The position numbers and the translations under genes are program-made. A stretch of DNA of 64,000 nucleotides from Pedobacter psychrophilus (GTDB lineage: Bacteria > Bacteroidota > Bacteroidia > Sphingobacteriales > Sphingobacteriaceae). Positions 1 to 64,000 of this stretch are shown piece after piece. The notes beneath the pieces were generated by a model that was not told the DNA's origin, ran no database searches, and saw nothing but the letters and a program-made list of their open reading frames with translations. Location of the stretch: contig NZ_LWHJ01000027.1 in the NCBI RefSeq assembly GCF_001652725.1, forward strand, positions 248,001 to 312,000. Direction: 5' to 3'. Every line of letters starts with the position of its first letter. Position 1 is the first letter of the stretch.

Positions 1-468
1 CATTTCATGTTGAACTGTTCGCCAGCGATAATCGCCTTTTTGAATTGGAAATATAAAAACATCAGCCTTTTTAAATGCGCTACTAAATAATCTAAATTCT
101 GGTTTTGTATATCCATAAATATCTAACTTAGTTATCTCATAGGTAAAATCAATCGTGATATCTGCCTTTTCAACATTTTTAATTAATGTGATTTTTAAAG
201 GTGTAATAAGAGGGGTTAATTCTGCAACAATTGCTCTAACAGTTTCAGGGTCTTCTGGTCTAATATCGTCCCCTTTAATTGCAATGGAAATATCATGGTC
301 CCATTTCATTATTTTTTTATAATAGAAAAAACCGATGTTAGAGAACAATTTCTTGTCATCCGAAGTGAGTTTATTGACACAGTCTTTTGTTTTTACACCA
401 ACTGGTTTGTGACACCCATGTATGATTAAAATAATTAAATAAATGCTTAGTTTAATAAAGCTATTCAT
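1..468 (-). CDS. Partial lipoprotein, possible zincin-type metalloprotease
   Basis: Reading in from the ATG at 468, 156 codons stay open to the window edge, so the C-terminus is missing. The N-terminus is a lipoprotein signal: a hydrophobic stretch (residues 5-17) followed by HGC, with Cys19 as the probable lipidated residue, so the product is likely exported and membrane-anchored. The last visible residues are RWRTVQHEM; the His-Glu pair could be the start of an HExxH zinc site, as in DUF2927-like or archaemetzincin-like proteins, but the rest of the motif lies outside the window. It lies about 380 bases downstream of mreB, beyond that gene's probable terminator, so it is probably transcribed separately. 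Function is not recognised. Confidence 0.7.
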   Translation of the reverse strand, partial: MNSFIKLSIYLIILIIHGCHKPVGVKTKDCVNKLTSDDKKLFSNIGFFYYKKIMKWDHDISIAIKGDDIRPEDPETVRAIVAELTPLITPLKITLIKNVEKADITIDFTYEITKLDIYGYTKPEFRLFSSAFKKADVFIFPIQKGDYRWRTVQHEM

Positions 469-771
469 TGATGTTGTTTTTTTAAAATTATTCGTTACTT
501 TTTAAATTAGAGCTTGCTTAGCTCTAAAAACATCTGCCTAATAATTTGTTGTCTATTAGAGGGGATAAAAAGGTGTTACAATCTTTCATTTATTTTATTA
601 GTTCGGCATCAAATGCTTAAGAATATTAAATTATTTCAATTCGAAGTTTAGAGCTTTCATAGTAGATGTAATTTGTTTTAGGGTTACCGCTATCATAAAT
701 ATATGTGCAATATATTCAATACATATCAATCAAAATTGTTCAATCAAAAAATTTCAAAAAACTAATCTCAC
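469..771. other. AT-rich intergenic stretch, no gene seen
   Basis: About 300 bases between the cut lipoprotein gene and the mreB terminator. I see no convincing ORF, RNA gene or long repeat. It should contain the promoter of the minus-strand lipoprotein gene, but no clear -7/-33 pair could be assigned. Confidence 0.5.
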
Positions 772-803
772 AAAAAAAGCAAAACTGTTTCCAATTTTGC
801 TTT
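772..803 (-). terminator. Rho-independent terminator of mreB
   Basis: Read on the minus strand, an inverted repeat (AAAGCAAAA.TTG / CAG.TTTTGCTTT, one mismatch) with a short GAAA-like loop is followed directly by a run of T. It begins about 48 bases after the mreB stop, in the position expected for a terminator. Confidence 0.7.
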
Positions 804-850
804 CCACAACACAAGGTCTTAAATCTTGTGTATATTATCTTAAATCTAAC

Positions 851-1873
851 TTACTGCATCAAAAACTTAAAGTTTGCTATGTTTTTTAATGAGATTCCTG
901 TGCCTCTAACAACCGCTCTTAACGGATCGTCAGCAACGTGTACTGGTAATTTAGTTTTAGAACTGATACGCTTATCTAAACCTCTTAGCAACGCACCACC
1001 GCCAGTTAAATAGATTCCTGTTTGATAAATATCAGCAGAAAGTTCTGGTGGAGTAATCTCTAAAGCTTTCAAAATCGCTTCTTCTATTTTAGAGATAGAT
1101 TTATCTAAACAATGCGCAATCTCGGTATAAGAAACGGTAATTTGTTTAGGCACACCTGTCATTAAATCACGACCCTGAACGGCGAAATCTGCTGGAGCAT
1201 CTGTCAATTCTGGCAATGCAGACCCCACTTCAATTTTAATTCTTTCTGCAGTACGGTCACCAATCATGATGTTATGTTGGCGACGGATATAATTCACAAT
1301 ATCACTATCAAAATTATCTCCGGCAACACGGATAGATTGATCGCAAACAATCCCCGAAAGGGCTATTACAGCAATTTCAGTTGTTCCACCACCTATATCA
1401 ATAATCATGTTTCCCATTGGTTCTTCCACATCAATACCAATTCCTACGGCTGCAGCCATTGGTTCGTGTATTAAATAAACCTCTTTTGCACCTGCGATTT
1501 CAGCGGAATCTCTAACGGCTCTTTTTTCCACTTCGGTAATTCCAGAAGGAATGCAGATCACCATTCTTAAAGAAGGAAAAAACCAACCTTTTCCACCGTT
1601 TATCATCTTGATCATTCCTCTGATCATGTATTCGGCAGCGTTAAAATCTGCAATTACACCGTCTTTCAGCGGACGAACAGTTTTGATATTTTCGTGGGTT
1701 TTACCTTCCATTTGCATGGCTTGGCGACCAATTGCAATCACTTTATTGGTAGTCCTGTCAAAAGCAACGATAGAAGGTTCATCTACCACCACTTTATCAT
1801 TATATATAATTAAAGTATTTGCCGTACCTAAATCTATGGCAATTTCTTGTGTAAACCAGTTAAATAAACCCAT
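851..1873 (-). CDS. mreB: Rod shape-determining protein MreB
   Basis: Bacterial actin that polymerises under the inner membrane and positions the cell-wall elongation machinery. The 340-residue length is normal for MreB. Visible actin-fold motifs are the phosphate-1 loop (AIDLGTANT, about residues 12-20), the phosphate-2 loop (DIGGGTTEIAV) and the adenosine motif (TGGGALLRGLD) near the C-terminus. The N-terminus (MGLFNWFTQE) includes a short amphipathic segment suitable for membrane binding. purH lies just upstream on the same strand. In many Bacteroidota mreC and mreD follow mreB, but here a terminator follows and the next gene is an unrelated lipoprotein, so mreCD must lie elsewhere or be absent. 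Confidence 0.97.
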   Translation of the reverse strand: MGLFNWFTQEIAIDLGTANTLIIYNDKVVVDEPSIVAFDRTTNKVIAIGRQAMQMEGKTHENIKTVRPLKDGVIADFNAAEYMIRGMIKMINGGKGWFFPSLRMVICIPSGITEVEKRAVRDSAEIAGAKEVYLIHEPMAAAVGIGIDVEEPMGNMIIDIGGGTTEIAVIALSGIVCDQSIRVAGDNFDSDIVNYIRRQHNIMIGDRTAERIKIEVGSALPELTDAPADFAVQGRDLMTGVPKQITVSYTEIAHCLDKSISKIEEAILKALEITPPELSADIYQTGIYLTGGGALLRGLDKRISSKTKLPVHVADDPLRAVVRGTGISLKNIANFKFLMQ

Positions 1874-1959
1874 TTGTGTGTTATTAAGGATTTTGTGTTT
1901 TGTAAAAGTATGTTCTTTATTTTAATTCTAATCAAAAATATAAACGTTTGAAAGTAATA

Positions 1960-3488
1960 TTAATGTTTAAAATGACGGACACCTGTTGTAACCATTGAAA
2001 CGCCTTTTTTATTTGCCATTTCTATTGAATCTTGATCTTTTATAGAACCACCTGGTTGTAAAACTGCGGTAACTCCAGCTGCTGCTGCTAATTCTACACA
2101 ATCTGGGAACGGAAAAAAAGCATCTGATGCCATTACTGCCCCTTTTAAATCAAAACCAAAACTTTCTGCCTTAACCACTGCTTGTTTTAATGAGTCAACT
2201 CTTGATGTTTGTCCAACTCCGCTAGCTATTAATGTATTATTTTTAGCAAATACAATGGTATTAGATTTTGTATGCTTAACCACTTTATTAGCAAAATAGA
2301 GATCTTTTAATTCTTGATCGGTAGGTTTTTTGTCTGTTACAGCAGTCATTTGTGCTACATTTTCTACCGTGTTATCTTTGTCTTGTTCTATTACCCCGTT
2401 AAGCAAAGTTTTAAATAACTTCCCAGGTAAAGCAACTTCTTTTCGTTTTAAAATGATACGATTCTTTTTAGAAGTAATTACTTTTTCTGCTTCCGCTGAG
2501 TAAGAAGGCGCTATTAAAACCTCAAAAAATAGTTTGTTAATTTCTGTCGCAGTAGCTTCATCAACTTCACCGTTACAAATTAAAACTCCACCAAAAGCAG
2601 AAACAGGGTCGCAAGCTAAAGCAGTATTCCATGCATCTAATATTTGTGGACGCGAAGCAATTCCACATGCGTTGGTATGTTTTAAAATGGCAAAGTTGGT
2701 TCTGTAAATTCATCAATTAAAGCAACAGCAGCATCAACATCTACCAAATTATTGTAGGATAATTCTTTGCCGTTCAATTTATCAAACATAGCTTCTAAAT
2801 CGCCATAGAAATAACCTTTTTGATGAGGATTTTCTCCGTAACGCAAAACGGAAGCTTTCTGTTCTGATTGTTTGAATACAGTTAGCGCATCTTCATCTTG
2901 ATTAAACCAATTAAAAATGGCAGTATCATAATGTGAAGAAACATTAAAAGCGTTTCTGGCGAAAGCCTTACGTTGCGCTAAAGTAGTTTCTCCGTTTTGA
3001 GTTTCTAATAAATTGTTTAACGAGCTATAATCATCTTTAGAAGCAATAATTACCACATCATTATGATTTTTTGCAGCTGCTCTGATTAAAGAAATGCCAC
3101 CAATATCAATTTTTTCAATTGTATCTTCCTCAGAAGCTCCAGATTTTACGGTTTCCTCAAAAGGGTATAAATCTACAATCACTAAATCAATTTCCGGAAT
3201 CTCATATTCTGCAATCTGTGCTTCATCACCTTGATGCGCTCTTCTTGTTAAAATTCCGCCAAAAACTTTTGGATGTAATGTTTTTACTCGACCGCCTAAA
3301 ATAGAAGGATATGAAGTTAAATCTTCTACCGGAATTACATCAACACCTAAATCTCTAATAAACTTTTCAGTTCCTCCGGTCGTATATATTTTCACTCCCA
3401 ATTTGTTCAATTGATGAATTATTGGTTCCAGATTATCTTTATAATAGACAGAAATTAAAGCGTTTTTGATTTTTACGGAATGGCTCAT
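1960..3488 (-). pseudogene. purH: PurH (AICAR transformylase/IMP cyclohydrolase), frameshifted
   Basis: Bifunctional enzyme of the last two purine synthesis steps, AICAR to FAICAR to IMP. The N-terminal IMP cyclohydrolase domain (start MSHSVKIKNALISV, ATG at 3488) reads through DLVIVDLYPF and DIGGISLIRAAAKN. The transformylase domain follows with KHTNACGIASRP, DPVSAFGGV, DAFFPFPDCVE and the C-terminal GVRHFKH. The two halves are in different frames. Near 2692-2694 the coding strand reads ACTTTGCC where ACTTTTGCC is needed to continue PT-F-A-I-L-K. Adding one T restores about 509 residues, the normal length. No other damage is visible, and the gene is normally needed for purine synthesis, so a base-calling error in a T run is likely. 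The frame stays open upstream of 2406 to the break point. Confidence 0.9.
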
Positions 3489-3509
3489 TAAATTTTTTGT
3501 TTGAAGCCG

Positions 3510-3517
3510 CAAAGATA
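3510..3517 (-). promoter_or_regulatory. Probable -7 box of the purH promoter
   Basis: The minus strand reads TATCTTTG, an exact match to the Bacteroidota TAnnTTTG -7 element, 21 bases upstream of the purH ATG. No clear -33 TTG is visible. The element supports the ATG at 3488 rather than the upstream in-frame TTG at 3512, which would lie inside the promoter. Confidence 0.55.
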
Positions 3518-3669
3518 GAAAAATGAAATTCTTTTTGAGGATAACGTTAATATTTAAAAAATAAAAACATGGATTTCCCTTTCTTAAACGCTAATTTTTA
3601 TAAGCTATTAAGATATTGTAACATTAATTTTTTGTAAAAATCTATATATTTAATTTTTGATAAATATTA

Positions 3670-4233
3670 ATGAAAGCTAATCGCCCTTTTAAACCATATT
3701 ATAAAATCTTTTTATTTGATTTTAAACTAATATTTATTGTTGCACTAATTTCCTGTAATCAGAAAGTATCAAACAAATATCAATCAAAGTTTGATTCTGA
3801 TTTAGAAAAGAAGCATATCAACTCCACACTAGATTCATTCAATAATGCTGCTGCCAAAGCAGATTTTAAAACTTATTTTAATTTCTATACGGAGGACGCC
3901 ATATTTACAGGAACAGATGCTACTGAAAGATGGGATAAAAAGGATTTCATGGCTTATGCAAAACCATTTTTTGATAAAGGCAGAGCATGGAATTTTACCT
4001 CTATAGAAAGACATATTTATTTTGATAAAACTGGTAGTTTAGCTTGGTTTGATGAATTGCTAAACACCCAGATGAAAATTTGTCGAGGTTCTGGAGTTTT
4101 AATAAAACAAGGAAATAATTGGAAAGTTCAGCAATATATTTTATCGGCAACTATCCCAAATCCTATTATGGACGATGTGGTAAAAATGAAAAGTGGAATT
4201 GAAGATAGCTTAATGGTAAAAATTAAAAGGTAG
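3670..4233 (+). CDS. NTF2/SnoaL-like lipoprotein
   Basis: A 187-residue exported protein. A hydrophobic segment ends in ALISC, giving a lipobox with Cys near residue 29. The body matches the SnoaL-like/NTF2-like fold used by DUF4440 and SnoaL_3 proteins: a helical start (LDSFNNAAAKADFKTYFNFY), then FTEDAIFTGTDATERW, and a C-terminal sheet with GSGVLIKQGNNWKVQQYILS. Proteins of this family bind small molecules or act as cone-shaped scaffolds; the substrate cannot be predicted. It lies 23 bases upstream of the YfcC-like carrier and may share its transcript. The start at 3670 leaves a somewhat long N-terminal region before the signal. Confidence 0.75.
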   Translation: MKANRPFKPYYKIFLFDFKLIFIVALISCNQKVSNKYQSKFDSDLEKKHINSTLDSFNNAAAKADFKTYFNFYTEDAIFTGTDATERWDKKDFMAYAKPFFDKGRAWNFTSIERHIYFDKTGSLAWFDELLNTQMKICRGSGVLIKQGNNWKVQQYILSATIPNPIMDDVVKMKSGIEDSLMVKIKR

Positions 4234-4256
4234 TTTTAAAATGGATTTGTATTTCA

Positions 4257-5765
4257 ATGAAGATAATTAGCGCCAAAAGTCTCCCAACGCCATTAACATT
4301 AATGATGTTGGTTATTATTGTTGCTGCTATAACTACATGGCTTTTGCCTGCTGGCGAGTATAGCAAACTATCTTCCCAAGACAATAAGTCTTTTGTAGTT
4401 TCCTCTCCAACTGAAACAATTTCTTTACCTTTTACTCAAAAAACATTAGATAGTTTATCCATAAAAATCCCTTTACAAAAATTTGTGAATGGAGATATTC
4501 GTAAACCTATATCTGTTCCCAATACTTATCAAAAGTTAGAATCGAAACCACAAGGATTTCTTGATGTTTTAGAAGCGCCCATAAAAGGGGTAATTGATAG
4601 TATCGATATTATTCTTTTTATCCTTTTTATTGGAGGCTTTATGTCGGTTTTTAATAAAACTAATGCCTTATTTAACGGCGTTAAATATTTGGGACAAAGT
4701 ATGAAAGGCAAAGAAAAATTGCTCATCATTATTTTAACTTCCATATTTTCTTTTTTAGGAGCTTCTTACGGAATGGATGTGGAAGCCATTGTGTTTTATC
4801 CTGTTTTAGTCCCATTATTTATTGCTGCTGGCTATGATTTAATTGTGCCATTAGCCATTGTTTTTGGTGGTACTTGCACTGGTACTATCGCAAGTTTTAG
4901 TAATCCTTTTGCGGTAATAATTGCTTCAAATTCTGCTGGTATCAATTGGACAGATGGTCTTTACGAACGGATTTTATTCTTTGTAATTGCGACGACAATT
5001 TTGATTTGGTATATTTTAAGGTATGCAGCTAAAATTAAGAAAGATCCAACAAAATCAATTTCACATCAAATTGATGGTGTGATAAAATCTGCCTTTGAGT
5101 TTGATATAGATTTAGATGCTAAAGCCATTAGTTTAAATGCTAAAACTAAAATTTTACTTTCCATTTTCTTCCTAACCTTCACTAGCATGATTGTGGGAAT
5201 TGTCTTTTTTAACTGGTGGACTTTAGAAATGTCAGCTTTGTTTTTAGGTTCAGCAATTTTGGTTGGGATAATTGAAAGAATTGGAGAAAAAACTTTTGTA
5301 AACGAATTTGTGAAAGGAGCAGAAGGTTTATTATCTGTTGCTTTAATCGTGGGTTTAGCAAGAGGAGTGACAATTATCCTAAATGAAGGCTTTGTTGGCG
5401 ACTCTATCTTATTTTACGCCTCAAATGTAGTTCAACATTTTTCTCCGAGTGTTTTTATAATAGGAGTGATGCTGTTTTATTTTTTCTTTGCCATTTTTGT
5501 GAGTTCTTCTTCTGGAATGGCGGTTTTAACGATGCCAATAATTGGTGCATTGGCAATAATTCTTAATCTCCCCGGAAGGGAAATTGTTAATTCTTATTTA
5601 TTTGGAATAGGAATTATGTTCTTGATTTCACCCACAGGTTCTGTTTTCCCAGCATTGTTAATGGTTCAAGTCAGCTATAAAGCTTGGCTTAAATTTATCA
5701 TGCCTTTTGTATTTATCATGATGATTTTAAGTGCTATTTTTTTGGTGGTTGGGATTGGCTTTTAG
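4257..5765 (+). CDS. YfcC family membrane carrier
   Basis: A 502-residue polytopic inner-membrane protein with about 12 hydrophobic segments. The N-terminus (PTPLTLMMLVIIVAAITTWLLPAGEY) is characteristic of the YfcC/DcuC-type C4-dicarboxylate and arginine/ornithine carrier group. A periplasmic loop of about 80 residues follows the first helix. Further family-like stretches are GASYGMDVEAIVFYPVLVPL, FGGTCTGTIASFSNPFA and FVSSSSGMAVLTMPIIGAL. The substrate is unknown; dicarboxylates, peptides or amino acids are all possible. It follows the NTF2-like lipoprotein gene closely and faces the TonB-like gene across a repeat-containing gap. Confidence 0.85.
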   Translation: MKIISAKSLPTPLTLMMLVIIVAAITTWLLPAGEYSKLSSQDNKSFVVSSPTETISLPFTQKTLDSLSIKIPLQKFVNGDIRKPISVPNTYQKLESKPQGFLDVLEAPIKGVIDSIDIILFILFIGGFMSVFNKTNALFNGVKYLGQSMKGKEKLLIIILTSIFSFLGASYGMDVEAIVFYPVLVPLFIAAGYDLIVPLAIVFGGTCTGTIASFSNPFAVIIASNSAGINWTDGLYERILFFVIATTILIWYILRYAAKIKKDPTKSISHQIDGVIKSAFEFDIDLDAKAISLNAKTKILLSIFFLTFTSMIVGIVFFNWWTLEMSALFLGSAILVGIIERIGEKTFVNEFVKGAEGLLSVALIVGLARGVTIILNEGFVGDSILFYASNVVQHFSPSVFIIGVMLFYFFFAIFVSSSSGMAVLTMPIIGALAIILNLPGREIVNSYLFGIGIMFLISPTGSVFPALLMVQVSYKAWLKFIMPFVFIMMILSAIFLVVGIGF

Positions 5766-5771
5766 GATACA

Positions 5772-5895
5772 ATTTGTCTGAATCTTGATTAACAGGATTT
5801 TAGGATTAGCGTGATTTGAATCTGATAATAAAATTTAATATCTCCCGCAAATTTCGCTGATTAACGCAGATAATAAAATGTTTAGCTCTGTGATG
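5772..5895. repeat. Degenerate dispersed intergenic repeat
   Basis: The gap between two convergent genes holds GAATCTTGATTAACAGGATT at about 5779, followed by AGGATTAGCGTGATTTGAATC and then CGCTGATTAACGCAGAT. The first segment recurs twice in the 19.2-19.4 kb gap. No ORF is present. It resembles the short non-coding repeats that fill many Bacteroidota intergenic regions. Confidence 0.6.
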
Positions 5896-5903
5896 AAATA
5901 AAT

Positions 5904-6734
5904 CTATTTCACTTTGAAATTGAAAACGATGGTACCGATTTGGGTGTCTGGTGCGGATTCTAATGTATTAAACCTTGAACCCAAAGCTGCATTTTCACAT
6001 TTATCCCAAAGTGTTGGATCGGTCAAAGTTGTACCACGTCCGCCTGCTTTTGCACTTGTAACCACACCGTTTTTATCAACCCTTATTTCTACTACAATCT
6101 TACCAGATTTTTGTCCATCATCTTTAATTGATGGTAAATTCACAAATCTTCTGCTCTTCAGCGATAGTGCCAGACCACCATTTCCAGAACCAGTTCCATC
6201 ATAATTATCACTTAAAGGATCACCCTCCGGTTTACCTTGATTTCCAGCAACATTTCCATTTCCATCGCCAGTTCCTGTTCCTTTATTTTTGTTGCCTTTG
6301 TAAAGTGCGTTTTGATTAATTACTGGAGCTTTTGGTTTGTCTTCCGTTTTTTGAGTAGGAGCTGTTTTCGTAGCGTTAGCTTTGGTATTCAAACTAACTG
6401 CATCAGAATTATCATCTGTTACAATGTTATTATCAGTGTTTGCGGCTTGTGTATTTTGAGTTACTTCTTCGTTTGGAGTGATTTTATCAGGTGCTTTACC
6501 ATTTGCATTTGGATCGACAGAAGGTTCATCTACGCTCATGTAATCATTTCCCATTCCTTCCTCAGAAGTTCCGTAATTAACAATAATTCCACCAACTCCA
6601 ACTTCTTCAGGAATCTCGGCTTTGCTCACAATATAAAAAATGCTTAATAATAATAAAGCCACTAAAATCCCCACCGAAATAGCAATGGCTTTTGGATAAT
6701 TATTCTCAGAATTTTTATAGTTTAACGCAATCAT
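5904..6734 (-). CDS. TonB-like energy transducer
   Basis: Predicted inner-membrane-anchored periplasmic protein that passes proton-motive-force energy from an ExbB/ExbD motor to an outer-membrane partner. Of its 276 residues, about 15-37 form a single transmembrane helix. A long low-complexity linker rich in Asn, Thr, Pro, Gly and Lys follows, ending in an SLKSRRFV segment. The C-terminal 70 residues (KIVVEIRVDKNGVVTSAKAG through GSRFNTLESAPDTQIGTIVFNFKVK) fit the TonB C-terminal domain. The ATG overlaps the exbD stop by four bases, indicating translational coupling. It is the last gene of a six-gene operon that also encodes an outer-membrane barrel, the likely partner. Confidence 0.85.
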   Translation of the reverse strand: MIALNYKNSENNYPKAIAISVGILVALLLLSIFYIVSKAEIPEEVGVGGIIVNYGTSEEGMGNDYMSVDEPSVDPNANGKAPDKITPNEEVTQNTQAANTDNNIVTDDNSDAVSLNTKANATKTAPTQKTEDKPKAPVINQNALYKGNKNKGTGTGDGNGNVAGNQGKPEGDPLSDNYDGTGSGNGGLALSLKSRRFVNLPSIKDDGQKSGKIVVEIRVDKNGVVTSAKAGGRGTTLTDPTLWDKCENAALGSRFNTLESAPDTQIGTIVFNFKVK

Positions 6735-7129
6735 TTTTGAGGTTCTGTTGCCAGCACTAATTTAATTTTAAGCTTATTGGCAATATCCGTTAAGCTAACT
6801 ACATTTTGAATTGCTATACTATTATCTGCATAAAGAATAACGGTTAAATCTGGATTTGCTTGTTGATAAGTTGCAATTTTTTGTTCTAAAGCTGCAAAAG
6901 GAACTTGATCTTTCTCTACATAATATAGCAGATCTTTTGTAATAGAAACGTTAATCGTTTTTTGTGGCGATGCTTGTCCGCTGCTAGAACGTGGTAAGAA
7001 TAACTTCACCACATTAGGATTCACAACGGCTGAAGCCAATAGAAAAAACAACAGCAAGAAAAACATAATATCGTTTAACGCCGATGTATGTACTTCTACA
7101 TGTGGTCTAGCTCTCTTCCTTAAATTCAT
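6731..7129 (-). CDS. exbD: ExbD/TolR-family biopolymer transport protein
   Basis: Rotor component of a proton-driven ExbB-ExbD motor in the inner membrane. The 132 residues comprise a short cytoplasmic N-terminus, one transmembrane helix (about 21-37) and a small periplasmic domain. Asp20, just before the helix (SALNDIMFFLLLFFLL), aligns with the essential membrane-embedded aspartate of ExbD/TolR. The periplasmic part contains the typical NVSITKDLLYYVEKDQVPF and LTVILYADNSIAIQNVVSL stretches. The start overlaps the exbB stop by four bases and the stop overlaps the TonB-like start by four, so the three are translated as one unit. Confidence 0.93.
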   Translation of the reverse strand: MNLRKRARPHVEVHTSALNDIMFFLLLFFLLASAVVNPNVVKLFLPRSSSGQASPQKTINVSITKDLLYYVEKDQVPFAALEQKIATYQQANPDLTVILYADNSIAIQNVVSLTDIANKLKIKLVLATEPQK

Positions 7130-7830
7130 CGTCCTGGTTCTTCTAATAAATCAATAAATTCAATCGTATCGGTTTCCATCTTTAAAATTACTTTATCAAC
7201 CATAGTGGTTAAAATATTATAAAGAATATATGCGATGATACCGATAATTAATCCTGAGGCAGATGAAATCATTTTTACATATAAACCGCCAGAAATTGTT
7301 CCAATTTCGATGACTCCTTTTACAGAAACATCATGAAAAATAGTGATTACCCCAATAATTGTCCCAACGAAACCAAGCATTGGCGCTATTCCGGCAATAA
7401 CACCCAAAATACCTATGTTACTTTCCAGTTTAGAAACTTCCAATCTTCCAACGTTTTCAATCGCTCCTTCAATATCCTTTATCGGGCGACCAATTCTTAA
7501 CAAACCTTTTTGTAACATGCGGCCAAGAGGAGTATTGCTACTTTTACAAATAGCTATCGCTGAATCTAGATTTCCAGTTTTAATGCTAGATTTTACCTGC
7601 ATTGATAGTTGAGACTCGTCTTTATTTGCTTTTCTAATGGTTAAATATCTTTCGAAGAATATGATTAAAGCTAATAAGGCTAAAATTGCTAATGGTATCA
7701 TTACCCAACCTCCCTTTGTTAATAATTCAAATAAGCTTAACTCTTGATTTGGAGAAGCTTGTAAAGCTGAAATTGCATTGCTAGCAGTATCAGCTAAAGG
7801 TTGTAAGGCAGTAGTATCTTGTAAAAACAT
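7126..7830 (-). CDS. exbB: ExbB/MotA/TolQ-family proton channel protein
   Basis: Stator component of the ExbB-ExbD-TonB motor, 234 residues, with the family's three transmembrane helices: about 36-56 (GGWVMIPLAILALLALIIFFERYL), about 138-160 (IGILGVIAGIAPMLGFVGTIIGVITIF) and about 180-205. The GFVGTIIGV and GGLYVKMISSASGLIIGIIAY stretches are the conserved channel-lining helices. The N-terminal 30 residues are periplasmic in the usual topology. It sits eight bases downstream of the HU/SPOR gene in the envelope operon. TolQ would be an alternative name, since the partner genes do not separate Ton-type from Tol-type function. Confidence 0.93.
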   Translation of the reverse strand: MFLQDTTALQPLADTASNAISALQASPNQELSLFELLTKGGWVMIPLAILALLALIIFFERYLTIRKANKDESQLSMQVKSSIKTGNLDSAIAICKSSNTPLGRMLQKGLLRIGRPIKDIEGAIENVGRLEVSKLESNIGILGVIAGIAPMLGFVGTIIGVITIFHDVSVKGVIEIGTISGGLYVKMISSASGLIIGIIAYILYNILTTMVDKVILKMETDTIEFIDLLEEPGR

Positions 7831-7838
7831 GAATTATA

Positions 7839-8900
7839 TTATTTTAAAATTTTATAAGCTTTTTTATAAGCTTCTGGATTAATTTCTTTTCTTATTCTTT
7901 GTAATTCTTTTTCAGCTTCTTCATCATTATAAAGTGTGGCACCGCTAATTTTAACCATTGGTCCATCTTTATCATCTAAAATGTAGGCGTTGATTTCATA
8001 GTTTTTTAATTGCTTAACTCTTTCTTTAGCCTCATCCTTTGACATATATAAGCCAATGATAATCTCATACCTAAAATCACCTTTTTTAGGGATAATTTTA
8101 CTACTTACAGAAACATCAGTAGAGTCTCTTGGCTTTTCAACATCAAAACCTTGAGATTTAAGTTTGTTTTCAATATCATCAGTTCCCTTACTATTATAGA
8201 TGGAATCAGCTTTTTGCAAATCTTGCTTATTTGCTTGTACTACTGCAGGGTTATTATCTTTTTTAGGATTGATATTAAAGTTTGTAGTTTGTATATTATT
8301 GATCAAATTTTTATATAAATCGGGCTTAGCAAAATATAATCCTACTGCGGTAGCAATGATGGCAACCGCTACAATCATCAAAATTAAGCTTGTTATGCTT
8401 CTCTTTTCTCTTTCCTCAACATAATCTGAAGGCATTGCTGTACTCATTGCCTGTTGCGCTAAACTATAAGTTTCAACTTCGCTTCCTATTAATGATGGAG
8501 ATTGGGTATCTATTGAAGGTAAGCCAAAATAGGATTTATTTAAAGTTTCTGATTTGGCTGAATCTAATTTTAATTTTCCCTCTAAAGATGATAATTTACC
8601 TACCCCATTTATTTCTACATCATCAGTTTTTAAAGAATTTTTAATATCTCTCACATATTCATCTAATATTGCATAAGCAGATGTAAGGGAGGTATCACTT
8701 TTTTGACTAATTAGATGAACTAATTTATCATCATGTAAATAATCTGTAGAAAAATCTATTTTGTTGGATGGTGGATAATAAATCTTTGTATCATCATCAT
8801 AAAAACCAGCAGATCTTTTTTTGAAAAACCTACCTAAACCAGGTATAATTACCTGATCTTTTTGGGTGAGTAATGATAAGAAATAAGGTGCTATATCCAT
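7839..8900 (-). CDS. HU-CCDC81-like / SPOR domain membrane protein
   Basis: 353 residues with three parts. Residues 1 to about 125 resemble the two tandem HU/IHF-fold domains seen in Bacteroidota HU-CCDC81 proteins (MDIAPYFLSLLTQKDQVIIPGLGRF, then IKNSLKTDDVEINGVGKLSS). Residues about 169-190 are one transmembrane helix (SLILMIVAVAIIATAVGLYF). The C-terminus, about 275-350, is a SPOR-like domain (RYEIIIGLYMSKDEAKERVKQL onward), a fold that binds peptidoglycan lacking stem peptides, commonly at division sites. The topology implied is a cytoplasmic HU-like domain tethered to a periplasmic cell-wall-binding domain. It lies between the barrel gene and exbB in the operon. Whether the HU-like part binds DNA or protein is unknown. 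Confidence 0.85.
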   Translation of the reverse strand: MDIAPYFLSLLTQKDQVIIPGLGRFFKKRSAGFYDDDTKIYYPPSNKIDFSTDYLHDDKLVHLISQKSDTSLTSAYAILDEYVRDIKNSLKTDDVEINGVGKLSSLEGKLKLDSAKSETLNKSYFGLPSIDTQSPSLIGSEVETYSLAQQAMSTAMPSDYVEEREKRSITSLILMIVAVAIIATAVGLYFAKPDLYKNLINNIQTTNFNINPKKDNNPAVVQANKQDLQKADSIYNSKGTDDIENKLKSQGFDVEKPRDSTDVSVSSKIIPKKGDFRYEIIIGLYMSKDEAKERVKQLKNYEINAYILDDKDGPMVKISGATLYNDEEAEKELQRIRKEINPEAYKKAYKILK

Positions 8901-8946
8901 TTTAGCGTAAATGTAATTATTTAGTATTACCGATTAAAAAGAAAAA

Positions 8947-10686
8947 CTAAAATCCATATCGTAATCCACCTAGAATATTGATTCCGTAATTAGGATAATA
9001 AGGCATTCTTTCATACTCATTACCTAAAACATTATTAACCCTAAAAAATCCTGATATCTGATTGTTATATTGATATTCAGCACCAATACTAATATCGGCG
9101 AAAGCCTTAATCGTTTTAACCGATGCAACTATTGTAGGAGTTGGGGGAGCAGGAGTTACGATAGGCGCAAAATCAAAAATCTTAGCTTTTGTTTCTCCTT
9201 GGAAAAGTAAATCGCCGGAAATTTTTACCTTATCTACAATTTTAAAAGAAGCAGTAGATGTTAATATAAAACTGGGTCTTAACCATGCAAACTGCTCAGT
9301 TTTTATATCGTATTGTTTAATCTGTACTTTACTATCTAATTTAAAATCATCAGAAAAGCTCACATTTAGCTCTCCATCAAAACCAAGAATATTGGTGTTT
9401 CCTGCAAAATAAGATACATTAAATTTTTGTTTGGTATTAATATCGTTAACGTAGTAACTTAAATCTGAAATAGTTTGGTAATTAACCATTGCTTTATAAC
9501 CAACATTTGGAGCTACCGTACCTCTAATGCCACCCGCAACGTCTAATTTTTTTACACTATTTCTAAGATCAACGTTTTGATTTAGGTAAGGATTTACATC
9601 CGATAAATTCTTAATTAAAGTTTTATCTACATCGCCACCCAAATTCCCGAAAATGGTTAAATAATTTTTTATCAGCATAAAATCTAAACTGGCAGCTGGG
9701 AAGATGTTAATCCTTTGATTTGCACCAAATTCATTTGCGTAATTAACACCTCCTGTAAACCTAAACCTATCTGTTTTAAATTGGATATATGGATTTAACT
9801 TAAATAAGTTATTGTTAAAACTGTAAGATAAATCTTTACTAGTGGTAATATCAACAATGGCATTTGCACCTAAATGAAACTTGTTTAAATCTTTTCCTAA
9901 CCCGCCAGAAACAATCACTGATGTTTCTTTTGCTTCGAAAGCATTATTGAATATGGAGGCGTTAATTTTTGCAGCATAATCAAAGTTAGTTTCTTCATCT
10001 GCATCATTTCTGTTTAATACCACACCTTCAGCTTCAAAATAGTTAAATTTTTGCTTTTCAGGATTTAGATTGGTGAATGTTCCTTGTGGATCTTGACCGT
10101 AAAAATAGGTGCTGGTTCTATCGTAGCTTAGCTTACCTTCTAAAACCAAAGCATCGCCAATACTTCTACCATAACCTCCAAAACTTTGTTTACTGATTTT
10201 TTGCTCATTCAATTTACCGCTCATCCCTAAATGATTAAAATTGAAACCAGCTTGTAAAGCTTCATCTTGTCCGGTTGCTATATTAAGTTGTGCTAGAGTA
10301 GTACCTAAATTACCCAATGCCAATTTTGCAAAGTTGTTTTTAAGTTCTTCTTGTTTAAGTTTGACCAACTTTTGAGCTTCTAATTCCCTAATCCCGCTAT
10401 TCAATTCCAATCTTTTATCCATTAAGCTATAAGTGATTTTGGGATTAAAAGGCCTAATATCATTTAAATTGGGACTTCTTCTAATTTTAACAGCATCGGC
10501 TAAAACAGGTCTGTAAGATCTAACCACTTCAACCTCTTCAGTAACTGAGGTTTTAGAGGTATCTCTTGAAACGGTTGTTTTTGTTGGAACAGTTTTTTCT
10601 GCAGGTTGAGTTTGTGCGTATAATGCATTGCTAGCAAATAAACCCGATAAAATTAAAAAACTTGCTTTGTATATATGCTTAGTCAT
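8947..10686 (-). CDS. Outer-membrane beta-barrel protein, TonB-dependent-receptor-like
   Basis: A 579-residue exported protein with a Sec signal peptide (hydrophobic stretch ending SNALYAQ). The mature N-terminus holds a conserved-looking segment, TEEVEVVRSYRPVLADAVKI, then about 60 charged helical residues. The remaining 430 residues alternate as amphipathic strands and end in GGLRYGF, with the terminal Phe expected of outer-membrane barrels. It is annotated-like to TonB-dependent receptors, but I see no standard plug domain, and it is shorter than most such receptors. The ATG at 10686 is four bases after the upstream stop; the in-frame TTG at 10704 overlaps that gene and is unlikely. A motor-driven envelope role is inferred from the operon. 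Confidence 0.8.
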   Translation of the reverse strand: MTKHIYKASFLILSGLFASNALYAQTQPAEKTVPTKTTVSRDTSKTSVTEEVEVVRSYRPVLADAVKIRRSPNLNDIRPFNPKITYSLMDKRLELNSGIRELEAQKLVKLKQEELKNNFAKLALGNLGTTLAQLNIATGQDEALQAGFNFNHLGMSGKLNEQKISKQSFGGYGRSIGDALVLEGKLSYDRTSTYFYGQDPQGTFTNLNPEKQKFNYFEAEGVVLNRNDADEETNFDYAAKINASIFNNAFEAKETSVIVSGGLGKDLNKFHLGANAIVDITTSKDLSYSFNNNLFKLNPYIQFKTDRFRFTGGVNYANEFGANQRINIFPAASLDFMLIKNYLTIFGNLGGDVDKTLIKNLSDVNPYLNQNVDLRNSVKKLDVAGGIRGTVAPNVGYKAMVNYQTISDLSYYVNDINTKQKFNVSYFAGNTNILGFDGELNVSFSDDFKLDSKVQIKQYDIKTEQFAWLRPSFILTSTASFKIVDKVKISGDLLFQGETKAKIFDFAPIVTPAPPTPTIVASVKTIKAFADISIGAEYQYNNQISGFFRVNNVLGNEYERMPYYPNYGINILGGLRYGF

Positions 10687-10690
10687 GTTC

Positions 10691-13600
10691 TTATTTAGTA
10701 TCAAGGTCCTTTAATTTTTGTTTTGCAGTAGGTAAAATTTCATCATCGCCCTCATAATTATCAATTACAGATTTTAGGGTAGCAATAGCTTGTACTTTAT
10801 CTTTTTGTGCTACATAATTATCTGCCAATAAAATGAAAGTTTTTGCGAACCAATAATCATAATTTGGCATATTGTTTACCAAATCAAAACAAGTTTTTTG
10901 GGAGGTTTTATAATCCTTTTTAAGATATTGGATTTCGGCAACGTTATACAATGCTTCTGCTCCAATAATAGATTTAGTTGCTTTTGCTACTTCTTCTAAT
11001 TGCTTTCTTCCTTTTGTGGTATCTCCTTGTAATAAAAAAGCTTTACCACCATATAAACCAGCTTTAAATTTATCTTCCTCAGAAGATTTTTCATAATTTT
11101 TAACCAAGTCTACATAAAGCAAAGTTTGGTCTGGCACTTTAATTCCTGCATACGCAACCATTAAATTATTGATTGCAAAAGAATAGTTTGCTTTATATTC
11201 TGATGCAATTTCCAATTTTTTCAGATGGACAATTGCTTCGTTATACTGTTTATTGTTGAGGTAAATTTTGGAAATACTTATCAAAGCTTTCTCTGTATAT
11301 TCACTTGTCCAATCGTTTAAGATATATTCATAATCAATAATAGCTGGAGCAAATTTGCCGAGGTTTTTATAACTTTCTGCTCTTATAAATTTTGCTTGTT
11401 TGTCTTTTATGGCTTTAGGAAATTTATCAAAATAAGCATTTACCGATTCTACTGCTCCATCCCAATTTCCTTTAATGTATTGAGTGTTTGCCGCTTGAAA
11501 CATGATATTATCTTGTTCAGATGTTGTGTAATTTCCTATAGAAGTAGTATTGGCGTAATCTATAAAATCAGTTGCATTGCCCATATCCAAATAAATCTTT
11601 TGGATTAGTTTTAAAGCTTGTTGTGCTTCATCTGTAGATTTATATTCTGAAACAACTCTTTTAAAAGTTTCTAATGCCACCTGATCATTTTTTTGATCAT
11701 AATTAACTAATCCAATAGTTACCAATGCTCTTGGGATATAAGAACTGCGAGGATATTTGGCAACAAAATTTGTTAAGTCTGCTTTTGCGATATCACCTTG
11801 TCCCATTAAAAAATAGGTATAAGGTATTTCAAAACCTGCATCATCAGAATAATTAGAATTAGGAAATTTGCTTAAAAGCGATTTTAAAGTGGCAATTTTT
11901 GCATCAGGTTGGTTTTGTAAACCTTGTATAATTCCGCGTTGAAATAACGCATAATCTTCGCTAGTACCACCTTCAGAAATAATTTGATTGTAGTAATTTA
12001 ATGCACTACCATAATTTTTAGCACCAAAATAAGCATCAGCTAATCTTAATGTCGCATCTTTTATTGTTTTAGCGTCTTTCTCGTTTCCGTTTAAAAACCT
12101 TGCAAGATAGGTTGCGGCTTTTGGATAGCTTTCTCCCTCTAAAGCTGCATATCCCAAAGCATAATTCGCAAAATTAAATAGATCTGTTTTTTTTGCGGCA
12201 GGCATTGCTAAAAAAGTCTCGAAATAATTAACTGATTCCCCATATTTTCTTACCTCATACATGGCTTCCGCACACCAATAAGTAGATAAAGCCAAAATAT
12301 CTTTATCAATAGGATAATTGTTAGACTTTAAAAATAGACCAATCGAATTTTCAAAAGCTCTTTCATTATAAAACTCTAATGCCCTAAAATAGGTCACTTT
12401 TTGATAAGCCTCTTTGGCGTCTGCCGATTTATTTTCTATACCCTCTAACACATCAATAGCATCACGATAGTTTTTTGTGCTGGATAAAGATTTAGCCAAT
12501 AGTGTTTTAGCTTCAGTTAATTTTTTAGTACGAGGATAATCTTTTAAATATTTCTGTATCGCATCTAATGCAATTGAATTGAATTGTAATTCGTATGAAA
12601 GTTTAGCGAAATTGAATAAAGCATCTTCCTTAATTTCTCTATCAAAATCTAATGATGAACTTACTTGTAAAACATTTCTGGCCGCTCTTTTATCTTGTTT
12701 AGTTAAATAAGCATCTCCTAAAGTATATAATCCGTATTGGCTGTAATCAGATTTATCGTTGATTAATTTCCCTAACTGCGCAATAGATTCGTTATATTTT
12801 TTAAGTTTATAATAGGTGTAACCAATTTGATAGCTATCCTGGTTGTTTTGAGTTTTACCATTATCACGTTTCATAAAACGCTCATAATAGGCTGACGCAT
12901 TTGTATAATCTTGCTTAGCAAAATAAGAAGCGGCAATGATACGCAGCATCTCAGTTTCATTTAGCTGTTTAGTGTTTTCAATAATTGGTACTGCGTATGC
13001 AATTACATCATCATATCTTTTATCTAAAAAATAAATGGCAGAGATATAATAAGGATAACTTTCTTTATAATTTTCAGAGTTTTTTAGTTTTTCAAAGTTT
13101 TTTAAAGCAATAGGGTATTCTTTATCAACATAAGCAATGTAGGCGTAATAATAAGTGGCTTGTTCGCTATATTTAGAACCATCGTCTTTTACAATACCGA
13201 ATAATGGTTTTGCACTAGCATAATCTTTGGTCTCAAAAAATGAATAAGCAGTTTTGAATTTATATTCTGTATCATCCTTACCAGTTAAATCTATCGAGCT
13301 AACTTTTGTAAACCAATTTAAGGCTTCCTGATAATTGCCTTGGTTAAAATAATATTTACCAAATTGAAAATAAGCTTGTTTAGATTTTGGACTTTCTGGA
13401 TGGTTTTTTACAAATCTTTTAAAAAGTTGTTCTGCATCATCATTCCCTAATTCTAAAGCACAAACGGCTCTATAAAACTCGCTATTAACCTTTAAATTTG
13501 AAGTGAAAGTATTATTGAAAGATTGTGGCGTTTGTATGTTCTTATCATTTTCTACCTCATAAAATAAGGAAGAGGCAGCTGCATATTTTTCTTGTTCATA

Positions 13601-13714
13601 TAATTCTGTTGCTTGTTTATATTTTGAATTAATATCAAAATAAGCAGGCAATTGGGCAAAAAGTATATCAGATGAAATAAAAAATAAGGCAGTGACAGTG
13701 ATTATTTTTCGCAT
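10691..13714 (-). CDS. Large periplasmic tetratricopeptide-repeat protein
   Basis: 1007 residues with a Sec signal peptide (MRKIITVTALFFISSDILFAQ). Nearly all of the mature protein consists of 34-residue helix-turn-helix TPR units, recognisable by recurrent A/Y-x2-G-x3-Y-x6-A-x4-F patterns such as YFQFGKYYFNQGNYQEALNW and YQIGYTYYKLKKYNESIA. There is no membrane helix and no lipobox, so it is probably periplasmic, with a scaffolding role. It is the first gene of the six-gene operon and is followed after four bases by the outer-membrane barrel gene, suggesting that the two products form a complex. No enzymatic motif is seen. Confidence 0.85.
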   Translation of the reverse strand: MRKIITVTALFFISSDILFAQLPAYFDINSKYKQATELYEQEKYAAASSLFYEVENDKNIQTPQSFNNTFTSNLKVNSEFYRAVCALELGNDDAEQLFKRFVKNHPESPKSKQAYFQFGKYYFNQGNYQEALNWFTKVSSIDLTGKDDTEYKFKTAYSFFETKDYASAKPLFGIVKDDGSKYSEQATYYYAYIAYVDKEYPIALKNFEKLKNSENYKESYPYYISAIYFLDKRYDDVIAYAVPIIENTKQLNETEMLRIIAASYFAKQDYTNASAYYERFMKRDNGKTQNNQDSYQIGYTYYKLKKYNESIAQLGKLINDKSDYSQYGLYTLGDAYLTKQDKRAARNVLQVSSSLDFDREIKEDALFNFAKLSYELQFNSIALDAIQKYLKDYPRTKKLTEAKTLLAKSLSSTKNYRDAIDVLEGIENKSADAKEAYQKVTYFRALEFYNERAFENSIGLFLKSNNYPIDKDILALSTYWCAEAMYEVRKYGESVNYFETFLAMPAAKKTDLFNFANYALGYAALEGESYPKAATYLARFLNGNEKDAKTIKDATLRLADAYFGAKNYGSALNYYNQIISEGGTSEDYALFQRGIIQGLQNQPDAKIATLKSLLSKFPNSNYSDDAGFEIPYTYFLMGQGDIAKADLTNFVAKYPRSSYIPRALVTIGLVNYDQKNDQVALETFKRVVSEYKSTDEAQQALKLIQKIYLDMGNATDFIDYANTTSIGNYTTSEQDNIMFQAANTQYIKGNWDGAVESVNAYFDKFPKAIKDKQAKFIRAESYKNLGKFAPAIIDYEYILNDWTSEYTEKALISISKIYLNNKQYNEAIVHLKKLEIASEYKANYSFAINNLMVAYAGIKVPDQTLLYVDLVKNYEKSSEEDKFKAGLYGGKAFLLQGDTTKGRKQLEEVAKATKSIIGAEALYNVAEIQYLKKDYKTSQKTCFDLVNNMPNYDYWFAKTFILLADNYVAQKDKVQAIATLKSVIDNYEGDDEILPTAKQKLKDLDTK

Positions 13715-13757
13715 AATTATATCAAGTGGAAATTCTAAATTACATCAACTTTTAATA

Positions 13758-13792
13758 CTTATTAACACAATTAACTAACAAGTGTTAATAAG
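13758..13792. other. Perfect 11-bp inverted repeat between pyrB and the TPR gene
   Basis: CTTATTAACAC at 13758-13768 and its exact reverse complement at 13782-13792 enclose a 13-base AT-rich loop. It lies 58 bases past the pyrB stop and 44 bases before the TPR gene start, both on the minus strand. No strong T run follows, so it could be a weak pyrB terminator or an operator for the envelope operon. Confidence 0.45.
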
Positions 13793-13849
13793 CAAGGTTA
13801 ACGCAATTTATTAATGACTAGTGTTTATATAAGTAAATTTTTGAAGGAG

Positions 13850-14788
13850 TCAAGATTTTTGACTTGCTAAAAGATAGAGAACTGCCATTCTAATAGCAAC
13901 TCCATTTTCTACTTGGTTTAAGATGATAGATTGTTTACTATCTGCCACGTCGCTGGTAATCTCTACACCTCGGTTTATGGGTCCAGGATGCATTACAACT
14001 ATTTCTTTATCAAGGCTATTTAAGATTTTTTTATTTAAACCATACATCATAGAATATTCCCTAAGCGATGGAAAGTACTTTATATCCTGACGCTCTAATT
14101 GTATCCTTAACATATTGGCAACATCGCACCAATTTAAGGCTTTCATTAAATTGTGCTCTACTTTTACACCCAAAGTATGTATGTATTTCGGGATTAACGT
14201 TGTTGGGCCGCAAACCATTACCTCTGCACCTAATTTTTGCAGGCAAAGGATATTAGATAACGCAACCCTAGAGTGTAAAACATCGCCAACGATAACTACT
14301 TTTTTGCCTGCAACTTCCCCCAATTTTTCTTTAATTGAGTAAGCATCCAATAAAGCTTGTGTTGGATGTTCATGTGCTCCATCGCCAGCATTTATGATTT
14401 GAGCATCTATATGTTTACTTAAAAATACACCTGCTCCAGGGTAAGGATGTCTCATTACCACCATATCTACTTTCATAGATAAAATGTTATTTACGGTATC
14501 AATCAGCGTTTCTCCTTTGCTAACGGAAGAACTTGATGCTGCAAAATTAACCACATCTGCAGAAAGTCTTTTTTGCGCCAATTCAAAAGAAAGTTTGGTA
14601 CGGGTAGAGTTTTCAAAAAATATATTAGCAATGGTAATATCTCTTAAAGAAGGTACTTTTTTAATTGGTCGGTTAATAACATCCTTAAAGGTATTGGCGG
14701 TTTCTAAAATAAGCTCAATATCTTTTTTAGTGAGGTCTTTGATACCTAAAAGATGTTTGCTACTTAATTTTTGCGCTGTTTCTGACAT
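13850..14788 (-). CDS. pyrB: Aspartate carbamoyltransferase catalytic chain
   Basis: Catalyses carbamoyl phosphate plus aspartate to carbamoyl-aspartate, the committed step of pyrimidine synthesis. The 312 residues are the normal length of the catalytic chain. Active-site motifs include the carbamoyl-phosphate loop FENSTRTKLSFE (about 53-64), the SSSVSKGET loop, MVVMRHPYPGAG and DGAHEHPTQALLD. The C-terminus contains VMHPGPINRGVEI. It begins six bases after pyrR on the same strand, so the pair is probably co-transcribed. No pyrI regulatory chain is adjacent. A dihydroorotase-like gene at 28.8 kb may be functionally connected (see findings). Confidence 0.97.
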   Translation of the reverse strand: MSETAQKLSSKHLLGIKDLTKKDIELILETANTFKDVINRPIKKVPSLRDITIANIFFENSTRTKLSFELAQKRLSADVVNFAASSSSVSKGETLIDTVNNILSMKVDMVVMRHPYPGAGVFLSKHIDAQIINAGDGAHEHPTQALLDAYSIKEKLGEVAGKKVVIVGDVLHSRVALSNILCLQKLGAEVMVCGPTTLIPKYIHTLGVKVEHNLMKALNWCDVANMLRIQLERQDIKYFPSLREYSMMYGLNKKILNSLDKEIVVMHPGPINRGVEITSDVADSKQSIILNQVENGVAIRMAVLYLLASQKS

Positions 14789-14794
14789 TGTTTA

Positions 14795-15337
14795 TTAATT
14801 CTCTGAAACTAAAACTACTTTATCTTCTTGATCAGCTTCTTTCCAGCTAACTACTACTTTTTGTGATGAAATGGAATCGACCTTGATCCCGATATAATCT
14901 GGTTCTATTGGCAATTGTCGGCTATAACGCCTATCTACTAAAACTAAGAGCTCCACTTTTTCTGGACGGCCGAAGGCTAGCATGGCGTCCATGGCTGCTC
15001 TAATTGTTCTGCCTGTCCATAAAACATCATCAATTAAAATCACTTTTTTACCTTCTATAATAAAATCAATCTGGGTGCTATTTGGTACTAGAGGACTGTT
15101 TCCTCGTCTAAAATCATCCCGATAAAAAGTAGTATCTAAAATTCCGTTTTGGATTTTTGCATTGGGCAAAATGTTTTTCAAACCTTCAGAAATTCTTTGA
15201 GAAAGATAAATTCCTCTTGGTTGTATTCCCAAAATCACAGAATTGGAGAAATCGTTATGATTTTCTATTAATTGATGACAAAGCCTTTCTAAAGTGATCT
15301 GGAATTTTTTACCGCTAAGAAGAGTTAAATTTTGCAT
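14795..15337 (-). CDS. pyrR: PyrR pyrimidine operon regulator / uracil phosphoribosyltransferase
   Basis: Type I phosphoribosyltransferase-fold protein of 180 residues from the ATG at 15337 (MQNLTLLSGKKF). The PRPP-binding signature is KKVILIDDVLWTGRTIRAAMDA; the hood region has ILGIQPRGIYLSQRI. PyrR proteins bind pyr mRNA and/or convert uracil to UMP. The arrangement pyrR-pyrB supports a role in pyrimidine control, but I could not recognise a PyrR-binding antiterminator in the leader. An in-frame TTG at 15358 lies inside the probable promoter -7 box and is unlikely as the start. Confidence 0.93.
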   Translation of the reverse strand: MQNLTLLSGKKFQITLERLCHQLIENHNDFSNSVILGIQPRGIYLSQRISEGLKNILPNAKIQNGILDTTFYRDDFRRGNSPLVPNSTQIDFIIEGKKVILIDDVLWTGRTIRAAMDAMLAFGRPEKVELLVLVDRRYSRQLPIEPDYIGIKVDSISSQKVVVSWKEADQEDKVVLVSEN

Positions 15338-15355
15338 CAGCTGGGTTGGTTTGGG

Positions 15356-15363
15356 CAAAAATA
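15356..15363 (-). promoter_or_regulatory. Probable -7 box of the pyrRB promoter
   Basis: The minus strand reads TATTTTTG, matching TAnnTTTG, 18 bases upstream of the pyrR ATG at 15337. The leader implied is very short, leaving no room for an attenuator before the coding region. A -33 TTG is not evident. Confidence 0.45.
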
Positions 15364-15510
15364 GAAAAAATATAAATAAAGTAGGATAAAATTTAAGATA
15401 GTCAATTTGATTACCCTTTTAAAGTTATATGAAATACAAAATAAATTAAATGCTTAATTGATACTGTTGGAACGTTTATTGTTTTTAGGTTACCGAAAAA
15501 CATTTTACCC

Positions 15511-15996
15511 ATGAAAAATTATGATTCGCTTTTATATAATGAAAGCTATCAAGGAAGTATTAAGGAATGCTATATCATTGCCATACTAGCTACTTTAGCC
15601 ATGACTATATTTAGTATTTTAATGACTAATGTTTACAAAAAGGAGTTTAGAGAGCCAAACCTTATTGGAAAAATAGTTGAACATCATATAAAAGATTCTC
15701 CTAAATGGTTAAGTATAACTTCTGGTTATATTATACATTTTGTGGTTGGATTTATTTTTACCTCCATACAATTATATTTATATCTATTAATTGCCCCTGT
15801 ATGGTATAATGCTATTCTTTTAGGAATTATTAATGGAATTGTTGGTTGTATCATTTGGTATTTCACCATCATGATATATAGTGATGTTCTTTTTGTTAAA
15901 GTAGGTAGCTTTTTATATCAATTGATGTTTGCTCACATTATTTTTTCTATAGTTATTATGTTGATGTATATTTTACCAAGACTAAATCAACTATAA
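15511..15996 (+). CDS. Hypothetical membrane protein, about four helices
   Basis: 161 residues with hydrophobic segments at about 21-40, 70-92, 95-120 and 130-155, predicted as an inner-membrane protein. Between the first two is a polar loop with KKEFREPNLIGKIVEHHIKDSPKW. I do not recognise a family. It is a lone plus-strand gene between the divergent pyrRB operon and a convergent minus-strand gene, and shares a bidirectional terminator with the latter. Confidence 0.6.
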   Translation: MKNYDSLLYNESYQGSIKECYIIAILATLAMTIFSILMTNVYKKEFREPNLIGKIVEHHIKDSPKWLSITSGYIIHFVVGFIFTSIQLYLYLLIAPVWYNAILLGIINGIVGCIIWYFTIMIYSDVLFVKVGSFLYQLMFAHIIFSIVIMLMYILPRLNQL

Positions 15997-16029
15997 AAAA
16001 AATGAGGCTCATTTTGAGCCTCATTTTTT
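15996..16029. terminator. Bidirectional rho-independent terminator
   Basis: A perfect inverted repeat (AATGAGGCTC, loop ATTTT, GAGCCTCATT) is flanked by an A run on the left and a T run on the right, so it can terminate transcription in both directions. It occupies the whole gap between the convergent genes ending at 15996 and 16028. Confidence 0.93.
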
Positions 16030-16663
16030 AAATGCTTTGTCCTTTAGCCAGCTTTTCTTTTCTATGATCTTGCCATAAATAATGCAATAAAGTATTTAAA
16101 ACCACGGCATTCCAGTCATTATGTAAACTTAAAGTTTCTTTCTTTCGCTTATCGCTGATACTATCAATATGTAAAACACCTTCTTTTAAATAGTATTTGA
16201 TATCATTCCAAAGCACTAATTCTATTTTAGATTTTTTCCAAAATAAAAACCCAGAAGTATAACTCATTATAAAGCCTTGTTGCGTAACCTGAGTATTACC
16301 TATTCCAAAGCCTTTATTTTCATTTAAAGCGGTGATATACTCTGTTACCAAATGTTTTTTTACATACTGCCATAATCCCGACATGATGTAATAATAAGTA
16401 TGATCTTCCTCTAAAAGGTCTTCAACTTTATCAGAGCTAAACTTAATGCTAATGCTTTCGCCATTATGGCTTTGTACATCAATATTGTAATGTTTGCGTT
16501 CTGGCTTTTTTGATCCACCAATTAATGACACACCGTATTTAACGGCTTTTACATCATTACAAGCGATTTTATTGCCGTTTACTTCAATAAAATCCTTATT
16601 GATTTTTATTTTTTGTTTTGTTGATGGGACCGTATAATCTACGTCAAAATTGTGTTCTTGCAT
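16028..16663 (-). CDS. Hypothetical cytoplasmic protein
   Basis: 211 residues, no signal peptide or membrane helix. The first half is rich in beta strands with repeating charged and hydrophobic residues (KIKINKDFIEVNGNKIACNDVKAVKYGVSLIGGSKKPERKHYNIDV), which could suggest a PH-like fold; the second half contains SKIELVLWNDIKYYLKEGVLHI and a helical end. I do not recognise a family. It starts 28 bases after the ruvB stop on the same strand and may be read through from ruvB. Confidence 0.6.
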   Translation of the reverse strand: MQEHNFDVDYTVPSTKQKIKINKDFIEVNGNKIACNDVKAVKYGVSLIGGSKKPERKHYNIDVQSHNGESISIKFSSDKVEDLLEEDHTYYYIMSGLWQYVKKHLVTEYITALNENKGFGIGNTQVTQQGFIMSYTSGFLFWKKSKIELVLWNDIKYYLKEGVLHIDSISDKRKKETLSLHNDWNAVVLNTLLHYLWQDHRKEKLAKGQSI

Positions 16664-16690
16664 GGCATCGAATATAATAATTTATATTAT

Positions 16691-17713
16691 TTAAAATAGC
16701 GTTCCTGTACCGCCTAATTTCAATTTACCTAAATGTTTGTATGCTGCTTCCGTTGCCTCTCTTCCTCTTGATGTTCTCATCAGGTATCCTTCTTGGATTA
16801 AGAACGGCTCATAAACTTCTTCAATTGTTCCTTCTTCTTCTCCAACGGCCGTTGCAATTGTTTTTAAACCAACAGGGCCACCTTTAAATTTATCAATAAT
16901 TGCAGATAAAATTCTATTATCCATTTCGTCTAAACCGTGTTCGTCAACATTTAATGCATTTAACGCATATTTTGCTATTTCAGTTTCAATATTTCCATTT
17001 CCTTTTATTTGAGCAAAATCTCTTGTTCGCCTTAAAAGTGCATTTGCAATACGAGGAGTACCTCTGCTTCTTCTTGCAATTTCATAAGCTGCTTCATCAG
17101 TAATTGGAGTTTTTAAAATACTTGATGATCGTAAAACTATAGTTGTCAGTAATTTAGCATCGTAATATTGAAGTCGAGAATTAATTCCAAACCTTGCCCT
17201 TAAAGGTGATGTTAATAAACCGGATCGAGTAGTAGCTCCCACTAAAGTGAAAGGATTTAAAGATATTTGCACCGATCTCGCATTTGGACCAGTTTCTAGC
17301 ATAATATCGATTTTAAAATCCTCCATGGCAGAATATAGATATTCTTCTACTAAAGGACTTAAACGATGGATTTCATCGATAAAAAGGATATCTCCAGTAT
17401 CTAAATTGGTTAATAAGCCCGCTAAATCTCCAGGTTTATCTAAAACAGGACCGCTGGTAATTTTAATACCAACGCCCATTTCATTCGCAATTATGTGTGA
17501 AAGTGTAGTTTTTCCTAAGCCTGGAGGGCCATGTAATAGCACATGGTCTAAAGCTTCGCCCCGTAACCTTGCAGCCTGAACAAATATCCTTAGGTTCTCT
17601 AAAATCTTCTCCTGACCAGTAAAATCTTCAAACTCTTGCGGCCTAAGCACTTTTTCGATTTCTTTATCGGTTGATGTTAAATTTTCTGTATTAGGATCTA
17701 AATTTTCATTCAT
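16691..17713 (-). CDS. ruvB: Holliday junction ATP-dependent DNA helicase RuvB
   Basis: AAA+ motor that drives branch migration of Holliday junctions with RuvA. 340 residues, the family's usual length. Walker A is GPPGLGKTT (62-70), Walker B is [12 protein letters not shown], and sensor 1 is [22 protein letters not shown]. The C-terminal winged-helix domain has [25 protein letters not shown] and [13 protein letters not shown]. ruvA and ruvC are not in the window. Confidence 0.97.
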
Positions 17714-18074
17714 GGGTTTAAGGTAATTAAAAGACTTTTTTATTTAAGATAATATGAATGAAAAATTAAATTATTATTTTGATTGGTATATAACTAAATG
17801 CTTTAAAATTATTTTTATTTTAAATGATGTTAGTTAATTGGGCGTTTTAATCCCGAAAAAAAATCGGGATTAACCGAGCTTTCCACTATATCTTTTTTTC
17901 TGAAAAAGAAAAAAAGGATGCCGCTTCAATCACTAACGCAAAAAAATTAAAGTCCATCATGTCGATGATAGGAGACATCTCACACATTAGTCTCCTAAAC
18001 AATGAGCAGACCTTGCTAGTGAGATTTCTCGTTCCTCGAAATGACGGAGAAAAACCCCCTGGCTTTATTATTAA
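17714..18074. repeat. Intergenic repeat complex with hairpins
   Basis: No gene is seen in these 361 bases. TTAATCCCGA (17847-17856) and TCGGGATTAA (17864-17873) form a perfect 10-bp stem around an A7 loop. An AT-only inverted repeat lies at about 17891-17917, leading to AAGGATGCCGCTTCAATCAC. AGGAGAC/GTCTCCT form a stem at 17970-17996, and GAGATTTCTCGTTCC followed by CTCGAAATGACGG lies at about 18021-18045. The composition is unlike coding DNA and looks like a mosaic of dispersed repeats of the kind common in Bacteroidota genomes. It separates nuoB from ruvB. Confidence 0.6.
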
Positions 18075-18557
18075 CTAAATCTCACTCAAAACCTCTTTTT
18101 CAATCAATTTTTGCAATTCTAAAATCCCACCAATTAAAGCTTCTGGCCGTGGTGGGCAACCCTGAACATAAATATCAACAGGGATTATCCGATCTACTCC
18201 CTTAACGACGTGATAACCATGTTCCCAATAAGGGCCGCCACAATTAGAACAAGAACCCATGGAAATCACATATTTAGGTTCGGGCATTTGTTCATATAAT
18301 CTTTTAATTCTCTCAGCCATTTTAAAAGTAACCGTTCCTGCAATTATAATTACATCTGCTTGGCGTGGCGAAGGTCTTGGGAAAACCCCAAATCTATCCA
18401 AGTCAAAATTAGAAGCCATAGATCCCATCATTTCAATAGCGCAACAAGCTAAACCAAAGCTTAATGGCCATAAGGAAGAAAGGCGAGCCCAATTCATTAA
18501 ATCATCAAGATTGGTAACTACTACACCTGTATTTTCTAATTGCTTCTCTAAACTCAT
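18075..18557 (-). CDS. nuoB: NADH-quinone oxidoreductase subunit B
   Basis: Peripheral-arm subunit of respiratory complex I that carries the terminal Fe-S cluster N2 next to the quinone site. 160 residues. The four cluster ligands are visible: Cys38-Cys39 ([10 protein letters not shown]), Cys103 ([10 protein letters not shown]) and Cys134 (VQGCPPRPE). The [19 protein letters not shown] stretch is typical of the family. The gene starts inside the nuoA stop region (they share base 18557), showing tight coupling. nuoC and later subunits do not follow. Confidence 0.97.
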
Positions 18558-19129
18558 TATTTTTTAAATCTTGGTATAAATTTAGGTTTTGCAATTGTTT
18601 GAGTTTCCTCTTTTAAAGATTTATCGGCGAAAGCCACCTTATTTTTAAAAGGAATATATTTCTCTTGATTGATATTTTGATAAGCTGACAAAGGAATTTT
18701 AGAATCCGTTTTAGGAATAAAAACAGAAGGCTTAATCCAATCTAAATCTTTTTTTCGCCAAACGTAAACCAATCCCAGTAATAAAATCCCAATAAATATC
18801 ATCATTTCCGAAAAAGCAAGCCATCCCCAGCGAGCATCTTGCGCTATTAAAATTTTATCGGCGAAAATAGTTGCCCAGGGGAAAACAAAAACCATTTCTA
18901 CATCAAATAATAAAAATATTAGTGCAATGACGTAAAAACGACTATTAAACTGTATCCAGGAACTACCAATGGGTTCTTCACCACATTCATAAGAGCTGTT
19001 TTTTTCTGGATTGGGCTTGTGTGGAGCGATTAATTTATTAACAAAAAATGCAAAACCTACAGCTAGGAGTCCGGTAATTAAAAATATTAAGACTTTACCA
19101 AACTCGGTTATGCTATTTGCTTCTGCCAT
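18557..19129 (-). CDS. nuoA: NADH-quinone oxidoreductase subunit A
   Basis: Small membrane subunit of complex I. Three transmembrane helices (about 10-30, 66-86 and 98-120) and the conserved loop [29 protein letters not shown] identify it; the loop Cys is in the expected place. The protein is 190 residues, whereas many NuoA proteins are 115-150. The extra part is a charged C-terminal tail of about 55 residues (from [13 protein letters not shown] on, ending [10 protein letters not shown]). It is coupled to nuoB. Confidence 0.93.
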
Positions 19130-19133
19130 ATTT

Positions 19134-19141
19134 CAAAGGTA
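19134..19141 (-). promoter_or_regulatory. Probable -7 box of the nuoAB promoter
   Basis: The minus strand reads TACCTTTG (TAnnTTTG) four bases upstream of the nuoA ATG. This spacing implies a leaderless or nearly leaderless transcript. No clear -33 element is seen, so the call is tentative. Confidence 0.4.
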
Positions 19142-19515
19142 ATAAATGAGATGATTTATGGTATTAAAACTTTTTAGCTATTTGTGAATAACAGGCCGAA
19201 TCTTGATTAACAAGATTTTTAATATTAAAATTAGTTTTTCTTAATTCCTTAATGTTGGTATAATTAAAACATGAAGAAGTTAAGGGAAATTAAGCTCATA
19301 GCATCAAAATAAATGAATTAAGTTAATAATTTAAATTAGTGTATTAGTGGGGAAAATTATCTGAATCTTGATTTACCAGATTTAAGGATTAACAGGATTT
19401 CCTATAAAACCCAGATTAGTGAAAATTAGTGTATTGGTGGCAAAAACTTTTTTCTCTGTGAAATATCTCCATGTCCTCTATGGTTATTTAAATTTATTAA
19501 TCTCATTTTTGCCAA
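19142..19515. repeat. Divergent intergenic region with degenerate direct repeats
   Basis: No gene is seen. GAATCTTGATTAACAAGATT (about 19199) and GAATCTTGATTTACCAGATT (about 19372) are copies of the element at about 5779. AAATTAGTGTATTAGTGG (about 19334) and AAATTAGTGTATTGGTGG (about 19423) form a second repeated pair. A CTCTGTG...TCCATGTCCTCTATGG segment follows. The region must also contain the promoter of the flavoprotein gene. Confidence 0.6.
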
Positions 19516-20715
19516 ATGATGCAATCTGATTTTGATGCAGTAATTATTGGAGGTGGAGCTTGTGGATTGATGTGTGCCGTTCAAGCTGGATACTTGGGTA
19601 AACGAACTTTAATCTTAGAAAAAAACAATCAGGTTGGTGCAAAAATTTTGATTTCTGGCGGTGGAAGGTGCAATTATACCAACCTTTATACCACCGATCA
19701 AAATTTCATTTCCAATAATCCTCACTTTTCTAAATCAGCATTATCACAATGGACGGTGGAAGATTCTATCTCTTTTTTTGAAACTTATGGAATTATTGGT
19801 CAGGAAAAAACTTTAGGTCAGCTGTTTCCAGAAAGTAACAAGGCAAAAGATATTGTTAATATTTTCATCGATTTATGTGAGCAATTAGAACAAGAAATTA
19901 CGCTTAACGCTGATGTTAAATCGGTTTTACAAATTACAGATGGCTTTGAAATCAACTATGAGCTAAATGGGAAACTTATCAAGATAACCTCACCAAAAGT
20001 AGTGATGGCAAGCGGCGGTTTGCCTATTTCTAAAATGGGAGCTACAGATTTCTCCCTAAAAATTGCTAAGCAATTTGGATTAAAAATACATCAAACTGCA
20101 CCCGCTTTAGTGCCATTAACCATCACTGGAAAAGAGGAAGCTTGGTACGCTAGTCTTTCTGGAAACTCTATGAAAGCAATTGTAAGTAATGATGAAATCA
20201 GCTTTGAAGAGAATATTTTGTTTACACATTGGGGTTTAAGTGGGCCAGCAATTCTGCAAATTTCATCTTATTGGAAACCAGGAACACAAATCGAAATTGA
20301 TTTATTACCTCACCAAAATATTATCGAACTCATTGAAAGTGAAAGAAATACAAATGGGAAGAAAATGCTCTCTAATTTTTTAAATCAATTTTATACCAAA
20401 AAATTTATGGACGCAATTGCGGCTTTTATTCCGATCAGTAAAAATCTAGCATCTTTAACTAAAGAAGATATTATTGCCATAGAAAATTTTATACATCATT
20501 TTAAAGTTAAACCTGCCGGTGATAAGGGTTATGACAAAGCTGAAGTGATGCGAGGTGGAATTGATACCAACGAACTATCTTCTAAGACATTAGAAGCTAA
20601 AAAAACTGGTGGTTTATATTTTGGTGGCGAATGTGTGGACGTTACAGGTTGGTTGGGTGGCTACAATTTTCAATGGGCTTGGGCTTGTGGTTTTGTGATT
20701 GCGCAGAATATTTAA
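19516..20715 (+). CDS. BaiN/HI0933-family NAD(P)/FAD-dependent oxidoreductase
   Basis: A 399-residue cytoplasmic flavoprotein. The N-terminal dinucleotide-binding motif is AVIIGGGACGLMCAVQAG, followed by the family hallmark VGAKILISGGGRCNYTN. A second FAD-contact region is PKVVMASGGLPISKMGATDFS, and the C-terminus has GGLYFGGECVDVTGWLGGYNFQWAWACG, both typical of TIGR00275/HI0933-like proteins. The physiological substrate is unknown for most members. The gene opens with two ATG codons; either 19516 or 19519 could be used. It stands alone between the nuoAB promoter region and the toxin-antitoxin pair. Confidence 0.9.
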   Translation: MMQSDFDAVIIGGGACGLMCAVQAGYLGKRTLILEKNNQVGAKILISGGGRCNYTNLYTTDQNFISNNPHFSKSALSQWTVEDSISFFETYGIIGQEKTLGQLFPESNKAKDIVNIFIDLCEQLEQEITLNADVKSVLQITDGFEINYELNGKLIKITSPKVVMASGGLPISKMGATDFSLKIAKQFGLKIHQTAPALVPLTITGKEEAWYASLSGNSMKAIVSNDEISFEENILFTHWGLSGPAILQISSYWKPGTQIEIDLLPHQNIIELIESERNTNGKKMLSNFLNQFYTKKFMDAIAAFIPISKNLASLTKEDIIAIENFIHHFKVKPAGDKGYDKAEVMRGGIDTNELSSKTLEAKKTGGLYFGGECVDVTGWLGGYNFQWAWACGFVIAQNI

Positions 20716-20733
20716 ATGTTTTAAATTACGTTT

Positions 20734-20745
20734 TTAAGTACTTAA
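20734..20745. promoter_or_regulatory. Candidate operator of the YefM-YoeB pair
   Basis: TTAAGTACTTAA is a perfect 12-bp palindrome 35 bases before the antitoxin start. It has a GTAC core, as in the TGTACA sites that YefM antitoxins bind in other bacteria. This suggests autoregulation by the complex, which is inferred rather than shown. Confidence 0.5.
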
Positions 20746-20779
20746 TTAGTAATTTTATATATATTTAAAAAAAATTAAT

Positions 20780-21031
20780 ATGAAGGTTGTAAACTATACT
20801 GATTTAAGAGTTAATCTAAAAAAGTGGATGGATTTGGTAATTGATGATGTTGAAGAACTTATTGTAAAAAGAAAAGATAATAAAGATCTAGTTATCATAT
20901 CGTTAGAAGAATACAATTCATTAAAAGAAACTAATTATTTACTATCTGGAAATAATAGAGAAGTCATATTACGCTCACTACAAGACGCCAAAGATGGTAA
21001 ATTAGAAAAACATGATTTGATTGAAGAATGA
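20780..21031 (+). CDS. yefM: YefM-type antitoxin (Phd/YefM family)
   Basis: 83 residues. The N-terminal DNA-binding half (MKVVNYTDLRVNLKKWMDLVIDDVEELIVKRKDN) and the DLVIISLEEYNSLKETNYLL segment match the Phd/YefM fold. The acidic C-terminal tail (AKDGKLEKHDLIEE) is the part that wraps the toxin. It would neutralise YoeB and repress the operon. Its stop overlaps the toxin start by four bases (ATGA), the standard arrangement for antitoxin-first pairs. Confidence 0.93.
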   Translation: MKVVNYTDLRVNLKKWMDLVIDDVEELIVKRKDNKDLVIISLEEYNSLKETNYLLSGNNREVILRSLQDAKDGKLEKHDLIEE

Positions 21032-21282
21032 ATTTAATTTGGACATCTGATGCCTGGAGTGATTATTTATTTTGGCAAACAACAGATAAATCTAAGCTCA
21101 AAAGATTGAATGAACTTTTAAAATCTATTGTTAGAGAACCATATATTGGAATTGGAAATCCAGAACCTTTAAAACATGATTTAAAAGGATGCTGGTCCAG
21201 AAGAATTGATAGTGAACATCGCGTTGTCTATATTTTTGAAAATGATTCCATTAAAATAATTTCCTGTCGATACCATTATTAA
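21028..21282 (+). CDS. yoeB: YoeB-type ribosome-dependent mRNA endonuclease toxin
   Basis: 84 residues, the same length as E. coli YoeB and alignable end to end without gaps. All three catalytic residues are present at the same positions: Glu46 (GNPEPLKH), Arg65 (SEHRVVY) and His83 in the terminal CRYHY. YoeB cleaves mRNA in the ribosomal A site. Completeness of both toxin and antitoxin suggests an active module. It lies between core genes (the flavoprotein and alaS regions) with no other mobile-DNA signs. Confidence 0.95.
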   Translation: MNLIWTSDAWSDYLFWQTTDKSKLKRLNELLKSIVREPYIGIGNPEPLKHDLKGCWSRRIDSEHRVVYIFENDSIKIISCRYHY

Positions 21283-21347
21283 TAGTAATCGAATTCTGCC
21301 TATTTGCCTTATAATAAACAAAATTTAAAATCATCAAAATATTTAAA

Positions 21348-22055
21348 ATGAAGTTCAGTTTAAAATACATTTTATTAAGTGTTTTTATCCTTATTACAAC
21401 TATATCAAAAGCTCAAAATATCTCACAAAATTCTGGTTGGGCAGCATCAATAAATAGTTTTAAAATTTCAGAAAAAACAGGTATACATTTCGATGTTCAA
21501 TTTAGGTCTGCTGACAATTTAGATTACTTAAGAAATGTTTTGATAAGACCTGGATTTACCTATTTTTTCGATAAAACTAAAAATGCAACGGTAGGTTATG
21601 CATTTATATTAACCAATCAGGGCAATAGCTTTAATAATGATTTAATTGAACATAGAATTTGGGAACAGTTTATATATAATATTCCAATTGTTAAAAATGT
21701 TCAATTAACAAATAGATTAAGATTAGAACAACGTTTTATTGAGCAAAACATAGATGACGTGTTTTCTCAACGTATTAGATACTTTTTTCGTTCTGTTGTA
21801 CCATTGCAGAAGAATGAAAATAATTTCACAAAGGGTGCTTTTTTAGCTTTACAAAATGAGATTTTTATCAATCTTCAAAACAAGGAAAAACTTAACAATC
21901 ATTCATTTGACCAAAATAGAGCGTATTTAGCAGCTGGATATAGGCTCAACACAAAAATAGATTTTGAATTAGGATATCTAAATCAATATAGTAAAGGAAC
22001 TGCTAACTCTACTACAAATAATATTTTTCAAGTCGCTGTTTACAGCAGATTCTAA
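21348..22055 (+). CDS. DUF2490 family outer-membrane barrel protein
   Basis: 235 residues with a Sec signal (LSVFILITTISKAQN). The mature protein is a series of amphipathic strands (FDVQFRSADNLDYLRNVLIRPGFTYFF, LTNRLRLEQRF, RIRYFFRSVVPL) ending in FQVAVYSRF with a terminal Phe, consistent with a small outer-membrane barrel. The order of motifs, especially EHRIWEQF and RLEQRFIE, matches DUF2490. Function is unknown. It lies between the toxin-antitoxin pair and alaS on the same strand. Confidence 0.8.
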   Translation: MKFSLKYILLSVFILITTISKAQNISQNSGWAASINSFKISEKTGIHFDVQFRSADNLDYLRNVLIRPGFTYFFDKTKNATVGYAFILTNQGNSFNNDLIEHRIWEQFIYNIPIVKNVQLTNRLRLEQRFIEQNIDDVFSQRIRYFFRSVVPLQKNENNFTKGAFLALQNEIFINLQNKEKLNNHSFDQNRAYLAAGYRLNTKIDFELGYLNQYSKGTANSTTNNIFQVAVYSRF

Positions 22056-22132
22056 ACCGTTCAACCTCATTATTCTCTACACTTTTTAAACTAAAACAAT
22101 CATCAATCTGCTTATATTTACGACTTATGATT

Positions 22133-24820
22133 ATGACCGCACAAGAAATTCGTCAGCAATTTTTAGACTTTTTTAAATCAAAAGGACATCAAATCGTCCC
22201 ATCTGCACCAATTGTTGTTAAAAACGACCCAACATTAATGTTTACCAATGCTGGGATGAATCAGTTTAAAGATTTGTTTTTGGGCGAAGCGGCCATCAAA
22301 TACCCTCGTGTTGCAGATACTCAGCGTTGTTTACGTGTTTCTGGTAAACATAACGATTTGGAAGAAGTAGGTATTGATACCTATCATCACACCATGTTCG
22401 AGATGTTGGGGAATTGGAGCTTTGGCGATTATTTTAAGAAAGAAGCTATTGCCTGGAGCTGGGAATTACTCACCGAGGTTTATAAATTGCAAAAAGACCG
22501 TTTATACGTGACCATTTTTGAAGGTGACGAAAAAGAAGGTTTGGCTAAAGACCAAGAAGCTTATGATTTTTGGCGACAGTATGTTGATGAAGACAAAATC
22601 CTTTTAGGAAATAAAAAAGATAACTTTTGGGAAATGGGCGAAACTGGACCTTGCGGACCTTGTTCTGAAATCCATTTTGATAGCAGGAGCGATGAAGACA
22701 GAGCAAAAGTAAATGGCGCTACTTTAGTAAATGCCGATGATCCTTTAGTGATTGAGATTTGGAATAACGTTTTTATGCAGTTTAACCGTCAGAAAGATGG
22801 AAGTTTAAAAACTTTGCCAGCAAAACATGTAGATACAGGAATGGGTTTTGAGCGTTTGGTTCGCATCATTCAAAATAAAACTTCTAATTACGATACGGAT
22901 GTTTTCCAACCGATGATTCAGTTTATTGCTGAAAAATCTGGAATTGCTTACGGAAAGGAAGAAAAAACAGATATCGCTATGAGGGTAATGGCAGATCACA
23001 TCAGAGCAATTTCATTTGCTATCGCGGATGGAACTTTACCATCCAACAATAAAGCAGGTTATGTGATTCGCAGGATTTTAAGAAGAGCGATTCGTTATGC
23101 TTATCAGTTTCTACGATTTGAGAAACCTTTTATAAATCAATTAATACCAATTTTAGCTGAACAATTTAAAGGTGTCTTTGATGAATTGTATATGCAAAAG
23201 GATTTTGTTCAAAAGGTAATACTAGAAGAAGAAAACAGTTTTTTAAAGACTTTAGCGCAAGGCGTTTCTAGATTTCATGTTTATACCACATTAGAACGTG
23301 GATTTACTGTAAGAGAAGAAGAAGATAGTTGGGAAATGATGACTTATCAGACTCGATATGAAAATGAAAGATCAAATATGTTAATTGCAGGAAAATTTGC
23401 TTTTGAGCTATCTGATACTTATGGTTTTCCGATAGATCTAACCGAATTAATGGCTCGTGAGAAAGGTTTTTCTGTTGATATGGTAGGCTTCGAAACCGAA
23501 CTCCAAAAACAAAAAAATCGTTCAAGAGCGGCAACTGCTATCGATACTGAAGATTGGATTATCGTAAATGAAGGAGAAGAATCTGAATTTGTCGGCTATC
23601 ATGATTTAGAAATCCATGCTCAAATTTTAAAATATCGTAAAGTTACAGCTAAAGGAAAAACCCAATTTCAATTGGTGTTAGACAGAACTCCATTTTATGC
23701 AGAAAGCGGTGGGCAAGTTGGAGACACCGGTTTATTAATAGGAGAGGGTGAAGAAGTGATTATTACAGATACCAAAAAAGAAAATGGATTGATCATTCAT
23801 TTTGTGGATGCTTTACCAAATGATTTAGAATCTAGGTTTTTAGCTAGGGTAAATTCTCAACAAAGGATTTTAACGGAAAATAACCACTCTGCAACGCATC
23901 TTTTACATGCTGCCTTAAAAATGGTTTTAGGAAATCATGTTAACCAAAAAGGTAGTTTAGTTAATGAAAACGTATTAAGATTTGATTTTTCACATTTCTC
24001 TAGAGTAACTGATGAAGAAATCAATCAGATTGAAAGTATTGTAAACGAAAAAATCAGAGAAAATATCCAATTAAAAGAAGAAACAAATATTCCGTACCAA
24101 CAAGCTTTGGATAGTGGCGTAACTGCTTTATTTGGAGAAAAGTATGGAGATTTTGTAAGGGTAATTACCTTTGGTGAAGGTTATTCAAAAGAACTTTGTG
24201 GAGGAACTCATGTTCCCGCAACCGGACAAATTGGTTATTTCAAAATCATTTCTGAAAGTGCTGTTGCAGCAGGTGTTAGAAGAATTGAAGCCATTACAGC
24301 GATAAAAGCCGAAGAATTTATTCATCAACAAGATGAATTATTAAAATCCTTAAAAGAATTGCTAAAAAATCCTCAAGATTTATCAAAATCGGTAGCCGCA
24401 TTAATAGAAGAGAATAGTAAGCTTAAAAAGGAAGTGGAAAAAGCAATTTTGGCAAAGTCTGCGGGTTTAAAAGATGAGCTAAAAGATAAAGTCCAAAATA
24501 TAAATGGTGTTAACTTTTTGGCAGAGGAAGTTAATTTGCCAAATGCAGAAGCCATTAAAAATTTAGCTTACCAATTAAAAGATGTTGTAGAGAATTTATA
24601 CTTGGTTTTAGCAGCAAATATTGATGGAAAACCTTTGTTGACAGTGATGATATCTGAAATTTTAGTCAAAGAAAAAGGCATGAACGCTGGCAGTATCGTA
24701 AGGGAATTGGCAAAAGAAATACAAGGTGGTGGTGGTGGACAACCGTTTTTTGCTACTGCTGGTGGGAAAAATGTGGATGGTTTGAAGAATGCTTTGGATA
24801 AGGCTATGGAGTTTATTTAG
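22133..24820 (+). CDS. alaS: Alanyl-tRNA synthetase
   Basis: Charges tRNA-Ala. The N-terminal class II catalytic domain begins MTAQEIRQQFLDFFKSKGH and contains MFTNAGMNQFKDLFLG and the WEMGETGPCGPCSEIHFD segment. The editing domain carries the zinc motifs HSATHLLH and CGGTHV, and the C-terminal C-Ala domain ends with the glycine-rich GGGGGQPFFATAGGKN. The in-frame ATG at 22127 (MIMTA) is possible, but 22133 matches the family start. From that start it is 895 residues. About residues 384-418, between the catalytic and editing regions, form a charged segment (TTLERGFTVREEEDSW... ENERSNML) that I do not associate with the family. Confidence 0.97.
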   Translation: MTAQEIRQQFLDFFKSKGHQIVPSAPIVVKNDPTLMFTNAGMNQFKDLFLGEAAIKYPRVADTQRCLRVSGKHNDLEEVGIDTYHHTMFEMLGNWSFGDYFKKEAIAWSWELLTEVYKLQKDRLYVTIFEGDEKEGLAKDQEAYDFWRQYVDEDKILLGNKKDNFWEMGETGPCGPCSEIHFDSRSDEDRAKVNGATLVNADDPLVIEIWNNVFMQFNRQKDGSLKTLPAKHVDTGMGFERLVRIIQNKTSNYDTDVFQPMIQFIAEKSGIAYGKEEKTDIAMRVMADHIRAISFAIADGTLPSNNKAGYVIRRILRRAIRYAYQFLRFEKPFINQLIPILAEQFKGVFDELYMQKDFVQKVILEEENSFLKTLAQGVSRFHVYTTLERGFTVREEEDSWEMMTYQTRYENERSNMLIAGKFAFELSDTYGFPIDLTELMAREKGFSVDMVGFETELQKQKNRSRAATAIDTEDWIIVNEGEESEFVGYHDLEIHAQILKYRKVTAKGKTQFQLVLDRTPFYAESGGQVGDTGLLIGEGEEVIITDTKKENGLIIHFVDALPNDLESRFLARVNSQQRILTENNHSATHLLHAALKMVLGNHVNQKGSLVNENVLRFDFSHFSRVTDEEINQIESIVNEKIRENIQLKEETNIPYQQALDSGVTALFGEKYGDFVRVITFGEGYSKELCGGTHVPATGQIGYFKIISESAVAAGVRRIEAITAIKAEEFIHQQDELLKSLKELLKNPQDLSKSVAALIEENSKLKKEVEKAILAKSAGLKDELKDKVQNINGVNFLAEEVNLPNAEAIKNLAYQLKDVVENLYLVLAANIDGKPLLTVMISEILVKEKGMNAGSIVRELAKEIQGGGGGQPFFATAGGKNVDGLKNALDKAMEFI

Positions 24821-24826
24821 CCTTAT

Positions 24827-25465
24827 CTACATCAATTTTTTTAAACCATCTAAAGCATTTTGCAATCCGTATTCACCATAATAGATGTAATATTCTCCGG
24901 TCGGTTTTAAAATCATAAATGAACCGCAGGAATAATGATATGGAAAAAATTGATAAAGAATAGAATATTTATCAGTTAGCCAATTTTCGGGTTTATTGGT
25001 TCTATTTTCAACTGATGCATTTTTTGTTTTTACTTGAGTAATTTCGACATCATATTTTTTCAAAATTTGTTTTTCAAAGTTTGCAAAGTATTCATCCATA
25101 CTTTGCAATGTCGCTGAACCGCTTGTAGAACAAGGATCGTCTCCTTGAAAATACTTTATCAATAACGTTTTTTTCGTTGCTATTGAAGTATCAAGTCTTC
25201 CGAAATATTGAATGATTTGATTTACTTGAATTACTGAAATCTGACCAAGTACTTTCCTATTTACGAGTTTGACAAGCATTGTGTCATTTTGGTTCTTTAA
25301 ATTAGCAGGAACTATATTACTACGATTGGCATCAAATAAACTTTGGAATTTTTCTTTTGATACCTCGATAGAATCAATGCTAAAATATCTTGTAATTATT
25401 TTTTCTTGTGAGAATGATTTATGGAAAGCAAATAATGATAAAAATATGAATATCTTATTTTTCAT
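24827..25465 (-). CDS. Hypothetical secreted protein
   Basis: 212 residues with a Sec signal peptide (IFIFLSLFAFHKSFSQ). The mature part contains a pair of cysteines in DDPCSTSGSATLQS and one in HYSCGSFMILKPTGEYYIYYGEYG. No family is recognised. It converges on alaS with six bases between the stops. The 40-residue gene just upstream is on the same strand, 67 bases away. Confidence 0.65.
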   Translation of the reverse strand: MKNKIFIFLSLFAFHKSFSQEKIITRYFSIDSIEVSKEKFQSLFDANRSNIVPANLKNQNDTMLVKLVNRKVLGQISVIQVNQIIQYFGRLDTSIATKKTLLIKYFQGDDPCSTSGSATLQSMDEYFANFEKQILKKYDVEITQVKTKNASVENRTNKPENWLTDKYSILYQFFPYHYSCGSFMILKPTGEYYIYYGEYGLQNALDGLKKLM

Positions 25466-25532
25466 TGTATAAAGGTAATTATCTACACATTACACTTAAA
25501 CAATGTATAGCTTTTTATTTACCATATCTTAT

Positions 25533-25655
25533 TTACTTACTGCTTTCAACGCCATTCCAACCGTCCATAAAGCCACGTTTAAAATCAGGCCAATTTGAAG
25601 ATAGTAAGAACATAATCAGCATACCCAACAAAAAATATTTTAGTTTTGGATTCAT
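25533..25655 (-). CDS. Small single-helix membrane protein, 40 residues
   Basis: A short ORF read from the ATG at 25655 to the TAA at 25533. It gives a basic N-terminus (MNPKLKYF), a hydrophobic helix (LLGMLIMFLLSS) and a polar tail (NWPDFKRGFMDGWNGVESSK). The NW.DFKRGFMDG tail looks like a designed, constrained sequence, and the codon choice (AAA, TTA, GGT) resembles its neighbours. Small membrane proteins with a similar DFKRGFxDGxN tail occur in Bacteroidota, as far as I recall. Its role is unknown. It lies between the hypothetical secreted protein gene and the YiaK-like gene. Confidence 0.65.
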   Translation of the reverse strand: MNPKLKYFLLGMLIMFLLSSNWPDFKRGFMDGWNGVESSK

Positions 25656-25730
25656 AATTTAAATTTTTGAAATAAATCTAAATCAAATTTAATTTATTTC
25701 AAAATAACTGCTTTTTAACTATCTACTATT

Positions 25731-26717
25731 ATGCGCAAATCCTACCAAGAATTACATGCTGCTTTTAAAAAAGTATTGCTGAAATATCAGTTTACCACAG
25801 AAAAATCTAAATCGATAGCTACCATTTTTACCAACAATAGTAGAGATGGTGTTTATTCTCACGGTTTAAACCGATTTCCTGTTTTTATCGATTATCTTAA
25901 AAAAGGATTAATTGATAAAGATGCCGAACCCACTTTAGTAAATAGTTTTGGTGTAATTGAACAATGGGATGGAAATTTAGGTCCAGGAGTTTTAAATGCA
26001 CAATTTGCAATGGATAGAGCGATAACTTTAGCTAAAGAAAAAGGTATGGCCTGTATTGCTTTGAAAAATACCAACCATTGGATGCGGGGCGGAACTTATG
26101 GTTGGCAAGCAGCAGAAGCGGATTGTATCGGAATTAACTTTACAAATACAATTGCAATTATGCCGCCTTGGGGCGCAGAAGAACCTGCTTTAGGAAATAA
26201 TCCATTAGTAATTGCGGTACCAAAAAAAGAAGGACATATTGTTTTAGATATGGCCATGTCGCAATTTTCTTATGGTAAACTGCAAGAAAACGAGTTAAAA
26301 GGAAAAGAACTACCTTATTATGGCGGTTATGATGATGAAGGTAAAATTAGTAAAGACCCAAAAGCCATTAGGGAAACACAGAGGATTTTGCCTGCCGGAA
26401 TGTGGAAAGGTTCTGGTTTATCCTTGATGTTGGATATTTTAGCAAGCATTTTAAGCGGTGGAAATACGACTGCCGCTGTTTCTAAATCAAAAAAAGAAAC
26501 GGCTGTCTCTCAGATTTTCATTTGTTTTGATGCTAATAAATTAGAAGGTAAGGATAGCATAGTTGAGGAGATTTTAGAATTCACTAAATCGGTAAAACCA
26601 ATTGAGGGTTCAAATATCCGTTATCCGGGAGAGGAAACTTTAAGAATTAGGAACGAAAATATGGAAAAAGGGATTCCGGTAGATGAAAAAATGTGGAATG
26701 ATTTGATGAACTTATAA
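25731..26717 (+). CDS. yiaK: YiaK-like 3-dehydro-L-gulonate 2-dehydrogenase
   Basis: Ldh2/MDH-type NAD(P)H-dependent oxidoreductase of 328 residues. It aligns along its full length with E. coli YiaK, which reduces 2,3-diketo-L-gulonate to 3-keto-L-gulonate. Shared landmarks are DGVYSHGLNRFPVFIDYL, NTNHWMRGGTYGWQAAEADC, AIMPPWGAEEPALGNNPL, ILPAGMWKGSGLSLMLDI and the catalytic His in the SHG motif. No ulaD/ulaE-type downstream enzymes are adjacent, so the physiological pathway may be sugar-acid metabolism in general. It is separated by 52 bases from the BatA-type gene. Confidence 0.85.
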   Translation: MRKSYQELHAAFKKVLLKYQFTTEKSKSIATIFTNNSRDGVYSHGLNRFPVFIDYLKKGLIDKDAEPTLVNSFGVIEQWDGNLGPGVLNAQFAMDRAITLAKEKGMACIALKNTNHWMRGGTYGWQAAEADCIGINFTNTIAIMPPWGAEEPALGNNPLVIAVPKKEGHIVLDMAMSQFSYGKLQENELKGKELPYYGGYDDEGKISKDPKAIRETQRILPAGMWKGSGLSLMLDILASILSGGNTTAAVSKSKKETAVSQIFICFDANKLEGKDSIVEEILEFTKSVKPIEGSNIRYPGEETLRIRNENMEKGIPVDEKMWNDLMNL

Positions 26718-26769
26718 ATTAAAAAATCCTTTTCCTAAAAATCGTTTCAAAGTTTTATATTTGAAAACA

Positions 26770-28812
26770 ATGGGGTTTCTCTTTCCTGGGTTTCTTTTTG
26801 CCTTGCTTTTGATTGCCATTCCGGTAATCATCCACCTCTTCAATTTTAGAAAATTTAAAAAGGTTTACTTTACCAATGTTAAGTTTTTAAAAGACGCACA
26901 ACTTCAAACTTCATCCACCCAAAAACTAAAAGAACGCCTAATTTTATTGAGTAGAATTTTAGCAATTATATTTTTGGTTTTAGCGTTTTCTCAACCTTAT
27001 TTCAAAGACAAAACTGATAAAAAGACCTTTAAAAATGCTGTAATAAGTATTTATTTAGACAACTCATATTCTATGGAAGCCGTTAATAAAAACGGTTCTT
27101 TACTAGATGAAGCCAAAAGAAATGTTAAGGAGTTGGTTGATGCTTATTCTTTAAATGATAAATTTCAATTGTTTACCAACGATTTTAGCGGAAAACAACA
27201 ACGTTTAATTACCAAAGAAGAACTGTTAGATGAGCTTAACGATATTAAAATATTACCAATTGGCAGGGATTATCAATCAATAATAAATAGACAGCAAAAT
27301 TTTTTATTCAATGAGCAAAAGGTAAAGAGAGAAGCTTATCTCATTTCAGATTTTCAAAAACAAAATCAAGAATCGCTAAAAAAGGATACTTCAATAAGTT
27401 TTCATCTTATTCCGTTAATTGCTAACGATTTACCAAATATATCTGTAGATTCTGTTTATTTTTTATCGCCCTTTCATCAACCTAACCAAAAGGAAAATTT
27501 GGTTTATAAAGTCACTAACCATTCAGATAAAACTGCCGAAAATATTCCTGTAAAGCTAAATATCAATGGTTCACAAAAAGCAATTGCGAGTTTAAATATT
27601 AAACCAAATTGTTCCCAAACTGATACATTGATTTTTTCTGGCTTAACCGGAGGTTGGCAAAAAGCTTCCATAACTATAAAAGATTATCCCATTGTTTTTG
27701 ATGATGTTTTAAATTTTACTTTCGAGGTTAAAAATCAAATCCCTGTTTTAGGGATTTTCGAAAATAATGCACAACAAAACATCAAGATTGCTTATCAAAC
27801 CGATGCCTTTTTCAAGTTTACCGAGGTTGATTTATCGCAAATAAATTACAGCGGTTTAAGCAATCAGCAATTAATCATATTAGAAAATCTAAAGAGCATT
27901 TCATCGGGTTTAACCCAACAGTTAAAACAATATTTGGATAATGGAGGGAGTTTGTCGGTTTTTATTCCTTTAGAAGCAGATTTAAACAGCTATGAATCAT
28001 TTTTTAAAATCATCGGGATAGATTATCCAACATCATTGGTTGCTCAAAATATAAAAGCCAAAAAGATAGATTTAACGCATCCTATTTTTACTGATATTTT
28101 TGAACAAACACCAAAAAATATAGATTTACCGGTTGCCAATAAATATTTCAACAGTTCTAACTTAACAAAAACCACCAAAGAAGTTTTAATTGCAGGGGAA
28201 GGAAATGAAGCTTTATTTGATGTTTTTAAAATAGGAAGTGGAAAAGCTTATGTTTCTTTTATTCCGATTGAAAAAGAAGCTTCCAACTTATCTCAACACG
28301 CTTTGTTTTTACCTATGCTTTTTAAAATGGCACTTTTAGCAGCCAAAGAGCAAAAATTATTTTATACAATTGGTAAAGATCAAGAAGTAGAAATTCCAAA
28401 CTTCAATATCCCTGAAAATCAAAATATTATCATTAAAAATAAAGAGATAGAAGTTATCCCAGAGTTGATAAAAAAACCATCAGAAACGATGCTTTATTTT
28501 GCTGATCAACTTAATAAGCAGGGAATTTATGAGGTACTATTGAAAGATAGTTTATTAGCTTCTTTTGCTTTAAACGAGGATAGGAGAGAATCAGAATTGA
28601 AATTTTACAATAGGGATGAATTATCAAAGATATTTGGTGTTTCGGATAAAAACATTTTAAAAACTAATGCTCAAACTTTAGCCAAACAAATAGAAACCTC
28701 AAATTTTGGTGTTAGTTTATGGAAACTTTGTATAATTTTAACCATCTTGTTTTTATTGATGGAAATTTTATTGATTAGATTTTTTAAAAATAAAAACCTT
28801 AGTGCAGCATAA
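26770..28812 (+). CDS. BatA-domain membrane protein
   Basis: About 680 residues. The N-terminal two-helix domain (MGFLFPGFLFALLLIAIPVIIHLFNFRKFKKVYFTNVKFLK ... LARILAIIFLVLAFSQPYF region) is the Bacteroidota BatA/TIGR02226 signature. A von Willebrand-like region follows, with ISIYLDNSYSM resembling a DxSxS metal site, then a large extracytoplasmic part and a C-terminal helix (LWKLCIILTILFLLMEILLI). The start is the ATG at 26770; a TAnnTTTG-like TATATTTG lies at 26756-26763, implying a leaderless message. It may belong to a Bat-like membrane complex, but other bat genes and a MoxR ATPase are absent here. The dihydroorotase homologue follows six bases later. Confidence 0.85.
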   Translation: MGFLFPGFLFALLLIAIPVIIHLFNFRKFKKVYFTNVKFLKDAQLQTSSTQKLKERLILLSRILAIIFLVLAFSQPYFKDKTDKKTFKNAVISIYLDNSYSMEAVNKNGSLLDEAKRNVKELVDAYSLNDKFQLFTNDFSGKQQRLITKEELLDELNDIKILPIGRDYQSIINRQQNFLFNEQKVKREAYLISDFQKQNQESLKKDTSISFHLIPLIANDLPNISVDSVYFLSPFHQPNQKENLVYKVTNHSDKTAENIPVKLNINGSQKAIASLNIKPNCSQTDTLIFSGLTGGWQKASITIKDYPIVFDDVLNFTFEVKNQIPVLGIFENNAQQNIKIAYQTDAFFKFTEVDLSQINYSGLSNQQLIILENLKSISSGLTQQLKQYLDNGGSLSVFIPLEADLNSYESFFKIIGIDYPTSLVAQNIKAKKIDLTHPIFTDIFEQTPKNIDLPVANKYFNSSNLTKTTKEVLIAGEGNEALFDVFKIGSGKAYVSFIPIEKEASNLSQHALFLPMLFKMALLAAKEQKLFYTIGKDQEVEIPNFNIPENQNIIIKNKEIEVIPELIKKPSETMLYFADQLNKQGIYEVLLKDSLLASFALNEDRRESELKFYNRDELSKIFGVSDKNILKTNAQTLAKQIETSNFGVSLWKLCIILTILFLLMEILLIRFFKNKNLSAA

Positions 28813-28818
28813 TTGAAA

Positions 28819-30078
28819 ATGAGTAAATCAATCCTAATTAAATCTTGTAAAATTATCGATCCAAATTCTTCGTTTAACCAACAAGTTGTTAATGTTTTAA
28901 TTGAAGATGGGAAAATCTCTAAAATTGATAAGAATTTAAGTTTTGATGGGGAAAGTGTTGATGGAAAAGGAAAATTTTTAGCGCCAGGCTTTTTTGATAT
29001 GAACGTGAGTTTTGGAGAACCAGGTTTAGAAACAAAAGAAGATTTTGTGACTGGAAGCAAAGCTGCAATGGCTGGTGGTTTTACAGGTTTAGCAATTATG
29101 CCTCACAATTCACCCACAACCGATTCTAAATCTCAAGTAGAATTTTTAATCAATAAGGCAAAAGGAAATTTGGTTGATATTTATCCTTATGGATGTGTTT
29201 CTCAAAAGCGGGAAGGAAAAGATTTAGCCGAACTTTTTGATATGAAAAATTCGGGAGCGATTGCTTTTACAGATGGTGATAAACCAATCCAGGATGCTGG
29301 ATTAATGGAAAGAGCTTTACTTTATGCTAAAGGTTTTGATGCTTTGATTTTATCTTTTCCAGAAGATGAATCTATCGCCGGAAAGGCAAAAATGAATGAA
29401 GGCGCCATGAGTACGCTTCTAGGAATGAAAGGCATCCCTAATTTGGCTGAAGAATTGATGGTGGTGAGAGATTTATATTTAGCAGAATACACCGAATCTA
29501 AAGTCCATTTTTCTACTATTTCTACAGCACATTCGGTAGAATTGATAAAAGCAGCTAAGAAAAAAGGCTTAAAAGTTACCTGCGATGCTGCGGCTCATCA
29601 TTTGGTATTAACCGATGAAGCAGTTTCAGATTTTGATAGTAATTATAAAGTTAAACCACCTTTACGCATCGATAAAGATGTTAAAGCCTTAATAAAAGGT
29701 TTAAAAGAAGGTATAATTGACGCTGTTGTTTCTCAACATAAACCTCAGGAAATAGAGTTTAAACAAGTCGAGTTTGAAATTGCCCATTATGGCATTATTG
29801 GTTTGCAAACTGTTTTACCTTTAATGTTAAAAGCAGGATTAACTCCAGAAGAAATTGTAGAGAAACTGAGTCTCAAACCAAGAGAGATTTTAGAAATCAC
29901 AATCCCGAAAATTGAAGAGAATGAAAAAGCAAATTTGGTTTTATTTAATGAGGATGAATGGGATTATAATGAGGATACAAACTATTCAAAATCAGCAAAT
30001 ACACCATTTTTGAATCAACAATTAAAAGGAAAAATTTGGCTAACTTGTAATAATAATCAACTTTTTGAATCTAATTAA
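28819..30078 (+). CDS. Dihydroorotase-like protein lacking catalytic residues
   Basis: Amidohydrolase of the class I dihydroorotase family, 419 residues from the ATG at 28819. The fold is complete, but the metal centre is gone. Where active enzymes have DxHxHxR, this has D60-M-N62-V-S64-F-G66. The HCED segment reads SFPED, the HVST segment reads TIST, and the catalytic TDHAPH motif reads SQHKPQ, replacing the Asp. The KED lysine is kept (ETKEDF). It therefore probably does not hydrolyse dihydroorotate. Comparable inactive homologues (PyrC'/PyrX) in other bacteria assemble with aspartate carbamoyltransferase, and pyrB lies 14 kb away. It is coupled to the BatA-type gene. Confidence 0.85.
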   Translation: MSKSILIKSCKIIDPNSSFNQQVVNVLIEDGKISKIDKNLSFDGESVDGKGKFLAPGFFDMNVSFGEPGLETKEDFVTGSKAAMAGGFTGLAIMPHNSPTTDSKSQVEFLINKAKGNLVDIYPYGCVSQKREGKDLAELFDMKNSGAIAFTDGDKPIQDAGLMERALLYAKGFDALILSFPEDESIAGKAKMNEGAMSTLLGMKGIPNLAEELMVVRDLYLAEYTESKVHFSTISTAHSVELIKAAKKKGLKVTCDAAAHHLVLTDEAVSDFDSNYKVKPPLRIDKDVKALIKGLKEGIIDAVVSQHKPQEIEFKQVEFEIAHYGIIGLQTVLPLMLKAGLTPEEIVEKLSLKPREILEITIPKIEENEKANLVLFNEDEWDYNEDTNYSKSANTPFLNQQLKGKIWLTCNNNQLFESN

Positions 30079-30095
30079 TTACTATCTTAAATAAT

Positions 30096-30764
30096 ATGGA
30101 TAATAAAGTAAAAAATGCACTAGAAAGTTTGTTTAATACTTTCACTGCTTTAGAAAACGTATCTGGGCAACAAGAGCTTAGTAAATTAAATCAACTTTTT
30201 AATGGTGATGAAGACTTTATGACCAAGCTAATGCTGATGGATCAAGTTTTTGATGACGCACCAAAATTGGATGCTTTGCGAGAAGTTACTTTTGATTTAT
30301 TGCTGATCAATTTCTTTGCAGAGGATACTAAAAAATTGGATGAAGATTATCTAGACTCACCAGAATGGGAGAAAATTGAGGAAGAAACTTTAGATAGGGG
30401 AACAGAATTATTAAATCTGTTACTTTACTTAAATGAGTGTGACGATGAAGATATAGAACCTTCTTTAGATGATTATTTAAAAGAGTTTTTATTGGTTGAA
30501 GAAGACGAATTTCAGGACGAACATAGAATCTATGAAGAAGTAATTGCTAACCAAATGTTAATGGAGAGCAACATAGAAGAAATTGCAAGGGTTTCAAAAA
30601 GTTTAGATGAGGAATCTGAAATTAGAGAAATATTTTATCCGATGATGGCTTTCTTTTATGATACGCAACCTTCTGATGCAGATATTAAAAAAATTAAAGA
30701 TTTAAGTGAAGACCCAGCCTTTGATGCAGCTATTTTATCTTTAATTTTAACATTTAATCAATAA
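30096..30764 (+). CDS. Hypothetical acidic helical protein
   Basis: 222 residues, no signal peptide or membrane segment. The composition is strongly acidic with many Asp/Glu clusters (NECDDEDIEPSLDDYLKEF, LLVEEDEFQDE) and predicted mostly helical. I do not recognise a family. It lies 17 bases after the dihydroorotase-like gene and 24 before the DUF4199 gene on the same strand, so the four genes from 26770 to 31346 may form one transcription unit. Confidence 0.6.
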   Translation: MDNKVKNALESLFNTFTALENVSGQQELSKLNQLFNGDEDFMTKLMLMDQVFDDAPKLDALREVTFDLLLINFFAEDTKKLDEDYLDSPEWEKIEEETLDRGTELLNLLLYLNECDDEDIEPSLDDYLKEFLLVEEDEFQDEHRIYEEVIANQMLMESNIEEIARVSKSLDEESEIREIFYPMMAFFYDTQPSDADIKKIKDLSEDPAFDAAILSLILTFNQ

Positions 30765-30788
30765 AATTATCAAACCTTAAACAAAAAA

Positions 30789-31346
30789 ATGGAAACTCTA
30801 AACAAAAATGCAATCAACAATGGGATCATCATCGCTGTGATAACCATTGCAATTCAATTACTAACTTATTATGCTGCACCAGCATTATTGGGAGCCACAT
30901 GGTTTGGCATCGCAACCGGACTTATTGTCTTGGTCGTTTACATTTTATTCACTATAGATTTAAGAAAAAAAATTGGAGGTTTTTGGTCGTTTAAACAGGC
31001 TTTAACCGGTATTTTTATCATGTCATTAGTTGCAAATGTAGTATCAAGTGTATTTAATTTTGTTTTCTACAAATTTGTAGAGCCAGACGCTTATGAAAAA
31101 GTTAAAGGTTATGTAACCGATGGTTTAACTGCAACTTTTGAAAAAATGGGAATGAGTGGCGATGCAATGGATGAAGCTGTAGAGAAGGCTACAGAAAGTT
31201 TAAAATCTCAATATCAGCCTAGCCCTTTAGATTTCTTAAAAAACATTGCAATTGCAATTTTAATAGGTTTTGTATTATCATTGATTTTTGCAGCAATCTT
31301 TAAAAGAAATCCTCCTATGTTTGCACCAGTAGAAGAGGCAGAATAG
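30789..31346 (+). CDS. DUF4199 family membrane protein
   Basis: 185 residues with four hydrophobic segments: about 12-30, 38-56, 74-96 and 152-175. The pattern of helix pair, charged loop with GGFWSFKQALTGIFIMSLVANVVSSVFNFVFYKFVEPD, a long polar loop (about 100-150) and a last helix ending FAAIFKRNPP is that of DUF4199, a family largely restricted to Bacteroidota. Its function is unknown. It is followed by a clear terminator, so it is the last gene of its run. Confidence 0.85.
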   Translation: METLNKNAINNGIIIAVITIAIQLLTYYAAPALLGATWFGIATGLIVLVVYILFTIDLRKKIGGFWSFKQALTGIFIMSLVANVVSSVFNFVFYKFVEPDAYEKVKGYVTDGLTATFEKMGMSGDAMDEAVEKATESLKSQYQPSPLDFLKNIAIAILIGFVLSLIFAAIFKRNPPMFAPVEEAE

Positions 31347-31377
31347 TACAAATTTTCTATATTTGATAAAATTATAA

Positions 31378-31410
31378 AAACGCTTTATGTTAAACATTTA
31401 GCGTTTTTTT
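31378..31410 (+). terminator. Rho-independent terminator after the DUF4199 gene
   Basis: AAAACGCT and AGCGTTTT enclose a partly paired AT-rich middle, and the stem runs directly into a T run. It lies 31 bases past the DUF4199 stop, before the glycosyltransferase gene. Confidence 0.85.
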
Positions 31411-31459
31411 ATTTTTAAAATTGCTCTTGGCTTTTGCCTCTAGCTTTAAGCCTTATAAA

Positions 31460-32416
31460 ATGGATATTTCTATAATAGTACCGGCATATAATGAAGTAGA
31501 ATCTTTACCAGAACTAACCGATTGGATAAGGAAAGTGATGCAGGAAAGATCTTTTTCTTACGAGATTTTAATAATTGATGATGGCAGTAATGATGGTACT
31601 TTTGATAAAATTGAAGATCTACACCAAAGCCACGCTGCTATTAAAGGCATAAAATTCAGGCGTAACTATGGTAAATCAGCAGCTTTAAATGTGGGGTTTG
31701 CAGCAGCCCAAGGTGATGTGATTATTACAATGGATGCAGATTTGCAAGACTCGCCAGATGAAATTCCCGAGCTATATCGAAGAATTAAAGAAGAGAAACT
31801 GGATTTAATTTCTGGTTGGAAAAAGAAACGTTACGATCCTTTAAGTAAAACCATTCCTACAAAATTTTTTAACGCTGCTACCAGAAAGATGTCTGGAATT
31901 AATAATCTTCACGATTTTAATTGCGGTTTAAAAGCTTATCGAAAAGAAGTTGTTAAGAATATTGAAGTTTATGGCGAAATGCACCGATACATTCCTGTAT
32001 TGGCAAAATGGGCGGGTTTTCATAAGATAGAAGAACAAATTGTAGAGCATAGAGCAAGAAAATACGGAACTACAAAATTTGGTTTTAGTCGATTTATAAA
32101 TGGATTTCTAGATTTACTGTCCATATTTTTTGTAGGCAAATTTGGTAAAAGACCAATGCACTTTTTTGGTACAATGGGTGTTTTAAGTTTTTTAATAGGT
32201 ACCATCATGGCGCTTTGGATCATCGGCGAAAAGCTTTACCATATTGCAGCTCACATTAAATTAGAAAGAGAAGTTACGGATCAGCCTTTATTTTATATTG
32301 CTTTGGTAGCGGTAATTTTAGGCAGTCAATTGTTCTTAACGGGTTTTGTAGCTGAGTTGGTTTCAAGAAATTCTGTTAATAGAAACAACTATCAGATAGA
32401 GAAAGAGGTTTTATAG
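31460..32416 (+). CDS. Family 2 glycosyltransferase, GtrB/DPM1-like
   Basis: 318 residues from the ATG at 31460 (MDISIIVPAYNEVESL); an upstream TTG-initiated reading is unlikely because it overlaps the intergenic repeat. The GT-A fold shows IIDDGSNDGT, KFRRNYGKSAALNVG and the DxD-type MDADLQDSPDEI. The C-terminus has two transmembrane helices (about 220-250 and 275-300) that place the enzyme at the inner membrane. Such proteins usually transfer a sugar from a nucleotide donor to polyprenyl phosphate. It precedes the broken second GT2 gene by 120 bases. Confidence 0.88.
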   Translation: MDISIIVPAYNEVESLPELTDWIRKVMQERSFSYEILIIDDGSNDGTFDKIEDLHQSHAAIKGIKFRRNYGKSAALNVGFAAAQGDVIITMDADLQDSPDEIPELYRRIKEEKLDLISGWKKKRYDPLSKTIPTKFFNAATRKMSGINNLHDFNCGLKAYRKEVVKNIEVYGEMHRYIPVLAKWAGFHKIEEQIVEHRARKYGTTKFGFSRFINGFLDLLSIFFVGKFGKRPMHFFGTMGVLSFLIGTIMALWIIGEKLYHIAAHIKLEREVTDQPLFYIALVAVILGSQLFLTGFVAELVSRNSVNRNNYQIEKEVL

Positions 32417-32536
32417 TAAAATGAGTTCATTGTTTATTAGGAGTATGTTAATGATATTTAGTTCAAATAGTTTTTAATTCATTATTTCACCGATTCAATA
32501 ATTCTATCATTCAATAATTTCATCATTAGAAAATAA

Positions 32537-33506
32537 ATGTTTTTCTCTATCATCATTCCTTTATACAATCGTCCACAAGAAATAATGGAGCTTTTATCCA
32601 CTTTGGTAAAACAAACCTATACCGCTTTTGAGGTTTTAATTATTGAGGATGGTTCTAAAAATGATGCAAAAGAAGTTGTAGATTCCTTTAAAAACGATTT
32701 AGATATTCATTATTATTTTAAACAAAATGAAGGTCAAGGTTTTGCCCGTAATTTAGGTTTTGAAAAAGCAAAAGGAAATAATTTTATCATTTTTGATTCT
32801 GATTGTTTAATTCCATCTAATTATTTAGAAAACGTAAAAAATCATCTTTATAATACTCATTTAGACGCTTTTGGAGGTCCTGATGATGCTCATGCTTCTT
32901 TTACACCAATCCAAAAAGCCATCAGTATTCCATGACCTCTGTTTTTACCACAGGCGGAATAAGAGGAAAATCTAATAATGCTGGAGGACAGTTTCACCCA
33001 AGAAGTTTTAATATGGGTTTATCCCGAAAAGTTTGGGAAAAAGTTGGGGGGTTTGTCATTACAAGATTAGGAGAGGATATTGAATATTCTATTCGGATTC
33101 ATAACGCAGGTTTTAAAATTGGTTTAATTCCTGATGCAAAGTTTTTCATAAAAGGCGAACCAGCTTTAAGCAATTCTGGAAACAGCTTCATTTTTTTGGT
33201 CGGGCTAGAATTAACATTACCACCTTTTATCCTAAAACTTTAAAGGCAGTTCATTTTTTTCCTGCAATTTTCACTTTGGGTTTAATCTTTACGTTGGTAG
33301 CCAATATATTAGGATGGTCAATTGCAATTATTTGCAATCTAATCCTATCAATTTATTTATTGTTAATATTTTTTGATGCATGGTCTAAAAATAAATCAAT
33401 AAAAGTTGCATTTTTAAGCATCTTTGCAGCGATTATCCAACTAACTGCTTATGGCTTTGGTTTTATGCAAGATTTTTGGAAAAAATTAATTTTAAAAAAT
33501 AAATAA
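32537..33506 (+). pseudogene. Family 2 glycosyltransferase, broken by two frameshifts
   Basis: One GT2 protein of about 323 residues is spread over three frames. The first part (32537 to about 32923) has FFSIIIPLYNRPQEI and the DSDCLIP metal site. The frame moves near 32922-32927, where AGTATTCC should read AGTTATTCC to give S-Y-S-MTSVF. The second part contains FHPRSFNMGLSRKVWEK and RLGEDIEYSIRIH. The frame moves again near 33138-33141, where GCAAAGTTTTT should read GCAAAAGTTTTT to give AKVFHKRRTS. The third part continues through GRARINITTFYP to two membrane helices and ends at 33506. Both lesions are one-base losses in short homopolymers, so sequencing error is plausible. The acceptor is unknown. 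Confidence 0.88.
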
Positions 33507-33526
33507 AAGCTTTTTTGCTTTATAAA

Positions 33527-34279
33527 ATGGAGAATTCTTTTTCGATTATAGATATTTTAGAAACTTCTTGGGAAATCACCAAAAAGAATTTTTTATTAAT
33601 TATTGGTTATTCATTGGTGGCTTTTGTTGCGCTTGCTATCGTTCAGTTTATATATTTGGGCTTGGCAACCTCCCAAAATGTAATATTAAGTACAGTTGGT
33701 TTTTTTGCTTTTTTGATTATCAACAGTATGGCAAACTTGGGTTTTTATAAGCTCATTTTTAGATTAATTGATGAAGAAGAGGAAGATTTTTCTGTAAAAA
33801 AGGTAATCCCTTCCTGGAAAAACATACTTAGTTTCGTAAGCATAACACTTCTCTTAGGTGTAATTGTAGCCACTTTCACTCTAATTTACACCCAACTTTT
33901 AAAGAACGGCTCATTTGCAGATTTTGTAGAAATAATAAAGAATAATCCAATATACTTTGAGTCGCTTGCTGTCTTCGCATTTATTTTATTGTTATTAGCT
34001 ACCATGCGTTTCATGTTTTTTCCTTGCTTTATAGTGGATGATGATTCTACAGGATTCGAATCTTTAAGACAAAGTAAGGCTTTAACACATGATAATTTAA
34101 TGAAAATTATGGTGGTTTTGGCCATGGTTGTTGGGTTTATAGCTTTAGGTTTTTTAGCCTTAGGGATAGGTATTATTGTAACCTACCCTTTCACAAATGT
34201 AATATTGGTTGTTACCTATCGTCGTTTAGTTAATAGTTACATTAGTGAACATCCCGAGGAGAAAAAAGTAGGATTATAA
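33527..34279 (+). CDS. Hypothetical polytopic membrane protein
   Basis: 250 residues from the ATG at 33527 (MENSFSIIDILETSWEITKKNF). About six hydrophobic segments alternate with short polar loops (RLIDEEEEDFSVKKVIPSWKNI and FIVDDDSTGFESLRQSKALT). The pattern resembles the membrane domain of glycerophosphoryl diester phosphodiesterases or DUF975-like proteins, with helices followed by a repeated ESLRQSKALT-type segment, but the match is not certain. It overlaps the GH3-family synthetase gene by one base, so the two are probably translated together. Confidence 0.65.
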   Translation: MENSFSIIDILETSWEITKKNFLLIIGYSLVAFVALAIVQFIYLGLATSQNVILSTVGFFAFLIINSMANLGFYKLIFRLIDEEEEDFSVKKVIPSWKNILSFVSITLLLGVIVATFTLIYTQLLKNGSFADFVEIIKNNPIYFESLAVFAFILLLLATMRFMFFPCFIVDDDSTGFESLRQSKALTHDNLMKIMVVLAMVVGFIALGFLALGIGIIVTYPFTNVILVVTYRRLVNSYISEHPEEKKVGL

Positions 34280-35784
34280 TGGGATTAAAAGCATTTTTAA
34301 GCAAGATATACGCTGCTTATTCTGTAAGTCAAATGGACAAATGGAAATTAGATGGTGTAATATATCAAGCAAAAACGCTTAAATATCTTATCCAAAAGGC
34401 AAACCATACAAACTTCGGTAAGGATCATAATTTTTCAAAGATTAAATCCTATCAGGATTTTAAAGAACACGTTCCAGTTTGCGATTATGAGGATTTAAAG
34501 CCTTACATTGATAAAATAATTAAAGGTGAAAATGATATTTTGTGGCCAGGTAAACCTCAATATCTAGCAAAAACTTCCGGAACCACATCGGGAGTAAAAT
34601 ATATCCCTATTTCAAAAGAATCAATGCCTCAACATATTAAGGCTGCCAAAAACGCTTTACTTTCTTATATTCATGAAACTGGCAAAGCCGATTTTGTAGA
34701 TGGCAAAATCATTTTTTTACAGGGTAGTCCTGTAATGGAAAAGAAAGCAGGAATTTCCTTTGGGCGTTTGTCAGGAATTGTAGCAAATCATGTCCCTGCA
34801 TATCTTCAAAAAAATAGACTACCAAGTTATGAAGTAAATTGTATTGAGGATTGGGAGACTAAAGTTGATGCGATCGTAAATCAAACCATGAATGAGGATA
34901 TGCGTCTGATTTCTGGAATTCCGCCTTGGTGTCAAATGTATTTTGATAGGCTCTTGACAAAAACAGGGAAACCAAAAATCAGAGATGTATTTCCAAATTT
35001 TAAACTTTTTGTTTACGGTGGTGTTAATTATGAACCATACAGGGCAAGATTAGAAGAAAGTTTGGGATTTAAAATCGATAGTATTGAAACTTATCCTGCA
35101 TCAGAGGGTTTTATAGCTTTTCAGGATAGTCAGGAAGATAAATCGTTATTACTTTTAGTTGATGCTGGTATTTTTTATGAGTTTATCCCAACAAATGAAT
35201 TTTTTGATGAAAAGCCAACTCGTTTGTCTTTAGGGGAAATAGAATTGAATAAAAATTATGCAATTATTTTAAATACTTCTGCTGGTTTGTGGGGATATTC
35301 TTTAGGTGATACCGTGAAGTTCGTTTCAAAAAATCCTTATAAAATATTGGTAACCGGACGCATAAAGCACTATATATCAGCATTTGGCGAGCATGTAATT
35401 GGAGAAGAAGTTGAGCAAGCTTTGCTAATGGTAGCAAAAGAACAAAATTTAGAGATTACAGAATTTACAGTTGCACCACAGGTCAATCCTCCAAAAGGGG
35501 AATTACCTTATCATGAATGGTTTGTAGAATTTTCAGAAGTCCCAAAAGATTTAAATCAGTTTGCGTTAAAAGTTGATTCGGTTTTACAACAAAAAAATAT
35601 ATATTACAAAGACTTAATAGGAGGGAAAGTATTGCAGCCTTTAATCATAAGACCATTAAAACTAGCTTCTTTTATAAATTTAATGAGAACAGAAGGTAAA
35701 TTGGGTGGACAAAATAAAGTTCCTCGTTTAGCTAATGACCGTATTCTTGCCGATAAATTAGAACAATACATTATTAAAAAGTAA
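34279..35784 (+). CDS. GH3 auxin-responsive-promoter family protein (acyl-amido synthetase-like)
   Basis: A 501-residue member of the firefly-luciferase/acyl-adenylate superfamily related to plant GH3 and JAR1 enzymes. The ATP-binding motif is AKTSGTTSGVKYIPIS, the second nucleotide-contact region is YPASEGFIAFQD, and the C-terminal hinge is KILVTGRIKHYISAFGEHVIGEEVE. Plant members adenylate carboxylic acids and conjugate them to amino acids. Bacterial substrates are mostly unknown. It overlaps the preceding membrane protein gene by one base. The last codons run into a seven-base tandem repeat. Confidence 0.9.
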   Translation: MGLKAFLSKIYAAYSVSQMDKWKLDGVIYQAKTLKYLIQKANHTNFGKDHNFSKIKSYQDFKEHVPVCDYEDLKPYIDKIIKGENDILWPGKPQYLAKTSGTTSGVKYIPISKESMPQHIKAAKNALLSYIHETGKADFVDGKIIFLQGSPVMEKKAGISFGRLSGIVANHVPAYLQKNRLPSYEVNCIEDWETKVDAIVNQTMNEDMRLISGIPPWCQMYFDRLLTKTGKPKIRDVFPNFKLFVYGGVNYEPYRARLEESLGFKIDSIETYPASEGFIAFQDSQEDKSLLLLVDAGIFYEFIPTNEFFDEKPTRLSLGEIELNKNYAIILNTSAGLWGYSLGDTVKFVSKNPYKILVTGRIKHYISAFGEHVIGEEVEQALLMVAKEQNLEITEFTVAPQVNPPKGELPYHEWFVEFSEVPKDLNQFALKVDSVLQQKNIYYKDLIGGKVLQPLIIRPLKLASFINLMRTEGKLGGQNKVPRLANDRILADKLEQYIIKK

Positions 35785-35810
35785 AAAGTAAAAAGTAAAA
35801 AGTAAAAAGT
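35776..35810. repeat. Five perfect copies of AAAAAGT
   Basis: A seven-base unit, AAAAAGT, is repeated five times without error, spanning the stop codon of the GH3-family gene and the start of the gap before dxr. Copy number can change by replication slippage. Confidence 0.95.
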
Positions 35811-35853
35811 TTGGACTAACAACCAAACCAACTATCACCTAACCAAAAACTAA

Positions 35854-37017
35854 TTGCATCAACAAATTAAAAATATCGCCATTTTAGGCTCAACAGGAAG
35901 TATCGGGACACAAGCTTTAGAAGTGATAGAAGCTAACCCTGCATTATTTCAGGTTTCTGTTTTAACAGCACAATCAAACGTAGATTTATTAATAGCGCAA
36001 GCTTTAAAATTTAGTCCTAAGATTGTAGTTATTGGCGATGAAAGTAAATATCAAATTTTAAAGGCAGCATTAAAAATCACTTCTATTGAAGTTAAAGCGG
36101 GTATTGAGGCACTTGTTGAAGTGGTGGTCTTACCAGAGTTAGAAACTGTTTTAACTGCATTGGTTGGTTTTGCAGGTTTAAAGCCAACAATCGCTGCCAT
36201 TAAGGCAGGCAAGCATATCGCGTTAGCAAATAAAGAAACCTTAGTAGTTGCTGGCGAACTAATTACAGCTTTAGCAAAACAATATAATGTCAATATTTTA
36301 CCCGTAGATTCCGAGCATTCTGCTATTTTTCAATGCCTTACCGGCGAGATAAATCCAATAGAAAAAATATATTTAACAGCTTCTGGAGGTCCGTTTAGAG
36401 GAAAAAACATCGAATTTTTATCGGAGGTAACTAAGCAACAAGCTTTAAGACATCCAAATTGGGTAATGGGAGCAAAAATCACTATAGATTCTGCCTCACT
36501 CATGAATAAGGGATTAGAGGTGATAGAAGCTAAGTGGCTTTTTAATTTAGATGTCAAACAAATTGATGTCATTGTTCATCCACAATCTATTATTCATTCT
36601 ATCGTTCAATTCGAAGACGGTTCTATGAAAGCTCAAATGGGTTTACCCGATATGAAATTGCCCATTCAGTATGCATTGGCTTATCCAAATCGGATAAAAA
36701 ACGATCTTAAAAGATTTAACTTTTTAGATTATCCATCGTTAACTTTTGAGCAGGCTGACATGAAGACATTTAGAAACCTGGCTTTGGCATTTGTAGCTTT
36801 AGAAAAAGCGGGAAATATGCCATGTATTGTAAATGCGGCTAATGAGGTAGTGGTGGCAGAATTTTTGAACGAGCGAATTGGTTTTTTACAAATGAGCGAA
36901 GTGATAGAAACCTGTATGGCAAAACTCGATTTTATGAAAACCCCATCATTTGAGGATTATTTTGAAACCGATAAACAAACCCGCATTTTTGCGAAACAAT
37001 TAGTAACAAATATTTAA
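35854..37017 (+). CDS. dxr: 1-deoxy-D-xylulose 5-phosphate reductoisomerase
   Basis: Converts DXP to 2-C-methyl-D-erythritol 4-phosphate in the MEP isoprenoid pathway using NADPH. 387 residues, the usual length. The NADPH motif is AILGSTGSIGTQALEV, followed by GKHIALANKETLVVAG, the metal/substrate segment PVDSEHSAIFQCL and ITIDSASLMNKGLEVIEAKWLF. The start codon appears to be TTG: the codon just before is TAA and there is no ATG before the NADPH motif. rseP follows after 27 bases, a common neighbour in Bacteroidota and other phyla. Confidence 0.96.
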   Translation: MHQQIKNIAILGSTGSIGTQALEVIEANPALFQVSVLTAQSNVDLLIAQALKFSPKIVVIGDESKYQILKAALKITSIEVKAGIEALVEVVVLPELETVLTALVGFAGLKPTIAAIKAGKHIALANKETLVVAGELITALAKQYNVNILPVDSEHSAIFQCLTGEINPIEKIYLTASGGPFRGKNIEFLSEVTKQQALRHPNWVMGAKITIDSASLMNKGLEVIEAKWLFNLDVKQIDVIVHPQSIIHSIVQFEDGSMKAQMGLPDMKLPIQYALAYPNRIKNDLKRFNFLDYPSLTFEQADMKTFRNLALAFVALEKAGNMPCIVNAANEVVVAEFLNERIGFLQMSEVIETCMAKLDFMKTPSFEDYFETDKQTRIFAKQLVTNI

Positions 37018-37044
37018 TTTAAAAATCAAACAAATAAAATATAA

Positions 37045-38370
37045 ATGGATGTATTAGTGATGATTGCCCAGTTAATTTTAGGGCTTTCAATTTTGATAGT
37101 GCTACACGAGTTAGGTCATTTTTTAACTGCAAGGGCGTTTGGTATTAAAGTAGAGAAGTTTTATCTGTTTTTTGATGCTTGGGGATTTAAACTTTTCAGC
37201 ATAAAATATAAGGATTGCGAATATGGAATAGGTTGGTTGCCTTTAGGAGGATATGTTAAAATTGCGGGGATGATAGATGAATCTATGGATACCGAAGCAT
37301 TAGAAGCACCAATACAGCCCTGGGAATTTAGGGCAAAACCAGCTTGGCAGCGATTAATAGTAATGTTAGGTGGTGTTACCGTTAATGTAATCCTCGGTAT
37401 TTTCATATTTTGGATGCTTACTTTTAAATACGGAGAAACATATTTGCCAAATCAACAACTACAATATGGTATTGCTCCAGGAATTGTGGGGCAACAGGTT
37501 GGTTTAAAACCAGGAGATAAAGTTACAGAGATAAATGGTAAACCTGTTGTTCGATTTGATGAAATTCGAAGTTCTGATGTACTTTTAGGTAACTCTAACT
37601 TAACAGTTTTAAGAGACGGCCAATCACAACAAGTTGTAATCCCAGCAAACATCTTAAACACTGTTTCTGATTATGGAATTGATGAATTTGTTGCTCCAAG
37701 ATTAAAATCAAAAATAGGAGAAATAAGTATCGGAAGTGCGGCCGATAAAGCAGGACTAAAGAAAGGGGATCAAATAATAGCAGCAAATGGTCAAAAAGCT
37801 ATATTTAGTGACGAACTAAGAAATATTTTAGTTAAGAACAAAAACAAAACCTTACAGATTTCTTATTTAAGGGGTAATGATAGCCTAACAACTCCAATAA
37901 AGGCATCAGCGGATGGCACTTTAGGTTTTTATTTCGATACACAAACATTAAAGACAGAAACAAAAGACTTTACATTTTTTGCAGCTTTACCAGAAGGAGC
38001 TTCAAAAGCTTGGGGTTCTTTAACAGATAATGCAAAAGGATTAAGCAAAGTAGTTAAAGGAGAGGTTAAGGCAACTAAAGCATTTTCTGGACCAGTTGAA
38101 ATTGCTCGAAAATTATACGGAGGAACCTGGGATTGGATAAAATTTTGGAGTATTACAGGTTTACTTTCTATGGCTTTAGCATTAATGAATCTATTACCGA
38201 TACCTGCTTTAGATGGTGGTCATGCAGTATTTCTGCTGATTGAAATGATAAAAGGAAAGCCTTTAAGCGATAAATTTATGGAAAGGGCACAAATAGTTGG
38301 TTTTGTTATATTAGCAACATTAATGGTATTTGTTTTAGGTAATGATATATTTAAAGCATTCACCAAATAG
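37045..38370 (+). CDS. rseP: RseP-type site-2 zinc metalloprotease
   Basis: Intramembrane protease that cuts anti-sigma factors and cleared signal peptides. 441 residues. The first helix carries the zinc motif HELGH (21-25), and the third ligand motif is NLLPIPALDGGHAVF near residue 390. A PDZ pair occupies about 130-290 (AGLKKGDQIIAANGQKA is clear). GGYVKIAGM follows the first helix as in other RseP proteins. It follows dxr and precedes hscB, suggesting an operon of envelope and housekeeping genes. Confidence 0.95.
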   Translation: MDVLVMIAQLILGLSILIVLHELGHFLTARAFGIKVEKFYLFFDAWGFKLFSIKYKDCEYGIGWLPLGGYVKIAGMIDESMDTEALEAPIQPWEFRAKPAWQRLIVMLGGVTVNVILGIFIFWMLTFKYGETYLPNQQLQYGIAPGIVGQQVGLKPGDKVTEINGKPVVRFDEIRSSDVLLGNSNLTVLRDGQSQQVVIPANILNTVSDYGIDEFVAPRLKSKIGEISIGSAADKAGLKKGDQIIAANGQKAIFSDELRNILVKNKNKTLQISYLRGNDSLTTPIKASADGTLGFYFDTQTLKTETKDFTFFAALPEGASKAWGSLTDNAKGLSKVVKGEVKATKAFSGPVEIARKLYGGTWDWIKFWSITGLLSMALALMNLLPIPALDGGHAVFLLIEMIKGKPLSDKFMERAQIVGFVILATLMVFVLGNDIFKAFTK

Positions 38371-38454
38371 GTTGAAATCTTAAAGCCGAAGGCAGAAAGC
38401 TCTTATTTGAGTTATAGCTTGCAGCTTTAAACGTTTGGCTTTCAGCTTCAAAAA

Positions 38455-38985
38455 ATGGACTATTTCAAATTTTACGATATACCTCTAACTTTTAATCCCG
38501 ATAAAACATTGGTGAAGAAAAAGTTTTATGAGTTAAGTAAAAAGTATCATCCTGATTTTTATATCAACGAATCTGAAGTTAAACAAGATGAGATTTTAGG
38601 ATTTTCTACTCTAAACAATAAAGCTTTTCAAACGCTCTCAAATTCTGATAAATTAATTCCTTACATCTTAGAACTTGAAGGCGTATTAGAGGAAGGAGAA
38701 AAGTATCAGCTTCCTCAAAGTTTTTTAGTGGAAATGATGGATGTAAATGAGGCCATCATGGATTTAGAATTTGATGAAAATGCCGATAAATTGGTAGAAG
38801 TAAAATCTATTATTGAAGATTTTGAAAATAGTTTAAATATAAAATTACAATCTTTAACTGCTGATTTTGAACAATATGAGGAAAGTAAAAAGTCTGAAGT
38901 ATTAAATCAGATTAAAGATATTTGGTACAGAAAGAAATATTTGTTGCGAATACGGGAATCAATTAATAAGTTTGCATCCCGTTAA
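38455..38985 (+). CDS. hscB: Fe-S assembly co-chaperone HscB
   Basis: A 176-residue J-domain protein that brings the scaffold IscU to the Hsp70 HscA. The N-terminal J domain (DYFKFYDIPLTFNPDKTLVKKKFYELSKKYHPDFY) has the HPD motif at 32-34. The C-terminal helical bundle (about 80-170) has FLVEMMDVNEAIMDLEF, the IscU-binding type. hscA and the isc genes are not in the window. The gap upstream (38371-38454) holds AGCTTGCAGCTTTAA-type repeated AGCTT motifs and no gene. Confidence 0.9.
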   Translation: MDYFKFYDIPLTFNPDKTLVKKKFYELSKKYHPDFYINESEVKQDEILGFSTLNNKAFQTLSNSDKLIPYILELEGVLEEGEKYQLPQSFLVEMMDVNEAIMDLEFDENADKLVEVKSIIEDFENSLNIKLQSLTADFEQYEESKKSEVLNQIKDIWYRKKYLLRIRESINKFASR

Positions 38986-39008
38986 CAAGCTAATGTTTGT
39001 TAAAATAT

Positions 39009-39091
39009 GCTCGGCTGGCGGAACTGGTAGACGCGTCGGTCTCAAACACCGATAGGAAACTGTGCCGGTTCGATTCCGGCGCCGAGTACCA
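39009..39091 (+). tRNA. tRNA-Leu (CAA)
   Basis: An 83-base cloverleaf. The acceptor arm pairs GCTCGGC with GCCGAGT, with a G-U first pair. The D arm contains GGCGGAACTGGTAGACGC. The anticodon stem TCGGT/ACCGA encloses the loop CTCAAAC, giving anticodon CAA at 39043-39045, which reads UUG. The variable region is TAGGAAACTGT, and the T arm is GCCGG-TTCGATT-CCGGC. Discriminator A and an encoded CCA end the gene at 39091. Confidence 0.95.
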
Positions 39092-39103
39092 AGGCCATCA
39101 TAT

Positions 39104-39136
39104 AATTAACAAAGGATTTAAAATCCTTTGTTAATT
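39104..39136. other. 15-bp perfect hairpin just downstream of tRNA-Leu
   Basis: AATTAACAAAGGATT and AATCCTTTGTTAATT flank a 3-base loop, forming a perfect palindrome 12 bases after the tRNA. No T run follows. It may be the tRNA terminator or processing site. Confidence 0.6.
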
Positions 39137-39506
39137 GGCTTAAATAACTATTTTCCAGACTCCTCTAAATGGACTCTTTCCGAAACTGCTCCGAAATAAT
39201 ATAAACAGAAACGGATAAATATAAATTTCAAAAAATTTATTAATCAAGTTGTAATCTATAAGTAGATAATAAGAGTTTTGCCTTTATTTATTTTATTTTG
39301 ATAGAAAATAGAGATAAATCTGAGATCATTATATTAGGGAAAATTCTCTAATATTTTAAGAAAATTTGGATTGACTACTTTATCACGTAATTTATAAAGT
39401 TAAAATGATTCAAGTTATTGTATAATTAGTTTAATAAAACTTTCGTAATTAATTATAATTTTGAAAGTAATGGGAATCTTCATTCCATTGATCAACCTTT
39501 TTAACA
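39137..39506. other. AT-rich gap before the first GH3 gene, no gene seen
   Basis: About 370 bases with no ORF of note. An imperfect inverted repeat (AATGGGAAT...ATTCCATT) lies at about 39471-39490, close to the GH3 start, and could be a regulator site. A promoter for the carbohydrate run is expected here but no TAnnTTTG box stands out. Confidence 0.45.
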
Positions 39507-41720
39507 ATGACCTACTATCAACTGAAATGGCTAAGATCTTATCTCGTTTTGGCTATATTATTCTTTATTCAGATTATACCTTCAACTGCTCAGCAGACCT
39601 TATATAAAGAAAAAAATGCTATTGTAGAAGTTAGAATAACAGATCTTTTAAAAAGAATGACTTTAAAAGAGAAGATCCTCCAATTAAACCAATATACTTT
39701 AGGTATTAATAATAACTCAAATAATATAGGAGAGGAGGTAAAATCCTTACCACCAGAAATTGGCTCTCTAATTTATTTTAGCAATGATCCTTTGCTAAGA
39801 AACCAGATACAGAAAAAAGCAATGGAACAGTCGAGGTTGGGTATTCCTATTCTTTTTGGTTTTGATGTAATCCATGGTTTTAGGACGGTTTATCCAATTT
39901 CATTAGCTCAGGCTTGCTCTTGGAATCCTAAACTGGTAGAGCAACTATGTGCGGTTGCGGCAAAGGAATCAAAGCTTTCCGGTATCGACTGGACATTTTC
40001 GCCCATGATAGATGTTGCCCGGGATGCCAGATGGGGAAGAGTTTCTGAAGGTTATGGAGAAGATACCTACGCCAATTCAGTTTTCGGCGTGGCTTCTGTT
40101 AAAGGTTATCAAGGGAAAAATCTATCAGACCAGTTTTCTATAGCGGCTTGTTTAAAACATTATGTAGGTTACGGCGAAAGCGAGGGCGGAAGAGATTATC
40201 ATTACAGTGATATTTCATCCCAAGCTTTATGGGAAGCCTATTTGCCACCATACAAAGCCTGTGTGGATGCTGGAGCGGCAACTTTAATGAGTGCTTTTAA
40301 CGATATAAGTGGTACGCCCGCAACTGCTAATCGTTATTTATTGACGGATATTCTCAAGAAAAAATGGGCGCATGATGGTTTTGTGGTATCAGATTGGAAT
40401 GCTATTGAACAGCTGATTGACCAAGGAGTTGCTAAAGACAGGAAAGAAGCAGGCTTAAAAGCTTTTAAAGCCGGGGTAGAAATGGATATGAAAGACAATA
40501 TCTATTTTGAATTTATGGAGGAACTGGTAAAAGAAAACAAAGTATCAATAGCCATGATTGATGATGCCGTTTCACGGGTTTTAAGAGTAAAATTTAGACT
40601 GGGATTGTTTGATAAGCCATACACAGCAACTACCGACGAAAAGGCTAGGTACTTAAAAAAGGAGGATGTTGAACTTGCAAAGAAAATGGCTGCGGAAAGC
40701 ATGGTTTTGCTAAAAAACAAACAGATTTTACCATTACGAAAAGAAACTAAAATTGCATTGATAGGCCCGATGGCAAAAGATAAAACCAATTTGTTAGGCT
40801 CTTGGTCTTTCAACGGGAGAGATGCTGATGTAGAATCTTTATATGAAGGATTAAAGAAAGAGTTTAATGAACCTAGTCAAATTATATATGCTAAAGGATG
40901 TGATTTTGACAAGGATGATGAAAGCGGTTTTGAAGAAGCATTAGCAACGGCAAAAAAAGCCGAAGTTATTGTGCTTTGTTTGGGCGAAAAGAAAACATGG
41001 AGCGGAGAGAACGCATCAAGATCAACCATATCCTTGCCCGCAATTCAGGAAAAACTGATTATGGAACTTAAAAAGTTAGGTAAACCAGTAATCCTTGTTT
41101 TATCGAACGGCAGACCTTTAGAACTGCAAAGGATAGAACCTTTAGCAGATGCCATCTTAGAAATTTGGCAACCAGGAATTGCAGGCGGAAGTGCATTCGC
41201 TGGTATCATTTCCGGTAGAATAAACCCCTCTGGTAAATTAGCAATCACTTTCCCTTTAACTACTGGCCAAATCCCAATATATTACAATATGAGGCAAAGT
41301 GCTCGTCCTGACCAAGGGAAATATCAGGATATTTCTACAGAATCTTTATATTGGTTTGGACATGGATTAAGCTATACAAATTATAATTATGAATCTTTAA
41401 CTGTTTCTAAAACTAAATTCACCGCCAAAGAAAAAATCAAAGTGAGTGTTACAGTCAGTAATATAGGAAAGATGGATGGTGAAGAAACTGTTTTATGGTA
41501 TATCTCGGATCCTGTGGCTAGCATATCCCGACCTATTAAAGAGCTTAAATATTTTGAAAAGAAGGCGATAAAACTTGGAGAAAAAGTAATTTACCAATTT
41601 GAAATAGATCCAATAAAGGATTTAAGCTACAGTGATGCCAATGGAAATCGGATTTTAGAAGAAGGTGATTTTTACATTTATGCTGGCGATAAAAAGCTAA
41701 AAATTGAATTGATTAAATAG
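39507..41720 (+). CDS. Glycoside hydrolase family 3 beta-glucosidase-like enzyme
   Basis: A 737-residue exported enzyme. The signal peptide ends in IIPSTAQQ. The GH3 N-terminal barrel shows FGFDVIHGFRTVYPI, GRVSEGYGEDTY, KHYVGYGESEGGRDY and the catalytic nucleophile Asp296 in GFVVSDW. The (alpha/beta)6 domain contains LIGPMAKDKTNLLGSW, and a C-terminal fibronectin III-like domain (FGHGLSYTNYNYESLTVSKTKF onward) completes the protein. Retaining GH3 enzymes release beta-linked glucose or xylose from chain ends. It is the first gene of a plus-strand carbohydrate run with GH65 and another GH3. Confidence 0.93.
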   Translation: MTYYQLKWLRSYLVLAILFFIQIIPSTAQQTLYKEKNAIVEVRITDLLKRMTLKEKILQLNQYTLGINNNSNNIGEEVKSLPPEIGSLIYFSNDPLLRNQIQKKAMEQSRLGIPILFGFDVIHGFRTVYPISLAQACSWNPKLVEQLCAVAAKESKLSGIDWTFSPMIDVARDARWGRVSEGYGEDTYANSVFGVASVKGYQGKNLSDQFSIAACLKHYVGYGESEGGRDYHYSDISSQALWEAYLPPYKACVDAGAATLMSAFNDISGTPATANRYLLTDILKKKWAHDGFVVSDWNAIEQLIDQGVAKDRKEAGLKAFKAGVEMDMKDNIYFEFMEELVKENKVSIAMIDDAVSRVLRVKFRLGLFDKPYTATTDEKARYLKKEDVELAKKMAAESMVLLKNKQILPLRKETKIALIGPMAKDKTNLLGSWSFNGRDADVESLYEGLKKEFNEPSQIIYAKGCDFDKDDESGFEEALATAKKAEVIVLCLGEKKTWSGENASRSTISLPAIQEKLIMELKKLGKPVILVLSNGRPLELQRIEPLADAILEIWQPGIAGGSAFAGIISGRINPSGKLAITFPLTTGQIPIYYNMRQSARPDQGKYQDISTESLYWFGHGLSYTNYNYESLTVSKTKFTAKEKIKVSVTVSNIGKMDGEETVLWYISDPVASISRPIKELKYFEKKAIKLGEKVIYQFEIDPIKDLSYSDANGNRILEEGDFYIYAGDKKLKIELIK

Positions 41721-41822
41721 CCTTTTTATTCAAGGAAAGTCAATTTCTCATGCTAAAAGCTCTTAACTATCAAATTAGCATCCTATTTATAATAATTAAT
41801 ATCAAAGTATACAAACAACAAC

Positions 41823-43895
41823 ATGAAAGGCAAAAGTTTAAAAATTGTTAAGAGCTTAATAAGCTGTTTAATACTTATTGGCTTAGTTAACAATGTGGTC
41901 TCATATGCTCAATCTAAAAATTTATGGATAATTAAAGCTACAGATACCAGCAATTATAATCCGGCTTATTTAGGAAATGGAATTATTGGATTTAAAAGTT
42001 TAAAAAATGGTTTAGGAGCAGAAAAAGTAATTATAAATGGATTATATGATCATAGTCCTTTAGGTGATAACATAAGATTAGTTAATTACTTTAATCCTAT
42101 AAATCTGAGTATTACTTTCAAGGATAACTCAGAATTAAAATTTGGAATAAATGTTAGTGAATGGCAGCAGCATCTAAATTTAAAGGAAGCAACCTTAGAA
42201 ACTTCCTATAATTATGCAGGGATGTTAAACGTAAAAAGCCAATTAATGGCTTTAAGAAACTTACCAATGACCACGTTGGGTCTTTATGAATTTACTGCTA
42301 TTGAGGATATTGAATTTACAATAAAAAATGTAATGAGTATTCCAGATCGTAGTAAAACTTTCAGTAGTTATAAAACCAATCTTAATTATGGATTATACCG
42401 ATTAGGTAATAACTCCAAAGAAAAAATAGCGATCATGTCTGCAGGCTTCCCAACAGAATCTGGAAAAGATTGTTTAGCTGGTGCCAACACCTATTTTTTT
42501 AACGGTAATTCACCAGAAATAAATTACATCAAATTAAACCCTAATAGTCAGCAGTGTTCTTTTGTAGTTAAGCTTAAAAAGGGAGATAAATTTTCTTTTG
42601 CTATGTTGAGCTCTTTTACACACTCTGGTTTTACTAGCGATGTTTATAATGACGTGATAAGAATTTGTAGTAAAGATTATAATTTGGGCTATCCTAAATT
42701 AGTAACAGCCCATAAGTTAGCATGGGAAAACTTATGGAAAAGTGATATTGAAATAGAGGGTGATGATGAAGCACAAATTGATGTACGATTGGGGCTTTAT
42801 TCTTTGTATTCTTCCATAACTGATGGCTTTGACCTCAGCATTCCTCCTTGTGGCTTATCAGAAACAGGCTGGGGTGGTCATATTTTTTGGGATTCCGAAT
42901 TGTGGATGTATCCACCGCTTTTGTTGATGAAGCCAGATTTTGCAAAATCTATGATAGATTTTAGGTTTAACACTTTAGCTCAAGCAAAAAAAAGAGCAGC
43001 TCAATTTGGCTATAAAGGAGCAATGTATCCTTGGGAGTCTGATTTACAAGGAAATGAATGTACACCAATTTCATATAAATTAGATATGAATGAACATCAT
43101 GTTACCGCAGATGTTGCAATTGCTGCCTGGAATTACTATCAGGTTACAAAAGATAAGATTTGGTTAAAAGAAAAAGGCTTTCCTATATTAAAAGAAGTGG
43201 CAAATTTTTGGGTATCGAGGTCTCAAAAGGATTTGGAAGGTATTTATCACATAAAAAACGTAGTTGGTCCAGATGAATATTTTGAAGATGTTGATGATGA
43301 TGCTTTTACAAATGGAGCTGTTAAAATGGTATTGAATGCGGCCATTAAAAGTGCAAAAATTATGGATGAGGATATTGATAAAAGGTGGATAGATGTATCA
43401 AAAAATCTTATTGTATTAAATCATATGGATGGCTATACATTACAAAACGCTCAATATACAGGTCAAAAAATTAAACAAGCTGATGTTAATTTATTAGCTT
43501 TTCCGCTAGAGTATATTAAAGATAAAGCACAAATTGAAAGGGACTTGAATTATTATGAGCCTAAAATAGATCCAAACGGACCATCTATGAGTTATAGCGT
43601 TTTAGCAACTTCATATGCCCGTTTAGGCAATTCTGATAAAGCCTACCAATTATTCAAAAAATCATATCAGCCTAACCGTAAACCACCTTTTGGTTTCATT
43701 TCTGAAAAACCACGACCAAGTGCAACAGTTTTTTGTACAGGTTATGGCGGCATATTGCAAACAGTTCTTTTTGGCTTTGCAGGACTGAATATTGGTAAAA
43801 GTGGTATATATCAGGAAAAAGCAAAATTACCTTTGAGCTGGATAAAATTGACCATTAAGCGGGAAGGCGAAAAAGATATTGTTTGTATTCAATAA
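41823..43895 (+). CDS. Glycoside hydrolase family 65 enzyme
   Basis: 690 residues with a signal peptide (SCLILIGLVNNVVSYAQ), so it acts outside the cytoplasm. GH65 members cleave alpha-glucosidic linkages by hydrolysis or phosphorolysis. The family signature is GPDEYFEDVDDDAFTNGAVK, with Glu485 as the predicted general acid. WGGHIFWDSELWMYPPLL and YPWESDLQGNECTP match the catalytic (alpha/alpha)6 domain. An Fj-type GH65 from Flavobacterium hydrolyses kojibiose; the export signal and a Glu in FISEKPRP, which may be a general base, favour hydrolysis over phosphorolysis. It lies between two GH3 genes. Confidence 0.88.
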   Translation: MKGKSLKIVKSLISCLILIGLVNNVVSYAQSKNLWIIKATDTSNYNPAYLGNGIIGFKSLKNGLGAEKVIINGLYDHSPLGDNIRLVNYFNPINLSITFKDNSELKFGINVSEWQQHLNLKEATLETSYNYAGMLNVKSQLMALRNLPMTTLGLYEFTAIEDIEFTIKNVMSIPDRSKTFSSYKTNLNYGLYRLGNNSKEKIAIMSAGFPTESGKDCLAGANTYFFNGNSPEINYIKLNPNSQQCSFVVKLKKGDKFSFAMLSSFTHSGFTSDVYNDVIRICSKDYNLGYPKLVTAHKLAWENLWKSDIEIEGDDEAQIDVRLGLYSLYSSITDGFDLSIPPCGLSETGWGGHIFWDSELWMYPPLLLMKPDFAKSMIDFRFNTLAQAKKRAAQFGYKGAMYPWESDLQGNECTPISYKLDMNEHHVTADVAIAAWNYYQVTKDKIWLKEKGFPILKEVANFWVSRSQKDLEGIYHIKNVVGPDEYFEDVDDDAFTNGAVKMVLNAAIKSAKIMDEDIDKRWIDVSKNLIVLNHMDGYTLQNAQYTGQKIKQADVNLLAFPLEYIKDKAQIERDLNYYEPKIDPNGPSMSYSVLATSYARLGNSDKAYQLFKKSYQPNRKPPFGFISEKPRPSATVFCTGYGGILQTVLFGFAGLNIGKSGIYQEKAKLPLSWIKLTIKREGEKDIVCIQ

Positions 43896-44105
43896 AAAGA
43901 TTCTTGTTTTTAACCTCCTTTACTATCGAAAGATTTAAAGTCTATTTGTTTTAACGATGATCATCTAATCTATAATATAAGAATTGAAAAAAACAGATTT
44001 ATGTGCTAATTATACTGGTGTGGTTCAAGTGTTCAAATCAAAATAAAAAATCGTATACAATAACTGTTGTTCTTTTCGATGTATCAAATAATATGAAGAA
44101 TTCCT

Positions 44106-46442
44106 ATGAAAATCATTAATCAATTAAAATCAGGTTTAATATTATGCATTTGTAGTTTGACATCTTTTGCTCAAACTACAAAAAACAATCTCCCTCAATT
44201 AGGTAAAAATTCTATTCAGGATGTAATTGCTGCGATGACCATTGAAGAGAAAATATGGATATTGTTGGGTAGTGAGACAGAGTTAAAAAAGCCAAAAGCT
44301 GATGTTGCCGAATCTAATGGAATTATTGGTTATACCGATAAGAAAGTGGCTGGAGCTGCAGGGACTACTTTTGCAATACCTAGGTTAGGAATTCCGGCAA
44401 TTGTACTTGCAGATGGGCCTGCTGGAGTAAGAATTTCTCCTACCCGCCCTAATGAATCTGCCACTTATTACGCTACTGCTTTTCCTGTGGGCACATTACT
44501 AGCTTCCACTTGGGATACTGACTTAGTTAATAAAGTAGGTAAAGCCTTTGGAAATGAAGTACTAGAATACGGTATAGATATTATACTTGCACCCGGCAAC
44601 AACATACAGCGTAACCCACTTAATGGGAGAAACTTCGAATATTTTTCTGAAGATCCATTGGTTTCAGGAAAAATGGCAGCTGCTATGATTAACGGTTTAC
44701 AATCAAATGGAATTGGTACATCTTTAAAACATTTTGCAGCAAATAACCACGAAACAAGACGTTTTAGCACCAATGCCGAGGTTAGCGAGCGGGCATTAAG
44801 AGAAATTTATCTTAAGGCGTTTCAGGTTGCTTTAAAAGAATCAGAACCATGGACAGTGATGACTTCCTATAACAAATTGAATGGAACATACACCGCAGAA
44901 AGATATGACCTTGTTACAGAAATACTAAGAAACGAATGGAATTATAAAGGATTAGTAGTAACAGATTGGGGAGCTGCAAAAAATGTGGTCGATCAAGTAA
45001 AAGCCGGACATTCACTCATTATGCCTGGGCAGTATTTTCAGGTTGAGGGTTTAGAATATGCAATGGCAAATAACAAATTGGATGTTGCAATAATAGACCA
45101 AGCAGTAGAAAAATTGTTAGCATTAATTGTAAAAACACCCACATTTAAAAATTACAAATTTTCTAACAAACCAAACCTTGTAGAACATGCGCAAGTTTCT
45201 AGAGCGGCTGCAACCGAGGGAATGGTACTTTTAAAAAATTTAGATAATACTTTACCCATTGCAAAAAATATTAAAACCATAGCCACTTTTGGCAACACTA
45301 CTTATAACCTGATTACAGGCGGCACCGGAAGCGGAATGGTTAACAAAGCATATGTGGTTTCAATGGCGCAAGGTTTAACTACAGCAGGTTTTACATTAGA
45401 CCCTCAAATAGAACAGCGCTATACAAAATATGTTGATAGTGTAGAAGCAAGCCGACTCAAACCTAAAAACCCAGCAGCCGGAAGACCACAAATACCCGAG
45501 CTCAAAATTTCGGATGATTTGATCATCAAACAGGCTTTACTATCTGATATGGCCATAATTTCTGTAGGAAAAAATGCTGGTGAAGGTGCAGATAGAAATT
45601 TGGATAATAATTACCATTTAATGGATTCGGAAATAACCTTAATTAAACGAGTTTATGAAGCATTTAAGGCGCAAAGAAAGAAAACTGTTGTAGTTTTAAA
45701 TATAGGAGGAGTGATAGATTTGGCTAGTTGGCAAAATTATAGCGATGCTATTTTATTAGCTTGGCAACCCGGGCAAGAAGGTGGCCACGCAATTGCAGAT
45801 ATATTAACCGGAAAAGTAAATCCATCGGGTAAGTTAGCCATTACTTTTCCCGAAAAATATGTGGATGTTTCTTCTGCTAAAAATTTCCCTGGGACGCAAG
45901 GCGTAGACCCACTAAATGTTGTTTATGAGGAAGGAATATATACAGGCTACCGGTATTTTGATACCTATATGGTTAAACCAGCCTATGAATTTGGTTACGG
46001 CTTATCTTACACCACATTTTCATTAAATAACTTAACATTAGATAAAGTTAACTTTGATAAGAAAATAAAAGCAAGTATCACTATAAAAAATACCGGCAGC
46101 GTAGCAGGTAAAGAAGTTGTTCAAATTTATTTATCGGCACCAGCCAAAAGTATTGATAAACCTACTCAAGAATTAAGAGCTTTTGCTAAAACAAAACTTT
46201 TAAAACCTGGCCAATCTCAAAAAATAAAGTTTACGCTTACCGCTGATGATTTATCTTCTTACATTTCTTCAAAAGCCGCTTGGATAGCAGAAGAAGGAAG
46301 ATACACCATTAGTGCTGGTGTATCTTCCAGAGCTATTAAACAAGTAATTTCTTTTTATTTACCTATCCAATTAATAATACATCAGGTGAGTAATCAGGTA
46401 AAATCAGCTAAGCCTATTATTAAAGAATTTACTGGAAAATAG
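44106..46442 (+). CDS. Glycoside hydrolase family 3 beta-glucosidase-like enzyme
   Basis: A second exported GH3 protein of 778 residues with signal peptide (ILCICSLTSFAQ). Family landmarks are ADGPAGVRISPTRPN, GIDIILAPGNNIQRNPLNGRNFEYFSEDPL, SLKHFAANNHETRR and the nucleophile Asp287 in GLVVTDWGAAKNV. A C-terminal fibronectin III-like domain starts around GYGLSYTTFSLNNL. It differs in lineage from the first GH3, whose HGF and SDW surroundings are not shared, so the two probably have different substrate ranges. It follows GH65 by 210 bases. Confidence 0.93.
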   Translation: MKIINQLKSGLILCICSLTSFAQTTKNNLPQLGKNSIQDVIAAMTIEEKIWILLGSETELKKPKADVAESNGIIGYTDKKVAGAAGTTFAIPRLGIPAIVLADGPAGVRISPTRPNESATYYATAFPVGTLLASTWDTDLVNKVGKAFGNEVLEYGIDIILAPGNNIQRNPLNGRNFEYFSEDPLVSGKMAAAMINGLQSNGIGTSLKHFAANNHETRRFSTNAEVSERALREIYLKAFQVALKESEPWTVMTSYNKLNGTYTAERYDLVTEILRNEWNYKGLVVTDWGAAKNVVDQVKAGHSLIMPGQYFQVEGLEYAMANNKLDVAIIDQAVEKLLALIVKTPTFKNYKFSNKPNLVEHAQVSRAAATEGMVLLKNLDNTLPIAKNIKTIATFGNTTYNLITGGTGSGMVNKAYVVSMAQGLTTAGFTLDPQIEQRYTKYVDSVEASRLKPKNPAAGRPQIPELKISDDLIIKQALLSDMAIISVGKNAGEGADRNLDNNYHLMDSEITLIKRVYEAFKAQRKKTVVVLNIGGVIDLASWQNYSDAILLAWQPGQEGGHAIADILTGKVNPSGKLAITFPEKYVDVSSAKNFPGTQGVDPLNVVYEEGIYTGYRYFDTYMVKPAYEFGYGLSYTTFSLNNLTLDKVNFDKKIKASITIKNTGSVAGKEVVQIYLSAPAKSIDKPTQELRAFAKTKLLKPGQSQKIKFTLTADDLSSYISSKAAWIAEEGRYTISAGVSSRAIKQVISFYLPIQLIIHQVSNQVKSAKPIIKEFTGK

Positions 46443-46786
46443 AATAATTATTACTTTAAAAAAATGAACATTTCCTTATCAAGATTTCAAATTTATGCGA
46501 TGTTTAGTTTTTAAGGAAAATAAAAAGTACTAAAACCTAGCTTGTTTATATATAATAATTAAAGTGTAAATGAAATTTAAAAATAATAATCTCTACATTT
46601 TAGAATAAACTTCGCATGAACTGAAATTGCTTTATCAATAAGCAATTTCAGTTCAACTATTAGCAAATAAAAGAGAATTTGTGTTTATAAAATTAGGATA
46701 GTTTTGATTGCTTCTGGGCAGTACTTAGCCAATATAATTATTTGGTAAAAAAGCCCAAATCAATTTTAAACTGACCATTTATTTAC
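46443..46786. other. Gap with a long hairpin, no gene seen
   Basis: 344 bases between the second GH3 and the beta-helix gene. GAACTGAAATTGCTT (46618-46632) and its exact reverse complement (46640-46654) form a 15-bp stem with a seven-base loop. Neither side has a strong T run. The rest is AT-rich and shows no ORF. Confidence 0.65.
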
Positions 46787-49672
46787 ATGAAAAAAATACT
46801 TTCTGGATGCCTTCTTATTTTTGTATTTGCTTTTAAATCTTATGCTACAGATTATTATGTATCTGCATTAATTGGCAGCAATAGTTATAATGGAATCTCA
46901 CCATTAACTCCTTATGCAACTCTTCAGTATGCTTCAGATCGTACAAATGCGGGAGATAATGTTTACATTATGAATGGAACTTATAACACCAGCAATGGCA
47001 CAATTTTAAAAATTGCCCGAAGCGGAAATAATACTCAATCTATCACATACAAAGCATACACAGGTCATTTCCCAAAAATAACAGCCACAGGAAATGTATG
47101 GAATATGATAGAAATTAATGCTAATTATATTGTTTTTGATGGGATAGAAATGCAGGGCAATAATGATAACATTACTTATGCTAATGCAAAAAAAGCTTAT
47201 GATGATTATATTAAACCATTATCAGATCCTACCAGGGTGCCACCTCAAGCTTTTTATAATACAAATTGCATGACTATTGCTGCCACAGGAAATTATCATC
47301 ACATTACTGTTAGAAATTGTAAAGTTCATGATTTCTCTGCTGGCGGAATTGGAGTTTCTACAGCTGATTATGTAACGATAGAAAATAATATTGTTTATAA
47401 CAATTCCTGGTATACTATGTATGCCACAAGTGGTATCAGTGTACTAACCCCATATAGCTACGATACCTTTATAGGATATAAAATTTTTATCAGAAACAAT
47501 ATTTGTTATAACAATAAAACACTGGTTCCATGGGAGCAAATAAGAGCTTTAAGCGATGGTAATGGAATCATTATAGATGTTAATATTCCTACTTCTACTT
47601 ATTCGGGATATAATGGGAAAACATGGGTAGAGAATAATGTTTGTTATAATAACGGTGGTGGAGGTGTACATGCCTACAAAGCATCAAACGTAAATATTAT
47701 TAATAATACTGCTTACAATAACGGTACTGTAGTTGGATATCCTGAAATTGATGGGCAACAAGGGGCAAATGTTAGCATCACTAATAATATCATGTATGCT
47801 AGAAACGGAGGCAATTGCAATACCAATGATAATACTGCCACATACAATTATAATTTATACTATAACGGACCAGCTTTTTTACAAGGCCCCTACGATATTG
47901 TCGCTAATCCACAATTTGTAAACTTGGCCTTGGATGGTACAGCAAATTTCAGTTTAAAAAATAATAGTCCGGCTATTAATACAGGCAGCAATATAAACGG
48001 ACAATATAGTAGTAATGATATTTTAGGAGTTTCAAGACCTGTTGGTGCAAAACCAGATCGTGGTGCTTATGAATTTAGTGGAACGCCAAATACACAAAAT
48101 TCTTTTATCAGCGGAAATATTTCTGTTTTAAGAGTAGGGGATGGAATTACCTCATTAAATACCAATGCAACATCGGTGAACATTTTAGAATATAATTTAA
48201 ATGGAAATCCAAGTGGTATAAATCTTACTATCGGAAACGAAAATTCTACATCTCAAAATAGATTATTGCTAAGTGGAGATGCGAGTAATCTCGATGGTCA
48301 GCTTAATTTATCCAATGATGGACGATTTTTAACTTTAACAGGTTATGAAACTAACATTAATGATGTACAGGCAATTTATAAAGCAAATGAAAAAGTGATT
48401 GCTAGAGTAAACTATTTAGGGGAACCTGATTATACGACCAGAATATCTTCGAATACTAATAACGGAACAGTAAGAAGTGCTGTAAGTAGCGATGGTTCCA
48501 GGTTTTATTTTACGGGAAGTACAACATCACCCGCTTCTGCAAATTCAACAAGGTTTTTAAGCTACGCATCAGGAACTAATATTACCAGTACAGCATTTAA
48601 TACGGGTGTAAGGTCTTTAGCTATTTTTAAAGATCAGGTTTATTATGTAAACGGAAATGTAGTCGGCTCTTTAACACCTAATCCTGGTGCAAATAACTTC
48701 GCAGCAAATGTTACATTTCCTGGTGTGAATATCTCTGGTCATAATTATCAATCATTAGCTTTAATAGATTTAGATGCTACCGCGAGTTATTTATCTACAG
48801 GCTATGATGTTTTATATTGTGCCGACGCCAGTTTAGGATTGGTAAAATTTTACTGGAGTGGTAGTACCTGGGTTTTAGCGGGAAGTTTTAATCCTACAGT
48901 TTCGGGTGTAACAGGAGGTCTGTATGCTTTAACAGCTCGATTAAATGCTAGTGGTAAAGCAGAAATTTTTGCAGTAAAAGGTACAGCATCAAACAATGTA
49001 ATTGTTGCTCTTACAGATGAAGCTAGTTTTACAGGTAGCATTTCTACCACTAACCCTACGTTTACAAATATTGCATCTGCTGGTGCAAATTATCTTTTTA
49101 AGGGTGTCGCTTTTTCTCCATCTCAATTTTCCACTTTGCCAATTGAACTAACCGAGTTTAAAGCGCAACTTTCTGGGAAGGAAGTTATATTAAATTGGAG
49201 CACATCATCAGAAATTAATGCTAAAGAATTTATAATTGAAAGAACAACTGATGGAAAAACTTTTATAGAAATAGGTAAGGTAAACTCAAAAAATAAATCT
49301 ACCGGAGCAACTTATATGTTTCATGATGTTCAATTACCAATTGGTTATATTTATTACCGATTGAAATCTGTAGATTTTGATGGTTCTTATAAATTAAGCC
49401 ATATCGTTTCTGTAAAAAATTCTAATGAAGTAAAAAGCAACATTTCAATTAGCCCAGTTCCGGTTATTGATAAAGTAGAAATTTCGCATCCATTAACCAA
49501 TTTAAATGCCGAATTAAGTATAGTGGATAGCAGAGGAGTGAATATTAAAACTTATAAACTTCTTCCGAATAGCACTGTTACAAAAATCAATTTATCAGAT
49601 TTGGTAAGTGGTATTTATGTGTTAACTTTTATTAATGAGGGTAAATTATCCGTTACTAAATTTATTAAATAG
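46787..49672 (+). CDS. Secreted parallel beta-helix protein with T9SS sorting domain
   Basis: 961 residues. A Sec signal peptide (LIFVFAFKSYAT) precedes DYYVSALIGSNSYNGISPLTPYATLQYA, the usual start of DUF1565/choice-of-anchor beta-helix proteins. About residues 60-400 repeat short V/I-x-N-N-x-I units (YVTIENNIVYNN, NIINNTAYNNG), a right-handed parallel beta-helix as in pectate-lyase-fold enzymes. A middle region has beta-sandwich and propeller-like stretches. The C-terminus (SNISISPVPVIDKVEISH through GIYVLTFINEGKLSVTKFIK) is a type A T9SS sorting domain, so the protein is sent to the cell surface or medium. No catalytic residues could be assigned. Confidence 0.88.
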   Translation: MKKILSGCLLIFVFAFKSYATDYYVSALIGSNSYNGISPLTPYATLQYASDRTNAGDNVYIMNGTYNTSNGTILKIARSGNNTQSITYKAYTGHFPKITATGNVWNMIEINANYIVFDGIEMQGNNDNITYANAKKAYDDYIKPLSDPTRVPPQAFYNTNCMTIAATGNYHHITVRNCKVHDFSAGGIGVSTADYVTIENNIVYNNSWYTMYATSGISVLTPYSYDTFIGYKIFIRNNICYNNKTLVPWEQIRALSDGNGIIIDVNIPTSTYSGYNGKTWVENNVCYNNGGGGVHAYKASNVNIINNTAYNNGTVVGYPEIDGQQGANVSITNNIMYARNGGNCNTNDNTATYNYNLYYNGPAFLQGPYDIVANPQFVNLALDGTANFSLKNNSPAINTGSNINGQYSSNDILGVSRPVGAKPDRGAYEFSGTPNTQNSFISGNISVLRVGDGITSLNTNATSVNILEYNLNGNPSGINLTIGNENSTSQNRLLLSGDASNLDGQLNLSNDGRFLTLTGYETNINDVQAIYKANEKVIARVNYLGEPDYTTRISSNTNNGTVRSAVSSDGSRFYFTGSTTSPASANSTRFLSYASGTNITSTAFNTGVRSLAIFKDQVYYVNGNVVGSLTPNPGANNFAANVTFPGVNISGHNYQSLALIDLDATASYLSTGYDVLYCADASLGLVKFYWSGSTWVLAGSFNPTVSGVTGGLYALTARLNASGKAEIFAVKGTASNNVIVALTDEASFTGSISTTNPTFTNIASAGANYLFKGVAFSPSQFSTLPIELTEFKAQLSGKEVILNWSTSSEINAKEFIIERTTDGKTFIEIGKVNSKNKSTGATYMFHDVQLPIGYIYYRLKSVDFDGSYKLSHIVSVKNSNEVKSNISISPVPVIDKVEISHPLTNLNAELSIVDSRGVNIKTYKLLPNSTVTKINLSDLVSGIYVLTFINEGKLSVTKFIK

Positions 49673-49704
49673 ATAGGATTTTCAGTATCAATAAACAATT
49701 TATA

Positions 49705-51048
49705 ATGAGAAAAGTAATAATTAAACAACAGCAATATTTGGGGATGAAACTAATCTTTGTCTTCACCTTTTTTCTTACGCTAGTAGCAACTATTAGCCAT
49801 AGTCAAATTCCGCCAGAAAAGCTGATAAAAATTGTGGTAGCTCCTAACCATGATGATTGGACCTATAAAATTGGGGAGAAAGTAGAGTTTGCCATTTCAG
49901 TAAGTCAAAACAGCATCCCTTTAAAAAATATAAAAATAGATTATGAAGTTGGACCAGAGAAATTTGAGCCTACCCAAAAAAAGACGTTAACATTAGCAAA
50001 CGGAACGCTAAAGATTGATGGTGGAACCATGAAGCAGCCTGGTTTTTTAAGGTGTATAATAAGTACAGAAATTAATGGCGTAAAGTATAGAAATTTAGCT
50101 ACGGCAGGTTTTGAGCCTGAAAACATTATTCCATTTGCTCAGCTTCCTGCAGATTTTAATCAGTTTTGGGAGGGTGGAAAAAAAGAGCTTGCAACTTATC
50201 CTTTAGATGCTAAAATGGTTTTACTGCCAGAAAGATGTACAGAAAAAGTTAATGTTTATCAACTAAATATTCAAGGTTTTGGGAAAGGATCTAGGGTGTA
50301 TGGTATTTTATGTGTTCCAAAAAAAGAAGGAAAATATCCAGCACTTTTAAAAGTTCCGGGTGCAGGGGTTAGGCCATATAATGGCGATATAGCTACTGCC
50401 GAACTTGGAGTGATTACTTTAGAAATTGGCATCCATGGTATTCCAGTTACAATGGATCCTGTAGTTTATACCAATTTAGCAAACGGTGCATTATTAAACT
50501 ATCCTAATTTTAATTTAGATGATAGAGATAAGTTTTATTATAAACGGGTTTATTTAAATTGTATAAGAGCAAATGATTTTTTGGTTTCGTTACCACAATA
50601 TGATGGTAAAAATTTGGCGGTCACCGGCGGTAGTCAAGGCGGAGGTCTAAGTGTGGTTACCGCTGCTTTAGATAGTCGAGTTCAATTTTTAGCAGCAATG
50701 TATCCGGCAATGTGTGATCTTACTGCAGATTTAAAAGGAAGAGCAGGAGGTTGGCCACGTTATTTTGATAAATGGAATATGGCTTTTAATAACAAGCCCG
50801 ATAAAATTAAAACCTGTGGATATTACGATGTAGTAAATTTTGCCAAACAATTAATAGTTCCAAGTTTCTTTACCTGGGGATATAATGATGAGGTAGTTCC
50901 ACCAAGTTCCATGTTTGCGGCTTATAATTCTATTACATCACCAAAAGAATTTGTGCCTATTTTAGAAACTGGGCATTGGGCATACGGCGAACAATATACG
51001 TTGCTCAATAATTGGTTGTTTGATAAGATTAAAGTGAAGTCAAATTAA
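49705..51048 (+). CDS. Acetylxylan esterase-like alpha/beta hydrolase (AXE1 type)
   Basis: 447 residues from 49705. An internal ATG at 49744 begins MKLIFVFTFFLTLVATISHSQ, a better signal peptide, and may be the true start. An N-terminal beta-sandwich (about 25-140) precedes the hydrolase fold. The nucleophile is Ser310 in GGSQGGG, and the later Asp (WGYNDEVVPPSS) and His (ETGHWAYGEQ) complete a likely triad. The ALLKVPGAGVRPY and RVYLNCIRANDFLVSL stretches match CE7/AXE1 esterases, which remove acetyl groups from xylan or cephalosporin. It lies between the beta-helix gene and GH125, fitting deacetylation of a plant or fungal polysaccharide. Confidence 0.85.
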   Translation: MRKVIIKQQQYLGMKLIFVFTFFLTLVATISHSQIPPEKLIKIVVAPNHDDWTYKIGEKVEFAISVSQNSIPLKNIKIDYEVGPEKFEPTQKKTLTLANGTLKIDGGTMKQPGFLRCIISTEINGVKYRNLATAGFEPENIIPFAQLPADFNQFWEGGKKELATYPLDAKMVLLPERCTEKVNVYQLNIQGFGKGSRVYGILCVPKKEGKYPALLKVPGAGVRPYNGDIATAELGVITLEIGIHGIPVTMDPVVYTNLANGALLNYPNFNLDDRDKFYYKRVYLNCIRANDFLVSLPQYDGKNLAVTGGSQGGGLSVVTAALDSRVQFLAAMYPAMCDLTADLKGRAGGWPRYFDKWNMAFNNKPDKIKTCGYYDVVNFAKQLIVPSFFTWGYNDEVVPPSSMFAAYNSITSPKEFVPILETGHWAYGEQYTLLNNWLFDKIKVKSN

Positions 51049-51107
51049 TTTGATTAATAAAAGGCAATTCGTAATTTGAAAAACCGAATGTTAGTTAGAT
51101 AAATCAA

Positions 51108-52541
51108 ATGATTAAACGTAGAATATTTATCAAAAACGCAGGTATTACAGCTGCGGCACTCACTTTAAGTCAAATTCCAAGTTTTTCTTGGGCAGTTAAT
51201 TTAGCAATTGATGATTTTGTTTCTAATCGCCCTTTACCAGCCAAACGTAATTTTGTAAGCTTGGCTGTTGATCAAAAAATAGCAGATGTAAAGTCGAAAA
51301 TTAAAGACAAGGAATTGGCTTGGCTGTTCGAAAATTGTTTCCCAAATACTTTAGATACCACCGTTTTTACGGGTTCAAAAAATGGCAAACCAGATACTTA
51401 TGTAATTACTGGAGATATTGATGCCATGTGGTTGCGGGATTCTTCTGCACAAGTTTGGCCATATCTTCCTCTAATGAAAGAGGATAAAAAGTTACAGGAT
51501 ATGATTGCTGGAGTGATAAATCGACATGCTTTTTATGTTATGATAGATCCATACGCAAACGCTTTTTTTAATGATCCCAACCGTAAAGGTCATGATGATC
51601 AAACAGATATGAAACCTTGGGTACATGAACGTAAATGGGAAGTTGATTCTTTATGTTATGTAATTAGGTTAGCGTATGGCTACTGGAAACATAGCAATGA
51701 TGTTTCTTGTTTTGATGCAGAATGGTTAAAAGCAATGAGGCTAATTGTGACAACCTTTAAATTAGAACAAAGAAAAAATGGTAAAAGTGCTTATAATTTT
51801 AAACGCACTACCAACCGCCCAACAGATACAGCTGCAGGTGGTGGTGCAGGTTCTCCAATTAATCCGGTGGGTTTAATATGTTCTGTTTTTAGACCTTCAG
51901 ATGATGGTACTGTTTTTCCATTCTTAATTCCATCAAACTATTTTGCTGTAAAATCTCTTAAACAATTGGCAGAAATAGCTCTTATTTTAAATGAAAAAGA
52001 ATTTTCTATAGAATGTCTTGCTCTTGCGATCGAAGTAGAAAACGCTTTAAAGGAATACGCCATTATTAATCATCATAAAGCGGGTAAAATTTTGGCTTAT
52101 GAAATTGATGGTTATGGAGCACAATATTTGATTGATGATTCTAACATCCCAAGTTTAATTTCACTTCCATATTTAGAGAGTATAAGTACAAAAGACCCTT
52201 TATATAAACGCACCCGTAAATTTTTATTTGATTCAAATAATCATCCTTATTATGCAGTTGGTAAAGTTGCAGAAGGTACAACAGGTCCGCATGTAGGTAA
52301 AGATATGATTTGGCCTATGGGGATAATCATTAGAGCAATGACATCTGATAACGATGATGAAATTAAGAAATGCCTTGCCATGTTAAAAGCAAGTCATGCA
52401 GGTACAGGTTTTATGCATGAAGCTTTTTATAAGGATGATGCAACTGGATTTACTCGTAAATGGTTTGCTTGGGCAAATACGTTATTTGGGGAGATGATTA
52501 TTAAAATAATGGATGAGAAACCTTATTTATTGACTTCATAA
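51108..52541 (+). CDS. Glycoside hydrolase family 125 exo-alpha-1,6-mannosidase
   Basis: 477 residues with the GH125 (formerly DUF1237) organisation. The N-terminus MIKRRIFIKNAGITAAALTLSQIPSFSWA is a signal with Tat-like features (RR followed by a hydrophobic stretch). Family landmarks are TYVITGDIDAMWLRDSSAQVWPYL, DQTDMKPWVHERKWEVDSLCY and KVAEGTTGPHVGKDMIWPMGII, which contribute to the inverting active site. GH125 enzymes remove alpha-1,6-linked mannose from N-glycans and yeast mannan. The neighbouring GH92 genes encode complementary alpha-mannosidases. Confidence 0.93.
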   Translation: MIKRRIFIKNAGITAAALTLSQIPSFSWAVNLAIDDFVSNRPLPAKRNFVSLAVDQKIADVKSKIKDKELAWLFENCFPNTLDTTVFTGSKNGKPDTYVITGDIDAMWLRDSSAQVWPYLPLMKEDKKLQDMIAGVINRHAFYVMIDPYANAFFNDPNRKGHDDQTDMKPWVHERKWEVDSLCYVIRLAYGYWKHSNDVSCFDAEWLKAMRLIVTTFKLEQRKNGKSAYNFKRTTNRPTDTAAGGGAGSPINPVGLICSVFRPSDDGTVFPFLIPSNYFAVKSLKQLAEIALILNEKEFSIECLALAIEVENALKEYAIINHHKAGKILAYEIDGYGAQYLIDDSNIPSLISLPYLESISTKDPLYKRTRKFLFDSNNHPYYAVGKVAEGTTGPHVGKDMIWPMGIIIRAMTSDNDDEIKKCLAMLKASHAGTGFMHEAFYKDDATGFTRKWFAWANTLFGEMIIKIMDEKPYLLTS

Positions 52542-52548
52542 AAATAGA

Positions 52549-52903
52549 TTATTCTTGTGTGGGTGGTACAACATTTTTTCCCCAATCACCTGCTTTATCA
52601 GACATTTCTAATACTAAAACGCCACCATTTACTAGCTCATTATGGGTTAACCAAGTATGGGTAAATGGTTTATTATTTAAGCTTGCTGCTTTGATGAAAG
52701 TATTTTTACGACTTAAATTTTTGGCAATTATTTTGAATGATTGGTTATTTTCTAACTTAATGATACTTTCTTTCAAAATTGGCGAGTTAATCAAGTAATA
52801 ATTTTGCCCTGCATTTGGATATAAGCCCATCATGTGAAATACCAGCCAAGAAGACATTGCACCAGAATCATCATTACCAGGAATGCCTTTGGGGCTGCCA
52901 TTT
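52549..52903 (-). pseudogene. Truncated second copy of the GH92 3' end
   Basis: The last ~115 codons of a GH92 alpha-mannosidase, including the GNDDSGAMSSW motif, with no 5' part. The reading frame continues upstream only through the adjacent hairpin repeat and has no credible start. It matches the 3' end of the intact GH92 gene 1.25 kb away: the last 38 residues are identical, while the stretch before differs at about seven positions (such as ESIIKL versus ESLIKL, FIKAAS versus YIKSAT). Identity stops at about base 52903, just before the repeat. Confidence 0.88.
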
Positions 52904-52909
52904 TCACTT

Positions 52910-52994
52910 GGTCTGTGTCCCCACAAAACGAAAAACAAAGATTTTAATAAATAGTTGAATGGACTGTGAGGACACAGACCATGGATTAAAACCT
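52910..52994. repeat. Hairpin repeat, copy A
   Basis: GGTCTGTGTCCCCACA (52910-52925) and TGTGAGGACACAGACC (52965-52980) are inverted repeats with one mismatch, around an AT-rich loop with AACAAAGATTTTAATA. ATGGATTAAAACCT follows. The same ~85-base unit occurs in the same orientation at 53699. It abuts the break point of the GH92 fragment. Confidence 0.88.
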
Positions 52995-53160
52995 GCATGT
53001 GCGAGTGATTATAAAAGAGACTTATAACCTAATGTGGCAATATTATTTTTAGTAATTAACCATACTTATTCTTAATAAAAACTTAATCTACAAATTTTTA
53101 AAATTCCGTACCCTTTATTAAAAATGAATCATATAGATTTAGGTTATAAAACCTTATATC

Positions 53161-53667
53161 ATGAAAAACGCTATAAATTTTTTGATTTTTTTACCATTCA
53201 TCATTTTTTTATCTGCAGCATCCTGCAAAAAAGATGAAATAGATACTGGTTTTACCTGCAAAGTTAATGGGGAAAGATGACGACCTTTTGCTGATGATTT
53301 TAAATTACAGGAAACGGAATGTCATCTTACAAATAATGGGGAAACTTTATTTATTAAAGCAAGGAATACCAATAGTAGAGAGCATTTGGGAATATTAGTT
53401 TCAACTCCAGGGATCTTAATTTCCACAAAATCTTACACAATTAATAGTAAGATGTTTTTGAGCGGGACTTATGATTCAAATAGTTCAGGACCTGGCGACT
53501 ATTTTGAAACAAATTCTAATTATACTGGACAAGTAGAGATTAAAAGCATTGATTCAGTTAATAGAAGAATGACAGGCACTTTCTTTTATGACGCTTATAA
53601 TGAAAAAACTAAACAAACTGTAAAAATTACCTCTGGCACATTTAATCTTAAATACGTAAACTTTTAA
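53161..53667 (+). pseudogene. Small lipoprotein gene with an in-frame TGA
   Basis: From the ATG at 53161 one frame runs 168 codons to 53667 with a single internal stop, TGA at 53278-53280 (codon 40). The N-terminus is a lipoprotein signal (FLPFIIFLSAASC, Cys22). Around the stop the sequence reads FTCKVNGER-stop-RPFADDFKL. In related DUF6252-type lipoproteins a tryptophan (VNGxxW) is expected there, so TGG to TGA is the simplest explanation. After the stop the frame remains intact. Without readthrough the product is a 39-residue fragment. It lies between the two hairpin repeats. Confidence 0.75.
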
Positions 53668-53698
53668 ACCAAAACCTATAAAAAACAACTTTTCCCTC

Positions 53699-53784
53699 GG
53701 TCTGTATCCCCACAGAACGAAAAAACAAAGATTTTAATAGATAGGTGAATGATCTGTGAGGACACAGTCCATGGATTAAGACCT
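53699..53784. repeat. Hairpin repeat, copy B
   Basis: GGTCTGTATCCCCACA (53699-53714) and TGTGAGGACACAGTCC (53755-53770) with an AT-rich loop are a slightly decayed second copy of the unit at 52910, one base longer, followed by ATGGATTAAGACCT. It lies 12 bases beyond the stop of the intact GH92 gene. Confidence 0.88.
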
Positions 53785-53796
53785 CTTAAAAATAAA

Positions 53797-56064
53797 CTAT
53801 TCTTGTGTGGGTGGTACAACATTTTTTCCCCAATCACCTGCTTTATCAGACATTTCTAATACTAAAACGCCACCATTTACTAGCTCATTATGGGTTAACC
53901 AAGTATGGGTAAATGGTTTATTATTTAAGGTTGCCGATTTGATATAACTATTTTTTGAGCTTAAATTTTTGGCAATTATTTTAAATGATTTGTTGTTCTC
54001 TAACTTAATCAAGCTTTCTTTCAAAATTGGCGAGTTAATTAAATAATAGTTTTGCCCTGCATTTGGATATAAGCCCATCATGTGAAATACCAACCAAGAA
54101 GACATCGCACCAGAATCATCATTACCAGGAATTCCTTTGGGGCTGCTATTGTATTCCTTTTTTATAATTTCGTTAATTCTTTGTGAACTTAAATCAGGTC
54201 TGCCTATCCAATGGTAAAGATTAGGAGTTAAAAAATCAGGTTCATTACTAACATCATAAAGGTTTTTATTAAAAAAGGTATCTAAACGAGATTTAAATGA
54301 CTCTGCTCCACCAGTATATTTAATAAGTTCGGGAATATTTTGCGGAACGTAAAACGAATAATCCCATGCACTCCCTTCGTAAAAAAAGCCGCACCACCAG
54401 CACACGCATTCACCTGCAACGTTATTGGTAGGGTCAAAAGGTACTTTTGTTTTTTTATTTAACGTACATGAAATAGAATCAATCCATTGTCCATTACTAT
54501 CTTTTGGCATTATAAATCCTTTAGCGCCATTGTTTTCTATATCTCTCCAAAGGTTTTTCCAGTTTCCTGATTGTTTTTTGTAACAGTAATAATTTGTAGA
54601 ATCACCCAAACCTTTTGCAAGTTGAGCTATACAGTAATCATTGTAAGCATATTCAACCGTTCTGGTTCCTGCCCTTGGATATTTATCAGAGATATAGCCT
54701 AAACTTAAATAATCTTGTAAACCGCCTCTTCCTTCTTTTTCTTCATTTCCACCCGGAGATACAGTTGCATTTTTAATCATTGCTTTTAAAGCGAGGTTAT
54801 AATCAATTCCTTTTAAGCCTTTAGCAAAAGCATCAGCAATTACCACATCTGCATTAGAGCCTCCTTGTGTTCTACCATTGCTATTCCCACTACGGGCATC
54901 AGGCATATAACCGTCATGCTGATATATATCTAATAAGGAATTGACAATAGCAGTTTGCCTTTCGGAATTTATTAAAGTTAATAGTGGACTTGATGACCTA
55001 AATGTATCCCAAATGGCATAAAAATCATCATAATAAGGTAAGTCAGATTTCCAAAGCGGATTTTCTCCACTTCTATCAACAGGCATTAATAGCGTATGAT
55101 ATAAGCCTGTATAAAACATTTTTTTGTGTTCTATTGGGGCTTTTTCATCAATTTTAATCTTACTTAATTCTTGTTCCCACCTTTGTTCCGTTTCTTTTAA
55201 TAATTGATCAAAATCCCAATGCCGCACTTCGGTTACTAAGTTTTGTTTTGCCTTAGCGGTGCTGATAAATGATATTGCAATTTTCATTTTTAAAATAGAC
55301 GAACCTGATTTTTTAAAATGAAGTAATGCCCCAGTTTTTTCTCCTGTATTGTATTGTAGTTTTTGATTGGCAGTAATTGTGCTGCCCTTCCAAGTGCTAA
55401 AGTTTTCAAAAGGTTGATCAAATGTGGCGTAAAAATAAACAGTATATGGGCCACCTGCATTCCAGCCACCTCTTACGCTGTTATGCCCTATCACTTCATG
55501 GTCTGATATAATTTCAATTTCCGACCCTATAAAAAATTGAGCTTCTTCTTCACTTAAGCTTTTACCTTCGTTTAAAAACGCACCAGCATCAATTTTTAAG
55601 GCTTTTTCACTTTTATTTTTAAACTCAAATTTGTAAAAAGCAGTTTTTGGGGCGGTTGTAATCGCTACGTTTATATCGCCTTTTATCAAGTTTATACCAT
55701 AATAACCTAAGGCTACTTTTTCATCTTTAATCAACGATGATTGTTCAATTTCGTCTTGATTACTTGCGAAAAGCATGACAGAAATATTCCCATATTTTGC
55801 TCCGCCACCTGTACCACTTACATGCAGCTGACTAAAACCTATTAAAGGTAATTTTGGATTTGCCTTATAGCCACTGTTAGCAGTTTTGCTATTATCTGGT
55901 CCGGGTTTTATCATCCCGAAAGGACATGATGGGCCAATAATTACATTTCCGTAACCCTGAGTTCCTATTTTAGGATCAACATAGCTGTGGTAATTGGTTT
56001 GTGCTTTTGCAATCAAACAAATACTGAAGAGAAAGAGAAAAATTTTTACAGCTTTTTTGTTCAT
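53797..56064 (-). CDS. Glycoside hydrolase family 92 alpha-mannosidase
   Basis: 755 residues from the ATG at 56064 (the upstream in-frame TTG at 56070 is unlikely), with a signal peptide (IFLFLFSICLIAKAQ). The GH92 N-terminal beta-sandwich shows NYHSYVDPKIGTQGYGNVIIGPSCPFGM and GFSQLHVSGTGGG. The (alpha/alpha)6 part includes YAIWDTFRSSSPLL, VCWWCGFFYEGSAWDYSFYVPQ and the calcium and catalytic motif GNDDSGAMSSWLVFHMMGLYP. GH92 enzymes are calcium-dependent inverting exo-alpha-mannosidases acting on alpha-1,2, -1,3, -1,4 or -1,6 linkages. It is the last gene of a minus-strand operon and faces GH125. Confidence 0.95.
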   Translation of the reverse strand: MNKKAVKIFLFLFSICLIAKAQTNYHSYVDPKIGTQGYGNVIIGPSCPFGMIKPGPDNSKTANSGYKANPKLPLIGFSQLHVSGTGGGAKYGNISVMLFASNQDEIEQSSLIKDEKVALGYYGINLIKGDINVAITTAPKTAFYKFEFKNKSEKALKIDAGAFLNEGKSLSEEEAQFFIGSEIEIISDHEVIGHNSVRGGWNAGGPYTVYFYATFDQPFENFSTWKGSTITANQKLQYNTGEKTGALLHFKKSGSSILKMKIAISFISTAKAKQNLVTEVRHWDFDQLLKETEQRWEQELSKIKIDEKAPIEHKKMFYTGLYHTLLMPVDRSGENPLWKSDLPYYDDFYAIWDTFRSSSPLLTLINSERQTAIVNSLLDIYQHDGYMPDARSGNSNGRTQGGSNADVVIADAFAKGLKGIDYNLALKAMIKNATVSPGGNEEKEGRGGLQDYLSLGYISDKYPRAGTRTVEYAYNDYCIAQLAKGLGDSTNYYCYKKQSGNWKNLWRDIENNGAKGFIMPKDSNGQWIDSISCTLNKKTKVPFDPTNNVAGECVCWWCGFFYEGSAWDYSFYVPQNIPELIKYTGGAESFKSRLDTFFNKNLYDVSNEPDFLTPNLYHWIGRPDLSSQRINEIIKKEYNSSPKGIPGNDDSGAMSSWLVFHMMGLYPNAGQNYYLINSPILKESLIKLENNKSFKIIAKNLSSKNSYIKSATLNNKPFTHTWLTHNELVNGGVLVLEMSDKAGDWGKNVVPPTQE

Positions 56065-56073
56065 CTTCAAGTT

Positions 56074-58998
56074 TTAATTTACCAAAGCATCCCACAATAT
56101 CTCTACGGGATGTAATGCAGTTTTATTGGTTCCATCTTTAATTTGATGTCTGCATGAAGTACCAGAAGCAGCTATAATGGTTTCTTTTGCTGCATTTCTA
56201 ACTTCTGGGAATAAGACCAATTCGCCTATTTGTTGCGAAATTTCATAATGTTCTTTTTCATAACCAAAAGAACCAGCCATACCACAACAGCCTGATGCAA
56301 TAAGTTCTGTTCTGTAATTTTTGGGCAGGCTTAAAATAGTTTCTAAATATTTTTGTGAGGATAAAGCTTTTTGATAGCAATGCCCATGAATTTTAATGTT
56401 TTTTGCTTCTTGATGAAAGGAATCAGATTTGATGTTTCCCTTTTCTATCTCTTTGGCAATAAACTCTTCTACAGTGAAACAGTTTTTAGAAAGTCTTATC
56501 GCATCAGCTTTAAGCTGAGGATTTGCTAAATCTATATATTCGTCTCTAAAGGTTAATATGGCTGATGGTTCTACTCCAATTAATGGCGAATTCTCAGTGA
56601 TTTTATCTTTTAACAATGCAATATTTTGATTTGCTATAACCAAAGCTTTTTTAACAAATCCTTTTGATAAATAAGTTCTTCCGCTTTCTAAATGATTTGG
56701 AATAATAACCTCATAACCTAGTTTTTCTAATAAAAGGATAGACTTTTTACCAATTTCAACATCGTTATAATTGGTAAACTCATCACAAAATAAATAAACT
56801 TTTTTAGATGAGGCTTGTGGCTTTTGATGCTTTTTAAACCAAGTTCTTAAGGTTTGATTGGCAAGTTTTGGTAAGGTTCTATCTGGGTGAAAACCGATAA
56901 GAGAATTTAACACTCTCCTTAAAGTAATATTTTGGAAAATAGCATTATAAATAAATGGTGCAATTGAAGCAAGTTTCATTTGACCCCTAAAATTTCCTAT
57001 AAGTTTAGCCCTAAATGAAGATCCGTTTTCATCATAATAATTTTGAAGAAATTCAGCTTTCATTTTTGCGACATCAACTCCAGATGGGCATTCTGTTTTA
57101 CAGCCTTTACAACTTAAACACATGTCCATCACTTCTTTAATTTCAGGATGGTTAAATGAAGCTTCGTTTGCGGGTAAACTTAAATATTGTCTTAAAACAT
57201 TTGCTCTTGCTCTGGTAGTGTCTTTTTCTAATCGGGTTGCCATATAACTTGGGCACATCACTCCTCCAGAAATGGCGCTTTTTCTACAATCGCCAGAACC
57301 CGAGCATTTCTCGGCTAAAGCCAAAATACCTCCACTTTCAGAAAAATCTAAAGTGGTATTTATTAACTTGATATTTTGATTTGGCTTTACCCTCAAATGG
57401 GTATCCATTGGTGGTGTATTAGTTATTTTTCCGGCGTTAAAAACTTGATTTGGATCAAAAATGGCTTTAACTTTTTTAAACAAATCGTAGGTTTCACTAC
57501 CTACCATGCTTTCTATAAATTCTCCACGCAATCTTCCATCACCATGCTCTCCAGATAAAGAACCACCGTATTTCTTCACCAGTTTTGCTGTATCATTTAA
57601 AATTGATCTGAATTTGACTAAACCTTCTTCACTTTTAAGGTTTATCATTGGTTCAACATGAAGTTCACCTGCTCCCGCATGGGCATAGTAAGAGGCTTTA
57701 ACTTCATAAAATGCTAAAAGTGCCTCTAAATCTTTAATATAATCGGGTAAATCATTTGGAGAAACCGCACAATCTTCAATCAAATTTACTGGCTGAATGT
57801 CTCCTCTTAAATTTCTAAGCAAACCTAATCCAGCTTTTCTAATATCCCAAGCATACTTGGTATCCCCATTTTTTAAAACTGGATAGGCAAAACCCAGGTT
57901 TAAAAGCTTAAGTTCGGTAATTAAATGATTAGCTTTTAATGCTACTTCATTTGCAGTATGTCCCATAAATTCTACCATTAAAATAGCAGCAGGATCATCA
58001 ACTATAAAGAATCTGTTTTTATGATATTCGGGATGGTTAATAGTGAAATCACAAATAAATTTATCAACCAATTCTGAAGCATAAGGTTGATGTTGTAAAG
58101 CAATGATGTTTGCTTTTAAAGCTTCATCAATAGAATTTGTATGGATACAAACAAGCGCAATTTCTTGGGGTGGTAAATCTATCAGGTTTAGTTTCGCTTC
58201 GGTAATTAAACATAAAGTACCTTCAGAACCAGCAATTAATTCGCATAAGTTATTAGTTTTTCCTTGCGGATGATAAGGCTGCATTCCTAAAAGTGCATCT
58301 AAGGCATAACCTGTATTTCTACGAGTTACTTTTTTATTGGGGAAGTTTTGATGTATTAAATTTTGATGATTTACATCCGTTAACAAACTATTTAAACCAG
58401 TTTTAATTTGCTGATAAAATGAATTTTCTGTTTCTAGGTTATCATTACTAATAAGTACTTCAGATCCATCGCTTAAAATAGCTTTAACTTCTGAAAGATG
58501 ATCTCTTACGGCTCCCCAAACAATGCTATGTAATCCGCAAGAATTATTTCCAATCATCCCACCAATCATCGCCCTATTTGCAGTAGAAGTTTCGGGTCCA
58601 AACATTAATCCAAAAGGTTTTAGATAGAAATTTAAATCGTCTCTAATTACTCCTGGTTGCACTTTAATCCATTTTTCTGCAACATTCAGCTCAATAATTT
58701 CAAGAAAATATTTAGAAATATCCACAACAATTCCATTACCAACTACTTGGCCTGCTAAAGAAGTTCCAGCTGCTCTTGGAATTAACGTTAGTTGATGTTG
58801 ATTTGCAAACTCAACTAACAAAATAAGGTCTTTGTTATTTTTAGGCAGGGCAACTGCTACAGGTTTTTCCTGATAAACAGAAGCATCTGTTGAATACGCT
58901 AAAAGTTGGGTTTGATGTTCTGGAGATAAATCAAAAAATATTTTGCCACTAAGTTTTTTGCTTAATAAATCAAATGGAAGAGGGGAGGATAAAGGCAT
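56074..58998 (-). CDS. FAD-binding and Fe-S-binding oxidoreductase (GlcD/GlpC fusion type)
   Basis: A 974-residue fusion. The N-terminal VAO/PCMH-type FAD domain (about 40-270) shows LTLIPRAAGTSLAGQVVGNG and MIGGMIGNNSCGLHS. The FAD-oxidase C-terminal cap follows (SYYAHAGAGELHVEPMI and SGEHGDGRLRGEF). The remainder carries two Fe-S clusters (CSGSGDCRKSAISGGVMCP and CLSCKGCKTECPSG) and Cys-rich CCG domains (SGCCGMAGSFGYE). Such proteins oxidise D-2-hydroxy acids such as D-lactate, D-2-hydroxyglutarate or glycolate. No signal peptide, so it is cytoplasmic or peripherally membrane-bound. Nine bases separate its stop from the GH92 ATG. Confidence 0.92.
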   Translation of the reverse strand: MPLSSPLPFDLLSKKLSGKIFFDLSPEHQTQLLAYSTDASVYQEKPVAVALPKNNKDLILLVEFANQHQLTLIPRAAGTSLAGQVVGNGIVVDISKYFLEIIELNVAEKWIKVQPGVIRDDLNFYLKPFGLMFGPETSTANRAMIGGMIGNNSCGLHSIVWGAVRDHLSEVKAILSDGSEVLISNDNLETENSFYQQIKTGLNSLLTDVNHQNLIHQNFPNKKVTRRNTGYALDALLGMQPYHPQGKTNNLCELIAGSEGTLCLITEAKLNLIDLPPQEIALVCIHTNSIDEALKANIIALQHQPYASELVDKFICDFTINHPEYHKNRFFIVDDPAAILMVEFMGHTANEVALKANHLITELKLLNLGFAYPVLKNGDTKYAWDIRKAGLGLLRNLRGDIQPVNLIEDCAVSPNDLPDYIKDLEALLAFYEVKASYYAHAGAGELHVEPMINLKSEEGLVKFRSILNDTAKLVKKYGGSLSGEHGDGRLRGEFIESMVGSETYDLFKKVKAIFDPNQVFNAGKITNTPPMDTHLRVKPNQNIKLINTTLDFSESGGILALAEKCSGSGDCRKSAISGGVMCPSYMATRLEKDTTRARANVLRQYLSLPANEASFNHPEIKEVMDMCLSCKGCKTECPSGVDVAKMKAEFLQNYYDENGSSFRAKLIGNFRGQMKLASIAPFIYNAIFQNITLRRVLNSLIGFHPDRTLPKLANQTLRTWFKKHQKPQASSKKVYLFCDEFTNYNDVEIGKKSILLLEKLGYEVIIPNHLESGRTYLSKGFVKKALVIANQNIALLKDKITENSPLIGVEPSAILTFRDEYIDLANPQLKADAIRLSKNCFTVEEFIAKEIEKGNIKSDSFHQEAKNIKIHGHCYQKALSSQKYLETILSLPKNYRTELIASGCCGMAGSFGYEKEHYEISQQIGELVLFPEVRNAAKETIIAASGTSCRHQIKDGTNKTALHPVEILWDALVN

Positions 58999-59027
58999 AT
59001 CATGTAATCGATCTAAAAAGCTTTAGT

Positions 59028-59060
59028 AAAGGATGCTAAAATAATTATTTAACATCCTTT
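59028..59060. terminator. Hairpin between the RraA-like and FAD/Fe-S genes
   Basis: AAAGGATG and CATCCTTT enclose an AT-rich, partly paired 17-base middle. It may act as a weak terminator or mRNA-stability element within the operon; the T tract on the minus strand is short. Confidence 0.5.
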
Positions 59061-59080
59061 ATTTCTTTTTATTTAACTAA

Positions 59081-59824
59081 TTAAAAATAACCTCCGTTCT
59101 CGGTAATTTCATGAATTGTTTTTCCTTCGTGTACCCAACCAAATATTTTTTTCTCATTCTCGATAATTTCTTCGGCCCTAAGCAAAACATCATAAGCAAT
59201 ATCTCTTGGTACTACTAAAACGCCATCAATATCGCCCATAATTACATCGCCTGGCTTTATAGTAACATCTGCAATTTGCAAAGTAGTTTGGTAATGAGTA
59301 ATCAAGCATCTGCCTAAGCTGCCATTAGAAATTCTATACTTGTAAAATACAGGAAAATCTGCTTCTAAAATTTGGTGTGTATCTCTTATTCCGCCATCAA
59401 TACAAGCAGCTTTTACTTTTTTGCCTTTTGCAGTTGCAGTCATAACGCCGCCCCATAAGGTTGCTTTTGCATCGTTAGTGGTATCCCAAATCACAAAACT
59501 ATCTTCATGCATGGCATCCAGCATTTTGGTTCTAAATTCCATTTCACCTTTTACAATGGCGTTAGGAGCACTTTTTACAGTAAAAGCAAAGCCAGCAATT
59601 GTACGATATTCTCTTAATGGGATTATATGTCCGGGTAAAGCTTGGTTTAATAAACAAAATTCCCTTAAAACATCATTAATGGCTCCGGTATACATTTTCT
59701 CAAACCTGCTTAATAATTCTTTATCTGGAATTGGGAAAGTTGCATTAGATCTACTTTCTCTAAACTCGATGAGTTCATCCAGGTTCATCATTCCAACTTC
59801 TTTTTTGTATTGATCTACACTCAT
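59081..59824 (-). CDS. RraA-like family protein
   Basis: 247 residues of the RraA/demethylmenaquinone-methyltransferase-like superfamily. The core contains VKAACIDGGIRDTHQI, with the Asp and Arg typical of the family, and DVTIKPGDVIMGDIDGVLVVPRD. Members include aldolases for 4-hydroxy-4-methyl-2-oxoglutarate and 4-carboxy-4-hydroxy-2-oxoadipate, and RNase E inhibitors. A catabolic aldolase-like role is more likely here because it sits with a mannonate-dehydratase-like gene and a symporter gene. 22 bases separate it from the upstream gene. Confidence 0.85.
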   Translation of the reverse strand: MSVDQYKKEVGMMNLDELIEFRESRSNATFPIPDKELLSRFEKMYTGAINDVLREFCLLNQALPGHIIPLREYRTIAGFAFTVKSAPNAIVKGEMEFRTKMLDAMHEDSFVIWDTTNDAKATLWGGVMTATAKGKKVKAACIDGGIRDTHQILEADFPVFYKYRISNGSLGRCLITHYQTTLQIADVTIKPGDVIMGDIDGVLVVPRDIAYDVLLRAEEIIENEKKIFGWVHEGKTIHEITENGGYF

Positions 59825-59846
59825 GATAATATATTTTTAATTAATT

Positions 59847-60815
59847 CTATTTTATTTCTAAGGCGTCCATAATACCTTTCATATATCCTATACCAAATAG
59901 GTTACCTTTCATCTCATAACCATGCATCTGGTTAGATTCGCCGGCCATCGTAGGCACATGATCCGATCTTATTGGACCATCAAATCCAACTTCTTGGTAA
60001 GTTCTGTACATATCCACCATATCAGTTGGGCCATTGTCATGAAAGGTTTCTTTGAAATTATCAGCTGTTCCTTCTACATCTCTGATGTGAACAAAAAATA
60101 TCTTTTCTTGCTGACCAAATTCTCTGATTAAACTTTTCACGTCTTCTCCCATAGTAGTGTAAGTTCCCTGGCAAAACGTTAGGCCATGAGACGGACTATC
60201 ATATAAACTTAATACTTTACGGGTTGCTTCTGCATTGATAAAAATTCTTCCAATTCCTTGTAATTCAGGTACTGGTGGGTCATCAGGGTGCATTGCCATT
60301 TTTACTCCAGCTTTTTCTGCAACAGGCAAAACTTTAGCTAAAAAGTACTGATAATTTTCCCATATTTTTTCTGCAGAAACTTTCCCGTATTTAGTATCGG
60401 GTAAAAGTGCTGCATCCTTTGAGTTAAAGCCAGAAACTAAAGCTCCAGCTCTTTCTTGTACAGCTTTTGCGGTTCTAAACCAGCCTGTTGCCATAAAATT
60501 ATAGCACAGTAATTTGATATTTAGTTTACCCATGTTTTCTAACATGAGGCAATAATTTTCTATATCTTGGTCTCTACCTTCCAAGCCAAGTTTAATTCTC
60601 ATCATGTCAAATTGGTCTCCTTCAAAACCAATTAATTCAAAGCCGTGATCATTGTATATGGCTTTAGATTTTTGTAGCGATGCTAAATCCCATGGAGGTA
60701 AATCACCGGTAAGTTCTGGCGCTAATTTGGCAATAGCGTAATTAATACCCATCTGTTTTGCAAGCACCCATTTTTCATCAGGCTTATTCCCGAAAAACAA
60801 AAAACTTAATTTCAT
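59847..60815 (-). CDS. Mannonate dehydratase-like (UxuA family) enzyme
   Basis: 322 residues, xylose-isomerase-type TIM barrel. UxuA landmarks are KMAMHPDDPPVPELQG (His176), LTFCQGTYTTMGEDV, IFFVHIRDVEG and GPIRSDHVPTMAGE, which together supply the metal ligands and catalytic residues. True UxuA enzymes dehydrate D-mannonate to 2-keto-3-deoxygluconate and are usually about 350-400 residues. This protein is shorter and belongs to a common Bacteroidota subgroup, so the exact aldonate is uncertain. It is coupled to the symporter gene with one base between stop and start. Confidence 0.85.
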   Translation of the reverse strand: MKLSFLFFGNKPDEKWVLAKQMGINYAIAKLAPELTGDLPPWDLASLQKSKAIYNDHGFELIGFEGDQFDMMRIKLGLEGRDQDIENYCLMLENMGKLNIKLLCYNFMATGWFRTAKAVQERAGALVSGFNSKDAALLPDTKYGKVSAEKIWENYQYFLAKVLPVAEKAGVKMAMHPDDPPVPELQGIGRIFINAEATRKVLSLYDSPSHGLTFCQGTYTTMGEDVKSLIREFGQQEKIFFVHIRDVEGTADNFKETFHDNGPTDMVDMYRTYQEVGFDGPIRSDHVPTMAGESNQMHGYEMKGNLFGIGYMKGIMDALEIK

Positions 60816-60816
60816 A

Positions 60817-62490
60817 TTAATCTGCTTTTACAGGAGTTATTTTATTTTTATTAACCAAAAACCACATAAAAGTGGCTAATAATAAACAAAGAATACCGGC
60901 GACAAATGAAGAAATTCCACTAGAGTTACCTAGAGAAGGGATGCTCATCGCCATAAATAATAATCCCACTACAAATAAAGCTATGGCATATAGACGGTTC
61001 ATAGAACGTTGAAAGCTCCAATCCTCTACCGGTTTTTCATCTTCTCTTAACGGAGTTTTTAAACGCTTAAAAAATTGTTTTACTCTATCAATATATTCTT
61101 GATTTTTTGCTGGTAAAAAGGATGAAACCACAAATATGAAAACACAAACTAATATTTCTATAAGCGTTCCCAATTCCCAACTTATAGATTTAGTAGAGTT
61201 TAAAATCAATCCCACAATTATCCCAACTATAACCGTAGCCAAGGCTCCAATTGGTTTAGGTTTTTTCATAACAATTCCTAATACTAATGGAATCGTCATG
61301 GGTAACGCAAAAAGTCCCGTAAATAATTTATTGGCTTCAAAAGCACCTCCAAAACCACCAACATATAAAGCCCCAACGGTAATCAGAGAACCTAGAAATA
61401 AAGTCATGATTCTACCTACCCAAAGTAATTCTTTATCAGATGCGTTAGCTTTAAAAACCCTTTGATAGATGTCTTTTGTTAATACCCCTGCTGTTACATT
61501 GTATTCTCCACTTAACACACTCATGGTGGCAGCAAACATTGCGGCTACCATTAAACCCATAATACCTGTAGGTAAAAGTTTGAGGCAAATGCTTACATAA
61601 GCCATTTCTGGGTTTGCTAAATCAGGAATAATTTGTCTAGCTACAATAGAAGGGAAAAGAAAAATAAATGGAAAGATAAAAAAGAATGCAGCACTTAAAA
61701 GCGCCTGTTTTCTACCAGCTTTTTCATCCCTAACACTATAAAATCTTTGGATAAAAGTCCAGTTGCCACTATATTTAATCAATATCATTAAATAATAAAC
61801 CATGATGTATAAAGGCATTCCTTTAGGACCTTTAAACCAATTAAACTGAAGTGGGATGCTATGAAAAATATTGCTTAGGCCGCCACCAGCTTTAATGGTA
61901 AGCGGTAATAAAATTAAAGTGGCAACAATTAAAATTACAAATTGTACAACATCTGTAATCACCACTGCCCAAAGGCCACCTGCAATAGTATACAAAGCAA
62001 CAATTATCCCACAGGTTAAAATGGAAACCTCTAAACTAACCCCGGTTGCTGCATTTACAAATAAAGCTAGCGCATAGAGCCTTACCATATTATCTAAAAT
62101 TTTAAACGCCACACCCGACCATGAAAAAACCTGTCTAACTGTTGGATTAAATCTGGTTTCTAAGTATTCCATTGGTGTAATAATTCCCGCCCTTCGCCAT
62201 CTTTTTGCAAATACTGCGGCACCCACTAATGCCGGAACAACGGTACTCCATATTAATGTGATGGCAACCATTCCGTCGGTGTAGGCAATACCTGCATAAG
62301 CAACAAAAATGAATGTGCTAAATTTGGTCATGAAATTGCTAATTGCTCCAGAAATCCAGGGGATGGCATTTCCACCTTTAAAATAATCTCCAATATTTTT
62401 GACGAATTTCCCTAGAAACAATCCTATCCCAGCCATTAACAACATGTAGATCACAATTGCTAGATAGTCGAGATTTTGGAGATTTTTCAT
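60817..62490 (-). CDS. Sodium:solute symporter (SSS family)
   Basis: 557 residues with about 14 transmembrane helices, at the inner membrane. The first half shows the SSS arrangement: LGKFVKNIGDYFKGGNAIPWISGAISNFMTKFS, TPMEYLETRFNPTVRQ and YTIAGGLWAVVITDVVQF, followed by MFAATMSVLSGEYNVTAGVLTKDIYQR. SSS proteins import sugars, sugar acids or amino acids with sodium. The substrate is probably an aldonate or uronate because the dehydratase gene follows immediately. The C-terminal extension after the helices contains REDEKPVEDWSFQ. Confidence 0.93.
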   Translation of the reverse strand: MKNLQNLDYLAIVIYMLLMAGIGLFLGKFVKNIGDYFKGGNAIPWISGAISNFMTKFSTFIFVAYAGIAYTDGMVAITLIWSTVVPALVGAAVFAKRWRRAGIITPMEYLETRFNPTVRQVFSWSGVAFKILDNMVRLYALALFVNAATGVSLEVSILTCGIIVALYTIAGGLWAVVITDVVQFVILIVATLILLPLTIKAGGGLSNIFHSIPLQFNWFKGPKGMPLYIMVYYLMILIKYSGNWTFIQRFYSVRDEKAGRKQALLSAAFFFIFPFIFLFPSIVARQIIPDLANPEMAYVSICLKLLPTGIMGLMVAAMFAATMSVLSGEYNVTAGVLTKDIYQRVFKANASDKELLWVGRIMTLFLGSLITVGALYVGGFGGAFEANKLFTGLFALPMTIPLVLGIVMKKPKPIGALATVIVGIIVGLILNSTKSISWELGTLIEILVCVFIFVVSSFLPAKNQEYIDRVKQFFKRLKTPLREDEKPVEDWSFQRSMNRLYAIALFVVGLLFMAMSIPSLGNSSGISSFVAGILCLLLATFMWFLVNKNKITPVKAD

Positions 62491-62603
62491 TTATTTAAAT
62501 TTAATTAAGATTTTAAATTTGTCTAATAATACTGACCTAGTAATTTATTTATTTGATTGTAGCATCAATGGTTTTTTTCCTTCAAAAATGTGACTCAAAA
62601 TAA

Positions 62604-63851
62604 TCATTTAGCCTTTAATAATTTCTTCAAATCTGCCATGTAAACACTCCTGGTGCCATTATAGGTTCCATTGAAAACTACATATCTACCAGTTTTGTCC
62701 CAAGCTGGGTGCGCATCAACCCTAAATTCAAAATTTTTGATTTCTGGTAAGTCTGCACCAGCTATTGTTGTTTCTGTTTGATTAGCTAAATTAATTAGGC
62801 GAATAGGGGCAAATCCGGCTTTTGTAGGCATTTCACCTGCATAAGCATCAGTAATTATATAATTAGATTTTTTTGGATTGCTAGATGGATGTCCAGAACC
62901 AGGTGAATAAATTGTTTTTAAATCTGTCCCATCATATTTTACGCTAATGATCTCAAGACCAGATTTGTCATTAACATTCAAATTCATGGTAAGATGTTCG
63001 CCATCTGCAGCCCAGTTTACATGATGTCCGCCTTTAGACCATTGTTCGCTACTAATTGCAGTTCTAATATCAGATCCATCAGGTAGCATGGTAATAACTG
63101 CTCTGTTTCTATTGTAAGTTCCTGAAGGTGTCCATTGTATAGTAGTAAGTAATCTTGTGCCCTGTGGGTTCCATTTTACCTGAAAACAATAATATTCGTA
63201 ATTATCAGGATTTTCGACTTTAATAGAAGGCTTAGTATTTTCATAAATCTGTTTGACAGAAGCCACTAATTTTGAGGTATTTGTAGCGATATCAGTTATT
63301 ATAATCCCATCATCATCTACTAAACCTATATTCTTTTTGTTTATTTCTTTTGGGATAATTACTCCATAACCCACTTGCGCAAAAATTGATTTTTCAAGAT
63401 TATAGGTAGCCAATTTTTTTCCGTTTGGTGATACCATAAATACTGTACTTGCCATTCTAATTGTCTCTCTGGTAAAAGGATTCATTTTTACGGCAAAACC
63501 TTTCCAGGTTGAAGTGTCGACATCATTAAAGTAGAGCTCTTTATCGCTTGCGCCCCATTGTACATTGGCTCCTAATTGAAATTCCCAACCTTTAGTTTTT
63601 GCGATAACTTTTTCATTTCCTGTTTTAATATTTACAAGTATTACTTCCCCATTATCGCCTGGTTCTGGAGAATGATCGTTGTAAGGAAATCTAAAAAGTG
63701 CCAAATATTTGCCAGAGGGACTAATAGGAGAGGTGTCGAAAAAACGATGAATTACGTTTCCAGTACTCATCATCCGAACATTCTTTGGTAAATCTTGTGC
63801 ACACACAGCAAGATTTAAACAAACAATAAAAAGAGATAATATTTTTTTCAC
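62604..63851 (-). CDS. Secreted TolB-like beta-propeller protein
   Basis: 415 residues with a signal peptide (LSLFIVCLNLAVCAQ). The mature protein is built from propeller blades marked by repeated [V/A]x-W-[D/S]xxG or SPSGKYLALFRF, VSPNGKKLATY, VKWNPQGTRLL, VNWAADGEHLTM and PAWDKTGRYVVFNG segments. The SGHPSSNPKKSNYIITDAY segment and the preceding calcium-like DGTDLK suggest relation to oligogalacturonate-lyase-like (PL22) or WD40/PD40 proteins, but no catalytic residues could be fixed. It precedes the symporter in the operon. Confidence 0.75.
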   Translation of the reverse strand: MKKILSLFIVCLNLAVCAQDLPKNVRMMSTGNVIHRFFDTSPISPSGKYLALFRFPYNDHSPEPGDNGEVILVNIKTGNEKVIAKTKGWEFQLGANVQWGASDKELYFNDVDTSTWKGFAVKMNPFTRETIRMASTVFMVSPNGKKLATYNLEKSIFAQVGYGVIIPKEINKKNIGLVDDDGIIITDIATNTSKLVASVKQIYENTKPSIKVENPDNYEYYCFQVKWNPQGTRLLTTIQWTPSGTYNRNRAVITMLPDGSDIRTAISSEQWSKGGHHVNWAADGEHLTMNLNVNDKSGLEIISVKYDGTDLKTIYSPGSGHPSSNPKKSNYIITDAYAGEMPTKAGFAPIRLINLANQTETTIAGADLPEIKNFEFRVDAHPAWDKTGRYVVFNGTYNGTRSVYMADLKKLLKAK

Positions 63852-63872
63852 CTATTAATAATTCTAATGGTA

Positions 63873-64000
63873 TTAAATACCTGCTGATGCTAAAAAACCA
63901 CCATCAACAGCAATGGTTGTACCCGTTACAAAACCTGATGCATTGTTATCTAAAAGATAATTCATGGTACCTAATAATTGCTCGGCTTTGCCAAATTCTT
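63873..64000 (-). CDS. SDR family oxidoreductase, partial
   Basis: Only the last 42 codons are in the window (in-frame from 63998 to the TAA at 63873). The tail NNASGFVTGTTIAVDGGFLASAGI has the VTGxxxxVDGGF motif at the end of classical short-chain dehydrogenases/reductases. With a mannonate-dehydratase-like gene downstream it may be a D-mannonate/fructuronate-type oxidoreductase, but that is inference. The catalytic part is outside the window. It is the most upstream visible gene of the minus-strand operon. Confidence 0.8.
   Translation of the reverse strand, partial: EFGKAEQLLGTMNYLLDNNASGFVTGTTIAVDGGFLASAGI

Follow-up and report, generated by a model that had tools for sequence, protein, structure and literature searches.

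A widely conserved Bacteroidota operon encodes a TPR protein, an apparently plugless outer-membrane barrel and a Ton-type motor

What might be the role of an operon that places a long TPR protein and an outer-membrane barrel beside a set of Ton-type motor genes in Pedobacter psychrophilus, a member of the Bacteroidota, a phylum abundant in the human gut? We found no description of this six-gene set in the openly licensed PMC literature. The operon occupies positions 5904-13714, on the minus strand, of the window, by which we mean the whole 64,000-nucleotide stretch of DNA that was analysed. All six open reading frames were confirmed, in the order TPR protein, plugless barrel, HU/SPOR protein, ExbB, ExbD and TonB-like protein, with intergenic gaps in the direction of transcription of +4, +46, +8, -4 and -4 bases. 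The coordinates and domain families thus bear out the preliminary description of a six-gene minus-strand envelope operon. Its further statement that the genes are tightly spaced or overlapping agrees with gaps of -4 to 46 bases but has to be amended for the first pair: the barrel frame opens with a TTG at 10704, but the ATG at 10686 offers a leader-like start (giving 579 aa), and counted from there the TPR and barrel genes lie 4 bases apart without overlap. A scan for promoters and terminators returned counts close to the shuffle mean (43 versus 40.7; 5 versus 4.6).

The TPR protein (10691-13714, minus strand, 1007 aa) has a signal-peptide-like start without a cysteine and scores above the cut-off of several Pfam TPR models; its AlphaFold2 model (mf0eb6d4f6144; mean pLDDT 90.3, pTM 0.46) is an all-helical TPR array. 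The 50 solved structures listed as matches to this model were all general long helical-repeat proteins, with no polysaccharide exporter of the PgaA, BcsC or AlgK-AlgE kind. In NCBIfam the protein passes the cut-off of tol_pal_ybgF and also that of a BamD model, so the former match may be generic. Neither the TPR protein nor the barrel has a specific family in Pfam or NCBIfam.

The barrel (8947-10686, minus strand, 579 aa) gave nothing above cut-off in Pfam, including the Plug family. Its AlphaFold2 model (m62e4318a27e9; mean pLDDT 77.7) has about 22-24 long strands and matches FhuA, BtuB and Fiu best among solved folds (for the top four, 400-445 residues aligned at rmsd 3.4-3.6, with VIA Z 20.7-21.0); the modelled barrel is thus of the 22-strand type of TonB-dependent transporters. 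The plug domain of such transporters was not found, since the Plug match is absent and residues 17-116 are without confident structure. We therefore rejected an ordinary plug-bearing receptor, in keeping with the plugless barrel of the preliminary description, which is then no ordinary nutrient receptor.

Within the N-terminal tail of the barrel, residues 49-75 (10462-10542, minus strand) carry the extended motif EEVEVVRSYRPVLADAVKIRRSPNL and have pLDDT <50. Across 37 non-identical sequences from the window's family (44 before the removal of seven repeats), this stretch averages 3.70 bits per column, compared with a mean of 2.80 and a best 27-residue window of 3.26 for the barrel itself, and so is the most conserved 27-residue window of the protein despite having no confident structure. 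An LPEFVITG-type pattern occurs in 17/34 barrels from outside the class, representing 10 of 16 families; among the 17 barrels without it, 15 (families f21, f23, f42 and f50) read INPQDIEIRSEF or similar and two read otherwise. In plug-bearing receptors the pattern was found in only 1/30 and a looser core in 17/30, both expressions having been composed after inspection of the tails. A TonB box is shorter than this conserved stretch. In the order sample, the same tail also stands at the head of an N-terminally truncated TPR paralogue, called at 842-872 aa, in 15 genomes (14 of 20 from genus g2 and one from genus g6). Each of these 15 loci was read: the strict pattern caught six, and the other nine showed by eye the same tail with small changes. 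Judged on its sequence, the tail resembles a TonB box that has been retained, and the barrel seems to descend from TonB-dependent transporters that kept the box and lost the plug.

Downstream of the barrel, the third gene (7839-8900, minus strand) encodes a 353-aa protein with an HU domain at residues 6-125, a membrane helix placed by eye at about residues 169-192 and a SPOR domain at residues 246-307. The Pfam models HU-CCDC81_bac_1 and SPOR score above cut-off, and HU-CCDC81_bac_2 below it (31.2 versus 35 bits). With a SPOR domain and a membrane helix this is a membrane-anchored SPOR-domain protein, whose glycan binding is putative; SPOR domains bind denuded, septum-enriched glycan, according to the part of PMC6895207 available. 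The gene adjoins in only 25 of 71 class loci.

The remaining genes encode the motor. The ExbB-like subunit (7126-7830, minus strand, 234 aa; MotA_ExbB, PF01618, 9.2e-22) and the ExbD-like subunit (6731-7129, minus strand, 132 aa; PF02472, 2.6e-24) both exceed curated cut-offs. ExbD retains the membrane-helix aspartate (SALNDIMFF in the window), which was found by pattern in 43/46 loci and in a variant context in the other three. At the columns of E. coli ExbB T148, E176 and T181, the window ExbB has T, V and S; with six divergent rows left out of this reading, T/E/T is present in 22 of 24 operon ExbBs outside the class, and the glutamate is replaced by V, T, I or Q in 13/14 rows from the window's family, where the membrane helix of the TonB-like protein also has no histidine. 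The latter protein (5904-6734, minus strand, 276 aa) consists of an N-terminal membrane helix, a long linker and a TonB-type C-terminal part (about residues 195-276). It has no Pfam match and only weak NCBIfam matches (AgmX/PglI C-terminus, 0.0026; TonB C-terminus, 0.073), and we therefore call it TonB-like rather than TonB; in distant families, many orthologues of it have a TonB-type C-terminus recognizable by eye. Phylogenetic analysis placed the operon ExbBs in a clade apart from the nutrient ExbB and from E. coli TolQ and ExbB, the last two forming a separate group with four TolQ of family f17 (100/100). The window ExbB scores higher as TolQ (69.6 bits) than as ExbB, far below the 221-bit TolQ cut-off. 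The window genome also contains a separate ExbB-ExbD-ExbD cluster. Where the operon is split, all ten class genomes tested kept one ExbB of the operon clade, and in two genomes of families f4 and f7 (G250 and G164) it lies in an ExbB-ExbD-TonB-folC cluster, the downstream order of intact operons. Riemerella anatipestifer tonB1, which in size and gene number appears to be of the same motor type, is dispensable, and the TonB1 complex energizes a hemin receptor (PMC4446302); motors of this type are thus not exclusive.

At E<=1e-80 the TPR protein is present in 202/296 genomes of the phylum and in 72 of the 73 from the class; the barrel also occurs in 72 of these 73. The TPR gene was scored as a neighbour of the barrel in 69/71 class loci; of the two exceptions, one is adjacent by coordinates and was missed because its frame was called too long (G168), and the other is truly apart (G172). 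All six genes follow the window order in 15/71 class loci and in 5 of 34 loci from other families, which were picked non-randomly from strong barrel matches; in these 34, a TonB-like gene lies downstream in 32, and ExbB and ExbD in 24. A weak locus without a barrel (L095 of G236) was left out of the counts. The TPR gene lies away from the barrel in all 12 loci of family f23. In one single-contig genome (G382) the TPR gene, a good barrel and an operon-type ExbB are all absent together, which shows that the gene set can be lost. Chance adjacency was rejected because the order recurs in distant families; comparison of co-occurrence and order across genomes thus upholds a conserved module, with an order that is ancient and phylum-wide and extends beyond close strains.

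We consider it somewhat probable, on balance, that the operon encodes a Ton-class trans-envelope machine in which the motor pulls on the barrel tail and the TPR and SPOR parts serve as scaffold and wall anchor. This reading draws on gene content and order, the type of barrel, the undetected plug, the tail and its conservation, the tail-TPR fusion, the ExbB kept where operons are split and the co-loss; we infer the physical contacts, which way the force acts and what the machine is for. Weighing against it are the barrels outside the class that do not fit the tail pattern and the figures for plug-bearing receptors, the length of the conserved stretch, the replaced ExbB glutamate and the absent histidine in the window's family, the separate TPR gene of family f23, the HU/SPOR neighbour seen in a minority of class loci, the loss of the set in G382 and the hemin receptor of Riemerella. 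ExbB and ExbD would form a proton-driven motor whose force the TonB-like protein would transmit across the periplasm, pairing with the TonB-box-like tail by beta-strand addition. The TPR superhelix would sit beneath the barrel and engage the extended conserved part of the tail, while the HU/SPOR protein would provide the unit's link to denuded, septal peptidoglycan as well as to the inner membrane. A pull on the tail would then move or load the barrel-TPR unit, instead of unplugging a nutrient pore, and would couple the motor to the outer membrane and the cell wall. The preliminary description is supported in that the envelope module is conserved and has a Ton-type motor; the dispensable Riemerella tonB1 and the hemin receptor that its complex energizes speak against strict dedication of the motor. 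More speculatively, and with considerable doubt, a TonB-driven plugless-barrel tether rather than Tol-Pal might hold and constrict the outer membrane of Bacteroidota, the TPR protein clamping the pulled, disordered TonB-box tail, the HU/SPOR protein, perhaps touching the chromosome, locating the unit at the septum, and the receptor-derived barrel acting as a mechanical anchor.

Could the machine be a functional counterpart of Tol-Pal, attaching the outer membrane to the wall and drawing it inwards at division? The TPR protein would then stand in for CpoB, the SPOR domain would be the septal locator and the barrel-TPR unit would stand for TolB-Pal. We regard this as possible but unlikely. Outright membership of Tol-Pal was rejected, as the six genes include no Pal- or TolB-like gene and the operon ExbB falls outside the TolQ group, with a TolQ score under the cut-off. 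Since TIGR02800 at E<=0.001 matches all 296 genomes, mostly in part, TolB was counted at near-full length only. It was then found in 63/296 genomes (59 above the curated cut-off and four just under it; G391 of family f37, which passes only by summed pieces of a 278-residue frame, was excluded), all of them among the 64 genomes of family f17, which have no TPR protein; hence no genome has both by these criteria, and the window's genome has no full-length TolB match. In the four f17 loci read, tolQ-, tolA-, tolB- and ybgF-like genes were clustered in every case, with tolR and pal in three, and in one locus TolQ, Pal and YbgF exceed NCBIfam cut-offs. The absence of identifiable tol-pal loci from Bacteroidetes reported in the available part of PMC12204202, the tol_pal_ybgF match and the glycan preference of SPOR domains (PMC6895207, in part) point the same way. 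However, the inverse distribution reflects one clade and thus few events, 31/296 genomes have neither protein, and the TolB_N domain alone (PF04052, E<=0.001) matches 19 genomes, eight of them with the TPR protein. The BamD match, the dispensable Riemerella tonB1 and a published rival, PorE (PMC12204202, in the part available), also weigh against it. The Tol-Pal idea of the preliminary description is supported by a distribution inverse to that of full-length TolB, which comes from a single clade, and its role at division is hypothetical.

A TPR scaffold with a plugless barrel is also the architecture of PgaA, BcsC and AlgK/AlgE. An open barrel joined to a TPR superhelix might accordingly be a powered channel by which some macromolecule, be it polymer, lipoprotein or protein, crosses the outer membrane, much as in the TPR-barrel pairs of exopolysaccharide export or as with the receptor Oar and PopC. 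The shared layout favours this, as does the expectation that so large an open barrel would leak if left empty, and a TonB-dependent transporter is needed for PopC secretion, as stated in the accessible part of PMC6434023. Against it, no recurring synthase or cargo gene was recognized in gene maps in which few neighbours were profile-searched, and the 50 solved structures listed as matching the TPR model include no exporter of this kind; we think it rather improbable. A nutrient Ton system of the ordinary kind, in which the barrel takes its plug from another protein and the motor serves many receptors, would suit the Riemerella hemin receptor and the fold that the barrel shares with nutrient receptors, but it is highly improbable: there is one strong match per genome in 121/121 order genomes, unlike niche-specific receptors, and the window genome has its separate ExbB-ExbD-ExbD cluster. 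A part of the BAM complex was rejected by description, as BamG, BamH, BamM and BamP, the additional subunits named for the complex of Flavobacterium johnsoniae, are not described as a TPR-plugless-barrel pair in the available part of PMC12611786.

A near-universal motor-linked module is a concrete candidate for coupling inner-membrane energy to the outer membrane in Bacteroidota; were its function export, the phylum as a whole would have in it a powered channel of the outer membrane, and a Tol-Pal-like or an export answer alike would give a role to TPR and barrel genes without a specific Pfam or NCBIfam family. A 2025 study (PMC12204202) did not find tol-pal loci in Bacteroidota, and the operon is a candidate for the phylum's envelope system in place of Tol-Pal. 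With Ton systems it shares the motor families, a TonB-type C-terminus, a transporter-type barrel and a TonB-box-like tail, but it has no detected plug, adds the 1000-residue TPR and HU/SPOR proteins, and its ExbB stands apart from nutrient ExbB. With Tol-Pal it has in common a PMF motor and force transducer, a TPR protein, a cell-wall-binding part and near-universality in its own clade, whereas it has no TolB or Pal, and at the outer membrane a barrel bearing a TonB-box-like tail would be the partner. PorE, proposed in the available part of PMC12204202 as a Bacteroidetes tether between outer membrane and peptidoglycan, answers the same gap with a single lipoprotein in which CpoB-, TolB-, carboxypeptidase- and Pal-like parts are fused, in contrast to a six-gene, motor-linked set. 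The same part of that paper describes von Willebrand A force transducers of unknown function, which adjoin tolQ/tolR-like and TPR genes; these systems resemble the operon in setting a TPR gene beside a similar motor, and differ in their transducer and in that no barrel is mentioned for them there. PgaA, BcsC and AlgK/AlgE likewise combine a TPR scaffold with a plugless barrel, whereas the operon's barrel is of the TonB-dependent-transporter type and comes with a tail and a motor, with no synthase recognized nearby.

We are fairly confident that the six genes at 5904–13714 on the minus strand of the window form an ancient module that joins a plugless transporter-type barrel with a TonB-box-like tail to a Ton-type motor. 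The envelope operon claimed in the preliminary description was recovered in full: ORF calling found all six minus-strand frames, spaced in transcription order by +4, +46, +8, −4 and −4 bases. They encode a TPR protein (1007 residues), the barrel (579 residues; best start 10686, a TTG at 10704 lying upstream of the leader-like ATG), an HU-CCDC81/SPOR protein (353 residues, one membrane helix), ExbB (7126–7830, 234 aa), ExbD (132 aa) and a TonB-like protein (276 aa). The last passed no curated cut-off in domain searches and is named for its layout and its orthologues, many of which, read by eye, end in a recognizable TonB-type C-terminus. Upstream of the operon lie pyrB and pyrR, common to six of the mapped loci of the window's family (f1).

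An AF2 model of the barrel, built from 32 sequences (mean pLDDT 77.7), has about 22–24 long strands from residue 119 onward, with residues 17–116 lacking confident structure. Its best solved matches were TonB-dependent transporters, FhuA, BtuB and Fiu among them (Foldseek E as low as 9.3e-17), the top four giving VIA-align Z of 20.7–21.0 and rmsd of 3.4–3.6 over 400–445 residues. A sequence profile also matched a portion of the C-terminal barrel of such receptors in the PDB (E 2.9e-9, profile positions 415–525 of 548), and domain searches found no Plug domain in the window's barrel. Given these fold and profile matches and the missing Plug domain, we conclude that the barrel derives from transporters and, within the reach of the tools used, is plugless, the latter as in the preliminary description.

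The N-terminal tail (residues 49–75 of the window's barrel) reads LPEFVITG or close in 17 of the 34 barrels read outside the class, from 10 families, by a pattern devised only after the tails had been read; the other 17 fail it. The form INPQDIEIRSEF or similar occurs in 15 loci of families f21, f23, f42 and f50, tails of f19 and f33 differ, and class barrels carry their own, such as TETVTVTKAYTPTISDAFKI in f4 and EEVEVVRSYRPVLADAVKIRRSPNL in the window. Among 30 plug-bearing receptors from six genomes outside the class with such barrels, one fits the strict pattern and 17 have a looser core directly before the plug; most, by eye, have a box such as 'lsevvvtatr'. These sequences give good reason to regard the tail as a putative TonB box. 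Across 37 non-identical f1 sequences it averages 3.70 bits per column vs a barrel mean of 2.80, exceeding every 27-residue barrel window (best 3.26), with residues 20–45 at 0.99; a count including seven repeats agrees. The conserved motif extends beyond the length of a TonB box, which suggests a second partner for the tail.

The tail also recurs fused to a TPR paralogue. An order-wide search retrieved a second tail match, within a frame of 844–875 residues, in 14 genomes (13 of genus g2, one of g6), and the phylum-sample search added a fourteenth g2 genome, G001, so that the gene is present in 14 of the 20 g2 genomes sampled plus one of g6. In all 15 loci read (L089, 3703–6309, minus strand; L090, 5959–8493, plus strand; and the remaining loci, L319–L331), a TPR paralogue scoring 741–815 bits against the TPR profile, its match beginning at profile position 243–250 in 14, opens with a signal-peptide-like start followed by the barrel tail, for example DSIEIVRDYRPMLADAVKIRRSPDM. 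In these genes of about 850 codons, the tail replaces the first ~250 TPR residues. The L090 protein aligns with the window's TPR protein over 762 positions at 45% identity, and its tail finds the window's barrel with E 7e-12. Evolution has thus joined tail and TPR protein, and such a natural fusion fits a shared function of the two.

The barrel is present in 121/121 genomes of the order; in 296 genomes sampled evenly across the phylum, single-protein search found it in 81 (72/73 of the class) and its profile (E≤1e-10) in 222, where weak matches may be other receptors. The TPR profile (E≤1e-80) matched 202 of the 296, including 72/73 in the class, and an f11-type TPR gene occurs in named Bacteroides and Phocaeicola records. 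With the window excluded, 71 class loci had adjacent TPR in 69, HU/SPOR in 25, ExbB in 16, ExbD in 16, TonB-like in 17 and all six in 15; the full set occurred in 6/6 further f1 loci. Among 34 loci from other families, picked from strong barrel hits, the counts were 17, 24, 24, 24, 32 and 5, respectively. In f23 (12 loci) the barrel-to-TonB part is present and the TPR gene lies elsewhere in the genome. Seven loci of f22, f24, f32 and f48 (L161, L166, L171, L174, L175, L177 and L178) hold TPR, barrel, another protein and a TonB-like gene, with no adjacent ExbB or ExbD in neighbourhood maps; in L177 the protein between barrel and TonB-like gene matches the HU/SPOR profile.

A maximum-likelihood tree of 84 ExbB-type sequences placed the class operon ExbBs in one supported group (99/95), together with a single ExbB apiece from ten split-operon class genomes. 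A second group (94/99) comprised ten further ExbBs, one of them the sole other PF01618 protein of the window genome, a third held four sequences, and E. coli TolQ and ExbB grouped with four TolQ of family f17 (100/100). Since part of the deep branching is open and long branches are flagged, the tree supports ExbB orthology within the class better than the deep order. The window genome's other ExbB cluster (L311, 3958–6884) carries a pair of ExbD genes plus a further, TonB-sized membrane protein, the same layout as Riemerella anatipestifer tonB2 as described in PMC4446302. In G250 (f4) and G164 (f7) the motor forms an ExbB–ExbD–TonB–folC cluster (folC passing its NCBIfam cut-off in G250, identified by eye in G164), and because the folC family also follows the intact operon in ten mapped loci, a break of the operon into two parts is probable in these genomes; the motor layout of G187 (f4) differs from both. 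The folC gene behind the split-off motors (L302 and L303), found in the same place after many intact operons, suggests a single break between HU/SPOR and ExbB. The first Thr of ExbB is retained in every row read and ExbD retains its membrane Asp; window ExbB has V and S in place of the conserved Glu and second Thr, and E and T are retained in 22/24 operon ExbBs from outside the class. Most f1 ExbBs lack the Glu (E. coli E176 column; 13/14 rows) and the second Thr, and coupling in f1 may differ.

We lean modestly towards a mechanical model in which the motor would pull the barrel tail while the TPR and SPOR parts act as a scaffold. A powered channel across the outer membrane seems unlikely, and a Tol-Pal-like function, the counterpart proposed in the preliminary description, is at best a tentative possibility; these estimates overlap, as the mechanical model is compatible with either purpose. 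No paper on the six-gene set was recognized in searches of the openly licensed PMC literature, though one may exist. The counterpart idea gains from an inverse distribution: near-full-length TolB occurs in 63/296 genomes, all f17 (63/64 of that family), a family to which none of the 202 TPR-positive genomes belongs. However, this rests on one clade and hence on few events, and the TolB_N domain alone (E≤0.001) co-occurs with the TPR protein in 8 of 19 genomes, mostly in frames not TolB-sized. Neither protein was found in 31/296; on rechecking these at TPR E≤1e-20, some f36 and f47 genomes had divergent long matches, and 6/7 f28 and all f37 genomes had none, a line that lies near background since 1/6 f17 genomes crosses it through a ybgF-like gene.

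In G382, a single-contig genome of f2, no TPR match was found at E≤1e-20, the only barrel match stood at 1.5e-12 and operon-type ExbB was missing, the second PF01618 hit scoring 8.3 bits vs 250–276 in two relatives; TPR, barrel and ExbB appear to have been lost together, and at least this lineage can do without the set. PMC4446302 describes an R. anatipestifer tonB1 operon (ExbB 24 kDa, one ExbD 14.7 kDa, TonB 30.6 kDa) that resembles the window motor type, a match made on protein size and number of genes rather than on sequence, an f3 locus encoding motor proteins of 234, 132 and 293 residues. There, tonB1 is deletable, a double tonB1 tonB2 mutant loses hemin transport, and tonB3 is the gene that could not be deleted. 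As the TonB1 complex energized a hemin receptor in E. coli (PMC4446302), this motor type would by analogy be able to serve ordinary receptors, at least where moved out of the operon, which speaks against a dedicated role.

According to a 2025 study, Bacteroidetes have no identifiable tol-pal loci, and PorE is put forward there as a tether (PMC12204202); a 2020 review names Chlorobi among tol-pal phyla (PMC7391070). By inference, f1 and f17 may be families such as Sphingobacteriaceae and Chlorobiaceae, respectively. The Tol cluster of f17 sets that family apart from the rest of our phylum sample: tolQ-, tolA-, tolB- and ybgF-like genes are clustered in all four loci read (L180, L181, L182 and L183), tolR and pal were seen in three, and in L181 all six tol-pal genes were confirmed by domains or NCBIfam models.
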